A stretch of DNA of 64,000 bases from the NCBI RefSeq assembly GCF_002217285.1, contig NZ_MUGW01000020.1, positions 1-64,000 on the forward strand, given 5' to 3'. The notes under the pieces are model-generated. The model made no database searches. It was not told where the DNA came from and saw only the letters and a list, made by a program, of their open reading frames with translations. Each line of letters begins with the position of its first letter. The stretch's first letter is position 1. A program made the translations under genes and the position numbers. Below, piece after piece: positions 1-64,000 of this stretch. The stretch is from Flavobacterium hercynium. GTDB lineage: Bacteria; Bacteroidota; Bacteroidia; Flavobacteriales; Flavobacteriaceae.

Positions 1-16
1 GAGTTTTTGTAATTTT

Positions 17-66
17 GTGGTCCTTACGAACCTGTTTACGAACCATTTTTTGCAGGATTTGAAGAA
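17..66. repeat. Left-end repeat of cargo unit 1 (50 bp)
   Basis: This 50-bp sequence recurs at 2446-2495 with a single mismatch (C at 27, A in the second copy). It contains the nonamer TTACGAACC twice, 12 bp apart (24-32 and 36-44), which looks like a pair of recombinase-binding arms. The 16 bases to its left resemble the end of the terminator that flanks the tRNA-Val gene. An in-frame reading has stops on both sides, so it is not an intact gene tail. I infer an element end or attachment-site arm. Confidence 0.6.
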
Positions 67-190
67 GCTTTCAAGCAAGTAGTTTTAAGTAAAATTGATT
101 AAGAGATATTTTCATATCTTAGCCTGTCAGAAATGACTATTTTTAGTCGTAATATAAAAATTAAGAGAGTAAAAAAATAAAATTGCTTAA
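67..190 (+). promoter_or_regulatory. Leader of the AraC-type gene with two small inverted repeats
   Basis: Two short inverted repeats sit in front of the regulator gene: AGATAT-N4-ATATCT at 104-119 and GACTA-TTTT-TAGTC at 135-148. They may be operator half-sites or leader hairpins. No clear TAnnTTTG promoter was found here. Confidence 0.3.
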
Positions 191-1351
191 ATGGATAGTT
201 TCAATTTTCAAAAGACCATCGCAATAATTTCTGTATTTATTTTATTTCTTCTTATTATATTTTTATTGACAGCCGATTCCAATAAAAAACTATCGAATCG
301 ACTTTTTGCAGGGTATCTCATTCTTACTGCTGTTGATGCCAGCGGGGCTTTTATTTCCAACACTATTATTTCCATTCACACAAGTATAGAAGTTTTTAGA
401 TGGACGATGATTTTATTGAATATCCCCCTCTTTTATGTATATGTGTTGTCGCTTTGTTATGAAGATTTTCAATTGAAGACAAAATATTTACTGCACTGCA
501 TTCCATTTGTGGTCCTTAACTTAATTTTAGTTTTTAGAATCTATTCAAATGAATTCGATAAAAGATTTTTTTTCAGACATCATTCCGAAACTGCTGAAAT
601 GATAATTTTTCAAATTATGATTGAAGTGCAATATTTTTTATACGTTATAATGATCATTTCGTTGTTAAAAAAGTATAAAAAAATCTATCTCGAAAATAAT
701 TCGTTTTCTACTAATTCCGTTTATAAATGGCTATTTCAAATAACAATTGTATTTGCAATAGTTCACTATTTCGGGACTTTTAAAAATATTCTACGATATA
801 CAGATTATCATCAACTTTTGATATTTGTTAACGGCTTTTTAGAAATCATTGCATTGATAGCAATAAGTTGGTTTGTTTTACAATCGCTTAAATATTCAGA
901 ATTTTTTAAAGGAATAACTTCTGAAGTAGAATTAGTAAAAGGCTTTACCAAAACACATATTCCGAAAACCTTAATTCAGGAAGAAAAGAATAACCATAGT
1001 ATTATCAATTTTCAAGTTGAAATGCTAAAGAAATATATGATTGAAAAAAAACCTTATTTAGATCCATCACTTTCATTGCAAAATTTGGCTTCACAAATAA
1101 ATATGCCAGCTCGTGAATTATCGATTTTGGTTAATTCAAATATGAATATGCGTTTTTTTGATTTTGTAAATCAATATCGTATTGAAAATGCAATGGAATT
1201 ATTACAAAATCATTCTAAAAGCGATTTAACGGCTTTAGAAATTCTGTACAAAGTAGGTTTTAATTCAAAATCATCATTTAATACTGCTTTTAAAAAACAT
1301 ACTTCTTTGACACCTAGTGAATATAGAAAAACTTATTCTAAAATTTATTAG
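191..1351 (+). CDS. AraC-family regulator with N-terminal membrane domain
   Basis: A 386-residue protein. The first ~235 residues hold about seven hydrophobic segments. After a linker, residues ~275-386 form an AraC/XylS double helix-turn-helix domain; the last ~45 residues read like the second HTH and the family signature (VGFNSKSSFNTAFKKHTSLTPSEY). This membrane-HTH architecture is common in Flavobacteriia and is thought to couple a signal in the envelope to transcription. The ligand is unknown. It is followed at 144 bp by a secreted aspartic-protease-like gene in the same orientation. The two form the cargo of the first repeat-bounded unit beside tRNA-Val, so the target may be local. Confidence 0.85.
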   Translation: MDSFNFQKTIAIISVFILFLLIIFLLTADSNKKLSNRLFAGYLILTAVDASGAFISNTIISIHTSIEVFRWTMILLNIPLFYVYVLSLCYEDFQLKTKYLLHCIPFVVLNLILVFRIYSNEFDKRFFFRHHSETAEMIIFQIMIEVQYFLYVIMIISLLKKYKKIYLENNSFSTNSVYKWLFQITIVFAIVHYFGTFKNILRYTDYHQLLIFVNGFLEIIALIAISWFVLQSLKYSEFFKGITSEVELVKGFTKTHIPKTLIQEEKNNHSIINFQVEMLKKYMIEKKPYLDPSLSLQNLASQINMPARELSILVNSNMNMRFFDFVNQYRIENAMELLQNHSKSDLTALEILYKVGFNSKSSFNTAFKKHTSLTPSEYRKTYSKIY

Positions 1352-1494
1352 ATAAAATTAGTGATTATTTGGTTCGACTTCATGAAATCGGTCGTTTTGC
1401 AGCAGATAATAAATCAAATTTGCTTCCAATTAAAGACAATATTGTCTGAACGGGATAATGCTGAAAACCAAATTTAGAGTAAGCAAAAAGAATT

Positions 1495-2301
1495 ATGAAA
1501 ACAAAAAAAACAGTATTTAGTCTGCTGTTCGCGTGCATTGCTATTTCCAGTTTTGCGCAAGATACCATTCAACTTAAAGCGTATGTTGAAAACATGAAAA
1601 CAATAGATGTTTTCATTGAAGGGAAAAAATATAATTTTCTCTTTGATACTGGTGGCGCTGATACGTTCATTTCTCCGGAGATTGCAAAATCTTTAAATAA
1701 AGAAATATACGGCAGTATTACAGGGTTTAGAATGAGTGGCGAAATAATTAAGGCAAAAAAAGCAAATGACATTGCACTTACAATAGGAACAACAAAACTA
1801 CTTCATAAAACAGTTAGTGTTTGGGATTTAATGAGTATTCTTCCTAAAGATTTTTCAAGAATTGATGGCATAATATCTCTTAAATCCTTTGAGGAAAATG
1901 TTCTGACTATTGATCTCTCTAAAAATATTGTAATTGTCGAAAATAAAAATTCTGCTAAAAAGAAGATAAAAGGAAAATTGCCTTTAAAAACGAGATTTGC
2001 AAACGGTCTGGAAGGATCAGAGCTGAATATATTTTTTGGTATACCAAAGGACAAAAATCTTTATTGGTTTCTTTTTGATTCAGGAAACAGCGGTCCGCTA
2101 CTTCTTTCACAAGAAAGTGCTGAAATTTGGAAAGTGCAAAATGAAAAAAATCAGGAATCAGAATTTATCATTGGTGAAAAAAAACTTAGAATAAAACCTT
2201 TCGTCAGAGACATAATTTATGACGGGGTTCTCAATTTCGAAGCAATTAGTAATTATGTTTTTACAATTGATTTAAGAAACAAAGAAGTTTGGATTAATTA
2301 A
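1495..2301 (+). CDS. Secreted retropepsin-like aspartic protease family protein
   Basis: 268 residues with a signal peptide (1-21, ending SSFAQ). Two pepsin-type motifs are visible: FDTGG with Asp51 and FDSGN with Asp195, about 145 residues apart. The protein therefore looks like a two-lobe, single-chain aspartyl protease of the kind common in Bacteroidota. Hydrophobic stretches after each motif fit the usual psi-loop. It is likely periplasmic or surface-exposed. The gene follows the membrane AraC gene and ends just before the terminator-containing repeat at 2317-2445. The substrate is unknown. Confidence 0.75.
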   Translation: MKTKKTVFSLLFACIAISSFAQDTIQLKAYVENMKTIDVFIEGKKYNFLFDTGGADTFISPEIAKSLNKEIYGSITGFRMSGEIIKAKKANDIALTIGTTKLLHKTVSVWDLMSILPKDFSRIDGIISLKSFEENVLTIDLSKNIVIVENKNSAKKKIKGKLPLKTRFANGLEGSELNIFFGIPKDKNLYWFLFDSGNSGPLLLSQESAEIWKVQNEKNQESEFIIGEKKLRIKPFVRDIIYDGVLNFEAISNYVFTIDLRNKEVWIN

Positions 2302-2316
2302 AAACCGATTGTTTAA

Positions 2317-2445
2317 ACCTTAAGTTCTTCGAATCACTAATCCCTGTGAATTTAGGCACTGAGGAATATTCTAAAAGTTCTAAGGTAACTTTCGAACCAA
2401 AATAAACCTCCAAAATCAAATGACTTTGGAGGTTTATAAATTATA
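2317..2445. repeat. Right-end repeat of cargo unit 1
   Basis: This imperfect repeat of ~130 bp matches 5155-5282. Shared blocks are ACCTTAAG, TTCGAATCA, TTTCGAACCAAAA, and then a 32-bp identical terminator hairpin. The spacing from ACCTTAAG to the hairpin is 87 and 88 bp in the two copies, although the bases between have diverged. In the second copy the block abuts the CCA end of tRNA-Val. I infer a duplicated tRNA 3'-flank, as expected for an element end created by integration at the tRNA. Confidence 0.65.
2404..2435. terminator. Terminator-like hairpin, copy 1
   Basis: Perfect 11-bp stem (AAACCTCCAAA at 2404-2414 with TTTGGAGGTTT at 2425-2435) around a 10-base loop. It can end the aspartic-protease transcript. 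It is identical in stem and loop to the hairpin at 5243-5274 beside tRNA-Val. Confidence 0.75.
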
Positions 2446-2495
2446 GTGGTCCTTAAGAACCTGTTTACGAACCATTTTTTGCAGGATTTGAAGAA
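2446..2495. repeat. Left-end repeat of cargo unit 2 (50 bp)
   Basis: Second copy of the sequence at 17-66, with 49 of 50 bases the same. It directly follows the terminator-containing repeat and precedes the Cys-rich gene, so the boundary between units 1 and 2 lies near 2445. Confidence 0.6.
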
Positions 2496-2544
2496 ACTTA
2501 TAGCTAAATAAGTTACTAATGAATTTTATATCTAAATTTGTTAT

Positions 2545-2868
2545 GTGAAAATACTCGTAACAATATTGTCTTTTATTGTACTGCTTCTTTCGACAGTACC
2601 TTGTTCTGCATTTACTAAACACTCAAAATGTAGTGTTGAAAAAAATTGCGAGAATGATTCACATGACTGCGGTAAGGAGTGCAATGGAAAATGTTCTCCA
2701 TTTTATTCATGCGGAACCTGCGTGGGTTTTACCATAAACTCTAATTCTGTAATTATCACTGAAAAATTAGAATTCATTATCGAAGAAGCGCAACAGACAT
2801 TAAGTTACAATAAGTTTGTAGATTCTTCTTTTTTCTGTAAAATTTGGCAACCTCCTAAAACTTCTTAA
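2545..2868 (+). CDS. Small secreted Cys-rich protein (DUF6660-like)
   Basis: 107 residues starting at GTG (an overlapping ATG at 2543 is followed at once by TGA). Residues 1-22 form a signal peptide. The mature part is rich in cysteine and in acidic/His residues (CSVEKNCEN, HDCGKECNGKC, SCGTC). Small proteins of this kind, DUF6660 in my recollection, commonly precede TonB receptor genes in Flavobacteriia. The next gene, 72 bp away, is such a receptor, so the pair probably works together. A role in metal handling is inferred only from the Cys/His/Asp content. Confidence 0.55.
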   Translation: MKILVTILSFIVLLLSTVPCSAFTKHSKCSVEKNCENDSHDCGKECNGKCSPFYSCGTCVGFTINSNSVIITEKLEFIIEEAQQTLSYNKFVDSSFFCKIWQPPKTS

Positions 2869-2940
2869 TTTAAACAATTTTAGCCCGCTTAATTTATTAT
2901 TATGCAGGCTCATTATCTATATTAATTTAAGAAATCACAA

Positions 2941-5118
2941 ATGTTTAAATATATTTTATTAATTGTGGCAATAGTATCTATTGGCACTGTACAGGCACAG
3001 AATACAATCAAATTCCATATAAACAATGCTGTAACTAATGAACCTGTAAAAGGTGCAACTGCAAAAATTGAAGAAACAAATTCCATTTTCAAATCTGACA
3101 ATGATGGTAATATCATTCTTGAAAATCTTAAAAACGGAAATTATACCTTGTCTATCTCAATAGAAGGTTACGTGCCAAACAGAATACTTTTTAAAGTACC
3201 TTCAACTGCTAATTTTATAGAAATCGCATTGCAAAGCGAAGACGAAGAGGCTGAAGAAATGGAAGAAATAATTGTTACTTCAACCAGAGGAACAAGAACA
3301 ATTAGCAATATTCCGACTAGAGTAGAATTTATTGCTGGGGAAGAATTGGAAGAAAAAGCCAATATGAAACCAGGCGATATTCGCATGATGCTTAATGAAA
3401 GTACTGGAATCCAAACCCAACAGACTTCTGCAACTTCTGGTAACTCTTCCATCAGGATTCAAGGATTAGATGGTCGATATACCCAAATATTAAAAGATGG
3501 ATTTCCAATCTACTCAGGAGCTTCAAGCGGACTGGGATTACTCCAGACTCCTCCATTAGATTTAAAACAAGTTGAAATAATAAAAGGTTCTGCTTCTACT
3601 CTTTATGGCGGAGGAGCAATTGCAGGTTTGGTCAATCTTGTGTCTAAAACTCCGACCGAAGAAAGAGAACTACGATTTTTAATTAATGGAACCTCTGCTC
3701 TTGGTTTGGATATCAATGGATTTTATTCCCAGCAGTTTAACAAAATTGGATTAACCGTTTTTGCGTCCCATGATCGAAACGCACCATATGATCCTGCTGA
3801 TATACAATTAACTGCTATTCCGAAATTTGAACGTTTTAATTTTAATCCAAAGCTATTTGTAAATTTTAATGAAAACACTAAACTAAATTTTGGTATAAAC
3901 ACCGTCTTTGAAAATCGTATAGGTGGAAATATTGATTATATTAAAGATGAAAACAAATATCCTGGCAGTTACTTCGAAAGAAATAAAACCCAGAGAATAA
4001 GTACTCAGTTTGCGTTAACTCATAAATTCAATGAGAAAGAATCTTTAACTATTAAAAACAGTTTTAACAATTTCAGCCGTGTTATCACGATTCCTGATTA
4101 CGTTTTTGACGGCTTGCAAAATAGTACCTTTTCTGAAATCAGCTATTCTAAAAATGGTGAAATTGCAGAATGGGTTGCCGGGGGAAATTTATATACCGAC
4201 AATTTTACTGAAAATAGTCAGGCCTCTTTTCCTTTAAGAAACTATAACCAGATTACATACGGTGCTTTCCTTCAAAATACCGTGAAAGCTAAAGAATGGC
4301 TGGAAATAGAAACAGGTCTAAGAGGCGATTATGTTATTGATTATGGGTTCTCACTGCTTCCAAGAGTTTCGGCTTTATTTAAAATTAGTTCTAAGTTTAC
4401 ATCTCGAATTGGAGGAGGTTTGGGCTATAAAACCCCTGCTATTTTTACTGAAGAAAGTGAACGCATACAGTATCAAAATGTTCTTCCTATTAACAGTGAT
4501 TTTAATAAACTTGAAAAAAGTTACGGTTTTAATTTTGATGTAAATTATAAAACTAAAATTACAGAAGATCTTTCCTTATCATGGAATCAGTTATTTTTCT
4601 ACACCAATGTCGATAATCCTTTGATATTAAACCCTCTTCCTGATAACATTTATCAGTTTGTAAACGTAAACGGATATTTGGACACTAAAGGAACTGAAAC
4701 AAACATGAAATTAGGATATAAAGATTTTAAGTTGTTTCTAGGTTATACCTACACAGATGCATCGATAGATTCTAATGGAGTAAAATCTCAAAACCCTTTA
4801 ACAGCTAAACACAGATTAAATAATGTTTTGATGTACGAAGTTGAAGAAAAATGGAAAGCTGGTTTAGAAGCATACTATTACAGTTCTCAAAAATTAAGTG
4901 ACGGCACAACAGGAAGAGACTACTGGATTTTTGGTTTTATGGCGGAAAGACTTTGGGAGAATTTTTCAGTTTATGCCAATTTCGAAAACTTTACAGACAC
5001 TAGGCAAACCAAATTTGGAAGCATATATACAGGAACTATTACAAATCCCGTTTTCAAAGATATCTATGCACCGTTAGACGGATTTGTAGTTAATGCAGGT
5101 ATCAAAATTAAAATTTAA
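2941..5118 (+). CDS. TonB-dependent outer-membrane receptor with carboxypeptidase-like N-domain
   Basis: 725 residues. Signal peptide 1-20 (VQAQ). A carboxypeptidase regulatory-like beta domain spans ~22-100, followed by an acidic linker (EDEEAEEMEE) and the TonB-box-like segment EIIVTSTRG. A plug domain at ~112-225 holds VEIIKGSASTLYGGGAIAG, and a ~500-residue beta-barrel ends in an aromatic-rich strand and KIKI. It imports a substrate across the outer membrane using the ExbB-ExbD-TonB complex, which is also encoded in this window. There is no SusD partner; the neighbour is the Cys-rich protein, which argues for a small ligand such as a metal complex rather than a glycan. It is cargo of the second repeat-bounded unit. 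Confidence 0.85.
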   Translation: MFKYILLIVAIVSIGTVQAQNTIKFHINNAVTNEPVKGATAKIEETNSIFKSDNDGNIILENLKNGNYTLSISIEGYVPNRILFKVPSTANFIEIALQSEDEEAEEMEEIIVTSTRGTRTISNIPTRVEFIAGEELEEKANMKPGDIRMMLNESTGIQTQQTSATSGNSSIRIQGLDGRYTQILKDGFPIYSGASSGLGLLQTPPLDLKQVEIIKGSASTLYGGGAIAGLVNLVSKTPTEERELRFLINGTSALGLDINGFYSQQFNKIGLTVFASHDRNAPYDPADIQLTAIPKFERFNFNPKLFVNFNENTKLNFGINTVFENRIGGNIDYIKDENKYPGSYFERNKTQRISTQFALTHKFNEKESLTIKNSFNNFSRVITIPDYVFDGLQNSTFSEISYSKNGEIAEWVAGGNLYTDNFTENSQASFPLRNYNQITYGAFLQNTVKAKEWLEIETGLRGDYVIDYGFSLLPRVSALFKISSKFTSRIGGGLGYKTPAIFTEESERIQYQNVLPINSDFNKLEKSYGFNFDVNYKTKITEDLSLSWNQLFFYTNVDNPLILNPLPDNIYQFVNVNGYLDTKGTETNMKLGYKDFKLFLGYTYTDASIDSNGVKSQNPLTAKHRLNNVLMYEVEEKWKAGLEAYYYSSQKLSDGTTGRDYWIFGFMAERLWENFSVYANFENFTDTRQTKFGSIYTGTITNPVFKDIYAPLDGFVVNAGIKIKI

Positions 5119-5154
5119 GTTTAAAAACTATTTGTATTTATCGTAAACTTTTTG

Positions 5155-5282
5155 ACCTTAAGGTATTCGAATCAAAAATCTCTGTAAAACCAATAGATGA
5201 AACGTGGTATATAAAAATGGCACGTAATTTTCGAACCAAAAAAAACCTCCAAAATCAAATGACTTTGGAGGTTTCTAAATTT
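5155..5282. repeat. tRNA-Val 3' flank, second copy of right-end repeat
   Basis: The partner of 2317-2445, lying directly against the CCA end of tRNA-Val. Alignment around the core reads GGAGGTTT-n-TAAATT followed by GTGG or GGTGG in both copies. A shortened match sits at 1-20. These are three att-like junctions. Confidence 0.65.
5243..5274 (-). terminator. tRNA-Val terminator hairpin, copy 2
   Basis: Stem AAACCTCCAAA (5243-5253) with TTTGGAGGTTT (5264-5274), just beyond the 3' end of the minus-strand tRNA. On the minus strand it is followed by a run of T, so it is a good intrinsic terminator for the tRNA. It can also stop the TonB receptor transcript from the other side. Confidence 0.8.
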
Positions 5283-5360
5283 TGGTGGGCGATGAGGGGT
5301 TCGAACCCCCGACCCCCTCGGTGTAAACGAGGTGCTCTGAACCAGCTGAGCTAATCGCCC
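5283..5360 (-). tRNA. tRNA-Val (anticodon TAC)
   Basis: The minus strand folds into a full cloverleaf. The acceptor stem GGGCGAT pairs with ATCGCCC, the D-arm contains AGCTCAGCTGGTT, and the anticodon stem CCTCG/CGAGG encloses loop TTTACAC with anticodon TAC. The T-arm carries GGTTCGAACCCC. An encoded CCA lies at 5283-5285, so the mature body is 5286-5360. tRNA 3' ends are common integration sites, and the flanking repeats suggest this one has been used as such. Confidence 0.97.
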
Positions 5361-5540
5361 TATTTTACTAGGTCGCTATCATTTCGTGATTGCGAGTGCA
5401 AATATACGCTTGTTTTTGAGTTCTGCAAACAAAAAACAGAAAAAAATTAAACTTTTTTTCAATGTTTTCGCTATCTCGCTGTAATGTAATTTGTTAGGGA
5501 CGTTATTTTTTTTGACTTTTTTTAGATTTACCTCTGCGTT

Positions 5541-6767
5541 TTACGATAAAGGCAATTCCGCAACAACAAAAGTACTTCCGCCTACATAAATAAAATCATT
5601 TTCAGAAGCATTATTCTTTGCTTCTAGAAACGCCGCAGCTACAGAATCGTATTTTTCACCTAATAAACCATGAGTTTTCGCAGCACTTTGTAAAATCTCA
5701 GTAGCTAAGCCACGGGAAGAATCAGGTCTGCAAAAATAATATTGAGCGTTTTTAGGAAAAAGAGGCAAAATAGAATCCAGGTCTTTGTCGTTTACAACTC
5801 CCAGAACAATATGCAGTTTTTCGAAAGTCCCTTTCTGAATCTGGTTCAGCACAACAGTCAAACCATGTTTGTTATGAGCGGTGTCGCAAATTATTTTAGG
5901 CGAAGAACCCAATTGCTGCCATCTTCCTTGCAATCCTGTGTTTTTAACAACATGCAGTAATCCCGATTTTAGCTGATCATCCGAAACTTTAAATTCATTT
6001 TGTGTGTTAAGTATTGCGATGGTTTGCTGAACTGTTTTTTTATTATGAAACTGATAATCGCCAATTAGGTCAGAAGCAAATACATCTATAACCAGTTCAG
6101 AGGCAAAATAAATGGGAGCGCTTTTTTCTTCGGCTTTAGCCAAAAAAACAGGCTTCGTTTCTGCGGTATATTCGCCAATAACAACCGGAACGTTTTGTTT
6201 AATAATTCCCGCTTTCTCTCCGGCAATTGCCTGCGTTGTATTTCCTAAAAACTGAGTGTGATCTAAATCGATATTCGTAATAACAGACACCAAAGGCGTA
6301 ATAATGTTTGTCGCGTCCAATCTTCCGCCCAGACCCACTTCTATAATCGCAATGTCTACTTTTTCTGAAACAAAATAATCAAACGCCAGGCCAACAGACA
6401 TTTCGAAAAAACTCATATCATTGGCTTCAAAAAAAGATTTGTGCTCGGCGATGAACTCACAAACAAAATCTTCAGAAATATCTTCGCCATTAATTTTAAT
6501 TCTTTCTCTAAAATCTTTTAGGTGAGGCGATGTGTATAATCCTACTTTATATCCGGCTTCCTGTAGAACGGAGGCAAGCATGTGCGAGGTCGAACCTTTT
6601 CCGTTTGTTCCCGCTACGTGAATGCACTTTAAAACGTTCTCAGGATTGCCAAGATGCGCAGAAAGCAACCTAATATTGGTTAGGTCTTCTTTGTACGCAG
6701 AAGCCCCCTGTAATTGATACATTGGCAATTGATTAAACATCCAATTTGTGGTGTCTTGATAGTTCAT
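5541..6767 (-). CDS. folC: Bifunctional folylpolyglutamate/dihydrofolate synthase
   Basis: 408 residues, normal length for FolC. The Mur-ligase-type P-loop is GTNGKGS (53-59), the family motif GLGGRLDATN lies at 145-154, and the substrate loop YTSPHLKDFRERI is at 78-90. The enzyme joins dihydropteroate or tetrahydrofolate to glutamate using ATP in the cytoplasm. It is transcribed away from exbB, with 131 bp between the starts. That spacer carries a 10-bp inverted repeat at 6798-6840. Confidence 0.95.
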   Translation of the reverse strand: MNYQDTTNWMFNQLPMYQLQGASAYKEDLTNIRLLSAHLGNPENVLKCIHVAGTNGKGSTSHMLASVLQEAGYKVGLYTSPHLKDFRERIKINGEDISEDFVCEFIAEHKSFFEANDMSFFEMSVGLAFDYFVSEKVDIAIIEVGLGGRLDATNIITPLVSVITNIDLDHTQFLGNTTQAIAGEKAGIIKQNVPVVIGEYTAETKPVFLAKAEEKSAPIYFASELVIDVFASDLIGDYQFHNKKTVQQTIAILNTQNEFKVSDDQLKSGLLHVVKNTGLQGRWQQLGSSPKIICDTAHNKHGLTVVLNQIQKGTFEKLHIVLGVVNDKDLDSILPLFPKNAQYYFCRPDSSRGLATEILQSAAKTHGLLGEKYDSVAAAFLEAKNNASENDFIYVGGSTFVVAELPLS

Positions 6768-6797
6768 TAATTTGGATAAAATAAGTTGTGAGTTGAA

Positions 6798-6840
6798 ATA
6801 ATTTTCACTTTTTTTAGTTTAATATTACAATGAAAATTAT
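6798..6840. promoter_or_regulatory. Inverted repeat in the folC/exbB divergent promoter region
   Basis: ATAATTTTCA at 6798-6807 is perfectly complementary to TGAAAATTAT at 6831-6840, with 23 bases between. The position between divergent starts suits a regulator-binding site for exbB, folC or both. The cognate regulator is not known; an iron-type repressor is only a guess from the role of exbB. Confidence 0.4.
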
Positions 6841-6898
6841 CTTTATTGCAAATTTCAAATATTTTTTAGAATTAATTATTAAAAACACGAATTAATAT

Positions 6899-7594
6899 AT
6901 GTTTAGTTTCATTCAATTACAAACAGATACCATCGCAAACGCCGCATCTAACGTAGTTATCGAAAAAATTGCTCCCAATACGGAGATCTCTGTTTTGGGG
7001 TTTATTTTAAAGGGAGGTTTCTTTTTAATTCCCATTGCGATCTTATTGTTTTATACGTTTTACGTAATTATTGAGCGTTATTTGTATATCAGCAAAGCAT
7101 CAAAAATAGACAACAGATTAGTGCAGGATATTGGAGATAAATTAAACTCAGGAAATATAGAACACGCCAGAACAATTGTAGAAAGAAGCGATTCAGCCGT
7201 TGGAAATATTTTAAAAGAAGGAGTTTTGGTAATCGGACGACCAATTGCAGAAATAGAATCTAATATGGACCGTGCAGCCGATATCGAAATTGGTGAAATG
7301 GAAAGACGTTTAGGACATTTGGGACTAATTGCCGGTATCGCACCAACATTAGGATTTATTGGAACCATTTCCGGAGTTATCAAGATTTTTTACAGCATAT
7401 CAGTAACAGAAAATATTAGTATCGGAAACATCTCAGGAGGTCTATACGAGAAAATGATCAGTAGTGGATCCGGATTAATCGTTGGAATCATCGCTTATAG
7501 TGGATATCACTTATTGAATGGAAAAATCGATGATTTTGCTTTAAAAATTCAGAAACAAATATTAGAATTTGTCAATATAATTCAAAGAGCATAA
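6899..7594 (+). CDS. exbB: MotA/TolQ/ExbB proton channel family protein
   Basis: 231 residues with three hydrophobic segments at about 36-60, 142-165 and 188-206. The second carries the family core APTLGFIGTISGVI (148-161). It forms the inner-membrane proton channel that powers TonB. exbD starts 3 bp after the stop, so the two are co-translated. The N-terminal ~30 residues are a short periplasmic extension, as in many Bacteroidota ExbB proteins. TolQ is the alternative, but the nearby TonB favours ExbB. Confidence 0.88.
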   Translation: MFSFIQLQTDTIANAASNVVIEKIAPNTEISVLGFILKGGFFLIPIAILLFYTFYVIIERYLYISKASKIDNRLVQDIGDKLNSGNIEHARTIVERSDSAVGNILKEGVLVIGRPIAEIESNMDRAADIEIGEMERRLGHLGLIAGIAPTLGFIGTISGVIKIFYSISVTENISIGNISGGLYEKMISSGSGLIVGIIAYSGYHLLNGKIDDFALKIQKQILEFVNIIQRA

Positions 7595-7597
7595 GGT

Positions 7598-7993
7598 ATG
7601 TCTATTAAAAGAAAAAGAAGATTTCATGCCGAAGTGGCCACTTCATCCCTGAGTGACATTATGTTTTTCTTGCTGTTGTTTTTTCTTATTATCTCAACGC
7701 TTGCAAATCCAAATGTTATTAAGATGACATTGCCCAAAGCAAAATCGAATGAAAAAACCAACAAACAGCTTATTAGCTTGTCGGTTACAGAAGATAAAAA
7801 ATTCTACATTGATAAAGAACCAGTTGATTTTGAAAATCTGGAAACTAGTTTAATGTCAAAAATAGGAGCAGACAAAACGCAAACAGTTGTAGTACGAATT
7901 CCGTTTAACCTTCAGGTGCAGGATTTAGTAGATGTATTGCAAATAGGAGTAAAGAACAATCTAAAGTTTGTCATTGCTACAAGTCCAAAGTAA
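7598..7993 (+). CDS. exbD: ExbD/TolR biopolymer transport protein
   Basis: 131 residues: a basic N-terminus, one membrane helix (~19-36) containing the conserved proton-carrying Asp20 in LSDIMFFLLLFF, and a periplasmic domain to the end. It partners ExbB in converting proton flow into movement of TonB. It shares a transcript with exbB and is closed by the strong hairpin at 8017-8061. Confidence 0.9.
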   Translation: MSIKRKRRFHAEVATSSLSDIMFFLLLFFLIISTLANPNVIKMTLPKAKSNEKTNKQLISLSVTEDKKFYIDKEPVDFENLETSLMSKIGADKTQTVVVRIPFNLQVQDLVDVLQIGVKNNLKFVIATSPK

Positions 7994-8016
7994 AATAAGT
8001 TGGGCGTGACCACAAT

Positions 8017-8061
8017 AAAAAAATGGGCTAATCAGCATAACGTTGATTCGCCCATTTTTTT
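8017..8061. terminator. Bidirectional terminator between exbD and tonB
   Basis: Long hairpin with A7 on the left and T7 on the right: AAATGGGC...AATCA, an 8-base loop, then TGATT...GCCCATTT. It serves convergent transcripts from exbD (+) and the TonB gene (-). Confidence 0.85.
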
Positions 8062-8063
8062 AT

Positions 8064-8115
8064 TCCGGTCGGGCTATCCGCGTTACTTCGGTAACTAGCT
8101 TCTATCCCTCACGCA
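8064..8115. repeat. REP-like intergenic element
   Basis: A short GC-richer stretch (CGGGCTATCCGCG, TTACTTCGGTAA hairpin, GCTTCTATCCCTCACGC) in an AT-rich spacer. From memory, elements beginning CGGGCTATCCGC and ending CTTCTATCCCTCACGC are scattered through Flavobacterium genomes. It lies downstream of two convergent genes, the usual place for such elements. Confidence 0.5.
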
Positions 8116-8124
8116 AACGAAACC

Positions 8125-9036
8125 TTAATCCGCATTCAGACTAAAATTATAAATTATCTTACCAACTTGTTTTGCAGGAGCGTTACTGTCAGCATCCCAT
8201 TTGGTATTCATTGCTGCAATTTTAGCCTGGTCAAGCAAACACTTTGCTAAGTTTGTAGTTCCTTTTATTCCAGGTGTAGCGCTAATGGTTCTTCCGTTTT
8301 GATCGACCGTAACCTCTACAACCACTTTTCCTGATTCATCGCAATTGTATTTTGGTGCAGGTTTAGAAAGTGCTTTTCTGTTTCCCAGCGAATATCCGGA
8401 TCCTCCGCCCGTTCCACCACCGCTTCCGGCGCCGTAACCACTTCCGGTTCCAATACCGCTGCCTGTTCCGTTTCCTCCGCCAGTTCCTCCTCCGGAACCA
8501 CCTGTTCCGTAATAACCACCGGAGCTTAAACTTCCACCGGCTTTACCTTTATTTCCGGCTACTTTATCATCACCATCTCCGCCTTTGTTAGATCCTTTCA
8601 TAATACTGGACAAAGCATCATTGGTAGAATTAGAAACTTTTGGTTTCTCCGGTACCGGTTTAGTTTCCGGTTTTATGGTTTGCGTTGGTTTTTTAGGCTT
8701 TTCTTTCGGTGCAATCACAACATCATCATCGTCTGTTGCACTGTTTTCTTGTGTTATAGTGGCTTCTTCCGGTGTTGCCGCTTTTGAAGGAGTTTGCTTA
8801 GCTTGATTTTTCACTTCTAAAACTTCACTTTTATAATTCGCTCCCGAACCCAAATCACTATCTCCAAAATTTACAGTAACGCCACCGCCACCACCGCCTT
8901 CAGCAAGCGCTGCATTATTTTCGGGATTGTAAGGAGGCCAAAATCGGATAAAAAACAGCAAGAGCAAAAACGCACCATATACTGCTGTAGTGATGAATAG
9001 GGATTTCTTTTTGTTATAAGAATCGATAGAAGTCAT
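8125..9036 (-). CDS. Energy transducer TonB, Gly-rich
   Basis: 303 residues. One membrane anchor at 13-32, a Lys/Pro/Glu-rich spacer (~75-135), a long Gly/Ser-rich low-complexity segment (~165-220), and a C-terminal TonB-type domain (~224-303) with the typical VVVEVTVDQNGRI-like strand. It should link the ExbB/ExbD motor to outer-membrane receptors such as those at 2941 and 45297. It is convergent to exbBD rather than in one operon. The Gly-rich linker replaces the purely Pro-rich spacer of proteobacterial TonB. Confidence 0.8.
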   Translation of the reverse strand: MTSIDSYNKKKSLFITTAVYGAFLLLLFFIRFWPPYNPENNAALAEGGGGGGVTVNFGDSDLGSGANYKSEVLEVKNQAKQTPSKAATPEEATITQENSATDDDDVVIAPKEKPKKPTQTIKPETKPVPEKPKVSNSTNDALSSIMKGSNKGGDGDDKVAGNKGKAGGSLSSGGYYGTGGSGGGTGGGNGTGSGIGTGSGYGAGSGGGTGGGSGYSLGNRKALSKPAPKYNCDESGKVVVEVTVDQNGRTISATPGIKGTTNLAKCLLDQAKIAAMNTKWDADSNAPAKQVGKIIYNFSLNAD

Positions 9037-9153
9037 TTAGATTCTGAATTTTGTAATTGTATATTGTAAAAACGTTTAAAAGTACTAAAAATTGTTTACA
9101 ATCAAAGTGGTGTAAAGAATTTAACCGTCACAGATAAACATCATTAAAGGGTA

Positions 9154-9188
9154 TAAAAAAAGCGAGCCAAATTGCAGTAAGGCTCGCT
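9154..9188 (-). terminator. Terminator of the amino-acid dehydrogenase gene
   Basis: Stem AGCGAGCC (9161-9168) with GGCTCGCT (9181-9188); on the minus strand it is followed by seven T. Confidence 0.85.
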
Positions 9189-9207
9189 AATGAATAGGTA
9201 TGTAAAA

Positions 9208-10434
9208 TTATACTAACTGTTTCAATGCAATTTCAAAAGCAGTCGCACTAATATTTGTTTTAGATGAATTTAAAGCATGTGCTTTTACGATAGCATTTTT
9301 AATAATCTCAGATGTATCATTAAAAATAGCCTCATCCGTCATTTGTACTTTTTTCTCCATGAAATAAGCAAAAACACGTGCCATTCCACAGTTTGAGATA
9401 AAGTCAGGAATCAAACTTACTTTGCGGTCTACTTCTTCCATGATCGATCCAAAGAAAATTTCTTTATCAGCAAAAGGAACATTCGCTCCACAAGAAATTA
9501 CTTCTAATCCGTTCGCAATTAAACTGTCGATTTGGTTTTGTGTTACCAATCTTGACGCCGCACAAGGAGTAAAAATTTCAGCACCAATAGTCCAGATTTT
9601 AGAATTGATTTCTTCAAACGGAATCATGTTGTCAGCTACTAATTTATTTCCGTCTTTATTTAAAAATAAAGTTCTGATTTCTTCAAAAGTAAAACCGTTT
9701 TCGTTTATAAGCCCACCATCGCGATCGATGATACCTACAACTTTAGCGCCCATTTCAGCAAGGTAAAAAGCGGCAGCAGATCCTACGTTTCCAAAACCTT
9801 GTACAATTGCTTTTTTTCCTTTTACATCACCGCCATATGTTTGGTAAAAATGACGAACAGCTTCGGCAACGCCATAACCTGTAATCATGTCGGCAACAGT
9901 ATATTTTCTGGTTACATCTGGTGAAAATTGAGGATTTTCGATTACTTTGATAACACCTTGACGCAATTGACCAATTCTGTTAATTTTATCAGCTTCTGTA
10001 GGTTTGAAGTGACCGTTGAAAACACCTTCTTGCGGATGCCATACACCACATTCTTCCGTCATTGGAATAACTTCATGAATTTCATCAACATTTAAATCAC
10101 CACCCGTTCCGTAATAACTTTTTAATAAAGGAGAAACCGCTTTATACCAACGTTGTAAAACGCCTTTTTTGCGGGGATCGTTCGGGTCAAAATTAATTCC
10201 TGATTTAGCACCACCAATTGCAGGTCCGGAAACAGAGAATTTAACTTCCATTGTTTTTGCCAATGATAAAACCTCGTTCATATCCAGGCCTTTTCTCATT
10301 CTGGTTCCACCACCGGCAGCTCCTCCACGAAGAGAATTGATTACGGTCCATCCTTCAGCTTCGGTCTCAGAATCTTTCCAGTTAAAAACAATCTCTGGTT
10401 CTTTATTTTCAAATTGTTGTAATAAATCTTTCAT
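9208..10434 (-). CDS. Glu/Leu/Phe/Val dehydrogenase family enzyme
   Basis: 408 residues. The amino-acid binding domain has a Gly-rich loop (RGGAAGGGTRM, 36-46) and the catalytic-lysine region GPAIGGAKSG (70-79). The NAD(P) Rossmann motif GFGNVG is at 213-218. The family reversibly deaminates an amino acid to its 2-oxo acid with NAD(P). Length and motifs fit the Bacteroidota glutamate-type members, but substrate cannot be fixed by eye. It is monocistronic, with its own terminator at 9154-9188. Confidence 0.88.
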   Translation of the reverse strand: MKDLLQQFENKEPEIVFNWKDSETEAEGWTVINSLRGGAAGGGTRMRKGLDMNEVLSLAKTMEVKFSVSGPAIGGAKSGINFDPNDPRKKGVLQRWYKAVSPLLKSYYGTGGDLNVDEIHEVIPMTEECGVWHPQEGVFNGHFKPTEADKINRIGQLRQGVIKVIENPQFSPDVTRKYTVADMITGYGVAEAVRHFYQTYGGDVKGKKAIVQGFGNVGSAAAFYLAEMGAKVVGIIDRDGGLINENGFTFEEIRTLFLNKDGNKLVADNMIPFEEINSKIWTIGAEIFTPCAASRLVTQNQIDSLIANGLEVISCGANVPFADKEIFFGSIMEEVDRKVSLIPDFISNCGMARVFAYFMEKKVQMTDEAIFNDTSEIIKNAIVKAHALNSSKTNISATAFEIALKQLV

Positions 10435-10518
10435 TTTGTTAGGATATGTTTGTTTTTTGTAAAAGTATAAAATAGAATAATGCGAATAATGTATTTTTAG
10501 TCAATTTTAATTAACAAA

Positions 10519-10552
10519 AAAAAGAAAGCCGAAAACATACGATTTTCGGCTT
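10519..10552 (-). terminator. Terminator of the chalcone-isomerase-like gene
   Basis: AAGCCGAAAA (10526-10535) pairs with TTTTCGGCTT (10543-10552); on the minus strand it is followed by a T-rich run. Confidence 0.85.
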
Positions 10553-10578
10553 AAAATGTAGAATCAATACAAGTTGAA

Positions 10579-11154
10579 TTATATTCCTAATAAATGTTTT
10601 TTCAATGTTTCGTCAACCGGTTTGTCTGAAAGCCAGATTCCGAATAATGCTTTTTTAAAGTCAAATCCTGAAATTTTTCCTTTCACAACCTGATTCTTGA
10701 TAACATTGATTGTTTGGTCATAAGGATTGTATGCTAGTAAAAAAACATCTTTCTCCTTTATTTCGTCACTCAAATAGTTTTTAAGTTCTTCTATTCTTGG
10801 TCTTAATTCTGCAATATTACTTCCTGCAGATTTTTCGAAACCTGCATTTATTGCTTTGGTTAATTTATTGGAAGAAACCAAAGCTGAGGTAATTTCGATT
10901 CGAATTGCCATTTCAGTATCACTGTCCATTATAAAAGCCGGATCCTGACTTAACTGCGATAAATATAATGCCTGAACGTAAACTTCTAACCACATTTTGG
11001 ATCTTCCGCCAGCACCATTTAATTGCAAAGATTTACCTTGGAAATCAACTTTCCGTGGCACATTTACGCCATTAACATCTATATGAGTCTGAGCAGAAAC
11101 CGTGGACATTTGCAGACTCAAAAGGAGTGTAATTATTAATAAAATTTTTTTCAT
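10579..11154 (-). CDS. Chalcone isomerase family protein, secreted
   Basis: 191 residues with a signal peptide (1-21, ending VSA). The remainder reads like the chalcone-isomerase-like fold of bacterial periplasmic proteins: VNGVNVPRKV, LNGAGGRSKMWLEVYVQALYL, and a C-terminal FGIWLSDKPVDETLKKHLLG. Bacterial members have no proven isomerase activity and may bind fatty acids. It is a single gene with its own terminator, divergent from the acyl-CoA dehydrogenase across 487 bp; whether the two are linked functionally is open. Confidence 0.8.
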   Translation of the reverse strand: MKKILLIITLLLSLQMSTVSAQTHIDVNGVNVPRKVDFQGKSLQLNGAGGRSKMWLEVYVQALYLSQLSQDPAFIMDSDTEMAIRIEITSALVSSNKLTKAINAGFEKSAGSNIAELRPRIEELKNYLSDEIKEKDVFLLAYNPYDQTINVIKNQVVKGKISGFDFKKALFGIWLSDKPVDETLKKHLLGI

Positions 11155-11641
11155 GTTTTGTAGATATTATATTTTTTGGGCAAAAATAATGTTAATTTCT
11201 TAATATAAAGATGTTTTTCTGAATGTTTTTTTTGCTGTAATTTTTTAATTTAGCGTCGTATTTATTTAACAATCAAATTAATAAGACTAGGTTTACGTAG
11301 TTTTGCGTGTTTTACAATTTATTTACATATTCGCAGTTGCATAATATTCTGTTTTTTGAGATTTTCTCCATTTTTGACAACATTTTAATTCTTAAATTTT
11401 AAATAAAATATTGCTAAATTCATGTGATTAAGTTTAAAAATGCCAATTATTACGAAAACGTTATCGCAATCGTTGCTGATCTTTTAATTTTATATGCATG
11501 CATTGTTAATTTCGCATTTAAAAATTATCTTTGAAAGCGTTACAAAACATCAAAAACAATAAAAAAAAATAAAAAACCAACATAACTATAAACGATTTTT
11601 TATCGATAATGGTTTTGAAAAAACAATAAATAAAAAGAACT
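11155..11641. other. 487-bp AT-rich intergenic region with divergent promoters
   Basis: No ORF or RNA gene is visible. It is very AT-rich, with homopolymer runs, and contains the acyl-CoA dehydrogenase promoter at 11503-11533. The length is unusual for this dense region and leaves a ~100-base leader before 11642. Confidence 0.6.
11503..11533 (+). promoter_or_regulatory. Bacteroidota-type promoter of the acyl-CoA dehydrogenase gene
   Basis: TTG at 11503-11505 (-33 element) and TATCTTTG at 11526-11533 (perfect -7 TAnnTTTG), separated by 20 bases. Predicted start of transcription is near 11540. Confidence 0.65.
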
Positions 11642-12784
11642 ATGGATTTTAATCTTACCGAAGAACATTTAATGATTCAGCAAGCTGCGAGAGATTTTGC
11701 TCAAAACGAACTTTTGCCTGGTGTAATCGAGCGTGACGAAAAGCAAATTTTTCCAACAGAACAAGTAAAAAAAATGGGACAACTCGGATTCATGGGAATG
11801 ATGGTTGATCCTAAATACGGAGGAAGCGGGTTAGATGCTATTTCGTATGTTATTGCAATGGAAGAAATCTCAAAAGTAGATGCATCGGCTTCAGTAGTAA
11901 TGTCTGTAAATAATTCTTTAGTTTGTTGGGGTTTACAGGAATTTGGAACGGAAGAACAAAAACAAAAATATTTACCGGGTTTAGCTTCTGGTGAAATTCA
12001 CGGTGCTTTTTGCTTAAGCGAACCAGAAGCAGGAAGTGATGCGACTTCGCAAAAAACTACCGCAAAAGATATGGGAGACCATTATTTGGTAAACGGTACA
12101 AAAAACTGGATTACCAACGGAAATACAGCTTCTGTATATTTGGTAATTGCGCAAACCAATCCAGAGTTAAAACACAAAGGGATTAATGCGTTGATTATGA
12201 CTAAAGATATGCCGGGATTTTCTGTTGGACCAAAAGAACAAAAAATGGGAATCCGCGGTTCTGATACGCATTCGCTAATGTTTAGTGATGTAAAAGTTCC
12301 TAAAGAAAACAGAATTGGTGAGGACGGATTTGGATTTAAGTTTGCTATGAAAACACTTGCCGGAGGACGTATCGGAATTGCTTCTCAGGCTTTAGGAATC
12401 GCATCAGGTGCTTATGAACTGGCGTTGAAATATTCGAAAGAACGTAAAGCTTTTGGAACTGAAATTTGCAATCATCAGGCAATTGCTTTTAAATTAGCAG
12501 ATATGGCCGTTAATATCGAAGCAGCACGTCATTTATGTATGAAAGCTGCCTGGGACAAAGACCAACATAAAAATTATGATGTGAGTGGAGCAATGGCAAA
12601 ATTATTTGCTTCGCAGGTAGCAATGGACACCGCTGTAGAAGCAGTTCAGATTCATGGAGGTAATGGTTATGTAAAAGAGTACCATGTAGAGCGTTTTATG
12701 CGTGATGCAAAAATTACACAGATTTATGAAGGAACGTCTGAAATTCAGAAAATTGTAATTTCAAGATCGGTTATCGCAGGATAA
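11642..12784 (+). CDS. Acyl-CoA dehydrogenase
   Basis: 380 residues, standard length. Motifs include CLSEPEAGSDA (flavin/substrate loop), the family signature GIRGSDTHSL, and the C-terminal QIHGGNGYVKEYHVERFMRD. The catalytic base is Glu363 in IYEGTSEIQ, the position used by short-chain and butyryl-type enzymes. It oxidises acyl-CoA to enoyl-CoA with FAD and passes electrons to ETF. It is monocistronic, with a TAnnTTTG promoter upstream and a strong terminator downstream. Confidence 0.93.
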   Translation: MDFNLTEEHLMIQQAARDFAQNELLPGVIERDEKQIFPTEQVKKMGQLGFMGMMVDPKYGGSGLDAISYVIAMEEISKVDASASVVMSVNNSLVCWGLQEFGTEEQKQKYLPGLASGEIHGAFCLSEPEAGSDATSQKTTAKDMGDHYLVNGTKNWITNGNTASVYLVIAQTNPELKHKGINALIMTKDMPGFSVGPKEQKMGIRGSDTHSLMFSDVKVPKENRIGEDGFGFKFAMKTLAGGRIGIASQALGIASGAYELALKYSKERKAFGTEICNHQAIAFKLADMAVNIEAARHLCMKAAWDKDQHKNYDVSGAMAKLFASQVAMDTAVEAVQIHGGNGYVKEYHVERFMRDAKITQIYEGTSEIQKIVISRSVIAG

Positions 12785-12807
12785 TTTTCTTTGGAAAAAA
12801 TATTTAT

Positions 12808-12846
12808 AAACCCTTTCAGGCTTTCTGCGATGAAAGGGTTTTTTAT
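12808..12846 (+). terminator. Terminator after acyl-CoA dehydrogenase
   Basis: AAACCCTTTCA (12808-12818) pairs with TGAAAGGGTTT (12831-12841), followed by more T. It lies inside the longest open frame of the next gene, which shows that the downstream start at 12890 is the right one. Confidence 0.88.
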
Positions 12847-12889
12847 TTATGAGCTAAAATTACTACATTTACAAATAGAAACTTATTTT

Positions 12890-13567
12890 ATGTACGAAGA
12901 TTTAAAATATTGGTACTTACGAGATCATAAATTGTTCAGAATATTGAGTTATTCACAAATCAAGCAATTGTGCATTATTACGGGTTTCAAAAAAGCATCA
13001 AAAGGAGAAATTATTTATTTTTCATCGTCAGATGTACCTCGAATTTTTTTACTTAAAAAAGGAAATATCAAAATTGTTGCTGTCGATGATGATGGCAACG
13101 AAACCATAAAAGACATTATTCAAAAAGGAGATTTATTTGGAGAATTGACTTTAGAAACAGATAATAAAGTCGAAGAATATGCCAAAGTACTCTCGGACGA
13201 TGTTTCTATTTGTAGTTTTTTAATGTCCGATTTTGAGGATTTATTACTTAGAAATCCAACATTAGCGCTTTCATACACCAAATTTGTGGGTTTAAAAATG
13301 AAGCGTATCAAAAATAATTATGCCAATTTAGTTTCCAAAGATGCCAAAACCAGATTGTATCAGTTCCTAAAAGACTGGGCAGAACAAGAGGGAGTCAAAA
13401 ACGGAAACACAGTGATTATTGAAAACTATCTTACCCAAAATGATATTGCTCAGATTATATGCACTTCAAGACAAACGGCTACACAATTGCTGAATGAAAT
13501 GGAAACAAATCAACTTTTAGACTACAACAGAAAACAAATTATCATTCCCGATATTACCAAATTATAA
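12890..13567 (+). CDS. Crp/Fnr family transcriptional regulator
   Basis: 225 residues from the ATG at 12890. The frame is open back to a TTG at 12791, but that stretch contains the terminator of the gene before. A cyclic-nucleotide-binding-like beta-roll lies at ~25-115 (IFLLKKGNIKIV, KGDLFGEL). A helix-turn-helix at ~175-205 (LTQNDIAQIICTSRQTATQLLNEME) follows a long helix. There is no Cys cluster, so it is not an oxygen-sensing FNR. Bacteroidota Crp/Fnr proteins often control redox or electron-transport genes; the redox-flavoured genes begin 90 bp downstream. Confidence 0.87.
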   Translation: MYEDLKYWYLRDHKLFRILSYSQIKQLCIITGFKKASKGEIIYFSSSDVPRIFLLKKGNIKIVAVDDDGNETIKDIIQKGDLFGELTLETDNKVEEYAKVLSDDVSICSFLMSDFEDLLLRNPTLALSYTKFVGLKMKRIKNNYANLVSKDAKTRLYQFLKDWAEQEGVKNGNTVIIENYLTQNDIAQIICTSRQTATQLLNEMETNQLLDYNRKQIIIPDITKL

Positions 13568-13656
13568 TTATTTCTGGCTAAGTGTAAATTAGCTGACATT
13601 TTGCTTTTTCATATTACAATAATTTTGATCATTGAAATAATGTAAAATAATTGAAT

Positions 13657-14253
13657 ATGAAGAAAGTACTTTTTATGCTTTGCTTAGCGTTTACTTCAGT
13701 TGGTAACGCACAAAATGCAATTGCAAATTCGGCAATAGATATAGCTCCTTTACTAATAGGAGAAAAGATCCCCAATATTACTTTGAAAACACCTGACAAT
13801 ACAGATGTAAACATTTCAGACTTATTCAAAAATAAAAAAACAGTTCTGGTTTTTTATCGTGGAGGCTGGTGCCCATATTGCAATGCGCATTTGCAGGCAA
13901 TGGCTGAAGCCGAAAAACAAATTTTGGAGTTAGGTTATCAAGTCATTGCGGTAAGTCCGGATGCTCCTGAAAATTTAAAAATTACAGCAGAAAAAGAAAA
14001 AGTGAAATACACCTTACTTTCTGATTCAACAGGAGAATTGATGAAAGCGGCTGGTATTGCTTTTAAAGCCCCTGAAAAATACAAAAGCATACTTAAAGTA
14101 AATTCTAAAGGTAGTAATAAAGGTTTTTTACCTGTTCCATCTATTTTTGTTGTGAATTCTGACAGCAATATACTTTTTGAATATATAGCGCCTAATTTTA
14201 AGCATCGTATTATGCCTGAATTACTTGTTTCAGTATTAAAAAACTTAAAATAA
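13657..14253 (+). CDS. Peroxiredoxin-like AhpC/TSA family protein, secreted
   Basis: 198 residues from the ATG at 13657 (a TTG two codons earlier is less likely). Signal peptide 1-18. A thioredoxin fold carries WCPYC (71-75) after VLVFYRGG, the pattern of the AhpC-TSA_2 group, and later a cis-Pro-like VPSIFVV. It probably reduces peroxides or disulphides in the periplasm. It starts a tight plus-strand series: YHS protein 6 bp later, then DoxX and DinB, which suggests an oxidative or metal stress unit. Confidence 0.82.
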   Translation: MKKVLFMLCLAFTSVGNAQNAIANSAIDIAPLLIGEKIPNITLKTPDNTDVNISDLFKNKKTVLVFYRGGWCPYCNAHLQAMAEAEKQILELGYQVIAVSPDAPENLKITAEKEKVKYTLLSDSTGELMKAAGIAFKAPEKYKSILKVNSKGSNKGFLPVPSIFVVNSDSNILFEYIAPNFKHRIMPELLVSVLKNLK

Positions 14254-14259
14254 AATAAG

Positions 14260-14718
14260 ATGAAAAAGCTAGTATTACTTTTATTAGTTTTCGTTTCCGG
14301 CAATTTATTTGCACAAAATGAGGATAAACGGGTTAGTCAGTTTAATTTAGAAAACAAAGTTGCGATTCAGGGTTATGATCCCATTGGCTATTTTAATCAA
14401 GGAAAAGCAATCAAAGGCAAAAAAGAACTTGCGGTGATGTATCGGGGTGTGATATATCAATTTTCATCCGTAGAAAATAAGAATTATTTTTTGAAAAACC
14501 CATCAAAATACGAACCTCAATACGGAGGATGGTGTGCGTATGCAATGGGAAAAGCCAATGATAAAGTGGAAATAAATCCGGAAACCTTCAAAGTTGTCGA
14601 TGGTAAATTGTTCCTCTTTTACAACGCTTATTTTAATAATACGCTAAAAAGCTGGAATAAAGAGGAAAGCAATTTAAAAGCAAAAGCAGACAACAATTGG
14701 AAAAATATATATAAATAA
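14260..14718 (+). CDS. Secreted YHS-domain protein
   Basis: 152 residues with a signal peptide (1-19, ending LFAQ). The YHS-type core is seen as AIQGYDPIGYF, then FLKNPSKYEPQYGGWCAYAMG. Such proteins are widespread in Bacteroidota and are linked to metal or redox functions, without a firm activity. It is 6 bp after the peroxiredoxin-like gene and 8 bp before a DoxX gene, so almost certainly co-transcribed. Confidence 0.8.
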   Translation: MKKLVLLLLVFVSGNLFAQNEDKRVSQFNLENKVAIQGYDPIGYFNQGKAIKGKKELAVMYRGVIYQFSSVENKNYFLKNPSKYEPQYGGWCAYAMGKANDKVEINPETFKVVDGKLFLFYNAYFNNTLKSWNKEESNLKAKADNNWKNIYK

Positions 14719-14726
14719 CTGAAATC

Positions 14727-15110
14727 ATGAAAAAAGAAATTTTAATATGGATTCTTAGATTAACGGCTTCAGTTATTTTATTACAAACCTTGTATTTTAA
14801 GTTCAGTGGAGCAGAAGAAAGTATTTATATTTTTTCTAGTTTAGGAGTTGAACCTTACGGAAGAATTGGTTCCGGTATAATTGAATTGATCGCCGCAATT
14901 TTGATTCTGATACCTAAAACGACTTGGATGGGAGCTCTTGCTGCTGCCGGTGTTATGATAGGGGCGGTCTTATCGCATGTATTTGTTTTGGGAATAGAAG
15001 TTAAAAATGACGGTGGAACATTGTTTATTTTGGCACTTGTTACGCTATTGTGCAGTTTAGGATTGCTTTATTTCAATAAAAGTAAATTATTATCTAACCT
15101 TCTAAATTAA
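14727..15110 (+). CDS. DoxX family membrane protein
   Basis: 127 residues with four predicted membrane helices (about 8-25, 46-62, 68-88, 98-116). The first holds a DoxX-like LRLTASVILLQTLYFKFSGAEE. DoxX-like proteins accompany thiol and oxidative-stress systems in other bacteria. The neighbours, a peroxiredoxin-like and a YHS protein, fit this. Spacing to the next gene is 5 bp. Confidence 0.78.
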   Translation: MKKEILIWILRLTASVILLQTLYFKFSGAEESIYIFSSLGVEPYGRIGSGIIELIAAILILIPKTTWMGALAAAGVMIGAVLSHVFVLGIEVKNDGGTLFILALVTLLCSLGLLYFNKSKLLSNLLN

Positions 15111-15115
15111 AAGTT

Positions 15116-15604
15116 ATGTTATTAAAATCAATACATCACAGTTTAAATGAGTTAATAGATTTATTGCATCAATTATCTGATAAAGAATATTCAAAATCTT
15201 GCGGATCTTTAAGTAACGCTACTATTGGCGAACATACAAGACACATTCTCGAACTATTTCAATGTCTTGAAAAAAGTTATGATTCCGGCATTTTAAATTA
15301 CGATGATCGGGAAAGAAACCATCGAATTCAAACCGATACTAAATTCGCTATGACTTGCATAGAAAAAATTAAAGAAGGATTAAAAAGTGAGAACAAAACA
15401 ATTTACCTTCAGCAGGAAATTGATGGACTTTCCTTCAATATTCAAAGTAATTATTACAGAGAATTGCTTTATAATCTGGAACATTGTATTCATCACCAGG
15501 CGCTTATTAAAGTGGCAGTTCTGCAATGCGAGAATGTTTTTATTGATGAAAATTTTGGTGTAGCGCGCTCCACTATAGCCTATAGAAAACAATGTGCACA
15601 GTAA
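15116..15604 (+). CDS. DinB-like four-helix-bundle protein
   Basis: 162 residues, all-helical. The DinB/YfiT metal-site histidines are visible: His40/His43 in TIGEHTRHILE and His123/His126/His127 in EHCIHHQAL. Family members are metal-dependent thiol transferases or proteins of unknown role. It overlaps the next start by 13 bp, so translation is probably coupled. Confidence 0.8.
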   Translation: MLLKSIHHSLNELIDLLHQLSDKEYSKSCGSLSNATIGEHTRHILELFQCLEKSYDSGILNYDDRERNHRIQTDTKFAMTCIEKIKEGLKSENKTIYLQQEIDGLSFNIQSNYYRELLYNLEHCIHHQALIKVAVLQCENVFIDENFGVARSTIAYRKQCAQ

Positions 15605-16302
15605 GTTTTGTAAATAATAATGGAGTTGCAATTATTACTTCGAACCGGGATGAAAAAATAATTCGTCCAAGCGCTATTGCGCCAAAAAATTACGTTTACA
15701 ATAAAACAAATATCATTTATCCAAAAGATGCTAAAGCCGGAGGCACCTGGTTTGCTGTAAATGAAAACGGAATAGTTATAGTATTATTAAATGGCGGGAT
15801 TAAAAAACATGATCAAGTACTTCCGTATCGAAAAAGCCGCGGACTAATTGTTTTGGATATTGCAGCTCATGACTCACCAAAGGATTTTTGGAAAATAATT
15901 GATCTTGATAATATTGAACCGTTTACTTTAGTTTTATATCAGGAACAGAAATTATACGAATTGATTTGGGATGGTTTTGAAAAGAGAACGACAGAACTGG
16001 ACGAATCTAAAAATCACATTTGGTCATCAGTTACCTTGTATCCGGAAGAAGTTAGAAATAAACGATCAGATTGGTTCTTTGATTTTCTGAAAGATAGAAA
16101 TGAAATCTCATCCGAAGATATGCTTTACTTTCATAGAAATACACAAAGTGATGATGCTCAAAATGGTTTAATCATTAATAGAGAAGATACAATGAAAACA
16201 TTAAGCGTAACACAAACTGTAATCGAACAAAATAAAGGTGTTATGAAATATTATGATTTAGTGAAAACAGAAGATTTTTCGACCGCTTTTATTCGTATTT
16301 AA
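15592..16302 (+). CDS. NRDE family protein (TANGO2-like)
   Basis: 236 residues. It begins MCTVSF with Cys2 as a possible N-terminal nucleophile and has the defining SNRDE at 17-21 and AGGTWFAVNENG near 45-56. TANGO2-like proteins are implicated in heme or lipid handling in eukaryotes; bacterial roles are unclear. The start codon lies inside the end of the DinB gene. Confidence 0.85.
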   Translation: MCTVSFVNNNGVAIITSNRDEKIIRPSAIAPKNYVYNKTNIIYPKDAKAGGTWFAVNENGIVIVLLNGGIKKHDQVLPYRKSRGLIVLDIAAHDSPKDFWKIIDLDNIEPFTLVLYQEQKLYELIWDGFEKRTTELDESKNHIWSSVTLYPEEVRNKRSDWFFDFLKDRNEISSEDMLYFHRNTQSDDAQNGLIINREDTMKTLSVTQTVIEQNKGVMKYYDLVKTEDFSTAFIRI

Positions 16303-16313
16303 AAAAATAGCAG

Positions 16314-17348
16314 ATGAAATTATTTATTCATAAAGTAACCAACTGGGAATATTGGCCTTTTCAGGTTTTGTATGTTCCTATTTATTTTCTTTGGGCGTAT
16401 TATGCGATGAGAACCCGTTCGATTTTTTTCTTTAATGCTTCTAATCCGAAAATTAAAAACGGAGGATTCATGATGGAAAGCAAAAAACAGATTTACGATT
16501 TGCTTCCTCAAATATATTATCCTAAAACCATTTTAATTAAAGAAAATACGGACTCAAAAGAAATAATTGATGAGGTAATAGAAAAGCAAATTCATTTTCC
16601 ATTAATAGCAAAACCGGATATAGGTTTACGAGGTTCTGGTGTGAAAAAGATAAAGACGGTTTCTGAATTGGAAGAATATGCTAAAAAGGCAAATTTTGAT
16701 TTTTTAATACAAGATCTAATTCCGTTTAAAAATGAGGTTGGTATTTTTTATGTACGTCATCCTCATCAAAAAAGCGGAAAAATTACCGGAATTGTTGCCA
16801 AGGAATTTTTGATTGTTATGGGTGATGGAGAATCAACTATTGAGGATTTAATCAAACAAACACCAAGATTTGAGTTGCAATTTGATGTTTTAAAAGAAGA
16901 ATATGGCGATCAGTTAAGTCAGATTCTAGAGAAAGATGAAGCATTGAATTTGGTTCCGTTTGGAAATCATGCGCGAGGTGCAAAATTTCTGGATGGAAGT
17001 CACTGGATTACTCCGCAACTAACTGCAATGATGAATGAAGTTGCTGCTCAGATTCCAGAATTCTATTTTGGACGTTTCGATATCATGTACAATACTTTTG
17101 AAGAATTAGAACGAGGAAAGAATTTTCAGATTGTAGAATTAAACGGAGCTGCAAGTGAACCTACACATATTTATGATCCAAAGCATTCGGTTTGGTTTGC
17201 CTGGAAAGAACTCGCACGACACATCACTTATATGTATGAGATTAGTGTTGAAAACCACAAAATGGGAGTTCCGTATTTAGATTACAAAGTAGGTATGCGA
17301 GAATACAAATTGCATTTGGCGCAGAACAGTAAAATCATGAATTTTTAG
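16314..17348 (+). CDS. ATP-grasp ligase-like protein
   Basis: 344 residues. After a hydrophobic N-terminus (18-31) comes an ATP-grasp core: FPLIAKPDIGLRGSGVKK (96-113), then DFLIQDLIPFKNEVG, and a metal-binding end PEFYFGRFDIMYN...IVELNGAASEPTHIYD. These enzymes form peptide-like bonds using ATP through an acyl-phosphate, as D-Ala-D-Ala ligase does. The substrate is unknown. A LysE-like exporter starts 2 bp after the stop, hinting that the product or its building block is exported. Confidence 0.75.
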   Translation: MKLFIHKVTNWEYWPFQVLYVPIYFLWAYYAMRTRSIFFFNASNPKIKNGGFMMESKKQIYDLLPQIYYPKTILIKENTDSKEIIDEVIEKQIHFPLIAKPDIGLRGSGVKKIKTVSELEEYAKKANFDFLIQDLIPFKNEVGIFYVRHPHQKSGKITGIVAKEFLIVMGDGESTIEDLIKQTPRFELQFDVLKEEYGDQLSQILEKDEALNLVPFGNHARGAKFLDGSHWITPQLTAMMNEVAAQIPEFYFGRFDIMYNTFEELERGKNFQIVELNGAASEPTHIYDPKHSVWFAWKELARHITYMYEISVENHKMGVPYLDYKVGMREYKLHLAQNSKIMNF

Positions 17349-17350
17349 TA

Positions 17351-18007
17351 ATGAAGATCTTAAAAAATATCTCGGTTGGATTTGTGGTAAGTTTTCTGGG
17401 ATCAATTCCGCTTGGATATTTAAATTTAGTTGGACTTGAGATTTACGTCAAATCAGGACTTTATAATTTGATTTTCTTTTTGTGTGGTGTTGTTTTTGTC
17501 GAATCCTTTGTGATTTATTTTACATTGCTTTTTGCGAAACAGCTCGTAAATAATAAAAAATTAATGAAATTAATTGACTTTTTTTCAGTCATCTTTATGT
17601 TTGCATTAGCTTATGTTTTTTATCTTAATTTTAATCAAACAGCAAAATCGCAAAATTATTTACAAGATTATTTAATGTATTCGCCTTTTATAATTGGTGT
17701 GATTTTAAATGGATTTAATTTTTTACAATTACCCTTTTGGACGAGCTGGAATTTATATTTACTGAACGGAAAATATATTACCATTGAAAGGGAGTTAAAA
17801 TATTATTATATTGCAGGCACTTTGATAGGTGTTTTTTTAGGAATGTTAAGTTTGATCGTTGTATTACAAACTGTTTTTCAAAAAACAAATCAATTTTCAA
17901 AGTTACTATTACCTGTTTTTATTCCGTTATTCTTTATCGTTTTAGGAATTATCCAGGTATTTAAAGTGTATAAAAAATATTTTAAAACGTCAACTTTGGA
18001 GAGGTAA
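17351..18007 (+). CDS. LysE-like membrane transporter
   Basis: 218 residues with about six membrane helices. The N-terminal GFVVSFLGSIPLGYLNLVGLEIYVKSGL is the LysE/RhtB pattern (small-residue rich, helix-breaking Pro). Members export amino acids or small metabolites. It is separated by 2 bp from the ATP-grasp gene, which suggests a joint function. Confidence 0.7.
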   Translation: MKILKNISVGFVVSFLGSIPLGYLNLVGLEIYVKSGLYNLIFFLCGVVFVESFVIYFTLLFAKQLVNNKKLMKLIDFFSVIFMFALAYVFYLNFNQTAKSQNYLQDYLMYSPFIIGVILNGFNFLQLPFWTSWNLYLLNGKYITIERELKYYYIAGTLIGVFLGMLSLIVVLQTVFQKTNQFSKLLLPVFIPLFFIVLGIIQVFKVYKKYFKTSTLER

Positions 18008-18012
18008 TTTCT

Positions 18013-18030
18013 GAGGTTTGTCTAAACCTC
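18013..18030 (+). promoter_or_regulatory. Hairpin at the start of the M28 peptidase gene
   Basis: GAGGTTT (18013-18019) pairs perfectly with AAACCTC (18024-18030) around a 4-base loop, only 5 bases before the ATG at 18036. It may limit ribosome access or end part of the upstream transcript. There is no long T run, so a full terminator is unlikely. Confidence 0.4.
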
Positions 18031-18035
18031 TATTT

Positions 18036-19013
18036 ATGAAAAACCTATATTTTCTTCTTCCGTTTGCTTTGTTTGCCTGCAAATCAACTACAACTGCTGT
18101 AAATGAAAAAACAGCGCAATCAGATTCAAAATCTATTGAAATTAGTTATAAAGTTAAAGAAGCTGAAGTATCAGATTTTTTAAAATATCTTTCTTCTGAT
18201 GAATTAGAAGGACGTGAAACGGGAACAAAAGGAATTGAAAAAGCAGCAGTGTTTTTAGAAGAATTTTTTAAAAAGAATAATGTTAAACCTTATTTTAAAA
18301 CCTACCGCGATACACTAACTAATTTTAAAACACCTGCTTTTAATATTGTTGGCGTTTTAGAAGGTACAGATCCTGAACTTAAAAAGGAATTTATTGTTCT
18401 GAGTGCGCATTATGACCATATTGGACTGGAAAAAAAGAAACAGGACGACATGATTAATAATGGTGCCAACGACGATGCATCGGGAGTAACAGCTGTTGCT
18501 GAAATGGCGAAGTATTTTAGCGAAACAAAATCGAACAAAAGAAGCGTTTTGTTTGTGTTTTTCGCAGGTGAAGAAAAAGGGCTTTTGGGTTCTAAAAGTT
18601 TGGTTAAGAAATTGAAGGCGCAGGGTTTTAAATTATACGCTCAATTAAATATTGAAATGATCGGTGTTCCTATGAAACGTGATTATTTAGCCTACATTAC
18701 CGGGTTTGATAAATCGAATATGGCGGGAAAAATAAACGAGTATACAGGAAAGAAAACTATTGGTTTCCTGCCAAAAGAAGCAGAATATCAATTGTTTTTC
18801 CGTTCAGACAATCACCCATTTTTTGAAACCTTCAATAAGCCTTGTCAATCAGTAAGTACTTTTGATTTTGAAAATTTTGATTTTTACCATCATGTTTCGG
18901 ATGAATTTAAATTGATGGATATTCCGTTTATGACATCATTTATACAGGAATTTTTACCAGCAGTAACTAAAATGGCAAGTTCGCCAACAGAGGAAATTAC
19001 GATGAGTAAATAA
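18036..19013 (+). CDS. M28 family metallopeptidase, lipoprotein
   Basis: 325 residues from ATG 18036; the frame opens at a TTG 18 bases earlier, but this start gives a proper lipoprotein signal (ALFAC, Cys15). Two-zinc aminopeptidase motifs are complete: SAHYDHIG (His125, Asp127), NGANDDASG (Asp146/147), FAGEEKGLLGS (Glu179/180), and a late His in SDNHPFF. It likely trims peptides in the periplasm or outer membrane. A small hairpin covers the region just before the start codon. Confidence 0.88.
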   Translation: MKNLYFLLPFALFACKSTTTAVNEKTAQSDSKSIEISYKVKEAEVSDFLKYLSSDELEGRETGTKGIEKAAVFLEEFFKKNNVKPYFKTYRDTLTNFKTPAFNIVGVLEGTDPELKKEFIVLSAHYDHIGLEKKKQDDMINNGANDDASGVTAVAEMAKYFSETKSNKRSVLFVFFAGEEKGLLGSKSLVKKLKAQGFKLYAQLNIEMIGVPMKRDYLAYITGFDKSNMAGKINEYTGKKTIGFLPKEAEYQLFFRSDNHPFFETFNKPCQSVSTFDFENFDFYHHVSDEFKLMDIPFMTSFIQEFLPAVTKMASSPTEEITMSK

Positions 19014-19048
19014 CAGGTCTTTTTGTTTGATTTGTTTATTTTTGTGAC

Positions 19049-19726
19049 ATGAAAAATATTATTGTTACCGGAACGAGTAGGGGAATAGGTTATGAATTGA
19101 CATTGCAATTTGCAAATGCCGGTCATAATGTTTTGGCAATTTCAAGAAATATACCGCAAACCCTTTTACAACATCCTAATGTTACCTGCCTTTCAGTTGA
19201 TTTGGCAGACGAATCTGCTTTGCAGGTTGTAGATGATTTTCTTTCTTCTACATGGAAAAAAGTCGATGCCGTAGTACACAATGCCGGAGCATTATTATTA
19301 AAGCCTTTCGCAGAAACTACCCAAGCTGATTTTGAACGTATTTACAAAGTAAATGTTTTTGCTGTTGCCAATCTTACGCGACTTTGCCTGCCTTATCTTC
19401 AAAGCGGAAGCCATGTTGTAACCATTAGTTCTATTGGTGGCGTAAGAGGAAGTCTTAAATTTGCCGGATTAGCTGCTTACAGTTCTAGTAAAGGTGCTGT
19501 AATTACTTTGACAGAGTTATTAGCAGAGGAATATAAAGAGAAAGGAATTTCGTTTAACGTTTTGGCTTTAGGATCTGTACAAACGGAAATGCTTGAGGAA
19601 GCTTTCCCAGGTTATCAGGCACCAATTTCTGCAGACGGAATGGCAACTTACATTTATGATTTTACTCTTAACGGGAATAAATATTTCAACGGAAAGGTTT
19701 TAGAAGTCTCTTCGACTAATCCTTAA
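19049..19726 (+). CDS. Short-chain dehydrogenase/reductase
   Basis: 225 residues. TGTSRGIG (7-14) binds NAD(P), NAG is at 78-80, and the catalytic set is Ser127/128, Tyr144 and Lys148 (YSSSK). The C-terminus is short. Substrate unknown. A TATTTTTG promoter-like box lies at 19037-19044, 4 bases before the start, which would make a nearly leaderless mRNA. Confidence 0.87.
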   Translation: MKNIIVTGTSRGIGYELTLQFANAGHNVLAISRNIPQTLLQHPNVTCLSVDLADESALQVVDDFLSSTWKKVDAVVHNAGALLLKPFAETTQADFERIYKVNVFAVANLTRLCLPYLQSGSHVVTISSIGGVRGSLKFAGLAAYSSSKGAVITLTELLAEEYKEKGISFNVLALGSVQTEMLEEAFPGYQAPISADGMATYIYDFTLNGNKYFNGKVLEVSSTNP

Positions 19727-19756
19727 AGTTAATTATTAGTTATGAATTATGAATTA

Positions 19757-20461
19757 TTATTCAGGCGAGATTAGCTTATAAGACGATTGATATTGTACAT
19801 TATTATTTACCAATGTATCGACTTTAATTTTATCTTTTAAATATTCTCGCCTGAATTCTAAAGTACTTTCCTGTATATGATTTTTACTTTCTAATTTACA
19901 AGTAATGTAATTTGAATTATAGGAAAAAGTAAAGCGTATTGGAAAGTTTAAATTATTCTGAAAAATTAAATCTTTGTTTCCATACACAACAGTTGCATCT
20001 GCACCAAGTGGTGTAAATCTTTCTTCTTCAGTGTAAATATCAACAGAATGATTGTGGCGTTCTATTATTTTGAGATTTGCTTTTAATGCTGTAACGTAAA
20101 TAATACTCGAAAGCTGACAAATACCACCTGCTTTTTCTTCAGAGATTTTGCCGTTTACAATATTTCTGCCCATTTTGAACGTGTCTTTACGATTCGGGTT
20201 ACCAATGATTCTCCAGAACGAAAACACCTGATTAGGGTAAATAACAATATTCTCTATTTTTTGAGAGGCTGTAAAGATATTATGCGTTTTGTTTTCGAAA
20301 AACTTTCCTTTCTTTATTTCCTGTAAAGTTGAGATCGTACATTCAAAATCGTTAACATCCTTTTTCGTATGAGCAAAATTGTACTTTAAACCTTTGAAAG
20401 ACCTTATCACAAGTTTTACTTGCAATTTAATTGTATCCGGAAGCAGGTATTTTACTATCAT
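19757..20461 (-). CDS. VanW family protein
   Basis: 234 residues from the ATG at 20461, which overlaps the TGA of the preceding methyltransferase gene (ATGA), so translation is coupled. The frame continues 57 bases upstream but inside that gene. VanW core: PNQVFSFWRIIGNPN, then GGICQLSSIIYVTALKANLKI and RHNHSVDIY. VanW proteins occur with glycopeptide resistance in Gram-positives, but most have no known activity. Confidence 0.85.
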   Translation of the reverse strand: MIVKYLLPDTIKLQVKLVIRSFKGLKYNFAHTKKDVNDFECTISTLQEIKKGKFFENKTHNIFTASQKIENIVIYPNQVFSFWRIIGNPNRKDTFKMGRNIVNGKISEEKAGGICQLSSIIYVTALKANLKIIERHNHSVDIYTEEERFTPLGADATVVYGNKDLIFQNNLNFPIRFTFSYNSNYITCKLESKNHIQESTLEFRREYLKDKIKVDTLVNNNVQYQSSYKLISPE

Positions 20462-21126
20462 TTTTTCTCTAAAACAAGAATGATGTACGAAGCGTAATGT
20501 TTCAGGAAAGATCGGCAAAGTAAATTGTCAATCGGAATAAAAAGCTTTCTTAACTTTTTAGGAATACGATGAATGGGGAAAAAGAGAATACCTCTTTGTT
20601 TTTTTAAATTCCAATTGTCTTTGGCTAAGGCGACGATTTCGTTTACTGAAAGTTCATTGGCAGCATGCCAGTTTTCAGATTTATGAGCGGTTAGTTTTCT
20701 TCTTTTTTCAGATGGAAAATCAAAAATTAGCTTTCCGTTTTTTTCTAAAATTCGATGTGCTTCGTTTAAAAATGCAGCCGTTTCTTTTTTATCCAAGTGC
20801 ATAATGACATGAAAGCAAAAAGCATTTTGAAAAAACTGGTTTTCGAAAGGAACTTGAGATAACGATCCTAGTTGAATGTTTTTCTCAGGATATTTTTGTT
20901 TTGATTGTGCAATCATGTTCGAGCTTATGTCGATTCCGTATCCAGCAAAATTTAAAAAACGCCCCGTTCCACAGCCAAGATCTACCGTTTTGCTGCTATC
21001 CAGATACAGCGATTCTAAAAATGAACGTTCTTGTTTGTCTATAAAAAGTCCGTAGGTATTATTAAAACGGTTTTCGTCGTAGTTTGGAGCTAATTCCTGA
21101 TAATAATCAGTGATGGCGTTTTGCAT
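20458..21126 (-). CDS. Class I SAM-dependent methyltransferase
   Basis: 222 residues. The S-adenosylmethionine loop DLGCGTG is at 49-55, followed by GIDIS and FHVIMHLDKKE (motifs II-III), as in Methyltransf_11. Substrate unknown. It is translated together with the VanW gene through an ATGA overlap and is divergent from the SprT-like gene. Confidence 0.87.
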   Translation of the reverse strand: MQNAITDYYQELAPNYDENRFNNTYGLFIDKQERSFLESLYLDSSKTVDLGCGTGRFLNFAGYGIDISSNMIAQSKQKYPEKNIQLGSLSQVPFENQFFQNAFCFHVIMHLDKKETAAFLNEAHRILEKNGKLIFDFPSEKRRKLTAHKSENWHAANELSVNEIVALAKDNWNLKKQRGILFFPIHRIPKKLRKLFIPIDNLLCRSFLKHYASYIILVLEKK

Positions 21127-21144
21127 AGGTTATAGCGCTTGGTT

Positions 21145-21176
21145 TTGGAGAATTAGGAATAAAAATACTATTTTTG
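21145..21176 (+). promoter_or_regulatory. Promoter of the SprT-like gene
   Basis: TTG at 21145-21147 and TATTTTTG at 21169-21176 with a 21-base spacer. The ATG at 21182 follows almost at once, so the leader is very short. Confidence 0.55.
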
Positions 21177-21181
21177 TTTTA

Positions 21182-21778
21182 ATGAACGAAACTTTAGCCA
21201 AATATATTCCGGAGCATGCAGTCAGACCTGTTTTTGAGTTGATTGTTGCGAATCAGGTGCATCTGAAAATCGTAAATGAGCGTCAGACGCGTCATGGTGA
21301 TTACAGAAAAGGACCGACCGGGAAACATGAAATAACAGTAAATTCGAGCTTAAACAAGTATCGTTTTTTGATCACGTTAATTCATGAAATTGCGCATTTG
21401 GTAGCATTTGAGAAGTACGGACGAAATATTAAACCACATGGAGAGGAGTGGAAATATTCTTTTCAGCGTTTGATGGTGCCCTACATTCGTCCGGAGATTT
21501 TCCCAGGACAATTATTACCCTTACTCGCAAGGCATTTTAAGAACCCTACAGCGAGTAGTGATACCGATACAACATTGTCTTTGGCTTTGAAACAATACGA
21601 CAAGCAAAACGATAAAAATTACGTTTTTGAGATTCCATACGGAAGTGTATTCCGAATTCAGAATGGAAAAGTATTCAAGAAACTGGCGGTACGAACAAAA
21701 CGATTTGAATGCATCGAAATCAGCTCAGGAAAGACCTATCTTTTTAATCCTAATGCTGAGGTGGAATTATTAAATTAA
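21182..21778 (+). CDS. SprT-like zinc metalloprotease-fold protein
   Basis: 198 residues from ATG 21182 (the frame opens earlier, inside the divergent methyltransferase gene). HEIAH at 68-72 binds zinc, with a later His in PHGEEWKYSF, the SprT pattern. The SprT family is related to the eukaryotic Spartan DNA-protein crosslink protease; the bacterial role is less clear. It is monocistronic with its own promoter and a shared terminator. Confidence 0.83.
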   Translation: MNETLAKYIPEHAVRPVFELIVANQVHLKIVNERQTRHGDYRKGPTGKHEITVNSSLNKYRFLITLIHEIAHLVAFEKYGRNIKPHGEEWKYSFQRLMVPYIRPEIFPGQLLPLLARHFKNPTASSDTDTTLSLALKQYDKQNDKNYVFEIPYGSVFRIQNGKVFKKLAVRTKRFECIEISSGKTYLFNPNAEVELLN

Positions 21779-21820
21779 AAATCCCAAATACCGGTTAAAA
21801 CACTGGAGTTTGGGATTTTT
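21779..21820. terminator. Bidirectional terminator between the SprT-like gene and mlaF
   Basis: AAATCCCAAA (21779-21788) pairs with TTTGGGATTT (21809-21818), with A and T runs on the outer sides. It serves the two convergent genes. Confidence 0.85.
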
Positions 21821-21840
21821 GATATTGTGGAGTAAAGCAA

Positions 21841-22602
21841 TTATCCTTTTAGATACGCTTCTCTTACTTTTTTGAATAAATTCGAAGAGTAAACAAATTT
21901 TACGATAGCTTCATTATCGGTTCTGAAAATTTCTTCTTTGGTTCCCTGCCACGCTTTTAATCCTTTTTTAAGGAATACGATGTTCTCTCCAATCTCCATT
22001 ACGGAGTTCATATCGTGCGTGTTTATTACAGTTGTAATATTGTACTCTTCTGTGATTTCTTTAATTAGATTATCGATAAGAGTTGAGGTATTCGGGTCTA
22101 ATCCAGAGTTTGGCTCATCACAAAACAAATATTTTGGATTGTTTACAATGGCGCGTGCGATAGCAACACGTTTTTGCATTCCTCCTGAAATCTCCGAAGG
22201 TAATTTTTTATGAGCATCGACTAAGTTTACACGTTCTAAAACAAAATCAACACGTTCCTGAATTTTAGCTTTATTGTCGTTGGTAAACATTTTTAACGGA
22301 AAAGCGACGTTTTCTGCCACAGTCATGGAGTCAAACAAAGCACTTCCTTGAAAAACCATTCCAATTTCAGTTCGTAATTCTCTTTTTTCATCCGGTTCAA
22401 GATCAGAATATACACGTCCGTCAAACTCGATAGTTCCAACATCAGGTGTGTGTATACCTAATAAACTTTTTAATAAAACCGTTTTTCCTGATCCACTTTG
22501 TCCAATAATTAAGTTGGTTTTTCCAGTTTCAAAAACTGTCGAAACTCCTTTTAGAACTTTACTATCTCCAAATGATTTTTCTAAATTTTTTACTTCTATC
22601 AT
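21841..22602 (-). CDS. ABC transporter ATP-binding protein (MlaF-like)
   Basis: 253 residues. Walker A GQSGSGKT (34-41), signature SGGMQ (139-143), Walker B LFCDEPNSGLDP (159-170). The SGGMQ form and pairing with MlaE identify the Mla lipid-transport type, which moves phospholipids between membranes to keep the outer leaflet asymmetric. The start overlaps the end of mlaE by 4 bases. The usual MlaD subunit is not adjacent in the window. Confidence 0.9.
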   Translation of the reverse strand: MIEVKNLEKSFGDSKVLKGVSTVFETGKTNLIIGQSGSGKTVLLKSLLGIHTPDVGTIEFDGRVYSDLEPDEKRELRTEIGMVFQGSALFDSMTVAENVAFPLKMFTNDNKAKIQERVDFVLERVNLVDAHKKLPSEISGGMQKRVAIARAIVNNPKYLFCDEPNSGLDPNTSTLIDNLIKEITEEYNITTVINTHDMNSVMEIGENIVFLKKGLKAWQGTKEEIFRTDNEAIVKFVYSSNLFKKVREAYLKG

Positions 22603-23348
22603 GATCCTAGTAACAATTGTGTTAGTATATAATTAAAAAGAATGATCGAAACCGATGTCCAAACAAACGCTACGGTACTTGCTTTTCCTACTTCAAGTGC
22701 TCCACCTTTCATATAATAACCATGAAATGAAGGAATTGTTGCCAATAACATTGCGAAGATTAAAGTTTTAATGAAAGCATATACAATGTGAAACGGAATA
22801 AACTCCATTTGAGCACCATCTATAAAAGCGGCACTTGTAGTGAAACCTCCGTATACACCTGCAAGCCAGCCTCCAAAAATTCCTAAAAACATACTGATTC
22901 CAATAACAAAAGGATACAATAGTAAAGCAATGATTTTTGGAAAAACCAGGTAGTTTACTGAGTTTACACCCATTACTTCCAAGGCATCAATTTGTTCTGT
23001 AACACGCATTGTTCCAATACTTGATGTAATAAAAGAACCCATTTTTCCTGCCATAATAACAGAAATAAAGGTTGGAGCAAACTCCAGAATTACAGATTGA
23101 CGCGTAGCAAAACCAATTAAATATTTTGGAATTAAAGGATTAGTTAAGTTCAAAGCGGTTTGAATTGCTACAACTCCTCCAACGAAGAAAGAGATAAAAC
23201 ATACAATTCCGAGTGAGTCAATAATTAGATCGTCGATTTCTTTGAAAATTAAATTTTTCATCACAGGCCATTTGGTCTGTTTGTTAAAAATTTCTTTCAG
23301 CATTAAAAAATATCTTCCTATTTGAGATATGTAACGAATTAGCATCAT
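22599..23348 (-). CDS. MlaE-like ABC transporter permease
   Basis: 249 residues with about five membrane helices. The MlaE core reads FISVIMAGKMGSFITSSIGTMRVTEQIDALEVMGVN, with GAFIxAEIG-like spacing. It forms the membrane channel of the lipid transporter with the ATPase that overlaps its end. An alternative start at Met2 or Met16 is possible. Confidence 0.9.
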   Translation of the reverse strand: MMLIRYISQIGRYFLMLKEIFNKQTKWPVMKNLIFKEIDDLIIDSLGIVCFISFFVGGVVAIQTALNLTNPLIPKYLIGFATRQSVILEFAPTFISVIMAGKMGSFITSSIGTMRVTEQIDALEVMGVNSVNYLVFPKIIALLLYPFVIGISMFLGIFGGWLAGVYGGFTTSAAFIDGAQMEFIPFHIVYAFIKTLIFAMLLATIPSFHGYYMKGGALEVGKASTVAFVWTSVSIILFNYILTQLLLGS

Positions 23349-23428
23349 AAGTTTACAAATATTGGCTAAGGTAAAAAGAAGTTACGAGTTTTGGGTTACG
23401 AGTTAAGGATAATCGGCAATTTTGCTAA

Positions 23429-24277
23429 TCAAATTAACTTTTGCTTCATTTTTTTAAAACGATAACTTCTGATGAATTTAGCTTGTTCGGGGGTAACTAA
23501 TAAAGGTGTTTTGGCTTTTTTTGCTTTCCAAAAACCTCTAATATAATCAAAAAATAGTAATGGTTTTTTCTTCATCATGGCCAGTTTAGCAGCTGCTATT
23601 GTGGTAATAAAGAGACCATAACCTAAGGTATAAAAAGATTCGCCTTGTTTATAGCGAGCCGTCTTGTTGTAGTTGGCTCCGGTTGGTTTTAAGTGTTTTA
23701 CGATTAAAGACTGATCTGTAACGACTTTCCAATTGTAAAATTTAGAAAGTAATTCATCGACAGTATCCCAGCCCATTGCCGGTTTTAAGTTTCCTATTTG
23801 CAGAAAGCATTCTTTTCGGTATGCTTTAAAAGCGCCGCGAATATGATCTTTATCGGTTAGGTTTTCCAGAATCCATTCGCCGTTTTTTTCGACATACGCA
23901 AATCCACCAGCCATTCCGATTGTGGAATCGCTTTTGAAAATTTCGAGAATGCGTTCAAAATAATTGGAAGGTAAAATTAAATCGCCGTCTAATTTTACAA
24001 TGATATCATATTCAGAATCCAGTGTTTCGAAACCTTTATGGAAAGCTTGTATTACTTTGCTTCCAGGCATGTGTATCGCATCTGAAGTTTTGTTTACTAT
24101 TGAAATAAACGGATTTTCCTTTGCAAAATTTAAAACAATTTCTTCAGTTTTATCCGTCGAATTATCATTTACAACAACAACTTTTGAAGGTAAAACAGTT
24201 TGCGAAATTAGAGATTCGAGTGTCAAACCAATAAAATCCTGTTCGTTGTGCGCGGGAATAACAATATAATATTTCAT
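23429..24277 (-). CDS. Glycosyltransferase family 2
   Basis: 282 residues. GT-A fold: YYIVIPAHNEQDFIGLTLESL at the N-terminus, VVNDNSTDKTEE, and a metal-binding Asp in VKLDGD. No membrane segment is obvious. It transfers a sugar, probably to a cell-envelope polysaccharide or glycan. A methyltransferase gene precedes it by 18 bp in the same direction, a common pairing in surface-sugar synthesis. Confidence 0.87.
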   Translation of the reverse strand: MKYYIVIPAHNEQDFIGLTLESLISQTVLPSKVVVVNDNSTDKTEEIVLNFAKENPFISIVNKTSDAIHMPGSKVIQAFHKGFETLDSEYDIIVKLDGDLILPSNYFERILEIFKSDSTIGMAGGFAYVEKNGEWILENLTDKDHIRGAFKAYRKECFLQIGNLKPAMGWDTVDELLSKFYNWKVVTDQSLIVKHLKPTGANYNKTARYKQGESFYTLGYGLFITTIAAAKLAMMKKKPLLFFDYIRGFWKAKKAKTPLLVTPEQAKFIRSYRFKKMKQKLI

Positions 24278-24295
24278 GTAAAAAAAAGTTAGATC

Positions 24296-24817
24296 TTAGA
24301 TTTTCTCTGCGTATACGATATAATATCTGTTTGTAAAACTGCGCAGTAAAGGTCGGATACCGAATTTTTTTACGGGATTAGTCCATTTTTGTCTGTCAAT
24401 AATTTTCCATCCTGTTTTTTCTAACAGCCAGTCCAATTGCCAATCTTCGAATTCGTGGTAATGTCTGTCCCACATATCCGTTTTAGAACGGTATGCCGGA
24501 GAAAACCATAAACGCAAAGGAATAGAAATAATAAGTTTGTCTGATTTGATTTCGTTTAAAATCGTAAACGGATTTAAAAGGTGCTCAAAAATTTCTAATG
24601 CTGTAACTACATCTTGCTTGTCGCTTTTAAAAACATTCTGATCAAGATCTAAATCTTCACCAGTGGTGTTTTTTACAGTGTATCCAGCTTCTTTCATGAT
24701 TTTTGAAAACGGATTTTCAACTCCTAAATCTAAGATAGACTCTGACGTCTTGATATGTTTTTGTAAAAATTCTAAAGTATGTTTGAATCTTTTATTCGGA
24801 AACGTTTTCTCGTACAT
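24296..24817 (-). CDS. SAM-dependent methyltransferase
   Basis: 173 residues from the ATG at 24817 (MYEKTFPNKRF); the longer frame would add 12 residues that cross a repeat. SESILDLGVENPF replaces the usual Gly-rich SAM loop, and VVTALEIFEHLLNP and IISIPLRLW follow the Methyltransf_11/23 pattern. The atypical SAM loop is unusual. Likely co-transcribed with the glycosyltransferase. Confidence 0.75.
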   Translation of the reverse strand: MYEKTFPNKRFKHTLEFLQKHIKTSESILDLGVENPFSKIMKEAGYTVKNTTGEDLDLDQNVFKSDKQDVVTALEIFEHLLNPFTILNEIKSDKLIISIPLRLWFSPAYRSKTDMWDRHYHEFEDWQLDWLLEKTGWKIIDRQKWTNPVKKFGIRPLLRSFTNRYYIVYAEKI

Positions 24818-24831
24818 TTTATATTTTTTAA

Positions 24832-24912
24832 CGGCAAAGGCGCAAAGATACAAAGATATCTTCTTTTTTTATGTTTTTTAGCCCAGATAGAAATGAAAAG
24901 CCCACGATTTAA
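24832..24912. repeat. GCAAAG-type repeat followed by REP-like element
   Basis: Two repeat types abut. The first is CGGCAAAGGCGCAAAGATACAAAG at ~24832-24855, matching the style of 47425-47555. The second, AGCCCAGATAGAAATGAAAAG at ~24889-24910, reverse-complements to a version of the block at 50330-50358. Neither is coding. Confidence 0.5.
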
Positions 24913-25022
24913 AAAATGTAGTTTTTGTAAGCTTAAAAAAGCGACTGAAAGAAGCTCTTTTTAAGGTGTACTAAAAACACATTTTTTAAATGTGGACTTG
25001 TAGTGTATAGCTGGATTAGCTT

Positions 25023-26081
25023 TTAATATCTGTAAACGAAGGCATTTACGTTCATTCCTGCTCCAACTGAAGCAAAAATAACGACATCGCCTTTATTGAT
25101 TTCGTGATTTTCCAGTTTCCCCTGAATTAAAAGGTCAAAAAGAGTTGGTACAGTTGCTACGCTGCTGTTTCCTAAATCGTGAATACTCATTGGCATAATG
25201 TTTTCTGGAGATGTTTTATCGTACAGTTTATAAAAACGTGCAATAATGGCTTCATCCATTTTTTCGTTTGCCTGATGAATAAGAATCTTTTTTACCTCAT
25301 CGATTCCGATTCCACTTTTATCAAGGCAGTTTTTCATAGCAAGTGGAACCTGACTTAAGGCAAATTCGTAAATCTTGCGACCGTACATTTTTATGTACTT
25401 AATGTCTGGATCAAGGTCTGGATTGTATGATTTTCCGAAGTATAAAAAGTTTGCTTCGTCGTTCGCGAATGTTGCACTTTCATACGATAATAATCCTGCT
25501 TCGTCATTGGATGCTTCTAAAATCGAAGCTCCTGCACCGTCAGAATAAATCATTGAGTCACGATCATGATCATCAACAACTCTCGAAAGGGTTTCGGCTC
25601 CAATAACCAGAACTCTGTTTGCCATGCCAGATTTTATAAAAGCATTGGCTTGCAAAACGCCTTCGATCCAGCCCGGACAGCCAAAAAGAATATCGTATGC
25701 CACACATTTAGGGTTTTTGATGCCCAATTTGTTTTTAACACGTGTTGCTAAACTTGGTAAGATATCAGATTGATTGGTTCCTGATTTTACGTCTCCAAAG
25801 TTATGCGCAAATATGATGTAGTCTAATGTTTCACGATCGATGTTAGCGTTTTCAAGTGCTCTTTCAGCAGCAAAAAATGCTAAATCTGATGAAGTATGCT
25901 GGTCTTCAGCATAACGGCGATTTTCTATTCCGGTAATACCTTTGAACTTTTTTATTACCACTTCATTTGGATAGCCAAAAGGTGTTCCATCTTCATTTAA
26001 AAAAACATGTTTGTCAAAGTCAGTATTTTTTACTTCTTTGTTTGGAATGTAACTTCCTATGCCTATTATTTTTATTTTCAT
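25023..26081 (-). CDS. 3-oxoacyl-ACP synthase III family enzyme
   Basis: 352 residues. The thiolase-fold catalytic triad is complete: Cys135 in LFGCPGW, His269 in IHQAN, Asn305 in LGNSSVAT. It condenses an acyl-CoA or acyl primer with malonyl-ACP. The gene stands alone, away from fatty-acid genes such as fabD or acpP, and the insert DGTPFGYPNE near 31-40 is not typical of housekeeping FabH. I therefore read it as a specialised KAS III. Two perfect palindromes lie upstream. Confidence 0.85.
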   Translation of the reverse strand: MKIKIIGIGSYIPNKEVKNTDFDKHVFLNEDGTPFGYPNEVVIKKFKGITGIENRRYAEDQHTSSDLAFFAAERALENANIDRETLDYIIFAHNFGDVKSGTNQSDILPSLATRVKNKLGIKNPKCVAYDILFGCPGWIEGVLQANAFIKSGMANRVLVIGAETLSRVVDDHDRDSMIYSDGAGASILEASNDEAGLLSYESATFANDEANFLYFGKSYNPDLDPDIKYIKMYGRKIYEFALSQVPLAMKNCLDKSGIGIDEVKKILIHQANEKMDEAIIARFYKLYDKTSPENIMPMSIHDLGNSSVATVPTLFDLLIQGKLENHEINKGDVVIFASVGAGMNVNAFVYRY

Positions 26082-26127
26082 TATTCCTTAATTATCCGGT
26101 AAATTTATTGCTAAATTATAAATAAAA

Positions 26128-26145
26128 TTATGATAACTATCATAA
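26128..26145 (-). promoter_or_regulatory. Palindromic operator candidate upstream of KAS III
   Basis: TTATGATA-AC-TATCATAA, a perfect 8+2+8 palindrome, 46 bases upstream of the start codon. A second palindrome, GAAATAAT-A-ATTATTTC, is at 26172-26188. The placement suits repression or activation of the synthase gene. Because the sequence is very AT-rich, a chance origin is possible. Confidence 0.4.
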
Positions 26146-26346
26146 AAAATAGTATGCGTGCATATAATTATGAAATAATAATTATTTCCGGAATATATTG
26201 TTTATTTTTTAATGAAATTTAAGTTTAACCGAGATTTCAAACGTTTGAGCTAAAAGACTATTGAGAGTTTTTTTTGTTTAAAGTATCAGGTTTCAGGTTG
26301 TACAAGAGCCTTAAATGTTAAATTTAAAGCAAAAAATAGTAAAATA

Positions 26347-26381
26347 AAAAACCCGACAGGTTTAAAAAACGTGTCGGGTTT
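26347..26381 (-). terminator. gcvP terminator
   Basis: AAAACCCGACA (26347-26357) pairs with TGTCGGGTTTT (26371-26381); on the minus strand it continues into six or more T. The CCCGACA stem core is shared with the terminator at 55176-55209. Confidence 0.88.
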
Positions 26382-26409
26382 TGGGTTTTATGTAAGAAAA
26401 ACTTGTTTT

Positions 26410-29259
26410 TTAGTTTTCCATATATGCTTCAATAGGAGCACAGCTACAGATTAAGTTTCTGTCACCATAAGCGTCATCTACACGACGAACTGATGGCCAG
26501 AATTTATTCTCGGCGATATATTCTAATGGGTAAGCCGCTTTTTCTCTTGAATAAGGGAAATCCCAATTGTCTGTAGTTAACATTGCCAATGTGTGAGGTG
26601 CATTTTTTAATACATTGTTTTTATTATCGGCTGTTGCAACTTCAATTTCTTTTCTGATAGAAATAAGGGCATCACAAAAACGATCTAACTCTGCTAAATC
26701 TTCAGATTCAGTTGGTTCAATCATTAAAGTTCCTGCTACAGGGAAAGAAACTGTAGGAGCGTGGAAACCATAATCCATCAAACGTTTTGCGATATCTCCA
26801 ACTTCAATTCCGTTTTCTTTAAATGCACGGCAATCTAAAATCATTTCGTGAGCCGCTCTTCCGCATTCTCCGGTATAAAGAATTGGGTAGTGTCCTTCGA
26901 AACGGGATTTCATATAGTTCGCATTCAAAATAGCATGTTCTGTAGCACTTTTTAATCCTTCGGCACCCATCATTGTGATGTAACCGTAAGAAATTAAACA
27001 TACTAAAGCTGATCCGTAAGGAGCAGATGAAATAGCTGTAATAGCTTGTTCACCACCTACTTTTAAGATTGGGTTTGTTGGTAAAAACGGAACTAATTTT
27101 TCGTTTACACAAATTGGCCCAACACCAGGTCCACCACCACCGTGAGGAATAGCGAATGTTTTGTGTAAGTTTAAGTGACAAACGTCAGCGCCAATTGTAG
27201 CAGGATTTGTTAATCCAACTTGCGCGTTCATATTTGCACCATCCATATATACTAATCCGCCATTGTCGTGGATTAGTTTAGTGATTTCGATAATCGAAGA
27301 TTCGAAAACTCCATGAGTAGATGGATACGTTACCATTAAACAAGATAAATCATCTTTATGTTCAATTGCTTTTTCTCTTAAATCTTCTACGTCAATGTTT
27401 CCTTCTGGAGTTGTTTTAGTAACGATGATTTTCATTCCGGCCATTGCTGCAGAAGCAGGATTTGTTCCGTGTGCTGATGAAGGAATTAAACATACATTAC
27501 GGTGACTTTCATTTCTTGATAAATGGTAAGCGCGGATAGCCATTAAACCTGCATATTCTCCCTGAGCTCCTGAGTTAGGCTGTAATGTAGTTCCGGCAAA
27601 TCCGGTAATTACATTTAATTGCTGCTCTAATTTTTTAAGCATTGTGATGTAACCTTCTGCTTGTTCTACTGGTGCAAAAGGGTGAATGCTGTTCCAGTTC
27701 GGCATTGATAAAGGCAACATTTCTGAAGCTGCGTTTAATTTCATCGTACAAGAACCTAATGAAATCATTGAATGATTCAATGATAAATCTTTACGCTCTA
27801 ATTTTTTGATATAACGCATGATCTGACTTTCTGAATGATGATTGTTGAATACATCATGTGTTAAGAAAGAAGATGTTCTTTCTAATGAAGCAGGTAACTG
27901 ACTTGTAGCAGCTAATTCAGTAACTGTGAAAGTTTCTTTTCCTAATGCTTCAGCAAAAATGGCAATAATTTGGTTGATGTCAGCAATTGAAGTTGTTTCG
28001 TTTAACGAAATAGAAATCGTATCAGCATCAACATAAAAGAAGTTAACTTCGTTTTTCTCTGCTACAGCTTTTACTTTTTGAGCATCTGCTTTTACCAGAA
28101 TAGTATCAAAGTAAGCTGTATTAGTTTGAAAAACGCCTAATTTATTTAAAGCTTCAGCAGTAGTAACCGCAGATGCGTGAACTTTGTTTGCAATATATTT
28201 TAATCCTTTTGGTCCGTGATAAACTGCATACATTCCTGCCATAACCGCAAGTAAAACCTGAGCGGTACAAATATTTGAAGTTGCTTTTTCACGTTTAATG
28301 TGTTGCTCACGAGTTCCTAACGCCATACGTAAAGCACGATTTCCATTTACATCAATAGAAACCCCAATAATACGACCTGGCATAGATCGTTTGTATTCGT
28401 CTTTCGTAGCGAAAAAAGCAGCGTGAGGACCACCGTAACCCATTGGTACACCAAAACGTTGTGAAGTTCCAACCACTACTGCAGCTCCCATTTCTCCTGG
28501 AGAAGTTAAAGCAGCTAACGATAGAATATCAGCAGCAAAGGCAACTTTGATTTCGTTTTCTTTTGCTTTAGCAACAAAAGCACTATAATCGTTTACCTGA
28601 CCGTATTTCCCTGGATATTGTAAAATGGCTCCGAAGAACTCATTCGAAAAATCAAAGTTTTCATGGTTACCAACAACTAATTCAATCCCGATAGGAGTCG
28701 AACGTGTTTGAAGTACTGATAAAGTTTGCGGTAAAATTTCTTCAGAAACGAAGAATTTGTTTGTATTGTTTTTCTTTTGATCACGAGTACGAACGTCAAA
28801 TAACAAAGCCATAGCTTCTGCAGCAGCAGTTCCTTCATCAAGTAAAGAAGCGTTTGCAATTTCCATTCCTGTTAATTCGATTACAGTAGTCTGGAAATTT
28901 AGAATTGCTTCAAGACGACCTTGAGCAATTTCTGCCTGATACGGTGTATAAGCAGTATACCATCCTGGATTTTCGAAGATATTTCTTTGAATTGGTGCAG
29001 GAACAATAGTTGGATGATAACCCAAACCAATATAAGATTTGAATACTTTATTTTTCTTTCCTAATTCCTGAATATGATTTGCAAATTCGTATTCCGTCAT
29101 TGCAGGATCTAAATTCAAAGGTGCTTTTAAACGAATGTCATCTGGAAGGGTTTCGTATACAAGTTGTTCGATCGATTCAACCCCAATGGTTTGTAACATG
29201 TGTTGAAGATCTGTTTCTCTTGGACCAATGTGTCTTAAAGCAAAAGCATCTGTTTTCAT
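26410..29259 (-). CDS. gcvP: Glycine dehydrogenase (aminomethyl-transferring), P protein
   Basis: 949 residues, the length of the single-chain, homodimer-type P protein. Both halves are present: the N-terminal DAFALRHIGP and the C-terminal PLP domain with Lys700 in LHKTFAIPHGGGGPG. It decarboxylates glycine and passes the aminomethyl group to lipoyl-GcvH. gcvH and gcvT are not in the window. It is monocistronic with a good terminator. Confidence 0.97.
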   Translation of the reverse strand: MKTDAFALRHIGPRETDLQHMLQTIGVESIEQLVYETLPDDIRLKAPLNLDPAMTEYEFANHIQELGKKNKVFKSYIGLGYHPTIVPAPIQRNIFENPGWYTAYTPYQAEIAQGRLEAILNFQTTVIELTGMEIANASLLDEGTAAAEAMALLFDVRTRDQKKNNTNKFFVSEEILPQTLSVLQTRSTPIGIELVVGNHENFDFSNEFFGAILQYPGKYGQVNDYSAFVAKAKENEIKVAFAADILSLAALTSPGEMGAAVVVGTSQRFGVPMGYGGPHAAFFATKDEYKRSMPGRIIGVSIDVNGNRALRMALGTREQHIKREKATSNICTAQVLLAVMAGMYAVYHGPKGLKYIANKVHASAVTTAEALNKLGVFQTNTAYFDTILVKADAQKVKAVAEKNEVNFFYVDADTISISLNETTSIADINQIIAIFAEALGKETFTVTELAATSQLPASLERTSSFLTHDVFNNHHSESQIMRYIKKLERKDLSLNHSMISLGSCTMKLNAASEMLPLSMPNWNSIHPFAPVEQAEGYITMLKKLEQQLNVITGFAGTTLQPNSGAQGEYAGLMAIRAYHLSRNESHRNVCLIPSSAHGTNPASAAMAGMKIIVTKTTPEGNIDVEDLREKAIEHKDDLSCLMVTYPSTHGVFESSIIEITKLIHDNGGLVYMDGANMNAQVGLTNPATIGADVCHLNLHKTFAIPHGGGGPGVGPICVNEKLVPFLPTNPILKVGGEQAITAISSAPYGSALVCLISYGYITMMGAEGLKSATEHAILNANYMKSRFEGHYPILYTGECGRAAHEMILDCRAFKENGIEVGDIAKRLMDYGFHAPTVSFPVAGTLMIEPTESEDLAELDRFCDALISIRKEIEVATADNKNNVLKNAPHTLAMLTTDNWDFPYSREKAAYPLEYIAENKFWPSVRRVDDAYGDRNLICSCAPIEAYMEN

Positions 29260-29394
29260 ATAGTTGTAAAAGTGTTGTTTTTTTGTGGCGCAAAATTAAG
29301 TATTATTAATAATTTAATAGGTATTTTTAACTTCAATTTTTATGAAATTTATAATCAAAGTCTTGATTTGTTAATAATTGATTAGATTTGAAAC

Positions 29395-30207
29395 ATGAAA
29401 CTTTTTAAGCACATATTTGATTTTTATCTGAATAGCAGTATTCATGTGGCTTTATCTTGTTATGCGCTAGTGCGAATTACGTTTCATGTGTTTCATATTC
29501 AGGATGATGAGGCAATGGCGATGTTTGTTTTTTTTGGAACAATTGTAGGATATAATTTCGTAAAATATGACGCCTTGGTTCGGGTTAATAAAAAACCGGT
29601 GGGAACCCAGCTTAAAATTATTGCTTTTTTAAGTTTGATTTCGCTGCTGTTAGTAGGCTATTATTTTTTTCACTTAAAGCGAATTACTCAAATTGTTTCG
29701 GTTGGAATATTTGCCATAACCGCACTTTATACACTTCCGTTTTTTCCTAATAGAAAGAATGCCCGCAATTGGGCTGGTGTAAAAATCTATATTGTAGCAC
29801 TTTGCTGGGTAGGAGCAACACTTGTTTTACCACTTATAAATGCTGAAATTCCCTTTACCAGTGATTTTTTTATAAAATGTATTCAGCGTTTTGTTTTGGT
29901 TTTTGTACTGATTTTAGTTTTCGAAATCTTAGACTTAGCCAATGATGATCCGCACTTAAAAACGGTACCACAAACGATTGGAGTAAAAAAAACAAAGCTT
30001 CTGGGATTTTTATTATTGATTCCGTTTTGGTTTTTAGAAGTTTTTATTTCATCCTTCAATTATCACGATGCTATTATTAATCTTATAATGGTGATCATGC
30101 TACTGTTCTTCATCTTTTTTGCCAATCAAAAACGCTCTCGCTACTATACTTCTTTTTGGGTCGAAAGTGTGCCTATTTTTTGGTGGCTGATGATTGCTTT
30201 TCTTTAA
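29395..30207 (+). CDS. UbiA prenyltransferase-like membrane protein
   Basis: 270 residues with about eight membrane helices. The second half has a UbiA-type Asp motif, DLANDDPHLKTVPQTIG, matching DxxxDxxxKTxPxxxG of the family. The first Asp motif (NDxxD in active enzymes) reads only YNFVKYD. It may be a UbiA-superfamily member with altered chemistry or no prenyl transfer. The promoter-like box TAGATTTG is at 29383-29390, with TTG at 29363-29365. Confidence 0.5.
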   Translation: MKLFKHIFDFYLNSSIHVALSCYALVRITFHVFHIQDDEAMAMFVFFGTIVGYNFVKYDALVRVNKKPVGTQLKIIAFLSLISLLLVGYYFFHLKRITQIVSVGIFAITALYTLPFFPNRKNARNWAGVKIYIVALCWVGATLVLPLINAEIPFTSDFFIKCIQRFVLVFVLILVFEILDLANDDPHLKTVPQTIGVKKTKLLGFLLLIPFWFLEVFISSFNYHDAIINLIMVIMLLFFIFFANQKRSRYYTSFWVESVPIFWWLMIAFL

Positions 30208-30224
30208 TTCTAAATTTCAGAAAT

Positions 30225-30252
30225 AAAAAATCCGATAGCATTTACTATCGGA
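30225..30252 (-). terminator. Terminator of the DUF1090-like gene
   Basis: TCCGATAG (30231-30238) pairs with CTATCGGA (30245-30252). The minus strand continues into T6. It can also serve the convergent UbiA-like gene. Confidence 0.8.
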
Positions 30253-30287
30253 ATTGTTATTATAGCCTTTTTATTTTCAAAAAACGA

Positions 30288-30686
30288 TTACTTCGATTTT
30301 TGCTCTGCCAGTGCTTTATTTAATTCTGCTTTTGCTTCATCAAGTTTCTTTCTCTTTTTGGCAATTTTTTCTTTCCCTTCATTTTCTTTAATTGCTTTGT
30401 TCAGATCAGCTGTTCTTTCGTTGACTTTTTGCTGTTTTTCGTTGACTTTCTGATCAAGATCTTTGTTCACTGTTTTGGTTGTACAGTTTTTTTTGGTTTG
30501 CGAAATAGCATCTTCAATACCTTTTATCTGGTTTTTATTTTCGGCTTTCTTAGCAGCATCTAATTTGATGTTTAATTCGCACAGTTTTCTTTCACATCCT
30601 TTTAAAGTTGTGCAATTGCTTTGAGCTAATCCAATAGACGAAATAACAAAAAAGGCGAGAGATAGTATTTTAGTTTTGAAATTCAT
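30288..30686 (-). CDS. DUF1090-like secreted coiled-coil protein
   Basis: 132 residues. Signal peptide 1-21 (GLAQ). The mature part is Lys/Glu-rich and helical. Cysteines lie at about 24, 30, 35 and 67. A pattern of KAENKNQIKGIEDAISQTKKNC, then a long coiled coil with KKRKKLDEAKAELNKAL, closely resembles YqjC-type DUF1090 proteins of enterobacteria. Function is unknown. Monocistronic. Confidence 0.65.
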   Translation of the reverse strand: MNFKTKILSLAFFVISSIGLAQSNCTTLKGCERKLCELNIKLDAAKKAENKNQIKGIEDAISQTKKNCTTKTVNKDLDQKVNEKQQKVNERTADLNKAIKENEGKEKIAKKRKKLDEAKAELNKALAEQKSK

Positions 30687-31131
30687 GGGCTTAATTTTAA
30701 GTGATATACTATCTATAAAAGTAAGAAATTATTTTAAATAAATCGCCGAAGCTTTTTAATGTTACCATTCCCTAATACACTATTTTAACTTAAACTAACC
30801 AATCATTTAAATACCTTTTGATTAGCTTTTTCTTTGAAGCAGGTGTTTCTACGTGCTCTGTTTTTTAATGTCATTTTTAACCTTACTTCATGTCAAAGAA
30901 ACGCCGTTTTGTAACATTTTTTTATAAAACCCTATACATCTGATATAGTTTTGAGTAAGATTAAATGAAACAATAAAATTTTTTGAAGTTGATTTTATCG
31001 ATTAATGTTTTAAAAGTTTAAAACCAAAAACAATTGAAACATCCCCACCAAACAAGTGGAGCAGACCCCACTGAAAAAAACGAGGCGGTTCCGAAAAGCC
31101 TTATGAGTAGGAAACTTAAAAAACAAAAGTT
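30687..31131 (+). promoter_or_regulatory. Intergenic region with long structured leader of the DUF1842-like gene
   Basis: 445 bases without an ORF. A -7 box TAGTTTTG at 30946-30953 predicts a leader of about 170 bases. Near its end, GTGG (31056-31059) can pair with either the upstream CCAC within 31043-31048 or the downstream CCAC at 31068-31071. These hairpins are mutually exclusive. A further AGGC/GCCT hairpin lies at 31083-31101. I recognise no known riboswitch class. Confidence 0.45.
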
Positions 31132-31539
31132 ATGTCAGAATTATTAATCGGTGCTTATTTAGCGGAAGGAAAAATCGGAAATGTAGGAACACCAGGTGCT
31201 CCAATTGCAAAATTTAGTTTAGTGGTGGTACCATCACAAAATTCAGTATCAGGAACGGTAGTAATTTCTCAGGCTGTAAATGGTCCTGATAGTCATATTG
31301 TTGTTCAGGTAAAAGGAAGAATCTATGCAACAGGATTTGGAAAATACACAAAAGCAGTTAGCTTGCAAGGACAATACGTTCAGTCTTTTCCACCTCCTGC
31401 ACTTGGTGCTTTCATCGCAGATTTTGATGCTCACTTTTCAGTTGATGACGAGTGGAATGGAATAGGTGGTTTTTCATACTGGAGACACAGTGTTGAAAAC
31501 GTACCAGTTGCTTCAGTAAAACAAGGAGAATTAGTATAA
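31132..31539 (+). CDS. DUF1842-like beta-rich protein
   Basis: 135 residues, no signal peptide and no cysteines. Alternating beta-strand pattern: NVGTPGAPIAKFSLVVVPSQN, SGTVVISQAV, DSHIVVQVKGRIYATGFG. The start GxVGTPGAPxxxxSL resembles my memory of DUF1842. Function unknown. It is followed, after a terminator and 172 bases, by a membrane-anchored protein with a heme motif. A long leader with alternative hairpins suggests regulated expression. Confidence 0.5.
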   Translation: MSELLIGAYLAEGKIGNVGTPGAPIAKFSLVVVPSQNSVSGTVVISQAVNGPDSHIVVQVKGRIYATGFGKYTKAVSLQGQYVQSFPPPALGAFIADFDAHFSVDDEWNGIGGFSYWRHSVENVPVASVKQGELV

Positions 31540-31613
31540 ACTGCTAATTAGAAATTTATACGGGAATAATATGAATCAGCATAGACATTCCTGACTCGAA
31601 AGAGTTTTATTTT

Positions 31614-31643
31614 AAAAGGCCATCTGATAAGGTGGTCTTTTTT
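31614..31643 (+). terminator. Terminator after the DUF1842-like gene
   Basis: AAAAGGCCATC pairs with GGTGGTCTTTT (two G-T pairs) and ends in T6. It is perhaps leaky, allowing some read-through into the CxxCH gene. Confidence 0.75.
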
Positions 31644-31710
31644 GTTACCCTATTTGTTCTCAAGTAGTATCCCATTTACAGCAAAATCAAATTCACTAAA
31701 AAATAAAAAA

Positions 31711-33186
31711 ATGAAACGTAAACCCCTTATAATACTATTTTTAGTTGTTTTTTTAGTAGCAGCCATCACTTTGTTTTTTTTGAATAAAGAACAAATACTG
31801 GAAAAAACCGGATTCGCTTCCGGGTATTCTGCTACAGGAACTCAGCCTTGCGCGTGCGAGACGAGCTGGTTTCCTCATGAAAAGACGGCTGCTCCGGCAG
31901 AAGGCGATGGAAGCCCTTTTGATTCCAGCTCTACGACAAATTGTGATTTTCATCAGTGGTCATGGCAAAAGTTTTTATGGTTAACAAAGCCACAAGCAAC
32001 AGGTAATCCGTTTTTTTTAGATTCACTCGATGTTGTTACTCAACAATTAGAAGATGTTGCGCCACAGTTAGGTCTGAAATTAACCTTAAGTTCAATTAAT
32101 CAGGCAGGTTCCAGTGGTGTTTTGATCTCAAATGCTAAATATAATAACGTCGCGGATACTGTGTTTTATTCGATTCACGTCAATAAATTATTGAAGGAAA
32201 AAGCTATAAAAGCAGCTTTGCAAATTAATAATGGCACATTGCCGGTTTCTAATTCAGAGACTTTCCCTGTTGGTGCCTTAGAACTAAAAGTTTCCTGGAT
32301 TAGTATTGACGCTATTCCGAAACAACAACAAGCTAATTATTTTGTAACTCAGGCAGCGGTTGTAAATAAAAAAGGAACGTATGTACAGAAAACGGTAGCC
32401 TTGTTAGGTATGCACGTGGTTGGAATTGTAAAAAATCACCCTGAGTTTATATGGGCGACTTTTGAACATAATGATATGGCACCAATTTATGACAAGAAGA
32501 AAAATTCTGTAGCATCAGCAAAAGAGATGTTGTTGTATGAAAAGGGAACAACTTCAGGTATCAATGGAATTAGTTGGGATACCATAACAAATGCTTCACC
32601 TATTCTGCCTAATAAAGCCTTTATTCTTTACGAATATGGTGTGCCAAAAGATTTGAATACTGGAGCGTTTACGAAAACAAGTCAGGCAGAACCTGCAAAT
32701 TTTGATAACATTACAGAGATTAATAAATGTGTAGCTTCTAACTTAAAAGATGTTTTTAAAAATTATTTCTATAACGGTTCCGTATGGTTAGATTTTGATG
32801 GTTTTTCCCGACCAGATCAGATAAAAGCAATTGTAACGCGCGATATTTCCAGTGCATTGCCGGATTCATTGGCAAGAGGTTCTGTTAATTTAGCCAATAT
32901 TACAATGGAAACCTATACGCAGACTTTTACGAGCGATATTCATAACGTTAATAACACTAATCTGGTAAATTGTTTTGATTGTCATCAGGCTTCAAATTTT
33001 GATAGTTCAAGACCTGGAAATTCTCCGTTGTTCTTAAGTCATATATTCGGAGATCACTTAAAATTTACCAAGCCAAAACCAATAACGGGTAAAAATGCTG
33101 TTGTCGACTCCAGAGAAAAACGTATTCAGGAGATAAAAGCATTAAAGCTAAAACAGTTTCAGCAGTTTGTTAAAAAGAATCAATAG
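31711..33186 (+). CDS. Membrane-anchored protein with C-terminal CxxCH heme motif
   Basis: 491 residues from the ATG at 31711 (MKRKPLIILF); the frame opens 69 bases earlier, inside the terminator region. An N-terminal anchor at ~5-23 is followed by CACETSW, then a large domain with the striking motif GMHVVGIVKNHPEFIWATFEHNDMAP. Near the end is a c-type heme site, Cys421-F-D-Cys424-His425. I recall unnamed cytochrome-like proteins with a WATFEHxDNxP motif and a terminal CxxCH, but no function. It may be a periplasmic electron-transfer protein or oxidoreductase. The neighbour upstream is the DUF1842-like gene. Confidence 0.55.
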   Translation: MKRKPLIILFLVVFLVAAITLFFLNKEQILEKTGFASGYSATGTQPCACETSWFPHEKTAAPAEGDGSPFDSSSTTNCDFHQWSWQKFLWLTKPQATGNPFFLDSLDVVTQQLEDVAPQLGLKLTLSSINQAGSSGVLISNAKYNNVADTVFYSIHVNKLLKEKAIKAALQINNGTLPVSNSETFPVGALELKVSWISIDAIPKQQQANYFVTQAAVVNKKGTYVQKTVALLGMHVVGIVKNHPEFIWATFEHNDMAPIYDKKKNSVASAKEMLLYEKGTTSGINGISWDTITNASPILPNKAFILYEYGVPKDLNTGAFTKTSQAEPANFDNITEINKCVASNLKDVFKNYFYNGSVWLDFDGFSRPDQIKAIVTRDISSALPDSLARGSVNLANITMETYTQTFTSDIHNVNNTNLVNCFDCHQASNFDSSRPGNSPLFLSHIFGDHLKFTKPKPITGKNAVVDSREKRIQEIKALKLKQFQQFVKKNQ

Positions 33187-33631
33187 TTTCAGCAGTTGTT
33201 GCTAAAATCTTGTTTCTTTCTAAAAGGAAATTGGTAAGATGTTTTTTCAAAAAAAGTGCATCAAATAATTTTCCAAAAATAGTAAACGGAGTTTCATATT
33301 GTAGCATATCACTCATGATAGTAACTCCGTTTATTTCTTTAAAATAATGTTTGTGTTTAAAAGACTTAAACATACCTTCTTCCATTTCATCAACAAAATA
33401 ATCATAAAAGGTCATTGCTGTAATGCGGCTCTTGTGGGTTAAGTAAAAACCAAAATGTTTTCCCCGCCACGTTACGGTTTCGTTTAGATTGATTAATCCT
33501 GTTGTTACACCGGCAATTGCTTTTTCTTTGGATGAGCTTGCCGACTTTTGATGTACATCGATATTTCGTGAAACATCAAAAACAGTTTTTAGAGGCGCAT
33601 TTATTTTCGTAGTAAGATGAATTGTGGTCAT
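33170..33631 (-). CDS. SRPBCC-fold protein
   Basis: 153 residues. START/polyketide-cyclase-like pattern: IHLTTKINAPLKTVFDVSRNID at the start, GKHFGFYLTHKSRI, FVDEMEEGMFKSFKHKHYFKEING. It binds a small hydrophobic ligand. Its 3' end overlaps the convergent heme-motif gene by 17 bases. It lies in the GbsR-associated group, 21 bp after the TIGR01777 gene; such pairing of SRPBCC with TIGR01777 is frequent. Confidence 0.8.
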   Translation of the reverse strand: MTTIHLTTKINAPLKTVFDVSRNIDVHQKSASSSKEKAIAGVTTGLINLNETVTWRGKHFGFYLTHKSRITAMTFYDYFVDEMEEGMFKSFKHKHYFKEINGVTIMSDMLQYETPFTIFGKLFDALFLKKHLTNFLLERNKILATTAETIDSF

Positions 33632-33652
33632 AGCTCAATGTTTTTATTTTTT

Positions 33653-34561
33653 TCACTTTAATAAAGCTCGAAAAGCGCTATCAATATTTCCGTATTTAAA
33701 TGTAAAGCCATTTTCTACGAGGCGTTTTGGAATTACATTTCTGCTTTTTAAAACCAATTCTGTTTCTGTTCGGATTAAAAATGAACCAATTTCTAGAAAA
33801 AATTGGTTTAACGGAATTCCAAATGGAGTACCGACAGTATTTCTAAGTTTTTGCATGAAATTTGCATTTCTAACGGGTTCCGGAGCAACGACATTAATCA
33901 CACCGTCAAGCTCTTTGTTTATTATAAAATCAACAGCGCTGGCAAAATCTTCTTCGTGAATCCAGCTGATAAATTGATTTCCGTTTCCTTGCTTTCCTCC
34001 AAATCCAATTTTTGCAAGTGTTTTTAAAGGAATAAAAGCACCACCATTTTTACCTAATACAATAGACGTTCTCAAAGCCGTTTTTAAGGTATTTGGCGTT
34101 ACCGTTTTAAAAAAAGCTTTTTCCCATGACAAAGCCACATTTATAGAAAAGTCATTTCCGATTTCGCCCTCAATTTCATCCATTTGTTTGTCTAATGAAA
34201 AACGATAAATAGTTGCAGTTGATGAATTCAGCCAATGTTTTGGCGGATTTTGACAATTTAAAATAGCTTTGTTTAAAACCTTGGTACTTTCAATCCTTGA
34301 TAGCAGAATCTCTTTTTTATTTTCTTTTGTATACCTGCAATCTACAGATTTTCCTGCGAGATTTATTAATACTGTTGCGTTTTCTAATTCATTTTCCCAG
34401 CCAGAAAAAGTTCTGGCATTCCAATGTACGTATTTAATGTCTTCGTGGATTTGAGATTTACCTCTGGTCAAAATTACAATTTCCTCAAATTGATCTTTAA
34501 AATGACGTACAAGAACCTGTCCTAAAAAACCTGTTCCGGCTGCGATAATGAGTTTTTTCAT
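33653..34561 (-). CDS. TIGR01777-family NAD(P)-dependent epimerase-like protein
   Basis: 302 residues. Rossmann motif AAGTGFLGQ (7-15) and the family hallmark INLAGKSVDCRYT (around 72-84), plus the C-terminal RNVIPKRLVENGFTFKY. Known as the YfcH/SulA-like group; substrate unknown. It sits in the minus-strand group downstream of the GbsR regulator. Confidence 0.87.
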   Translation of the reverse strand: MKKLIIAAGTGFLGQVLVRHFKDQFEEIVILTRGKSQIHEDIKYVHWNARTFSGWENELENATVLINLAGKSVDCRYTKENKKEILLSRIESTKVLNKAILNCQNPPKHWLNSSTATIYRFSLDKQMDEIEGEIGNDFSINVALSWEKAFFKTVTPNTLKTALRTSIVLGKNGGAFIPLKTLAKIGFGGKQGNGNQFISWIHEEDFASAVDFIINKELDGVINVVAPEPVRNANFMQKLRNTVGTPFGIPLNQFFLEIGSFLIRTETELVLKSRNVIPKRLVENGFTFKYGNIDSAFRALLK

Positions 34562-34588
34562 GGTAGTAAATTTTATAATGGTTGGTTT

Positions 34589-34975
34589 TTAAGCTTTAAA
34601 TACAAGTCTTTCTTCTCTTTGTGCTTCTTTGGCTTTTCTTTTTCCTCTAAAGAAAAAATACAAGTTGAAGAATAACATGATACCAAGATAAATAGAAAAA
34701 CCTCCAATTTTATAACTTAGATTTTCGATTAATTCCTGATAACTGTCTTTGCTTAATTGCAATTCCAGAATCATTAGGGCAAAACCAATATTTAAAAGAT
34801 AAAATCCGGTTTCAAAAAGTTTATTGGTTGCCTCTGCGATATCTTCTCTTCCTTTAAAGATATCGAGCATAAAAATTTTACCGTTTTTGAAAAGCGTTTT
34901 AGAAACGTAATACGTTAAGAACAAAGCTACTGGTAAATAGATTCCGTACCCGATTAAAATTTTTGTAGTTTCCAT
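34589..34975 (-). CDS. Small membrane protein, paralog of the next gene
   Basis: 128 residues with about three membrane helices (9-25, 56-74, 90-110) and a basic tail. It shares with its neighbour at 34994 the layout IGYGIYL, KNGKIFM-D, and LFETGFYLLNIGFALMIL. The two are therefore tandem paralogs. Function unknown. It follows the neighbour by 18 bp. Confidence 0.6.
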   Translation of the reverse strand: METTKILIGYGIYLPVALFLTYYVSKTLFKNGKIFMLDIFKGREDIAEATNKLFETGFYLLNIGFALMILELQLSKDSYQELIENLSYKIGGFSIYLGIMLFFNLYFFFRGKRKAKEAQREERLVFKA

Positions 34976-34993
34976 TTTATTTGATTTTAGTTG

Positions 34994-35341
34994 TTATTTA
35001 ATTAATTTGTGAATGTATTTTGTTATAATTATAATGTCGAAATAATGCAATACTGATATAATAAAAATGATGACAGCGGTTTTTAAACTCACCATTTCAA
35101 TGAGTTGAGCAGCAGATGTTATTTTTTGCCACGAAATTAAAGTCATTGCACAATACCCAATATTGAGTAGATAATAAGCCATTAATAAGACCTGATTTAT
35201 TTTGTGACAAACATCTTTATGATTGGGAATTAATTCTGATATATAAATGTTGCCGTTTTTATAACAGATTTTCCCAACTCTTAGAATAATGAGAATCGTA
35301 ATGCTGAGGTAGATTAAATACCCAATGATATTGAGATTCAT
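34994..35341 (-). CDS. Small membrane protein, first gene behind the second operator
   Basis: 115 residues with about three membrane helices. Similar to the product of 34589-34975: IGYLIYL, KNGNIYISEL, LLMAYYLLNIGYCAMTLI. An inverted repeat at 35358-35383, identical in both arms to the one in front of the regulator gene, lies 17 bases before its start codon. It therefore probably heads a separately regulated transcript of four genes (35341 to 33170). Confidence 0.6.
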   Translation of the reverse strand: MNLNIIGYLIYLSITILIILRVGKICYKNGNIYISELIPNHKDVCHKINQVLLMAYYLLNIGYCAMTLISWQKITSAAQLIEMVSLKTAVIIFIISVLHYFDIIIITKYIHKLIK

Positions 35342-35357
35342 AGTTTTTAATATTTTT

Positions 35358-35383
35358 AAACTTTCAGAAAAAAATGAAAGTTT
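35358..35383 (-). promoter_or_regulatory. Operator copy 2 (AAACTTTCA-N8-TGAAAGTTT)
   Basis: Perfect 9-bp arms at 35358-35366 and 35375-35383 with an 8-base spacer, in front of the membrane-protein gene. The same repeat with the same spacer stands in front of the GbsR gene at 35931-35958. Confidence 0.75.
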
Positions 35384-35402
35384 TAATTAAATTTTTTTAC
35401 TT

Positions 35403-35906
35403 CTATTTCATTATTTTTAAAACCAGTTTTCCAAGCCAGTTTTCATTAAATTCAGTCATTTTGTCTAACATGTTGTCCGCTTTTAAAACGAAATCATACA
35501 ACTTAGTCGTTTGATCTACAAAGTGTTTTTCTTCGGCAGAATCTTTTGCTTCAATGGTAGAAACTTCTTTTAAGATTTTAAGCGCTGGTTTTATTTCTCT
35601 TTTGCTTCTTTCTCTTGATATTTTGGAAGCTAATTCGTCTAAATCTTTTTCGGCTGTAAAAAACTCTCTTCTTTCTCCGGCTTTATATTCTTTGTAAACA
35701 ATTCCCCAATCCATTAATGCTCTTAGGTTCATGCTGGCATTACCGCGCGAAATCTGTAATTCCTCCATAATATCTTCCATAGAAACAGCTTCATTTGAAA
35801 CCATCAATAAAGCATGGATTTGCGCCATAGTTTTATTGATACCCCATTGAGAACCTAAAGCTCCCCAGGTTTGTACAAATTTATTTTTTGCTTCTTTGAA
35901 TTCCAT
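35403..35906 (-). CDS. GbsR/MarR family transcriptional regulator
   Basis: 167 residues. Winged helix-turn-helix at ~30-95: AQIHALLMVSNEAVSMEDIMEELQISRGNASMNLRALMDWGIV, then a YKAGERREFFTAE wing and a helical C-terminus. The GbsR group is known from choline/osmolyte control in Bacillus. The identical operators before this gene and before the next transcript suggest that it represses itself and the four downstream genes. Confidence 0.88.
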   Translation of the reverse strand: MEFKEAKNKFVQTWGALGSQWGINKTMAQIHALLMVSNEAVSMEDIMEELQISRGNASMNLRALMDWGIVYKEYKAGERREFFTAEKDLDELASKISRERSKREIKPALKILKEVSTIEAKDSAEEKHFVDQTTKLYDFVLKADNMLDKMTEFNENWLGKLVLKIMK

Positions 35907-36227
35907 GAGACAAATGTATGTAAAAGTTTTTAAACTTTCAAAAATAAATGAAAGTTTAATTCGAAAAATGTGATTTTAAAATTTTAGATGTTAGTATTGT
36001 TTTGCTAAACAAGGGATTGAGCTTCTTTTGTAGTTGCAGAATTTCATAACAGCAATTTACTATTTTGTACCTTATAATAATCTGCTTGTGACATTTCACA
36101 TCAATTTTAATTTTTTAGAGGATAAGTTTGCTAAAAAAGAATGGTATTGTTTCTCTTAGACCGATAATCCGTTTTTAGATTAGTACCAAACACGGTATTA
36201 ATTTTTTTAATATCAGAGTTAAAAAAT
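35907..36227. other. 321-bp divergent intergenic region
   Basis: No ORF. It contains operator copy 1 at 35931-35958 for the GbsR gene. On the other side is the leader of the glycosyltransferase gene; no clear promoter box was found there. Confidence 0.55.
35931..35958 (-). promoter_or_regulatory. Operator copy 1 (TAAACTTTCA-N8-TGAAAGTTTA)
   Basis: Perfect 10-bp arms, 8-base spacer, 25 bases upstream of the regulator start codon. Identical arms recur at 35358-35383. Confidence 0.75.
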
Positions 36228-37142
36228 ATGAAACATACCGTTGTAATTCCTTTATACAATAAAGAAGCATATATTTATGATACGATCCGATCACTGGCTT
36301 TTCAGGAAAAGAAACCATCAGAAATTATTGTTGTTGATGACTGTAGTACAGATTTAAGTTTAGTTTGCCTGAAAGAGGCATTGTCCTTTTTTGCACCGCA
36401 ATTTCTTAAAACCAATATTCAGATTATTGCTTTAGACGAAAATTTGGGTTCAGGAAATGCTAGAAATGTTGGTATAGAGCATGCTACAGGAGAGCTTATT
36501 AGTTTTTTAGACGCAGATGCTTCTTATACTCCTTCGAGTTTAAGGGAGATTGGAGAGCTTATGGAAGATAATACTATAGATTTTTTAGTATTCGGCATAT
36601 TGGTAATGCCATCTAACTATTATCTGCCAAACATTAAATCTTTTAAAAATGAATTGACTTTTCTATCAAACGGATTGTTTTTGATACCAAATGCATTGCG
36701 CACAATCAGTTCATCTGATTTTAGTAGGGGATTTGGCAGCAATGTAGTTATTAGAAAAAAGTATTTAAAGAAGGTTCGATACGAAACAAATGTTTCCTTA
36801 TATCAAGATATTGTTTTTTGGTATCAGGTTTTAAAGAATATTGGCAAAGACGCTCGCATAGCATTATTAAACAAAGCCTGTGTCGAAGTGCAGGAAGTCG
36901 AAGAACGTTTACCAAAAATGAGCTTTGCTACTTGGAAAGAAGTACAAGTTCCCATTACTATAAAGCGATATAACAAAAGTAGTGACCAATACGATAAGCA
37001 ATTAATGGGAGTATTGTCTCAGAAATGGTTTAGGTATGCAATGAAACATTTGCCATCTTGGCGCCAAAAAACGTTATTCGTTTTAAGTCACTCTGCGATT
37101 TTGATTAAAAACTATTTTTATTTCAAAAAAAGGAATAATTAA
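36228..37142 (+). CDS. Glycosyltransferase family 2
   Basis: 304 residues. HTVVIPLYNKEAYIYDTIRSL at the N-terminus, VVDDCSTD (35-42), GSGNARNVGIEHATGELISFLDADAS. Metal-binding DAD is intact. No glycan cluster surrounds it, so the acceptor is unknown. Confidence 0.87.
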   Translation: MKHTVVIPLYNKEAYIYDTIRSLAFQEKKPSEIIVVDDCSTDLSLVCLKEALSFFAPQFLKTNIQIIALDENLGSGNARNVGIEHATGELISFLDADASYTPSSLREIGELMEDNTIDFLVFGILVMPSNYYLPNIKSFKNELTFLSNGLFLIPNALRTISSSDFSRGFGSNVVIRKKYLKKVRYETNVSLYQDIVFWYQVLKNIGKDARIALLNKACVEVQEVEERLPKMSFATWKEVQVPITIKRYNKSSDQYDKQLMGVLSQKWFRYAMKHLPSWRQKTLFVLSHSAILIKNYFYFKKRNN

Positions 37143-37262
37143 TAGAGGAAAGATGTTTTAAAATTTCAAAAAGCATGGATTAATTATAAAATTATGTTAA
37201 TTCACGAAGAGAAATTTTGTATTACGTAATGGAAGGATATTTTTGTAAAAACCCACTTTTTT

Positions 37263-38525
37263 ATGGAATTATACTATACTTTTTCAATACTAATTGTATT
37301 GGCCTCTTTCTTCGCCTATTTAAATTTAAGATTTTTAAAACTTCCGGGAACTATTGGAATCATGATTATTGCCATGTTAGTTTCGGTAGGGATTCGTTTA
37401 TTGGGAGATTCTTATTTTCCTGCTACCACAAAACATTTTTTTGATCTGATAAAAGAATTCGACTTCAATGAAATCCTAATGGGAGCCATGTTGAACTTTC
37501 TTTTATTCGCAGGTGCATTGCACGTAAATATGTCGGATCTAAAAGAGCAAAAAGTTCCTATTATGATTTATTCTACCGTTAGTGTAGTATTATCAGCCTT
37601 AATAATTTCTGTTTTACTTTATTACATAGCACCATTTTTTGGAGTTAAGATTCCTTATATATTCTGTTTGGTTTTTGGAACCTTAATTTCTCCAACAGAT
37701 CCAATTGTGGTATTAGGTGTTTTAAAACAGGCAAAAGTTCCTAAAAGAATAGAAACTAAAATTGTTGGAGAATCATTGTTTAATGATGGAGTAGCGGTAG
37801 TTATGTTTGCTGTTGTTCTAAAAATGGCAACTGATCCAACATTCGATATGAGTTTTACTTCTATCGCGTGGCTGTTTGCTAAAGAAGGAATAGGAGGGCT
37901 TCTGTTAGGAGCTGCTCTGGGATATACAGCATCTAGAGTTATGAAGAAAATTGATGATTACAAGGTTTCTGTTTTAATCACACTTTCTATTGTAATGGGA
38001 GGATTCTTGATAGCACAAAGTTTACACGTTTCAAGTCCGCTAGCGATGGTCGTTGCCGGATTGATTATTGGGAATTACGGTAAAAAAGTTGCTATGAGTG
38101 AAGTAACAATAGATTATTTAGGGAAATTCTGGGAACTTATTGATGAAATATTGAATGCTATTTTATTCTTATTTATCGGTTTTGAGTTATTGTTATTACC
38201 AGATTTGAACAAACAATTGTTAACAGGGCTTGTCGCTATTTTTATAGTATTGTTTTCCAGAATTGCTTCAATCGTTCTACCATGGAAATTCTTTGATATC
38301 TTTAAGTTTTTCGGTATCAAATCGGCGTATAACAAAGGATCATTAATGGTACTGGTTTGGGGAGGAATTCGAGGAGGAGTTTCGATTGCCTTGGTGCTTT
38401 CTATGCCGGAAGGAGAATATAAAAACCTATTGCTTGAAGTAACTTACATTGTAGTATTGTTTTCAATTGTAGTACAAGGGCTAACCGTTGGAAAATTGGC
38501 TAAGAAGGTTTTAGAACACGACTAA
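37263..38525 (+). CDS. Cation:proton antiporter, NhaP/CPA1 type
   Basis: 420 residues with about twelve membrane helices. Family hallmarks are GTLISPTDPIVVLGVLKQ and GESLFNDGVAVVMF, which carries the Asp of CPA1 exchangers. It exchanges Na+ (or K+) for H+ at the inner membrane. Other starts are possible, but the ATG at 37263 gives a full first helix. Ended by the terminator at 38557-38593. Confidence 0.9.
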   Translation: MELYYTFSILIVLASFFAYLNLRFLKLPGTIGIMIIAMLVSVGIRLLGDSYFPATTKHFFDLIKEFDFNEILMGAMLNFLLFAGALHVNMSDLKEQKVPIMIYSTVSVVLSALIISVLLYYIAPFFGVKIPYIFCLVFGTLISPTDPIVVLGVLKQAKVPKRIETKIVGESLFNDGVAVVMFAVVLKMATDPTFDMSFTSIAWLFAKEGIGGLLLGAALGYTASRVMKKIDDYKVSVLITLSIVMGGFLIAQSLHVSSPLAMVVAGLIIGNYGKKVAMSEVTIDYLGKFWELIDEILNAILFLFIGFELLLLPDLNKQLLTGLVAIFIVLFSRIASIVLPWKFFDIFKFFGIKSAYNKGSLMVLVWGGIRGGVSIALVLSMPEGEYKNLLLEVTYIVVLFSIVVQGLTVGKLAKKVLEHD

Positions 38526-38556
38526 TATCTATAATTGTCAGAACCTGAGTAAATTC

Positions 38557-38593
38557 ATAAAAAAACCTGCAAAATTTCTTTGCAGGTTTTTTT
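38557..38593. terminator. Bidirectional terminator
   Basis: AAAAACCTGCAAA (38561-38573) pairs with TTTGCAGGTTTTT (38579-38591) between the antiporter gene (+) and the SanA/YdcF gene (-). Confidence 0.9.
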
Positions 38594-39252
38594 TATCGCT
38601 TGTCTTCTTTAGAATAATTTGATTCTCCGTTGATGTTGATTTTATTTCCCAGAAAACGTGGTTCACGATTTCTGAAAACATCAAGAAAGGATTTAAAAGT
38701 AGAAAGAACTTCTCTGAACCTAACGTATTTGTATCCCGGATATTCTCCTTTATTAGCAGAATAACCAACGGATTTGATTCCGAGTTCTTGTCCAATATAC
38801 AGGGCTCGGTTTAAATGGTATTCCTGCGTTATTAAAGTAGCTCTTTTGATATTAAAAATATGCTTAGCACGATACATTGTTGAATAGGTATCGAAACCTG
38901 CATAATCGATAAATATTTTGGTAGTATCAACTCCGTTTCTGGCGCAGTAGTTTTTCATCACCGTAAGTTCATCGTATTCATCACGACCGTTATCTCCGGA
39001 TAACAAAATTTTATTAATACGGTGCGATTTGTATAACAAGATACCGGCATCTAATCTGTCTTTTAGATATTTACCGGGTTCATTGCCTTTAATTCCAGCA
39101 CCAAATATAATTCCAACATCATTTTTTGGAAACTTTTTTAACGAATAGTAAATGTGCTTTTTAGTGCTATTTTTTACAGTGGAGTTTACACCAATTATCG
39201 CTATTACTACAATAACGATAACGTAAAAGGCTATTTTTAAATATTTTTTCAA
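38593..39252 (-). CDS. SanA/YdcF/ElyC family envelope protein
   Basis: 219 residues. A membrane anchor at ~5-23, then the DUF218 domain: GIIFGAGIKGNEPGKYLKDRLD, ILLSGDNGRDEYDE, and ATLITQEYHLNRALYIGQELG. SanA/ElyC proteins support envelope integrity in enterobacteria. It follows the small antitoxin-like gene by 15 bp on the same strand. Confidence 0.85.
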   Translation of the reverse strand: MKKYLKIAFYVIVIVVIAIIGVNSTVKNSTKKHIYYSLKKFPKNDVGIIFGAGIKGNEPGKYLKDRLDAGILLYKSHRINKILLSGDNGRDEYDELTVMKNYCARNGVDTTKIFIDYAGFDTYSTMYRAKHIFNIKRATLITQEYHLNRALYIGQELGIKSVGYSANKGEYPGYKYVRFREVLSTFKSFLDVFRNREPRFLGNKININGESNYSKEDKR

Positions 39253-39267
39253 TTTTCATTTAGGTAT

Positions 39268-39429
39268 TTAGTCTTTAATATCAACTGCGTTAATTGTCTG
39301 GATTTTTCCGTCAGCATAGATTACAATTTTCCCATTTATTTTCTTTTTGCTTTCGATCATCTTTTTTGAAGAAACTTTTAATCCTTCAACAATTTTATGT
39401 TGCAGTTCTTTAATTTTATCTTTTGTCAT
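39268..39429 (-). CDS. Small protein partner of the zeta-toxin-like ATPase (candidate antitoxin)
   Basis: 53 residues (MTKDKIKELQHKIVEG... ending NAVDIKD). It starts 14 bases inside the end of the zeta-toxin-like gene, so translation is coupled. It has a helical Lys-rich N-terminus and a C-terminal strand pair GKIVIYADGKIQTINAVDI. From memory, zeta-like ATPases in Bacteroidota are often paired with such ~50-70-residue proteins ending in DGKIxxI. Antitoxin activity is an inference. Confidence 0.6.
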   Translation of the reverse strand: MTKDKIKELQHKIVEGLKVSSKKMIESKKKINGKIVIYADGKIQTINAVDIKD

Positions 39430-40003
39430 CTTTTAAATTGTTTATTATATTAAATAGATCGCTATCAATAATTTGTATTTTATCATTCAGCTCTTTTTCA
39501 AGAATAAGAACTGGTAATTTATTTGAATTATCGAATAACATAACATTATTACACTTGTTAAGATAAATCTTAAAGAAATTTTTAATTCCTCGAATATATC
39601 TTCGTTCAATTACATCTTCAGGGATATTGTGTCCTCCTTCATTTACCCTAATTTTTACTCGTTGTTTAGCTAATTCAACAGAGTTTAGCCAGAAAAAAAT
39701 TAGTGTTACAAAATAACCTTGATCTTGAGCTTTTTTTACGATGGAGGCATAGCTTTTTGCTGAAAGAGTTGTTTCAAATGCGAAATCAACTTCTTTTTGT
39801 AACAATTCATCAATTCTGTTAAGCATTATTCTCCCTGCTTCAAAACTTACTTTTTCCGGTTGAAAAGGAGATAATCCTTTTGCAATTTCATCGGCATTTA
39901 CAAATTCTTTGCAATCTAATATTTCAGGTAGGATCGTATATGAAGCTGTAGTTTTACCAGCTCCATTACAACCCGAAATTATATATAAATTTTTATCTTT
40001 CAA
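39416..40003 (-). CDS. Zeta-toxin family P-loop kinase-like protein
   Basis: 195 residues. Walker A GCNGAGKTT (11-19), then NADEIAKGLSPFQPE and FETTLSAKSYASIV, as in the zeta-toxin / AAA_33 group, with a lid-like RVKIRVNEGGHNIPEDVIERRYIRG. Zeta toxins phosphorylate UDP-N-acetylglucosamine and block wall synthesis, but many relatives are chromosomal with other roles. The gene is followed by an overlapping 53-codon gene that may encode its antitoxin. Confidence 0.72.
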   Translation of the reverse strand: MKDKNLYIISGCNGAGKTTASYTILPEILDCKEFVNADEIAKGLSPFQPEKVSFEAGRIMLNRIDELLQKEVDFAFETTLSAKSYASIVKKAQDQGYFVTLIFFWLNSVELAKQRVKIRVNEGGHNIPEDVIERRYIRGIKNFFKIYLNKCNNVMLFDNSNKLPVLILEKELNDKIQIIDSDLFNIINNLKDDKR

Positions 40004-40033
40004 TATATTAAATAATTAACAAAGATATTAATA

Positions 40034-42061
40034 TTAAACTAATCCCGCTCTTTTTAATAAAGCTTCCGGTTTTGGTTCCTGACCTCTAAAACGTTTGTAT
40101 AAAGTCATTGGGTGTTCTGTTCCTCCTTTTGAAAGTACATTTTCTTTGAATTTTGAAGCAACTTCAGTATTAAAAATTCCTTTTTCGTGAAAATATTCAA
40201 AAGCATCAGCATCTAAAACTTCAGCCCATTTGTAACTGTAATATCCAGAAGAATATCCGCCTTGAAAAATATGTGAAAAAGCAGTACTCATGGCATTTTC
40301 TTTTACATCAGGATACAATTGTGTATTAGCAAATTGAGCTGTTTCAAAAGTTTTTAAGTCGGTAATGTTAGTTGGATCTTGTCCGTGCCAAGCCATATCT
40401 AATAATCCAAAACTCAATTGACGCAATGTTGCCAGACCTTCCTGAAAACTTGCGCTTTCTTTTATTTTTTGTACATATTCTATCGGAATAATTTCTCCCG
40501 TTTCATAATGATTCGCAAACAAAGCCAAAGCTTCCGGCTCGTAACACCAGTTTTCCATAATTTGGCTAGGTAATTCTACAAAGTCCCAAAATACTGAAGT
40601 CCCGGATAAACTAGAGTAAGTAGTATTAGCCAACATACCGTGCAATCCGTGACCAAATTCATGAAATAAAGTAGTAACTTCATTAAATGTCAATAACGAA
40701 GGTTTTGTTTCCGTTGGTTTTGTAAAGTTACAAACGTTCGAAATATGCGGTCTTTCGTTGATACCGTCTTTTATATATTGCGATTTAAATGACGTCATCC
40801 ACGCACCATTTCTTTTTCCTTTTCTAGGAAAAAAGTCAGCATAGAAAATCGAAACTAAATTATTGTCAGCATCTGTAACTTCATACGTTGTAACTTCTTC
40901 GTGGTATTTGTCAATGTCAAAAACTTCAGTAAAGGTTAATCCGTATAGTTTTCCAGCAATGGTAAAAGCTCCGTTTAGTACTTTCTCTAACTGGAAATAA
41001 GGTTTTAATTTCTCATCATCTAAATTAAAAAGCTGTTGTTTTAATTTCTCCGAATAATAAGCACCGTCCCATTTTTCTAATTGTTCAATTCCGTCTAACT
41101 TTTTAGCGAAAGCAGTAAGTTCTGCAAATTCTTTTTGAGCTGCAGGTTTCGCTTTTGCTAATAAATCATTCAGAAAAGTAAAAACTTTATCCGGACTTTC
41201 CGCCATTCTTTCTTCCAGAACAAAATGAGCATGTGTTTTATAACCTAATAAATTGGCTCTTTCAAAACGTAACTTAGCAATTTTAAGTACATTCTCCTGA
41301 TTGTCAAATTCATTATTCTGAAAAGCTTTTGCACCAAAAGCAATCGCCATTTTTTTACGTAGTTCACGATTATCTGCATACGTCAAAAACGGAACGTAAC
41401 TTGGATGATCTAAAGTGAAAATCCACCCGTCTTTTTCCTGACTTTTAGCCAATAACTTTGCAGCTTCGATTGTTCCCTCCGGTAATCCTGCTAAATCTTT
41501 CTCGTCAGTCAAATTCAATTCAAATGCATTTGTTTCTGCCAGAACATTTTCTCCAAATTGTAAACTCAGTTTTGACAATTCTTTGTCGATTTTACGTAAT
41601 TTATCTTTTTTATCTTCAGGTAAGTTAGCTCCGTTTCTGGAAAAGCTTTTATATTTTTTATCTAAAAGTGTAGTTTGTTCAGGAGTTAGATTCAGATTTT
41701 CTTTTTGCTCGTAAACGGCTTTTATTTTAGCAAATAGAGCAGCGTTTAATGTAATGTCATTTCCAAATTCAGACAACAAAGGCGAAACCTCCTGCGCAAT
41801 TTTCTGCATTTCATCATTTGTTTCTGCAGAATTCAAATTGAAGAAAATACTGGAAAGACGATCTAAAATATCTCCCGAAAAATCCATTGCTACAACAGTG
41901 TTTTCAAAAGTCGGTGCTTCAGTATTATTTACGATAGCATCTATTTCGGCTTTAGCCAAAGCAATTCCTTCTTTAAAAGCGGGAATGTAGTCTTCGATTT
42001 TGATTTGAGAAAAAGGGGCTGTATTATGTTTGGTTGTAAATTTTGAAAGTAAAATGCTCAT
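40034..42061 (-). CDS. M3 family oligopeptidase (Dcp/PrlC-like)
   Basis: 675 residues, normal length. The thimet-oligopeptidase zinc motif HEFGHGLHG begins at His467, with the second-shell segment FVELPSQIMENW further on. It degrades peptides in the cytoplasm or periplasm; no signal peptide is visible. Both flanks are toxin-antitoxin-like pairs. Confidence 0.93.
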   Translation of the reverse strand: MSILLSKFTTKHNTAPFSQIKIEDYIPAFKEGIALAKAEIDAIVNNTEAPTFENTVVAMDFSGDILDRLSSIFFNLNSAETNDEMQKIAQEVSPLLSEFGNDITLNAALFAKIKAVYEQKENLNLTPEQTTLLDKKYKSFSRNGANLPEDKKDKLRKIDKELSKLSLQFGENVLAETNAFELNLTDEKDLAGLPEGTIEAAKLLAKSQEKDGWIFTLDHPSYVPFLTYADNRELRKKMAIAFGAKAFQNNEFDNQENVLKIAKLRFERANLLGYKTHAHFVLEERMAESPDKVFTFLNDLLAKAKPAAQKEFAELTAFAKKLDGIEQLEKWDGAYYSEKLKQQLFNLDDEKLKPYFQLEKVLNGAFTIAGKLYGLTFTEVFDIDKYHEEVTTYEVTDADNNLVSIFYADFFPRKGKRNGAWMTSFKSQYIKDGINERPHISNVCNFTKPTETKPSLLTFNEVTTLFHEFGHGLHGMLANTTYSSLSGTSVFWDFVELPSQIMENWCYEPEALALFANHYETGEIIPIEYVQKIKESASFQEGLATLRQLSFGLLDMAWHGQDPTNITDLKTFETAQFANTQLYPDVKENAMSTAFSHIFQGGYSSGYYSYKWAEVLDADAFEYFHEKGIFNTEVASKFKENVLSKGGTEHPMTLYKRFRGQEPKPEALLKRAGLV

Positions 42062-42089
42062 TTTAATTATACGGTTTAAAATTGAAGAA

Positions 42090-42377
42090 TTATATTTTGA
42101 ATTTTTCCTGGTTTTGAAAATTATTCCAAAAACGAAGCAATTCTAAGTTGTTATTTTCGATTCGGTAATAAAGTGAAATGTGTTTTGTAATGACAATTTT
42201 ATAAACACTTTTGAAGTTTGTTTTTATAAATAAAACATTGTCATTTTTTAAAAGCGTAATTGTAGAATTTACTTTTTCAATGAAATTTAAAGCGATTTTT
42301 TCACTCCATTCAGCTTCTAAGTAATCAATATTATTCCAAAAGTCTTTTTTAGCTTGCGGAGCCCAAATTACATTCAT
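42090..42377 (-). CDS. RelE/ParE-type toxin
   Basis: 95 residues. ParE-like pattern: VIWAPQAKKDFWNNIDYLEAEWSEKIALNFIEKV, then IVITKHISLYYRIENNNLELLRFWN. Members act on ribosome-bound mRNA or on gyrase. The start directly abuts the stop of the antitoxin-like gene, as in type II pairs. Confidence 0.8.
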   Translation of the reverse strand: MNVIWAPQAKKDFWNNIDYLEAEWSEKIALNFIEKVNSTITLLKNDNVLFIKTNFKSVYKIVITKHISLYYRIENNNLELLRFWNNFQNQEKFKI

Positions 42378-42605
42378 CTATTTGAAATATTTAGAATAAC
42401 GATTTTTGGTTTCTTCCATGACAACATCATGCTGAATACCTTCATTATTATCTAAAGAATAAATGGCTTCATTAATCTTGTTTTTTTGTTCCTCAGAAAG
42501 AGTTTCTCTCGATTGAATAAAATCAACAATTTCCTGAATTAAATCTGGATTATCAATGTCCAGAACAATCTTTGCCAACTCTATTTTAGAAGTCTGAATG
42601 TTCAT
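42378..42605 (-). CDS. Antitoxin-like partner of the ParE/RelE protein
   Basis: 75 residues. Helical and acidic (DIDNPDLIQEIVDFIQSRETLSEEQKNKINEAI). It ends at the base before the toxin start. Order and size fit a type II antitoxin, similar to the short addiction-module components of Bacteroidota. It would be expected to bind its own promoter. Confidence 0.75.
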   Translation of the reverse strand: MNIQTSKIELAKIVLDIDNPDLIQEIVDFIQSRETLSEEQKNKINEAIYSLDNNEGIQHDVVMEETKNRYSKYFK

Positions 42606-42690
42606 TTCGCTTTTTTATCAAAGTTAAGTTTTTCTTTTAAAATTATTAATAATGAATAGTTAATATATTTTAGAGCGCTATTGAAAGGAA

Positions 42691-42741
42691 AAGATTCATT
42701 ACTAAACACAGAAAATGACCATGTTTAGTAATGAATCTTTG
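42691..42741 (-). terminator. Exceptionally long perfect hairpin after purE
   Basis: AAAGATTCATTACTAAACA (42691-42709) is perfectly complementary to 42723-42741, giving a 19-bp stem and a 13-base loop. On the minus strand it is followed by TTTTCC, which suits purE termination. The stem is much longer than the 8-12 bp of the other terminators here. Confidence 0.65.
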
Positions 42742-42765
42742 ATTCTTCTTTACAGACGTAGAGAA

Positions 42766-43251
42766 TTATTTCTTTAAACCTTCTGCTGCTTTATTAACTG
42801 CCGCTTTCAATTCTTCTTTGTATGAAATAATAGTATCCAGCACTTTTTTATCATGACTTCCAATGATTTGAGCTGCTAAAATCCCGGCATTTTTAGCCCC
42901 GTTTAATGCAACGGTTGCAACCGGAACCCCACCAGGCATTTGTAGAATAGATAAAACAGAATCCCAACCATCAATAGAGTTACTCGATTTTACAGGAACC
43001 CCAATTACAGGAAGCGGAGACATTGAAGCCACCATTCCAGGTAAATGTGCTGCACCTCCAGCGCCGGCAATAATTACCGAAATACCACGAGTGTGCGCAT
43101 TTTTACTGAAATCAAATAATTTTTCTGGTGTTCTGTGTGCTGAAACAATATCTACTTCTGTTTCGATATTAAATTGTTTTAGTATGTCGATAGCATCCTG
43201 CATGACCGGCATGTCAGAGATACTTCCCATTATAATAGCTACTTTGCTCAT
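42766..43251 (-). CDS. purE: N5-carboxyaminoimidazole ribonucleotide mutase
   Basis: 161 residues. Class I PurE: MGSISDMPVMQDA at the start, SAHRTPEKLFDF, and GAGGAAHLPGMVAS. It converts N5-CAIR to CAIR in purine synthesis. purK, the preceding step, lies upstream on the same strand across 164 bases of low-complexity repeats. Confidence 0.96.
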   Translation of the reverse strand: MSKVAIIMGSISDMPVMQDAIDILKQFNIETEVDIVSAHRTPEKLFDFSKNAHTRGISVIIAGAGGAAHLPGMVASMSPLPVIGVPVKSSNSIDGWDSVLSILQMPGGVPVATVALNGAKNAGILAAQIIGSHDKKVLDTIISYKEELKAAVNKAAEGLKK

Positions 43252-43415
43252 TTTTTTTTAGACTTTTTAGACTTTTTAGATTTTTAGATCGTTAGACTTT
43301 CTTAGATTTTTGGATTTTGAGATTAAAAGATTAAAAATTAAAAGATTTAACGATTTAACGATTTAACGATTTTCATATTAGAATCTTTTAATTTTTAAAT
43401 TTTTAAATCTTCCAA
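43252..43415. repeat. Low-complexity tandem repeats between purK and purE
   Basis: Contains repeated AGACTTTTT blocks (~43258-43285) and three head-to-tail copies of GATTTAAC (43344-43351, 43352-43359, 43360-43367) plus a partial one. The repeats lie in the purK-purE intercistronic or leader region. No coding potential seen. Confidence 0.6.
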
Positions 43416-44570
43416 TTATTGACTAATCACTTTAATCGTATTTTTAACTTGTTCTGCGATTTTACGGGCTTCCGTCATGTTCTCGTTTACGATTGTTACG
43501 TGACCCATTTTTCTAAAAGGGCGTGTTTGTTTTTTACCGTAAATATGAGGAGTAACACCATCCCATCCTAAAATAGTTTCGATGTTTTCATATACCACAT
43601 CACCAGAAAAACCTTCTGCACCAACTAAGTTTACCATAACTCCGGCAACTTTACTTTCTGTATTTCCCAACGGAAGATCTAAAATAGCGCGTAAATGATT
43701 TTCGAATTGTGACGTATAACTTGCTTCGATAGAATAGTGACCTGAATTGTGTGGGCGAGGAGCAACTTCATTCACTAGAATTTCATCTTCTATGGTTTGA
43801 AACATTTCAACAGCAAGAAGACCAACATGATTAAATTTCTCTGAAACGTTCAAAGCAATTGCTCTAGCTTTCTCTGCTACTTTTTCGTCAATTCTTGCCG
43901 GGCAAATAACATATTCCACCTGATTCGCTTCCGGATGAAATTCCATTTCTACAACCGGATATGTTTTTATTTCTCCTGATGGATTTCTTACCACAATAAC
44001 GGCCAATTCATTTTTGAACGGAACCATAGTTTCTGCAATACATTCTACATTAGGTAAATCATCCATATCAGAAATCTGACGAATGATTTTCACACCATTT
44101 CCGTCGTATCCAAATTCAGTACATTTCCATACAAACGGAATAGTGATTTCGCTATTTCCAACTGATTTTTGTAGATGTTCCGGATTGTCAAAACGTAAAA
44201 ATGCTGCAGTCGGGATATTGCTTTCGGTATAGAAGGCTTTTTGAACTCCTTTATTCTGAATTCCTTTTAACGTTTTTGGAGAAGGATACACTTTTACACC
44301 TTCTTTCTCTAATTGAGTCAAAGCTTCAAGATTAACCAATTCGATTTCAAACGTTAATACATCAACTTGTTTTCCAAAGTTGTAAACCGTTTCATAATCC
44401 ATCAAATCACCTTGGAAGAATTTATTGCAGGCAATTTTACTCGGTGCTTCGTCACTTGGATCTAAAACATAAGTTTGTATATCAAATTTTCGTGTGTCAA
44501 ACAAAAGCATTTTGCCCAATTGTCCGCCACCTAATATTCCTAATTTAAAATCAGAAGAAAAATAATTCAT
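43416..44570 (-). CDS. purK: 5-(carboxyamino)imidazole ribonucleotide synthase
   Basis: 384 residues. ATP-grasp enzyme with FKLGILGGGQLGKMLL at the N-terminus, GYDGNGVKII, and NEVAPRPHNSGHYSIEA at the active site. It carboxylates AIR using ATP and bicarbonate; purE follows. Confidence 0.96.
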   Translation of the reverse strand: MNYFSSDFKLGILGGGQLGKMLLFDTRKFDIQTYVLDPSDEAPSKIACNKFFQGDLMDYETVYNFGKQVDVLTFEIELVNLEALTQLEKEGVKVYPSPKTLKGIQNKGVQKAFYTESNIPTAAFLRFDNPEHLQKSVGNSEITIPFVWKCTEFGYDGNGVKIIRQISDMDDLPNVECIAETMVPFKNELAVIVVRNPSGEIKTYPVVEMEFHPEANQVEYVICPARIDEKVAEKARAIALNVSEKFNHVGLLAVEMFQTIEDEILVNEVAPRPHNSGHYSIEASYTSQFENHLRAILDLPLGNTESKVAGVMVNLVGAEGFSGDVVYENIETILGWDGVTPHIYGKKQTRPFRKMGHVTIVNENMTEARKIAEQVKNTIKVISQ

Positions 44571-44713
44571 TGTAGTTGTGTTTTTGCAAAGATACTTTTT
44601 AATCTTTTTTTTGCCACGAATTTCATGAATTTCATTGTTTTTTTCGTGCTTCGATTTTAAGTAGACAATTAGAAACGTTTTTTAGATACAATTTTGGATA
44701 ATTTTAGGAAGAT

Positions 44714-45271
44714 TTAAAATTTTTCGATCTTCTTCAATACCTCTTTAGCGACAGCTTTGTAAGCAGCAGAATGATTTGCATAGTCTTTGTTCAGGATAAT
44801 TGCCAATTCTGGATGGATCCAGTCATAATAATTCCCTAAAAGATACAGTGTTCTTATCGAATAAGCCTTTGGTGCAACTTTCACATCGTTGATTAACCAG
44901 TCAAAAGAAGTTTCAATACAATGCTGAATGTTCTCTTCAGAAAGTAAAATGCCTGTTTCTTCCTTTTTATAATGCGATTTTACTAATAGCTGAACGACTT
45001 TGGCAATTGGGCGGATCGCACTTTCATTTTTCAAAACTTTCAAATTCGAACAGAAAAAATCAAGATGAGGTTGCAGCCAGCTCAATTCTTCATACGATAC
45101 AAATTCAAGAATCCAACAAGCCTTATGATTGTCTTTATAAGCAGAAGAAAAGCAAATAGAAATCAACTCACTAAAAAGCGAAGGATTTTCTAAAACTTCC
45201 TGTGCTACCATTAATCGGCTTTCTCTGCATGGTTTTACATAATCAAGTTTCTGTTGTAGTTCTGTGCTCAT
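44714..45271 (-). CDS. Helical-repeat protein of unknown function
   Basis: 185 residues, all helical, with HEAT-like helices (RESRLMVAQEVLENPSLFSELISICF, HKACWILEFVSYEELSWLQPHLDFFC). I believe Flavobacterium relatives are sometimes labelled adenylosuccinate lyase, but no lyase signature (such as SSxMPxKxN) is present and the length is less than half. Role unknown. Together with the downstream TonB receptor gene it forms no obvious unit. Confidence 0.55.
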   Translation of the reverse strand: MSTELQQKLDYVKPCRESRLMVAQEVLENPSLFSELISICFSSAYKDNHKACWILEFVSYEELSWLQPHLDFFCSNLKVLKNESAIRPIAKVVQLLVKSHYKKEETGILLSEENIQHCIETSFDWLINDVKVAPKAYSIRTLYLLGNYYDWIHPELAIILNKDYANHSAAYKAVAKEVLKKIEKF

Positions 45272-45296
45272 TTTTACTGCGTTTGTAATTCAGCAT

Positions 45297-47417
45297 CTAA
45301 AATAAATAATTTAATGAAACCGTTCCGTAATAATTTACAGGAAGTCCTGGATAATAATATCGTGGACTGGCATTTCCCACGGCAACAGCATTAGGTAAAA
45401 TTAAGGAAGCATATTTTTCATTGGTCACATTATTAATACCAAAAGCAAAATGACTTGTTAGGTTGGGGATAATCTCAAAACGATAACCCGTTTTTACATT
45501 AATAATAGAATAAGAATCAGAATAAGCTGTGTTAGCATCATTCATCGGAATCTCATCTACAAATTGATAATCGGCAGAAAAATACAAACCCATTTGACTG
45601 TTCAGAGTAACGCCGGCATTGATTTTATTTGCTGCCACACCGGTAAGTTTGTTGCCTGAATAATCATTTCCATTATCAACAAAATTCACAAATTCATATC
45701 TTCCAAGCGAAGTTGCTGCAAAAGAACTCAACGTCAGCGTACGATTTAGCTGCCAATTATGTTTGGCAATAAACTCAATCCCTTCGTGCAATGTTTTACC
45801 GGCATTAGCTCCTTCATATTGATCATCGCCAATTCGTTTAGCAACAAGTAAATCTTTAATCTCCATTCGGTACAAAGACAATTCCGTGTAAAGATTTTTA
45901 TTAAAGAAATAGAATTTACCACCAACTTCAAAATTATAACCATTTTCAGGCTTGATGTCTGAATTAATAGTTCCGTTGCTCGTTAAAGTTTCCTCAGTAG
46001 AAGGAAGCGAAAAACCACGACTTGCTGAAAAATAAACCGTTTGTTCCGTATTCGGTTTATAGAGCAATGACATTTGAGGCGAGAAAATTCCGTTATAGCG
46101 ATATTTCTCCGTTGTATTATTAGCGTCCGCCAAAATGTTAGTCAACTCAAATTGCGTTTCATTATAATTAAGTCCAGCCTGAAATTCAAATTTCTCCGAT
46201 AATAACGATCTGATCTGCGAAAAAACATTGTAGAAAAAACGTTTCTGATCCGTTTCTGTCAATTGATTACCTTGTAAACTCCCCAAGCCATTATTTTGCT
46301 GATATAAATTTTGAAATGTATTTCCATTATAACGATCCGCAAAATATTCAATCCCCGCTATGAATTGATTTTTGATTTTTCCAATACTAAAATCCCCCGA
46401 AAACTGAGTTCGTGCTCCTGCTGCAAAAGTATATTGACGTAAAATGTCAAAAGGGCGAGGTTCGTTATTGTCTTTATAATTTACAAATATTGATGTGGCG
46501 TTATTCAAATGCTCATTGATTTTAAAATCATAGGCCAATCCTGCCAATGTAGATTTGTATTCTTTAAATCCTTTAGAAGCTACCCACGTTGCAGCTCCTG
46601 ATTTTGGATTATTTTCAAAAGCTTCTTTTGTAATCGAACTCGGAATGAAAGCTTTTAGATACGTATAATTCGAGAAGTAAGTAAGCTTGCTGTTTTCCTT
46701 TTTAAACAATTCAACTGCAAGCGTAATTCCCTCACGATCATAAGCGCTGTTTTCCCGCCAGCCATCCGTTTTCAGTTTATGATAGTTAATGTTTAGGCTA
46801 GAACTCTTATTGGTTAAACTGTAATTCAGATTGTTTTTTAATAATCCGTAAGAGCCATAAACGGTACTAACTCCTGCCGTTTGGCCGTTTGATTTTGAAA
46901 GTTGAGGCAAAACTAAAATAGCGCCACCCAAACCAGCGCCGTAAATACTAGATAGCGGACCTTTGATAACCTCAATCTGACTCACATTTTCTAAGTTAAT
47001 ATCATCGATAACCGTTTCACTATTTCCGGACGTTAGCGGAATACTTCCGTAAAAAGCCCTTATTTTATTAGTGCCATACGGTGTTCTCGCACCAATACCA
47101 CGAATAGAAATTCGCGTTGTCGTTAAGTTTGATGATTGCATCAATACACCCGGAATTGTATTAATTACAGTAGTTATATCGGTAGTATTATTTTGAAGAA
47201 GTTCTTTTTTTGATAAAACACCAATACTTGCCGGAGTGTCGAGCAAATTATTATTTATGTGAAGAGTACTAATAAAAACTTCATCCAATTTTTGAGTTTT
47301 TACAGAATCAATAGTTTTGCTTTTTTTTTCTTGTGCTCTAGTATGTTGGAAAACACAACACACAAAAAAAAGAAAACAATATTTTTTTAAAATCATAAAA
47401 AGGGTTTGTTGAAACAT
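45297..47417 (-). CDS. TonB-dependent outer-membrane receptor
   Basis: 706 residues from 47417; starting at Met8 (47396) gives a cleaner signal peptide (MILKKYCFLFF...RAQ). A TonB-box-like LDEVFIST, a plug with VIKGPLSSIYGAGLGGAI, and a barrel ending in VSLNYLF. There is no carboxypeptidase-like domain. This is the siderophore/vitamin type rather than the SusC type. The ligand is unknown. A sugar-dehydrogenase-like gene lies upstream on the same strand beyond a repeat-rich spacer. Confidence 0.87.
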   Translation of the reverse strand: MFQQTLFMILKKYCFLFFVCCVFQHTRAQEKKSKTIDSVKTQKLDEVFISTLHINNNLLDTPASIGVLSKKELLQNNTTDITTVINTIPGVLMQSSNLTTTRISIRGIGARTPYGTNKIRAFYGSIPLTSGNSETVIDDINLENVSQIEVIKGPLSSIYGAGLGGAILVLPQLSKSNGQTAGVSTVYGSYGLLKNNLNYSLTNKSSSLNINYHKLKTDGWRENSAYDREGITLAVELFKKENSKLTYFSNYTYLKAFIPSSITKEAFENNPKSGAATWVASKGFKEYKSTLAGLAYDFKINEHLNNATSIFVNYKDNNEPRPFDILRQYTFAAGARTQFSGDFSIGKIKNQFIAGIEYFADRYNGNTFQNLYQQNNGLGSLQGNQLTETDQKRFFYNVFSQIRSLLSEKFEFQAGLNYNETQFELTNILADANNTTEKYRYNGIFSPQMSLLYKPNTEQTVYFSASRGFSLPSTEETLTSNGTINSDIKPENGYNFEVGGKFYFFNKNLYTELSLYRMEIKDLLVAKRIGDDQYEGANAGKTLHEGIEFIAKHNWQLNRTLTLSSFAATSLGRYEFVNFVDNGNDYSGNKLTGVAANKINAGVTLNSQMGLYFSADYQFVDEIPMNDANTAYSDSYSIINVKTGYRFEIIPNLTSHFAFGINNVTNEKYASLILPNAVAVGNASPRYYYPGLPVNYYGTVSLNYLF

Positions 47418-47424
47418 GAAAAAA

Positions 47425-47565
47425 AATTAAGCGCAGAAGACGCAAAGTTTTTTGAGATTGTTTTGTGCAGTTTTCTCGCAAAGTCGCGAAGACGCAAAGT
47501 TTCTATTCTCTTTGCGACTCTGCGACTTTTCGTGATAAAAAAAAATAAAGCTTTGCGACTAAAAT
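47425..47565. repeat. GCAAAG/CTTTGC intergenic repeats
   Basis: The spacer holds several copies of a short word in both directions: AGACGCAAAGTTT twice (47438 and ~47490), TCGCAAAGTCGCG, then CTTTGCGACTCTGCGAC and CTTTGCGAC. The reverse orientation allows a large stem. A related sequence stands at 24832-24855. This looks like a dispersed intergenic repeat family. Confidence 0.6.
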
Positions 47566-47571
47566 TATAAT

Positions 47572-48846
47572 TTACTTATTCGCCGCTACCTTCCAAATCG
47601 TATTTCCACTATCATCATTTACAAGCAATGATCCGTCATTCATAACCGTTACAGCAACCGGACGTCCATAAACTTCAGCTTTGTCAGCATTGGCAATAAA
47701 TCCGGTTAAAAAATCTTCCGGTTTCCCACTAGGTTTTCCGTTGGTAAACGGAACAAAAACCACTTTGTAACCCGATATTTTGGCGCGGTTCCAAGACCCA
47801 TGCTGACCAACAAAAGCACCATTTTTATATTTAGCAGGAAAAGCAGCTTTATCATAAAATGCCAATCCTAACGAAGCAGTGTGCGCACCAACAGAAACAT
47901 CCGGAACAATAGTTTTAGCAACCAAATCTTTTCGTTGTCCTTTTAATCTCGGATCCGGAATACTTCCAAAATAAGAATAAGGCCAGCCGTAAAATCCATT
48001 AAGTTTTACACTCGTAATATAATCCGGAACCAAATCGTCACCCAATTCGTCACGTTCATTTACCGCAGTCCAAAGTTCATTGTTAGCAGGATTCCAATCC
48101 ATCCCAACAGGATTTCTAAGTCCCGCAGCGTAAATTTTCTCGCCGGTTCCGTCAGGATTAATCTCTAAGATATTAGCACGACGTACCTCTTTATCCATAC
48201 CGTTCTCACCAACATTACTTCCAGAACCTACAGAAACATAAATTTTAGTTCCGGCATCATTCGCCAATAAATTTCTAGTCCAGTGATTGTTGTATCCACC
48301 AGCAGGAAGCTCAAGAATTTTTTCGCCTTTAGTTTCCAATTTCAAAGGATTGTTACTATACGGATAACGATACAAGCCATCTGTATTAGCCACATAAAAA
48401 AAGTTTTTTAGAATAAGCATACCATAAGGCTTGTTTAAATCTTTAAGAAATACTTCTCGGGTTTCAAATTTCCCGTCTTTATCAGTATCGCGCAACACCG
48501 TGATTTGGTTTTTGCTTGATCTCGTACCACTTTCTACAACAAAAATATCACCATTAGGACCAATATAAGTCGAACGCGGATTCTCGAAACCATCTGCAAA
48601 TTTCGTAACTGTAAAACCTTCAGGAGCTGTCGGTGTTTTTCCTTCTGACCAGCCAATCACTTTACTGTTATTTGATTTAGATTCTGTTGCATAAGGAGGA
48701 GGAAGTGTAATATCGCCAACAGCAGTTTTAACAACATTTGCCGGTTGTGCGGCTATAACCTCTTTGTCTTCTTTTTTTACCTGACCGTTGCAGGCAGTCA
48801 GTAATAATAATAAAGAACCTGCGAATATCTGTGTGGTAGTTTTCAT
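47572..48846 (-). CDS. PQQ-type sugar dehydrogenase-like lipoprotein
   Basis: 424 residues. Lipoprotein signal with Cys19 (LLLTACNG). Six-bladed beta-propeller of the soluble glucose / sorbosone dehydrogenase family: NPRSTYIGPNGDIFVVESG, GGYNNHWTRNLLAND, GLRNPVGMDWNP, LTGFIANADKAEVYGRPVAVTV. Likely oxidises a sugar or sugar derivative at the outer membrane with PQQ, although many homologues have no proven substrate. Confidence 0.85.
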   Translation of the reverse strand: MKTTTQIFAGSLLLLLTACNGQVKKEDKEVIAAQPANVVKTAVGDITLPPPYATESKSNNSKVIGWSEGKTPTAPEGFTVTKFADGFENPRSTYIGPNGDIFVVESGTRSSKNQITVLRDTDKDGKFETREVFLKDLNKPYGMLILKNFFYVANTDGLYRYPYSNNPLKLETKGEKILELPAGGYNNHWTRNLLANDAGTKIYVSVGSGSNVGENGMDKEVRRANILEINPDGTGEKIYAAGLRNPVGMDWNPANNELWTAVNERDELGDDLVPDYITSVKLNGFYGWPYSYFGSIPDPRLKGQRKDLVAKTIVPDVSVGAHTASLGLAFYDKAAFPAKYKNGAFVGQHGSWNRAKISGYKVVFVPFTNGKPSGKPEDFLTGFIANADKAEVYGRPVAVTVMNDGSLLVNDDSGNTIWKVAANK

Positions 48847-48984
48847 TTCGGATTTTTGTTAAATATTTATCAAACAACAATTTAGTGATTTATAAAAAAA
48901 GGAGTTGTCGAAAAATGTAAACATTAACTGATATTTAACATTAACAAAAAACTCTTTTTTACAATAAAATTTGGTGCTCACAAT

Positions 48985-49007
48985 TTGGTTCAAATTCTAT
49001 ATCTTTG
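48985..49007 (+). promoter_or_regulatory. Promoter-like region of hpt
   Basis: A perfect -7 box TATCTTTG at 49000-49007, 25 bases before the start codon. TTTG at 48984-48987 and 48970-48973 are candidate -33 elements, but neither has the ideal spacing. Confidence 0.4.
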
Positions 49008-49032
49008 TGCATTATTTTAAATACAAAAAATA

Positions 49033-49563
49033 ATGATACAACTTCACGATAAACAATTTGTTCCATTTATTTCGGCGAAAGAAATTGATTTTGCATTAAC
49101 GAAATTAGTAGCACAAGTCGAAGATGATTTTGGAGATGATACGCCTATATTTATTGGAGTTTTGAACGGAGCCTTTATGGTCGTGTCAGACTTCCTGAAA
49201 AAATACAAAAGTCCCTGCGAAGTGTCATTCATAAAAATGGCATCGTATGAAGGTACAGAATCAACAAATACAGTAAAAGAATTAATCGGAATAAACCAGG
49301 ATTTGTCCGGAAGAACAGTTGTGATAATAGAAGATATTATCGATACAGGTAATACAATCGAAGAATTGAAAGTATTATTCAAACAACAAAATGTAAAACA
49401 TTTTAAAATAGCAACATTGTTTTTCAAACCGGAAGCCTATAAAAAAGATATTAAAATTGACTATATCGGAATCAGAATTCCGAACAAATTTATAGTTGGT
49501 TACGGATTAGACTATGATGGTCTAGGCAGAAATTTGACAGAAGTTTACAAATTAGCCGAATAA
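49033..49563 (+). CDS. hpt: Hypoxanthine phosphoribosyltransferase
   Basis: 176 residues. PRPP-binding loop VVIIEDIIDTGNT (97-109), an N-terminal FIGVLNGAFMV, and a C-terminal VGYGLDYDG. It salvages hypoxanthine or guanine to nucleotides. adk follows 81 bp later; both serve purine metabolism. Confidence 0.95.
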   Translation: MIQLHDKQFVPFISAKEIDFALTKLVAQVEDDFGDDTPIFIGVLNGAFMVVSDFLKKYKSPCEVSFIKMASYEGTESTNTVKELIGINQDLSGRTVVIIEDIIDTGNTIEELKVLFKQQNVKHFKIATLFFKPEAYKKDIKIDYIGIRIPNKFIVGYGLDYDGLGRNLTEVYKLAE

Positions 49564-49644
49564 ATTTAAATAAAAACACACAACTAAATATTCATTTAAA
49601 ACTTCTGATATAAAAATTAAGAAGTAGCAACACTCACTCATATT

Positions 49645-50217
49645 ATGATTAATATTGTTTTATTTGGAAAGCCGGGAGCAGGAAAAGGAACTCAGGCAGA
49701 ATTTTTAAAAGAAAAATACAAATTAACGCATCTTTCAACAGGCGATATTTTTCGTTTTAATTTAAAGAATGATACAGATTTAGGTAAAAAAGCAAGAGTT
49801 TACATGGATAATGGCGAATTAGTGCCTTGCGAAATTACAACAGCAATGTTAATTGATGAGGTGAACAAACACCTGGATTCAGATGGTTTTCTTTTCGATG
49901 GATATCCAAGAACATTAAATCAGGCAGAAGCATTAGATAAATTTTTGCCAACAATAGGATCAAGTGTTACAGCAACAATCGCGTTAGAAGCAGACGATGA
50001 AATTTTAGTAGCACGTTTACTGGAAAGAGGTAAAACAAGCGGTAGAGCAGATGATCAGGACGAAGACAAAATTCGTGTGAGATATCAGGAATACAACGAA
50101 AAAACAGCTCCATTAATTGGATATTACAAAGAACAAAATAAGTTTCATGCCGTAAACGGTATCGGAACGATCGAAGAAATTACAGAACGATTAACGTCAG
50201 TTATAGATAATTTGTAG
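49645..50217 (+). CDS. adk: Adenylate kinase
   Basis: 190 residues. P-loop GKPGAGKGT (8-16), AMP site STGDIFR, FDGYPRT. Short-lid form (no zinc cysteines in LLERGKTSGRADDQDE). Balances AMP, ADP and ATP. Confidence 0.97.
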   Translation: MINIVLFGKPGAGKGTQAEFLKEKYKLTHLSTGDIFRFNLKNDTDLGKKARVYMDNGELVPCEITTAMLIDEVNKHLDSDGFLFDGYPRTLNQAEALDKFLPTIGSSVTATIALEADDEILVARLLERGKTSGRADDQDEDKIRVRYQEYNEKTAPLIGYYKEQNKFHAVNGIGTIEEITERLTSVIDNL

Positions 50218-50360
50218 AAGCTATTCCAGCTGTCGTTTCAAGTCCTCGCTAAAAAAACTATTTTTCTAACCATAAAACGGGCTTCCGCTGGTCGCTGTTT
50301 TTCGGCAAGAAAAATTAGTTTTTTTAGCTCCGGGCTTTTCTCTACCATCTGGGCTAAAAG
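50218..50360. repeat. REP-like intergenic element
   Basis: The spacer begins AGCTATTCCAGCTGTCGTTTC, contains GGGCTTCCGCTGGTCGCTG and a possible foldback (AAAAAAACTATTTTTCT with AGAAAAATTAGTTTTTTT), and ends CCGGGCTTTTC...ATCTGGGCTAAAA at 50330-50358. The last block recurs, inverted, at ~24886-24905. An antisense ORF here is an artefact. Confidence 0.5.
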
Positions 50361-50419
50361 AATAAAAAATAATACCATAAATAAACAACGAACCAAACAA
50401 ATAACGAATCTACTATAAA

Positions 50420-51694
50420 TTGGAAATACTAATAATATTTTTTCTAATACTATTAAATGGAGTTTTCTCCATGTCAGAAATCGCATTGATTTCGGCTAGA
50501 AAAAACCGACTGGAAACTGCCGCTAAAAAAGGAAACAAAAGTGCAAAAACAGCACTTGATTTAGCCAATTCTCCAAACAAATTTTTATCGACTGTACAAA
50601 TCGGAATTACCTTAATCGGAATTTTAACCGGTATTTATAGTGGAGATAAAATAACAGTAGATGTAGAATCATTTGTTAGCGGATTTGCAGCTCTAAAACC
50701 ATACGCACATTCTGTTGCAGTTGGAATTGTAGTTGTAGTTTTGACATTTTTTTCTTTAGTTTTAGGAGAGTTGCTGCCAAAACGTATCGGACTGAATTAT
50801 CCGGAATCTATTGCCAAAATGGTAGCGCTTCCAATGAAAATAATTTCGATTATAACAGCGCCATTTATTTGGTTACTGACAACTTCGACAGATTTTTTAT
50901 TGAATGTTTTACAAATAAAACCTTCTGCTGACGGAAAAGTAACAGAGGAAGAAATTAAGGCAATTATAAAAGAAGGAACAGAAGGCGGAGAAGTTCAGGA
51001 AATTGAACAAGATATCGTAGAACGTGTTTTTCATATTGGAGACCGAAAAGTCAATTCCTTAATGACACACAGAAAATCCGTAGATATGTTACCTCTGAAT
51101 GCCGATAAAGCTAAAATAAAAGAATTAGTTTTAATGGATTTGCATACGTTCTATCCCGTTTATAGTGACAACTATGATGATATAGTAGGTATCGTATCAC
51201 TAAAAAATATATTTGCCAATATCGAAAGCGATCATTTCGATCTGGCAGCAATAATGACAGATCCACCTTATTTGATGGAACAAACAACAGCTTACAAAGC
51301 TTTGGAAAATTTCAAAAGAACAGGCGTGCATTATGCGTTGGTTTCAGATGAATATGGAGTTTTTCAAGGAATCATTACACTAAATGATATTTTAGAAGCT
51401 TTAGTAGGTGATGCATCTGATTTTTACAAAGACGAATTTCAACTAATCGAAAGAGAAGATGGTTCATGGTTGGTAGACGGGCATTATTCATTACACGATT
51501 TCCTAACTTATTTCGAGTTAGACGAATTAACAAACGATTACGAAGTAAATACGGTTAGCGGTATGATTATGACTGAGCTTTCTCATATTCCAAAAGAAGG
51601 AGAAAAGTTAATCTGGCAAAAATTCGTATTAGAAGTAATCGATATGGACGGTGTAAAAATTGATAAAGTGTTGGTAAAAACACTTAAGGAATAA
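50420..51694 (+). CDS. CNNM/CorC-type membrane protein with CBS domains
   Basis: 424 residues from a TTG codon at 50420. The first ATG, at 50471, would delete part of the conserved first helix EILIIFFLILLNGVFSMSEIALISARKNRLE, so TTG is chosen. Order: DUF21 membrane domain (~1-170), CBS pair (~205-335), C-terminal CorC/HlyC domain (~345-424). Relatives are linked to Mg2+/Co2+ efflux; the name hemolysin is historical. Confidence 0.9.
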   Translation: MEILIIFFLILLNGVFSMSEIALISARKNRLETAAKKGNKSAKTALDLANSPNKFLSTVQIGITLIGILTGIYSGDKITVDVESFVSGFAALKPYAHSVAVGIVVVVLTFFSLVLGELLPKRIGLNYPESIAKMVALPMKIISIITAPFIWLLTTSTDFLLNVLQIKPSADGKVTEEEIKAIIKEGTEGGEVQEIEQDIVERVFHIGDRKVNSLMTHRKSVDMLPLNADKAKIKELVLMDLHTFYPVYSDNYDDIVGIVSLKNIFANIESDHFDLAAIMTDPPYLMEQTTAYKALENFKRTGVHYALVSDEYGVFQGIITLNDILEALVGDASDFYKDEFQLIEREDGSWLVDGHYSLHDFLTYFELDELTNDYEVNTVSGMIMTELSHIPKEGEKLIWQKFVLEVIDMDGVKIDKVLVKTLKE

Positions 51695-51792
51695 GAATAA
51701 AATAGTTTTCAGTCTGAGTTTGCACTGAAAATGAAGACTGATATAGAATACTAAAAACAATAGAATTTAGAAATAGGATTTAGAGCAATCTA

Positions 51793-51819
51793 AAATCTGA
51801 AATCTGAAATCTGAAATTC
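51793..51819 (+). repeat. Three-copy heptamer repeat in the obgE leader
   Basis: AAATCTG repeated at 51793-51799, 51800-51806 and 51807-51813, then a partial copy, ending a few bases before the obgE start. Copy-number change would alter leader length by 7-base steps. Confidence 0.7.
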
Positions 51820-51825
51820 AAAACA

Positions 51826-52827
51826 ATGACAGAAGGAAATTTTGTAGATTATGTTAAGATTTATGTTTCTTCCGGAAAGGGAGGAAAAGGATCTACACAT
51901 TTACATAGAGAGAAATTTATTGAAAAAGGAGGCCCGGACGGAGGTGATGGTGGTCGTGGAGGACACGTATATTTAGTTGGTAATAGAGGTTTATGGACCT
52001 TGTTTCACTTAAAATTTGCTCGTCATATTAAAGCTGGTCACGGAGGTGACGGAGGAGGAGACCGTAGTACAGGAGCTGACGGAGAAGATAAATTTATCGA
52101 AGTGCCATTAGGAACAGTAGTAAAAGATAAAGAAACAGGAGAAACTTTATTTGAAATTACAGAAGATGGCGAAAAAAGAATTCTGTCAAAAGGAGGAAAA
52201 GGAGGATTAGGAAACTGGCATTTTAGAAGTTCTACCAATCAAACACCAAGATACGCGCAACCAGGTTTACCAGGTGTAGAAATGGATGTTATTTTAGAAT
52301 TAAAAGTATTGGCAGATGTTGGTCTGGTAGGTTTTCCTAATGCAGGTAAATCAACCTTGCTATCAGTTTTAACTTCAGCAAAACCAAAAATTGCAGATTA
52401 TCCTTTTACTACTTTAAAACCAAACTTAGGAATCGTAGCCTATAGAGATTATCAATCTTTTGTAATTGCTGATATTCCTGGAATTATTGAAGGTGCAGCA
52501 GAAGGCAAAGGTTTAGGACATTACTTCTTGCGTCATATTGAACGTAACTCAACATTGTTGTTTTTAGTTCCTGTTGATACACCGGATATCAAAGGAGAAT
52601 ATGATATTTTAGTAAACGAACTAACGAAGTACAATCCGGAAATGTTAGACAAAGAACGTCTTTTGGTGATATCTAAATGTGATATGCTCGATGATGAATT
52701 GAAAGCAGAATTGAAAACAGAATTAGATGTTGCATTTAAAGATATTCCATATATGTTTATTTCATCTGTTGCACAGCAAGGTTTAACAGATCTAAAAGAT
52801 AAACTTTGGAAAATGCTTAATGAATAA
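51826..52827 (+). CDS. obgE: GTPase Obg
   Basis: 333 residues. The Gly-rich Obg fold (1-160) carries [14 protein letters not shown] and GHGGDGGG, followed by the G domain with GFPNAGKST (169-177), DIPGIIEGA, and SKCD in place of NKxD. A ribosome-associated GTPase in 50S assembly. The C-terminal extension is absent, as in many Bacteroidota. Followed by a terminator. Confidence 0.97.
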
Positions 52828-52852
52828 TAAAGTCAAAAAAGATTTTTATAAT

Positions 52853-52887
52853 AAAAAGGTGTTCTATTTATGGAACACCTTTTTGCT
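52853..52887 (+). terminator. obgE terminator
   Basis: AAAAAGGTGTTC (52853-52864) pairs with GAACACCTTTTT (52873-52884), 8-base loop, T run. Confidence 0.9.
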
Positions 52888-53007
52888 TTTAATCCTGTTG
52901 AATTCGTAATGAAATACTAAAATTTCATGCACATGTGTATTTTTCGGATTTGTTGGAGTAATATAATTGTGAAAATGAGCTATATTCGCATGACTTAAAC
53001 AAATGAT

Positions 53008-55152
53008 ATGAAAAAAATAGTTTTATTCTTGACCATGTGTCTGATGGCTTTTCCTGTAAGAGCCGATGAAGGAATGTGGTTTTTGATGTTTATCGAAAGA
53101 TTGAACCATAGAGATATGGCGAAAATGGGCTTACAATTAACAGCCGAAGAAATCTACAGTATTAATAACCATAGTTTAAAAGATGCTATCGTGCAATTTA
53201 ACGGAGGTTGTACCGCTGAAATTGTTTCTAAAGACGGATTAGTTTTAACAAATCACCACTGTGGATACAATGCAATAGCAGAACTTTCTACAGCAGAAAA
53301 AAATTACCTTAAAGATGGTTTCTGGGCAAAAGAAAGAACTGCCGAAATGAAACCAAAATCATTATTCGTTCGTTTCTTCGTGCGTATGGATGATGTTTCT
53401 AAAAGAATTTTATCTAAAGTAAACGATAAAATGACAGAAACAGAAAGAAATGCAATCATTCAGCAAGAAATAAGTCTTATTGAAAAAGAAAATAACGAAG
53501 GTGGAAAATATACCGTTTCTGTTCGTCCTTTCTTTCAGGGAAATGAATATTACTATTTCGTTTATCAGGATTACACAGACGTTCGTTTAGTAGGTACACC
53601 TCCGGAAAGTGTTGGTAAATTTGGTGGAGACACTGATAACTGGGAGTGGCCACGTCAAACAGGAGATTTCTCTATGTTTAGAGTGTACGCTGACAAAAGC
53701 GGAAATCCTGCAGCTTATTCTAAAGAAAACGTTCCTTTGCAGCCTAAACATTACTTACCGGTAAGTATTAAAGGAGTAAAAGAAAATGATTTTGCAATGA
53801 TTCTTGGATATCCGGGAAGAACAAACCGTTGGATGCCAGCTGGCGGAATTGAGCAAAACGTAAAATTTGCTTATCCTGCTTGGGTTGAAGGTGCTAAAAC
53901 CGGAATGGACCAAATGAAAAAGTATATGGATAAAGATGCAACTGTTCGTTTACAATATGCTTCTAAATATGCTTCAACTGCAAATTATTGGAAAAACCGT
54001 CAGGGAATGATCGATGCTTTAACAAAAGCCGGAACAGCGGATGCTAAAAGCGAACAAGAAGATAAATTTTACCAATGGGCTAATAAGCCAGCTAACAAAG
54101 AGAAATACGAAAACGTAATTCCGGCGATCAATGAGTATTACAGATCGACAAATGTAAAAGCGACACACGATAATTATTTAACACAGCTTATTCGTACATC
54201 TAGTTATGCATCAGGACCTGCTAATTTAGGAAACGCATTAATTGCTTATTTTAAAGAAAACGATGCTAAAAAAGCAGAAATGCTGCCAAAGATCAACGCA
54301 ATGATCGAAAGCATTTATGGAAATTTCTATGCGCCTCTTGAAAAAGATGTTTTAGTAGCACAATTAAATCTTTATGCTTCAAAAGCTTCAGAATACGGTT
54401 TAGCAACACACATTGCTAAAATGAAATCACAAAACAACGGTGATTTTACTGCTGATGTAGCACAAGCTGCAGAGATTAGTTACTTCGCAACGAAAGAGAA
54501 GATATTGGCATTCATGGCTAACCCAAAACCATTAGCAATTGTACACGATCCTTTGTATATTATTTCTAATGATTTAATGACAAAATACCGTGCTAAGAGC
54601 GATGATCAAATTAAGTCTGATGACGATTTTGCAATCGCTTACCGTAAATTGGTAGAAGGTTTAAGAGAATCAAAATTAAACTCAATTCAATACCCGGATG
54701 CTAACTCTACTTTAAGATTAACTTACGGAAAAGTTCGTGCGTTACCGGAAGATCCTCGTAACGATGCTAAAATAAACAATTATACAACCATGGAAAGTAT
54801 GGTTAAAAAGTATAAAGCAGGAGATCAGGAATTTGATTTGCCAGCACGTTTATTAGAGTTAAACAAAGCAAAAGATTATGGTCAATATGCTGATAAAGCG
54901 GGATACATGCCAGTAAACTTCTTAACTGATAATGATATTACAGGTGGAAATTCAGGTTCACCGGTTTTAAATGGAAAAGGAGAATTGATAGGTATTGCTT
55001 TTGATGGAAATATCGAAGCAATGGCTGGAGATGTTATCTTCGATTCTAAGTTACAAAGAACAATAAACGTAGATATTCGTTACGTACTTTGGATTATCGA
55101 TAAATATGCTGGAGCTAAGAATATTATAGATGAACTAACGATTGTAAAATAA
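53008..55152 (+). CDS. S46 family dipeptidyl-peptidase (DPP7-like)
   Basis: 714 residues with a signal peptide (1-19, VRA). S46 catalytic parts are intact: His in TNHHCGYN (His83/84), Asp in GGDTDNWEWPR (206-216), Ser649 in GGNSGSPVLNG. Residue 667, 18 positions after the serine in AFDGN, is Gly. In the Porphyromonas enzymes this site is Gly in DPP7 (hydrophobic P1) and Arg in DPP11 (acidic P1), so a DPP7 type is inferred. It removes dipeptides in the periplasm. Monocistronic, with its own terminator. Confidence 0.92.
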   Translation: MKKIVLFLTMCLMAFPVRADEGMWFLMFIERLNHRDMAKMGLQLTAEEIYSINNHSLKDAIVQFNGGCTAEIVSKDGLVLTNHHCGYNAIAELSTAEKNYLKDGFWAKERTAEMKPKSLFVRFFVRMDDVSKRILSKVNDKMTETERNAIIQQEISLIEKENNEGGKYTVSVRPFFQGNEYYYFVYQDYTDVRLVGTPPESVGKFGGDTDNWEWPRQTGDFSMFRVYADKSGNPAAYSKENVPLQPKHYLPVSIKGVKENDFAMILGYPGRTNRWMPAGGIEQNVKFAYPAWVEGAKTGMDQMKKYMDKDATVRLQYASKYASTANYWKNRQGMIDALTKAGTADAKSEQEDKFYQWANKPANKEKYENVIPAINEYYRSTNVKATHDNYLTQLIRTSSYASGPANLGNALIAYFKENDAKKAEMLPKINAMIESIYGNFYAPLEKDVLVAQLNLYASKASEYGLATHIAKMKSQNNGDFTADVAQAAEISYFATKEKILAFMANPKPLAIVHDPLYIISNDLMTKYRAKSDDQIKSDDDFAIAYRKLVEGLRESKLNSIQYPDANSTLRLTYGKVRALPEDPRNDAKINNYTTMESMVKKYKAGDQEFDLPARLLELNKAKDYGQYADKAGYMPVNFLTDNDITGGNSGSPVLNGKGELIGIAFDGNIEAMAGDVIFDSKLQRTINVDIRYVLWIIDKYAGAKNIIDELTIVK

Positions 55153-55175
55153 TCCAACCGATTCTTAAAAATAGG

Positions 55176-55209
55176 CCCCGACAGGTTACAGAACTTGTCG
55201 GGGTTTTTT
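55176..55209 (+). terminator. Terminator of the S46 peptidase gene
   Basis: CCCCGACA (55176-55183) pairs with TGTCGGGG (55196-55203), then T6. Same stem core as the gcvP terminator. Confidence 0.9.
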
Positions 55210-55222
55210 ATATTTTTGAGAT

Positions 55223-55939
55223 ATGAAAAAACTGCTGACATTTTTTTTATTCCTGCCCATTTTAGTATGGTCACAGTCAAATTTTGAAAAAGGAGAAAAG
55301 TTATTTCATGATAAAAAATATGCAGAAGCACAAGTTTTGTTTGAAACAGTATTAAAAGTTAAACCTTTAGATATTAATACACTTGAATATCTGGGAGAAA
55401 TTGCTGCACATAATAAAGCTTGGGTAAAGGGAGCAGAATATTTTAAAAAGCTTAAAGTTTTAAAACCATCAGAAGCGGATTATTTTTACAAATATGGAGG
55501 CTGTATAGCAATGCGGGCAACAGAAGTAAATAAATTAAAGGCTTTTGGAATGGTTGACGATATGAAAGAAGCATTCGAAAAAGCAATTGAGTTAAATCCA
55601 AAACATATTCCTGCAAGGTGGGCTTTAATCGAAATTTATTTGCAATTACCCGGTATTTTAGGAGGAAGCGAATCGAAAGCAGTTTCATATTCAAAAGAAC
55701 TCGCACAATTTTCGCAAGTAGACGGTTATTTGTCTAGAGGCAGAATTGATGAATATTTTAAAAGATATACATTGGCAGAGAAAAATTATATAAAAGCAAA
55801 TGAAATTGGCAAGTCAAAAGTTACATTCCAAAAATTATATAATTTATATTTGAATAAATTAAAAGATTCAAAAAAAGCAAAAGAATTAAAGCAAAAGTTT
55901 GAGTCAGAGTCATCAAATCTCAAAACTAAATCTAAATAA
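55223..55939 (+). CDS. Secreted TPR-repeat protein
   Basis: 238 residues. Signal peptide 1-17 (LVWSQ). Tetratricopeptide repeats: FEKGEKLFHDKKYAEAQVLFETVLKVKP, LEYLGEIAAHNKAWVKGAEYFKKL, and an inner one ending AIELNPKHIPARWALIEIYLQLPG. The segment LPGILGGSESKAVSYS after the third repeat is typical of a Bacteroidota family. A scaffold protein in the periplasm; partners unknown. It lies 36 bp before mpl. Confidence 0.82.
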   Translation: MKKLLTFFLFLPILVWSQSNFEKGEKLFHDKKYAEAQVLFETVLKVKPLDINTLEYLGEIAAHNKAWVKGAEYFKKLKVLKPSEADYFYKYGGCIAMRATEVNKLKAFGMVDDMKEAFEKAIELNPKHIPARWALIEIYLQLPGILGGSESKAVSYSKELAQFSQVDGYLSRGRIDEYFKRYTLAEKNYIKANEIGKSKVTFQKLYNLYLNKLKDSKKAKELKQKFESESSNLKTKSK

Positions 55940-55975
55940 CAATTAGATTTTAGAACTTATAAATAAGAATTTTAA

Positions 55976-57331
55976 ATGAAAACACATTTCATAGCTATTG
56001 GCGGAAGCGCCATGCACAATTTGGCATTAGCGCTTCATAATAAAGGATATCATGTTACAGGAAGTGACGATGCTATTTTTGAGCCATCAAAATCAAGACT
56101 TGATAAAAAAGGAATTTTACCTGTGGAACTTGGATGGTTTCCAGAGAAAATAACAGCAGATATCGAAGCAGTAATTTTAGGAATGCATGCAAAAGCTGAT
56201 AATCCGGAGTTGTTAAAAGCACAGGAATTAGGCTTAAAAATTTACTCTTATCCTGAATTTTTATACGAACAGTCAAAAAACAAAACTCGTGTTGTAATCG
56301 GAGGATCACATGGAAAGACAACTATTACTTCAATGATTTTGCATGTGATGCATTATCATAATATAGAAGTCGATTATATGGTTGGAGCACAATTAGAAGG
56401 TTTCGATACGATGGTGCATCTTACAGAAGAAAATGATTTCATGGTTTTAGAAGGCGATGAGTATCTTTCTTCTCCAATAGACAGACGACCTAAATTTCAT
56501 TTGTACCAACCTAATATTGCATTGATCTCTGGTATTGCTTGGGATCACATTAATGTTTTTCCAACTTATGAGAATTATGTAGAGCAATTTGAAATTTTCA
56601 TTGGTAAAATTACAAATGGAGGAATTCTGGTTTACAATGAGGAAGATGCTGAAGTGAAAAGAGTAGCGTTAGCAGCAACAAATCCGATACGCAAAATGGC
56701 CTATTCAACTCCAAAATATAGTGTTAGTAATGGTGTAACATTATTAGAAACTCCGGAAGGCGATATGCCAATTGAAGTTTTTGGAGGACATAATTTGAAT
56801 AATCTTGCCGGTGCAAAATGGATTTGCCAAAACATGGGTGTGGATGAAGCTGAGTTTTACGAAGCAATTGCAAGTTTCAAGGGAGCTTCTAAAAGACTAG
56901 AAAAAATCGCTGAAGGAAAAGGTAAAGTAGCTTATAAAGATTTTGCACATTCACCAAGTAAAGTGGCTGCAACGACTAAAGCTGTTAAAGAACAATATCC
57001 GGACAGAACCTTAGTGGCATGTTTAGAATTGCACACTTATAGTAGTTTAAATGCCGAGTTTTTAAAAGAATACGAAGGTGCTTTGGAGTATGCTGATGTC
57101 GCAGTAGTTTTCTATTCTCCTGATGCTGTAAAAATTAAGCAATTAGAAGAAGTGACGTATGACCAAATTGCAAATTCTTTCAATAGAAAAGATTTGATCA
57201 TCTATACGAATCCAGCAGAGTTTAAAGAATATTTATTCAATTTGAATCTTGATAATTCTGCTTTATTGTTAATGAGTTCTGGAAATTATGGAGGATTAAA
57301 TTTTGATGAAGTAAAAAAACTGATCAATTAA
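55976..57331 (+). CDS. mpl: UDP-N-acetylmuramate:tripeptide ligase
   Basis: 451 residues. Mur ligase with GGSAMHNLALAL at the N-terminus, the P-loop GGSHGKTT (109-116), EGDEYLSSPIDRRPKF, and DFAHSPSK near residue 322. The EGDEY and DFAHxPxK motifs and lack of a Mur-type D-glutamate site point to Mpl, which recycles murein tripeptide, rather than MurC. Confidence 0.9.
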   Translation: MKTHFIAIGGSAMHNLALALHNKGYHVTGSDDAIFEPSKSRLDKKGILPVELGWFPEKITADIEAVILGMHAKADNPELLKAQELGLKIYSYPEFLYEQSKNKTRVVIGGSHGKTTITSMILHVMHYHNIEVDYMVGAQLEGFDTMVHLTEENDFMVLEGDEYLSSPIDRRPKFHLYQPNIALISGIAWDHINVFPTYENYVEQFEIFIGKITNGGILVYNEEDAEVKRVALAATNPIRKMAYSTPKYSVSNGVTLLETPEGDMPIEVFGGHNLNNLAGAKWICQNMGVDEAEFYEAIASFKGASKRLEKIAEGKGKVAYKDFAHSPSKVAATTKAVKEQYPDRTLVACLELHTYSSLNAEFLKEYEGALEYADVAVVFYSPDAVKIKQLEEVTYDQIANSFNRKDLIIYTNPAEFKEYLFNLNLDNSALLLMSSGNYGGLNFDEVKKLIN

Positions 57332-57357
57332 AAAACTTTTGTTGTTACAATTATACT

Positions 57358-57391
57358 ATGCCAATTGCAATCTCCAATTGGCATTTTTTTT
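57358..57391 (+). terminator. mpl terminator
   Basis: ATGCCAATTG (57358-57367) pairs with CAATTGGCAT (57375-57384), then T7. Confidence 0.9.
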
Positions 57392-57500
57392 GGCTTATTT
57401 TATCGTGTTTATAAAATAAATATATTTCCGTACACAAATTTTCTTAGTGCAATGTATTTTTCTTATTTTTCAAGAATATTAGCCTTTAAGTTTAAGTAAA

Positions 57501-57638
57501 ATGAAGTTGAGAATAAAAGTTTTAAATGCAGGAAGTTCATGTAAAGGACTGTGTGTTATGTTGATAGAGAATAAAATACCTTCTAAAGATTTGTCAAACA
57601 GTATTTGTAGCAGCAAATCAATTAATTTAGAAAAATAG
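57501..57638 (+). CDS. Possible 45-residue small protein abutting radC
   Basis: ATG at 57501, in frame to TAG at 57636-57638, followed at once by the radC ATG at 57639. Translation begins MKLRIKVLNAGSSCKGLCV and ends KSINLEK. It has three cysteines and no recognisable motif. The tight junction would suit a leader peptide coupled to radC, but a frame of this length can occur by chance in AT-rich DNA. Confidence 0.3.
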   Translation: MKLRIKVLNAGSSCKGLCVMLIENKIPSKDLSNSICSSKSINLEK

Positions 57639-58328
57639 ATGGAGGCAAATTATTTTCCAATAACAAATTGGTCAGAAGACGATCGACCACGTGAAAAATT
57701 AATGCTTAAAGGAAAGAATGCTTTAAGTGATGCAGAGTTAATTGCTATTTTAATAGGTTCGGGAAGTAGGAATGAATCAGCTGTCGCTTTGAGCAAAAGA
57801 ATTTTATTGAGTGCGGATAATCTTAATGCACTGGGCAAAATGTCTATTACGCAATTAATGAATTTTAAGGGAATTGGAGAAGCAAAAGCAATAGCCATAA
57901 TTGCAGCCTTAGAATTAGGTCGTCGACGTAGAGTAGAAGATACTGTAGCACTTGCAACAATAACATCAAGTAAGTTGGTTTTTGAAATAATGCAACCAAT
58001 TATCGGTGAATTAGCTCATGAAGAATTTTGGGTGCTTTTTCTTAATAATTCTAATAAAGTAATTTCTAAAGCACAGTTAAGCAAAGGAGGTATAACTGGT
58101 ACGATAGTAGATGTTCGGTTGGTTTTTAAGTTAGCGCTCGAAACAGGAGCTACTGGCTTGATTTTATGCCATAATCATCCCTCGGGAATTTTGCGTGCCA
58201 GTGACGCTGATAAACAGATCACAAAGAAAATAAGGCAGGCAGGAGAGAGCTTAGATGTTAAAGTTTTAGATCATTTGATTATTACTGAAACAAAATATTA
58301 TAGTTTTGTAGATGAAGGAATTTTTTAA
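57639..58328 (+). CDS. radC: RadC/JAB-domain protein
   Basis: 229 residues. Helix-hairpin-helix-like N-terminus (LMNFKGIGEAKAIAI), then a JAB/MPN domain with the zinc motif HNHPSG (178-183) and the later ASDAD. Despite its name, RadC has no clear repair function. yjjG-like starts 3 bp later. Confidence 0.92.
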   Translation: MEANYFPITNWSEDDRPREKLMLKGKNALSDAELIAILIGSGSRNESAVALSKRILLSADNLNALGKMSITQLMNFKGIGEAKAIAIIAALELGRRRRVEDTVALATITSSKLVFEIMQPIIGELAHEEFWVLFLNNSNKVISKAQLSKGGITGTIVDVRLVFKLALETGATGLILCHNHPSGILRASDADKQITKKIRQAGESLDVKVLDHLIITETKYYSFVDEGIF

Positions 58329-58331
58329 ATT

Positions 58332-59018
58332 ATGAGCACTACTATTACCGATGTTTTTTTTGATTTAGATCACACACTTTGGGATTTTGATAAAAATTCT
58401 GAGATGGCATTTGAGCAAATTCTTAAAAGCAGATGTCCTAATGTAAAAATTGTAGATTTTATAGAAAAGTATGTACCAATAAATCAAGCTTGTTGGAAAT
58501 TATACCAGCATGATAAAATTACACACCAGGAATTGCGTTATAATAGATTGAAGTTTTCGTTTGATGCTTTAAATTTTGAAATTTGTGATGAGGATATTGA
58601 TGCAATTGCAAACGAATATCTCGAAAGTTTAACAGATAATAATCATCTTTTTGATGGTGCTATTGAAGTTTTGGAATATTTAAAACCAAAATACAGACTT
58701 CATATTATTACAAATGGATTTGCCAATGTTCAGGATAGAAAAATCAAGAATGCAGCACTTGCAGATTACTTCATAACTATTACAAATTCAGAACTTGCAG
58801 GCGTAAAAAAGCCAAATAGTATTATCTTTGATTATGCCATCAATTTGGCACAGGCTTCAAAAGAAAATTCTATCATGATTGGAGATTGTCTGGAAGCAGA
58901 TGTTAATGGAGCCTTAGATGCAGGATTAGATGCTATTTTCTTTAATGAAAAAAGAGTAGAAGTTTCTCAAAACATCAAACAAATAAATCACTTATTAGAA
59001 CTAAAAAAATATTTATAA
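58332..59018 (+). CDS. YjjG-family HAD nucleotidase
   Basis: 228 residues. HAD motifs: FFDLDHTLWDFD (Asp nucleophile near residue 11), ITNGF, and MIGDCLEADVNGA. YjjG removes phosphate from non-canonical pyrimidine nucleotides. It lies 3 bp after radC and 1 bp before the next gene; the three form an operon. Confidence 0.88.
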   Translation: MSTTITDVFFDLDHTLWDFDKNSEMAFEQILKSRCPNVKIVDFIEKYVPINQACWKLYQHDKITHQELRYNRLKFSFDALNFEICDEDIDAIANEYLESLTDNNHLFDGAIEVLEYLKPKYRLHIITNGFANVQDRKIKNAALADYFITITNSELAGVKKPNSIIFDYAINLAQASKENSIMIGDCLEADVNGALDAGLDAIFFNEKRVEVSQNIKQINHLLELKKYL

Positions 59019-59019
59019 T

Positions 59020-59760
59020 ATGAAAATTAAATTTTTATTGCTTTTGCTTGTTACATCATTTACAGGTTTTTCTCAGTCTATCAATGATTATAAAGCTGTT
59101 ATTGTTCCGTTGAAATATGAATTTCTTAAAAGTGATAATCAGTATCGTTTAGCAACAATGACTAAATCAAATTTAATTAAAGCAGGTTTTCAGGCTTATT
59201 ACAGTAATGAAGAATTGCCGGGTGATATCGATCGTTGTCAGCTTTTAAATATTGATGCTGTAAGAGATAATGGTTTTTTGGTTACAAAATTATATTTTGA
59301 GTTTAAAGATTGTTATGGTAAGGTCATTTATACTTCAGAAGTAGGAAAAAGTAAAGAGAAAGATTATGAAGTTGCGTATCGTGAAAGTTTAGAGATGGCT
59401 TTTGAATCGATAAAAAAATTGCACTATAAATACAGTGGCAAAATTGTAGGTGGTTCCCCTAGAATTAATACTGCGCAAGTAGCAACAACAACAGTAGCAA
59501 CACCAACTCAAAATAGTGCAGTAAGCGTTGACGTTTCAGATCCTAATTTGTTATATGCACAACCAACAGAAAACGGATATCAATTAATTGACAAAACACC
59601 AAAAGTAGTTATGAAACTGCTTAAAACGTCAAGACCAGACTCTTTCATTGCTATTAAAGATGGAGTACAAGGATCTTTGAATGCAAAAGACAATCAATGG
59701 TTCTTTGAATATTACCAAAATGATAAACTTATATCTGAAAAAGTTTCAGTAAAGTTTTAA
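59020..59760 (+). CDS. Secreted protein of unknown function
   Basis: 246 residues, signal peptide 1-18 (GFSQ). Two mixed-structure parts (20-140 and 185-246) are joined by a Thr/Ala-rich linker (TAQVATTTVATPTQNS). The first part (YKAVIVPLKYEFLKSDNQYRLATM) is like a lipid- or pole-associated periplasmic domain, but I do not recognise a family. It follows yjjG-like by 1 bp. Confidence 0.6.
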   Translation: MKIKFLLLLLVTSFTGFSQSINDYKAVIVPLKYEFLKSDNQYRLATMTKSNLIKAGFQAYYSNEELPGDIDRCQLLNIDAVRDNGFLVTKLYFEFKDCYGKVIYTSEVGKSKEKDYEVAYRESLEMAFESIKKLHYKYSGKIVGGSPRINTAQVATTTVATPTQNSAVSVDVSDPNLLYAQPTENGYQLIDKTPKVVMKLLKTSRPDSFIAIKDGVQGSLNAKDNQWFFEYYQNDKLISEKVSVKF

Positions 59761-59779
59761 AAATAAAAGTTATGGGTTT

Positions 59780-61057
59780 TTAATACCCATATTTATCTTT
59801 CCAACGGTTCTTTAAGAATTCACGGTTGCTGTTCTCTCTGGAATTGCTCCCTGGATTATAAAGAACCGTTTCTTTTATAGCGTCAGGTAAAAACTCCTGA
59901 TCTGCAAAATTATTAGCATAATCGTGAGAGTACTTATAATCTTCACCATAACCTAATTCTTTCATTAGTTTTGTCGGAGCATTTCTTAAATGTATTGGAA
60001 CTGGTAAATCGCCAGTTTGTTTAACCAATTGCTGAGCATTGCCAATCGCTAAGTAAGAAGCATTGCTTTTTGGTGAAGTAGCTAAATAAATCGCGCATTG
60101 ACTTAAAATAATACGGCTTTCCGGATATCCAATCGTAGATACTGCCTGAAAAGTATTATTAGCCATAATAAAAGCAGTAGGGTTTGCATTTCCAATATCT
60201 TCACTTGATAAAATTAGCATCCTTCGGGCGATAAATTTTACATCTTCACCTCCTTCTATCATTCTGGCCAACCAGTACACGGCACCATTAGGATCACTTC
60301 CTCTAATCGATTTTATAAAAGCAGATACAATGTCATAATGTTGTTCTCCTGTCTTGTCATACAATACGGTATTTTGTTGTACAAGTTCAAAAACACGATC
60401 ATTCGTAATAATTACTTCGCCCTCAGGAGAAGCATTTATTACGAGTTCGAATATATTTAGTAATTTCCTGCCATCTCCGCCAGAAAGTCTTAATAAAGCT
60501 TCCGTTTCCTTTAAAACTATATTTTTAGCCTTTAATTCAACGTCAGATTTCATTGCACGATGCAGTAATGCTTCCAAATCCGTTTTACTAAATGCATTTA
60601 GAATATAAACTTGGCAGCGCGACAATAGTGCGGGAATAACTTCAAAGCTTGGATTTTCTGTAGTAGCACCAATTAACGTTATCCATCCTTTTTCCACCGC
60701 AGCTAAAAGGGAATCTTGTTGAGATTTACTGAATCGGTGAATCTCATCAATAAATAAGATTGGATTTTTCGCTGTAAACAATCCGCCACTCTGTTTCGCC
60801 TTTTCAATAACATCACGAATATCCTTTACGCCGGAGTTGATGGCACTCAAAATATAAAACGGACGTTTTGACTCTTGTGCAATAATTTGTGCTAAAGTAG
60901 TTTTTCCCGTTCCGGGTGGTCCCCAAAAGATAAGGGAAGGGATAATTCCTTTCGAGATTTGTTGCGTAAGAGAACCACTTGGTCCAACCAAATGATGTTG
61001 ACTAATATAATCTTCGAGTTTCTGTGGGCGAATACGCTCTGCTAAGGGTGCTTCCAT
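59780..61057 (-). CDS. rarA: Replication-associated recombination ATPase RarA
   Basis: 425 residues. AAA+ ATPase with Walker A GPPGTGKT (46-53), Walker [16 protein letters not shown], sensor [11 protein letters not shown], and the C-terminal MgsA domain ([20 protein letters not shown]). Acts at stalled replication forks. It converges on the secreted-protein gene. Confidence 0.95.
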
Positions 61058-61166
61058 TATACAAAATTACTGTTTTCAATTTTAATTATTTAGTTTTTAA
61101 AACAGTAAGCTGACAAATTAACAGTAAAATGTGTTTGGATAGTTTTTTGATCACCTATAAAAACTG

Positions 61167-61940
61167 ATGCTAGACTTTATGAATGATAACCACTTTAAAT
61201 TTTCGAATTCCGTTATAGGATTACCAGTCTTTTTTGTCCTCTTTCTTTGGATAGTTTATTGGAGTCAAATTCGATTTGATTTTGATTTTTATGATAACGG
61301 AATATACCCAAGAGATTTATCGGGTTTGCAGGGTGTTTTATTCAGCCCCTTCATTCATGAAAACTTAAGTCATCTCTATAATAATTCACTTCCGCTTTTA
61401 GTTCTATTGGCAGCATTGCAATTCTTTTATCCCAAACAAAGTCTTGGAGTAATCTGTTACGGAATTATTTTTTCGGGCTTAATCACCTGGCTTATAGGAC
61501 GGGCAAATTATCACATCGGTGCAAGTGGATTAATATATGTTTTGGTAAGTTTTATTTTTTTTAAAGGAATCCAAAGTGGTTATTATAGATTAGTAGCACT
61601 TTCATTATCTGTAATATTACTTTATGGAGGTATGATCTGGTATGTTTTTCCTGATGTAGATGAATCTATTTCATGGGAAGGACATTTAGGAGGTTTTATA
61701 ACCGGATTTGCAATGTCTCTATTTTATAAAACACCTGAATATAAGAAAGCAATCGTTTACGATTGGCAACAACCCGATTTTAATCCTGAAGAGGATGCTT
61801 TTATGAAACATTTTGACGAGAACGGTAATTTTGTCAACACAGAAGTTCCCGACGAAGAAGAAGAAATTGTTTCTTATTTTAATTCCAATCTTAATGTGAA
61901 TTACACAGTAATGAAAAAAGAATCTGATGAGAAAATCTAA
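61167..61940 (+). CDS. Rhomboid family intramembrane protease
   Basis: 257 residues with six membrane helices. The catalytic pair is visible: Ser120 in HIGASGLIY and His173 in EGHLGGF. N-terminal PFIHENLSHLYNNSLPLL is the loop-1 region. A ~75-residue acidic cytoplasmic tail follows. Substrate unknown. An alternative start at Met5 (61179) is possible. Confidence 0.87.
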   Translation: MLDFMNDNHFKFSNSVIGLPVFFVLFLWIVYWSQIRFDFDFYDNGIYPRDLSGLQGVLFSPFIHENLSHLYNNSLPLLVLLAALQFFYPKQSLGVICYGIIFSGLITWLIGRANYHIGASGLIYVLVSFIFFKGIQSGYYRLVALSLSVILLYGGMIWYVFPDVDESISWEGHLGGFITGFAMSLFYKTPEYKKAIVYDWQQPDFNPEEDAFMKHFDENGNFVNTEVPDEEEEIVSYFNSNLNVNYTVMKKESDEKI

Positions 61941-61975
61941 TTAGTATAAAGGGGAGTATATGCTATTGCTATAAA

Positions 61976-62002
61976 AAGAAAAAATCTCCGCGAAGGAGAT
62001 TT
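61976..62002 (-). terminator. rlmB terminator
   Basis: AAATCTCC (61982-61989) pairs with GGAGATTT (61995-62002); T-rich on the minus strand. Confidence 0.82.
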
Positions 62003-62047
62003 AAACTTATTATTTTGAATATTATATTATCTATATAAAATAGTTGC

Positions 62048-62782
62048 TTAACTTCTTTGTCGAACAGTTTCGTATAAAAATGCACCACAAGCAACAGAAA
62101 CGTTCAGCGATCCTATTGAACCGAACATAGGTAATTTTGCTTTTTCATCTACAATTTTAAGTACAGAAGGATTAATTCCTCTATCCTCTGATCCCATAAT
62201 TATAGCTACAGGTTCATTTAAAGCCAAGTCATAAATGTTCTGATCTGTCTTTTCGGTAGCAGCAATAGTTTTTATTCCTGAACCCTGAAGATAAAATATA
62301 GCATCTTTAATGTGTTCAACTTTACAAATAGGAACATTAAATACAGCACCCGCAGATGTTTTTACAGTATCACCATTCACAGGAGCAGAACCTGCTTTTT
62401 GTACAATGATTCCGTTTACTCCAGTACACTCAGCTGTTCTGATAATAGCACCAAAATTACGTGCGTCAGAAATTTGATCTAATATTAGGAATAAAGGTTT
62501 TGCACCAGAAGCTATTGTAGATTCAACTAAATGCTCTAAATCAATAAATCCAATAGGGGATATTGTAGCAACAGCACCTTGATGGTTATTAGGTGTTAGA
62601 CGATTTAATTTTTCGACAGGTACATAAGAGAAATTAATGTTAGCGCGTTTCATCACTTTCATTAAATCTTTCATTAACTCACCAGAAATTTCTTTTTGGA
62701 TGAATACTTTATCTACTTCTTTGCCCGCTTGAATTGCTTCTATGATGGCTCTAATTCCAAAAATTTGATGTTCTTTTTCCAT
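62048..62782 (-). CDS. rlmB: 23S rRNA 2'-O-methyltransferase RlmB-like (SpoU family)
   Basis: 244 residues from the ATG at 62782; the frame opens 39 bases earlier, but that stretch is not conserved in style. SpoU motifs: ARNFGAIIRTAECTGV, MGSEDRGI, and GSLNVSVACGAFLYE. It methylates the G2251 ribose of 23S rRNA in relatives. Confidence 0.92.
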   Translation of the reverse strand: MEKEHQIFGIRAIIEAIQAGKEVDKVFIQKEISGELMKDLMKVMKRANINFSYVPVEKLNRLTPNNHQGAVATISPIGFIDLEHLVESTIASGAKPLFLILDQISDARNFGAIIRTAECTGVNGIIVQKAGSAPVNGDTVKTSAGAVFNVPICKVEHIKDAIFYLQGSGIKTIAATEKTDQNIYDLALNEPVAIIMGSEDRGINPSVLKIVDEKAKLPMFGSIGSLNVSVACGAFLYETVRQRS

Positions 62783-62810
62783 GCCGCAAATATAGGTATA
62801 ATGTTGAAAT

Positions 62811-62839
62811 AAAAAAACCATCCCGAATGAACGGGATGG
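62811..62839 (-). terminator. Terminator of the SusD-like gene
   Basis: CCATCCCG (62818-62825) pairs with CGGGATGG (62832-62839), followed on the minus strand by T7. Confidence 0.88.
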
Positions 62840-62865
62840 CTTTTGTATTTATTTGGAAAGATGAA

Positions 62866-64000
62866 TTACGGCTTAGCCCAAATTAGTTTTGTGTCTAATT
62901 TATCACCTCCAATAGCAGCAGCAGCAGCTTTAACATTTTCACCATTTAACTGTTGTAAGTTAACTGGGTATGTAAATCTGTCTGGCATACGAGTTAAGTT
63001 GTTTAACGCTACGAAAGTATACGTTGTTTCTCCATCAATTGGGTTATGAAGTTCATAAGTTCCACCTGGTTGAAGAAGAGTGTTTGGATATCCAGTTCTT
63101 CTGTATTCAGCGAAAGCTTCATAAGGTTGCATGAAAAGAGCAATGTATTTTTGAGTAATTACAGTCTCTTGAGTAGCAGGAGCTAAAGTAGCTACGTAAG
63201 TAGCAATTTTTGCTGGTGTAACTCCCCAACGCTCTAAAGATGCAGTAACTCCATTTTGATAGTGTGTATTATCCCATCCATAATGTTCAGCTAATAAAAA
63301 TTCTACTTCAGCATATTCCATTAAGATTTCAGTATAATCTTGCTTCAATACATTATAGCTCCAGAAAGATGTACCTTCTAATTGAGACTCAGCTTGTGCA
63401 CTTGTTAAACCGTATGGCATACCAACATATTGGTCAAGATCATCTGTTTCGCTATAAGTTTTAGCCTGAATATCCTCTATCGCAGCAGTAATAGGAGATG
63501 CATATTTTTGTAATCTTGGATCTACATTTCCAAATAATGGTCCCGCTGTCTTTCCTTTTAATAAATCTACAAAAGTATTTGACATAGCAAAGTCAGTTCT
63601 GTTATCAAGAAAGAAAGCTCTGTACATTGGACTTGGATTAACATCATCTGCTTGGTATGTAAGTCCAACGGTGTCATCATTTGATTCCATAACACCTTTG
63701 TTAATAGCGTCAAGAATATGAGCCTCAGCTCCAGGAACAACACCTTTTACTCTAGTTGCAACGCGTAATCTCAATGAGTTAGCGAATTTTACAAGTTTAG
63801 CCGGAGTTCCGAAAAGGTTATCACCTTTTGTAAAAACAGATGGTTCAGTTAAAACTACAGATTCCGCAGCTTCTTTTAATTCTTTCAAGATATCAGTGTA
63901 GATTTTTTCTTGAGATGCAAATTTAGGTTTAATAAATTCATCTGCTTGAAACGCTTGAAAATCTGGATCTTGATTCCCGTAAGAATAGTAAGGAACGTCA
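62866..64000 (-). CDS. SusD/RagB-like nutrient-binding lipoprotein, 5' end outside window
   Basis: The frame is open from the window edge without a stop. 378 residues are visible, so the gene is a C-terminal part. The pattern DILKELKEAAESV, LFGTPAKLVKFANSLRLRVATRV, YAEVEFLLAEHYGW, and FAEYRRTGYPNTLLQPG is that of the SusD-like outer-membrane lipoproteins. The signal and lipid Cys are not seen. Its SusC-type partner should lie beyond position 64000. Together they would take up a glycan or peptide. Confidence 0.9.
   Translation of the reverse strand, partial: DVPYYSYGNQDPDFQAFQADEFIKPKFASQEKIYTDILKELKEAAESVVLTEPSVFTKGDNLFGTPAKLVKFANSLRLRVATRVKGVVPGAEAHILDAINKGVMESNDDTVGLTYQADDVNPSPMYRAFFLDNRTDFAMSNTFVDLLKGKTAGPLFGNVDPRLQKYASPITAAIEDIQAKTYSETDDLDQYVGMPYGLTSAQAESQLEGTSFWSYNVLKQDYTEILMEYAEVEFLLAEHYGWDNTHYQNGVTASLERWGVTPAKIATYVATLAPATQETVITQKYIALFMQPYEAFAEYRRTGYPNTLLQPGGTYELHNPIDGETTYTFVALNNLTRMPDRFTYPVNLQQLNGENVKAAAAAIGGDKLDTKLIWAKP

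Follow-up and report, generated by a model that had tools for sequence, protein, structure and literature searches.

How can unrelated genes come to be stacked behind one tRNA gene between ends that are almost the same, and which enzyme would have put them there? This question is raised by the beginning of a 64,000-nucleotide stretch of the Flavobacterium hercynium genome, called the window in the following.

Layout of the array behind tRNA-Val

Behind tRNA-Val(tac) the window carries two tandem units of 2,429 bp (unit 1) and 2,837 bp (unit 2), each with a 52-bp sequence, the core, as its tRNA-distal end and a terminator block as its tRNA-proximal end. Base 1 of contig C15 is also the first base of the window, so the assembly breaks off the array on its left side. 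The features, with the basis of each call in brackets, are:

1..16, minus strand: end of a terminator-like sequence following core 1, cut at the contig start (sequence)
16..67, minus strand: core 1, predicted displaced half site for an integrase tail, tRNA-distal end of unit 1; opposite strand reads VVLTNLFTNHFLQDLKKLSSK and a stop (weight matrix, translation)
191..1351, plus strand: unit 1 cargo, AraC-type regulator, HTH_18 (ORF, Pfam)
1495..2301, plus strand: unit 1 cargo, aspartyl-protease-like protein, Asp_protease_2 (ORF, Pfam)
2312..2445, minus strand: terminator block T1, tRNA-proximal end of unit 1, hairpin at 2404-2435 (repeat comparison)
2445..2496, minus strand: core 2, tRNA-distal end of unit 2; opposite strand reads VVLKNLFTNHFLQDLKKLIAK and a stop (weight matrix, translation)
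2545..2868, plus strand: unit 2 cargo, Cys-rich protein, DUF6660 (ORF, Pfam)
2941..5118, plus strand: unit 2 cargo, TonB-dependent receptor (ORF, Pfam)
5150..5282, minus strand: terminator block T2, tRNA-proximal end of unit 2, hairpin at 5243-5274 (repeat comparison)
5283..5360, minus strand: tRNA-Val(tac), putative integration target (tRNA call)
5541..6767, minus strand: folC-like gene, presumably folC, chromosomal neighbour and anchor for the locus in other genomes (ORF)

A preliminary description of this DNA had reported the core as a 50-bp repeat, and the repeat is real, with one base differing between 17-66 and 2446-2495 (49/50 identical). It had also seen a recurrent block of about 130 bp, which holds for a 32-nt hairpin sequence identical in both copies (2404-2435 and 5243-5274) but not for the block throughout, since conservation is confined to its two ends: in the blocks preceding 2446 and 5283 a 65-nt stretch is 92% and a 39-nt stretch 79% identical. 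Positions 1-16, part of the stretch 1-20 taken there for a shortened match of the block's end, do look like the end of another terminator, and T2 indeed touches the tRNA gene. The left end of a unit and the end of the tRNA have few bases in common (GTGG). The units were rightly said to lack a recombinase, and they have no integration or transfer genes of their own (ORFs and Pfam: regulator, protease-like protein, DUF6660 and TonB receptor); an NTNH domain in the protease-like protein of unit 1 scored under the Pfam cut-off and was disregarded. Both ends of each unit show att-type sequences, the core on one side and a tRNA-terminator or core-terminator junction on the other, and alignments stop there.

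The folC-like neighbour was used to collect 80 named loci from Flavobacterium and near relatives, in 79 of which tRNA-Val was called. Between the window and F. aquidurense DSM 18293, unit 1 is 95.8–95.9% identical over about 2.43 kb (2,427 bp), and for the same pair folC reaches 78.0%, the flank pieces 78–84% and a 228-bp piece adjoining the tRNA 89%. This excess over folC of 17.9 points is the largest of 3,240 locus pairs, among which 17 blocks exceed folC by at least 7 points. On one side the homology of unit 1 stops at CCAC, and at its opposite end it takes in the core. The unit abuts tRNA-Val in F. aquidurense, while in the window unit 2 intervenes, so that the comparison proposed in the preliminary description yields an empty site for unit 2 or else its exact loss. 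Judged by these alignments, unit 1 has recently been transferred between species with exact ends. Another unit, shared by L148 and L271 (81.5%, 1,964 bp), has both ends within 10 bp of the junctions, and for L053/L074 and L135/L139 one unit end lies at the junction. Pairs from the same genome (at least 99% over 2.5 kb) had been removed from this comparison and duplicates remain (L108/L215/L270, L139/L078 and the loci with a large serine integrase, LSI); its 21 mixed endpoints are not equal to 21 events, and four unit cases were counted (window/L108, L148/L271, L053/L074 and L135/L139) besides the LSI cases.

The cargo of unit 2 is found at about 83% identity in G136, G322 and G179, which have cores of the tRNA-Arg type, and at 81% in G112. 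As its orientation to the cores is reversed in all four genomes, it was packaged more than once. The first genes behind tRNA-Val fall into 49 clusters among 72 loci, the largest having 5 members, and thus relatives do not carry the same genes in the same order, a pattern that would have spoken against mobile units. The earlier idea that such units have accreted at the tRNA 3' end agrees with the exact ends and the differing cargo.

The core family and its tRNA genes

Searching 2.0 Mb of related loci with a weight matrix of the core gave 49 places above 15 bits, some of them in duplicate loci, and the shuffled control reached a maximum of 9.4 bits (one mononucleotide shuffle per locus, one strand). 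Fifteen of the 80 folC-linked loci contain 23 such matches up to 10 kb beyond folC, and each of the 23 follows the tRNA downstream in the same strand orientation. When 397 genomes of the genus were searched with a sequence model of the core, 162 had a match (E 1e-3). Order-wide, 24 of the 48 matching genomes were from outside the genus, with a best E of 2.8e-5, near the cut-off, and the matches outside the genus are likely to be mostly noise.

Two subfamilies can be told apart by their ends: cores ending in GGACCAC or GCCCAC lie behind tRNA-Val, and those ending in GGTCAC occur in genomes where the core is downstream of tRNA-Arg(acg). Among the matches listed for 15 near-complete genomes, 25 of 27 cores lie on the same strand and at most 300 kb downstream of tRNA-Arg(acg) or tRNA-Val(tac), compared with a mean of 2.03 and a maximum of 8 for random placement (2,000 draws), a limit that was chosen after the distances were known and with some genome sizes rounded. 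Limits of 50 kb and 150 kb give 8/27 and 19/27 listed cores with random means of 0.40 and 1.15, respectively, where the cores of one genome are not independent, 20 of the 27 coming from eight genomes with at least two cores, and the genomes were chosen. The assignment of cores to tRNA-Arg(acg) or tRNA-Val(tac) agrees in 14 of the 15 genomes. Both exceptional cores belong to G112 and fit neither tRNA, one of them sitting 5 kb behind tRNA-Arg(tcg). That 25 of the 27 listed cores are tied to two tRNAs speaks against a dispersed element unrelated to tRNA genes, which the preliminary description had named as the other possibility.

A search for further cores in the window's genome, also suggested there, found one more copy (C37:30146-30200) in an array that extends up to a tRNA-Val-like sequence cut by the end of the contig; the start of C19 holds a second tRNA-Val. 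A 36-bit core-like match at C56:78-129 (L005:78-129), followed by terminator-like sequence, coincides with the 3' end of an open reading frame at the start of a contig and was left uncounted as a unit, and a further weak match lies at C40:1729-1756.

Locus L071 of strain MC2016-06 shows a row of units that have terminators and end in cores or core-like sequences; several of these units measure about 1 kb. One unit of the row (L071:19256-20212) codes for a SUKH/SMI1-KNR4 protein, whose family has been linked to toxin immunity. Some further peculiarities of the tRNA-Val loci are mentioned here for completeness. Pseudo-tRNA pieces, consisting of a tRNA-Val-like 3' part with an altered arm, form array boundaries in L006:13229-13304 (G000:C37), L096, L138, L139, L142 and L146, and the folC locus L063 has a tandem of three tRNA-Val genes with a spacing of 140 bp (L063:11408-11765). 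A short GIY-YIG-type ORF directly follows the tRNA-Val terminator at L080:12434-12703 (PF01541, a 35-residue piece), and similar starts, so that several species are concerned, were seen by eye behind tRNA-Val in L070, L099, L102, L104, L109, L111, L149 and C37 (L006:13517-13765). These ORFs may represent a second, unrelated kind of invader at tRNA-Val.

Large serine integrase genes, cores and terminators

Many core copies encode a coherent peptide on the opposite strand, namely VVLTNLFTNHFLQDLKK.. for the tRNA-Val type and VTLTEQFTNHFMNDLKKLAYFQVNL with a stop for the tRNA-Arg type; several other copies show frame breaks or stops. The codon-position entropy of the core is only weakly coding-like (0.78, 0.71, 0.89), so that its identity as a protein tail rests on LSI genes that enter cores and on joined element ends. 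Three loci provide such genes. At L203 an LSI with Resolvase and Recombinase domains, beside genes that we take to be of conjugation type, ends within a core with its stop four codons in. At L261 the LSI frame, which has one in-frame stop, runs into the core as LLSRE followed by VTATEQFTNHFMNDLKKLAYFQLNL and a stop, and a tRNA-integrated relative reads LLSRE followed by VTSTGFKPVTF and a stop. The C-terminal LSI fragment of L166, at a contig edge, runs into the core as SLM followed by VVHTVSFTNHFLQDLKKLALK and a stop, and a tRNA-integrated relative continues after SLM with VGDEGFEPPTPSV and a stop. Two elements offer both ends: in G102 a 93-kb element has its LSI at 373-375 kb, at a tRNA, and a core at 280.5 kb on the right strand, and in G114 the LSI lies at tRNA-Val with a core 16.9 kb off, again on the right strand. 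Joining the ends in silico yields an LSI gene with a core-encoded tail in both cases, and the joined tail of G102 nearly equals that of the contiguous L261 gene. From the geometry of these sequences we interpret the core as one half of attP, a half that codes for the integrase tail and would be displaced to the far end upon integration.

How LSI genes end was analysed for 39 distinct placeable 3' ends (from 42 rows, with L253, L257 and L261 appearing twice, and only alignments reaching residue 480). Thirty of them lie antisense in a tRNA 3' end, 3 in a core and 6 in neither, and the tRNA targets are Arg(acg) (12), Met (9), Leu (4), Val (2), other Arg (2) and Pro (1). A separate count found LSI ends in tRNA genes in 27/34 cases for the genus sets and in 19/27 for the order-wide set, L314 being scored as 'tRNA' merely since its frame stays open 1.2 kb further. 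Genes that run antisense into a tRNA 3' end have thereby lost the core-encoded tail. Relatives of the L203 LSI are present in 65 of 150 genomes (E 1e-10), and at E 1e-60 LSI relatives occur in 36 of 196 genomes of the order, the own genus included, and also outside of it. The helper elements of relatives have the LSI-type domains Resolvase, Recombinase and Zn-ribbon, with the Zn-ribbon of L203 under the cut-off.

For the window's genome the earlier claim of a recombinase encoded elsewhere is only weakly supported. The searches yielded the C-terminal part of an LSI at tRNA-Arg and, at tRNA-Leu, one distant match; an intact close relative was not found in this 101-contig assembly. Because the finds amount to this fragment and one distant match, LSI activity in this genome is doubtful.

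The 16.9-kb LSI element of G114, which contains a relaxase (PF03432) and an ApeA-like gene, adjoins a 2.5-kb unit. The ApeA-like HEPN protein (L152:2649-4052) belongs to a family linked to phage defence. A second, distant LSI, 25% identical to the first, enters the same folC-linked tRNA-Val in L054:11471-12994 and in L084, and a fragment of it adjoins a core in L254.

A terminator-like hairpin with a T-run follows 97 of 102 tRNA-Val ends, 62 of 92 cores and 18 of 1,500 random positions, and 30 of the 92 cores are without a terminator by this hairpin-plus-T rule. The 60 nt directly following the tRNA, LSI coding sequence on the opposite strand, form a hairpin in seven LSI elements (-14.6 to -22.7 kcal/mol); six of these also pass the rule and L266 fails it. 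It thus seems that the tRNA receives a new terminator from an incoming LSI element and that the previous terminator comes to lie behind the core. The stem of the T1 hairpin in the window is closer to T2 than to T1 of F. aquidurense, and therefore unit 1 may have been exchanged inside the terminator.

Origin of the array and related systems

With good confidence we regard the locus as a tandem array of integrase-less units behind tRNA-Val, resembling cis-mobilizable elements (CIMEs), that was built and spread by LSI-carrying elements (IMEs/ICEs). Integration at the tRNA would split the tail from the LSI gene and push the old tRNA terminator outward, giving the order tRNA, element, core, terminator. 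A later LSI element would insert at the same tRNA next to the resident unit, both could then leave or arrive jointly as a composite and insert in a new host, and upon exit of the LSI element alone the unit would remain as tRNA, terminator, cargo, core and old terminator. Units 1 and 2 would be such left-behind units, and unit 2, being nearer to the tRNA, was probably added last. Integration and excision by the LSI would suffice for this conservative account, and the G114 array, with an LSI element beside a 2.5-kb unit, has the configuration that composite transfer predicts.

Small units might also move singly in trans, when a circle with a core-terminator junction is joined to the junction of tRNA and resident terminator by the LSI of another element, in analogy to integron cassettes but with a serine integrase. 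Such a capture fits LSI-less units that occur singly and with exact ends at differing array positions, the rows of about 1-kb units in L071 and the same cargo in both tRNA-Val and tRNA-Arg arrays, but the composite transfer preferred here yields the same pattern, and a core-terminator junction has only one integrase-derived half, which would make the reaction attR-like x attB. This is not the usual LSI reaction, and we consider capture in trans unlikely. Equally unlikely in our estimation is its extension, in which circles are captured singly at tRNA-Val and the LSI tail, encoded by the core on the circle and antisense to the tRNA when integrated, changes on integration, which could switch the enzyme between integration and excision. 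A locus with no site-specific enzyme at present, where cores and terminators are repeats for RecA-type exchange behind the tRNA, would agree with terminator blocks sharing up to 130 bp and with the T1 stem difference as a trace of exchange within the terminator. As the tRNA-terminator and core-terminator junctions have hardly anything in common left of CCAC, and the cores are associated with LSI genes as well as with two tRNAs, we give this explanation very little weight.

The mover implied in the preliminary description was a tyrosine recombinase, and tRNA 3' ends are indeed given as the usual target of tyrosine integrases (excerpt of PMC4383910), with an island of this type behind tRNA-Arg in Riemerella (excerpt of PMC6764341). 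A tRNA 3' fragment as distal repeat is absent from both units, whose distal end is the core, and pseudo-tRNA boundaries occur elsewhere, as in C37. The boundary sequence is an LSI tail and not a tRNA repeat, so that tyrosine-recombinase islands are highly improbable here; with ends that match elements whose recombinase is an LSI, the enzyme type had probably been named wrongly. An integron-like or rAID-1-like reading, raised by the large arrays, was dropped once LSI genes appeared at the sites.

Integron gene cassettes are rows of small units, each with a recombination-type end, and in this respect they resemble the units described here; the recombinase type and the site differ. The nearest described system are the ssrA-specific islands of Dehalococcoides with the serine recombinase DsiB (PMC3146451). 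Going by excerpts of that report, the two systems have in common that the 3' end of a serine recombinase gene overlaps the RNA gene used as target (there also attL), that islands are lined up in tandem behind a single RNA gene, and that some islands lack an integration module, these being termed possible cis-mobilizable elements there. According to the same excerpts the Dehalococcoides target is the tmRNA gene (ssrA) instead of tRNA genes and the boundaries are 20-bp ssrA repeats, in contrast to the 52-bp integrase tail with few tRNA-identical bases and to units that can be as small as 1–3 kb with one to three genes. The accretion of CIMEs with ICEs/IMEs has been described (excerpt of PMC5704250), and like CIMEs the units have att-type ends, no genes for integration or transfer, and are stacked with integrase-bearing elements at one target. 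The tRNA-targeting cases in that excerpt use tyrosine integrases, and cis-mobilization of the units described here is a prediction. Unlike in both Dehalococcoides and CIMEs an integrase tail serves as the boundary mark and is also used as terminator. With SCC (CcrA/CcrB, named in an excerpt of PMC3146451) the arrays share a large serine recombinase, composite cassettes and one chromosomal site, but the target here is a tRNA and the LSI scores of 116.2 and 108.3 bits fall far short of the CcrB cut-off of 900 bits.

A description of such a system in Flavobacterium was not found in the open-licence PMC literature. What is new is that tRNA genes are targeted, that the tail of the integrase marks the boundary and serves as terminator, and that units can be very small; the principle of accretion and of CIMEs was already known. 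A statement from 2014 holds, in the excerpt at hand, that serine integrases were not known to specify tRNA genes (PMC4383910), contrary to the serine integrases found at tRNA genes here. The 3' end of the LSI gene combines coding sequence, a predicted att half and a predicted tRNA terminator, which makes the effect of integration on the enzyme directly testable, and the 52-bp signature allows integrase-less units to be found. With the core in 162 of 397 genomes, a widespread gene turnover in Flavobacterium is thereby tied to one type of enzyme.
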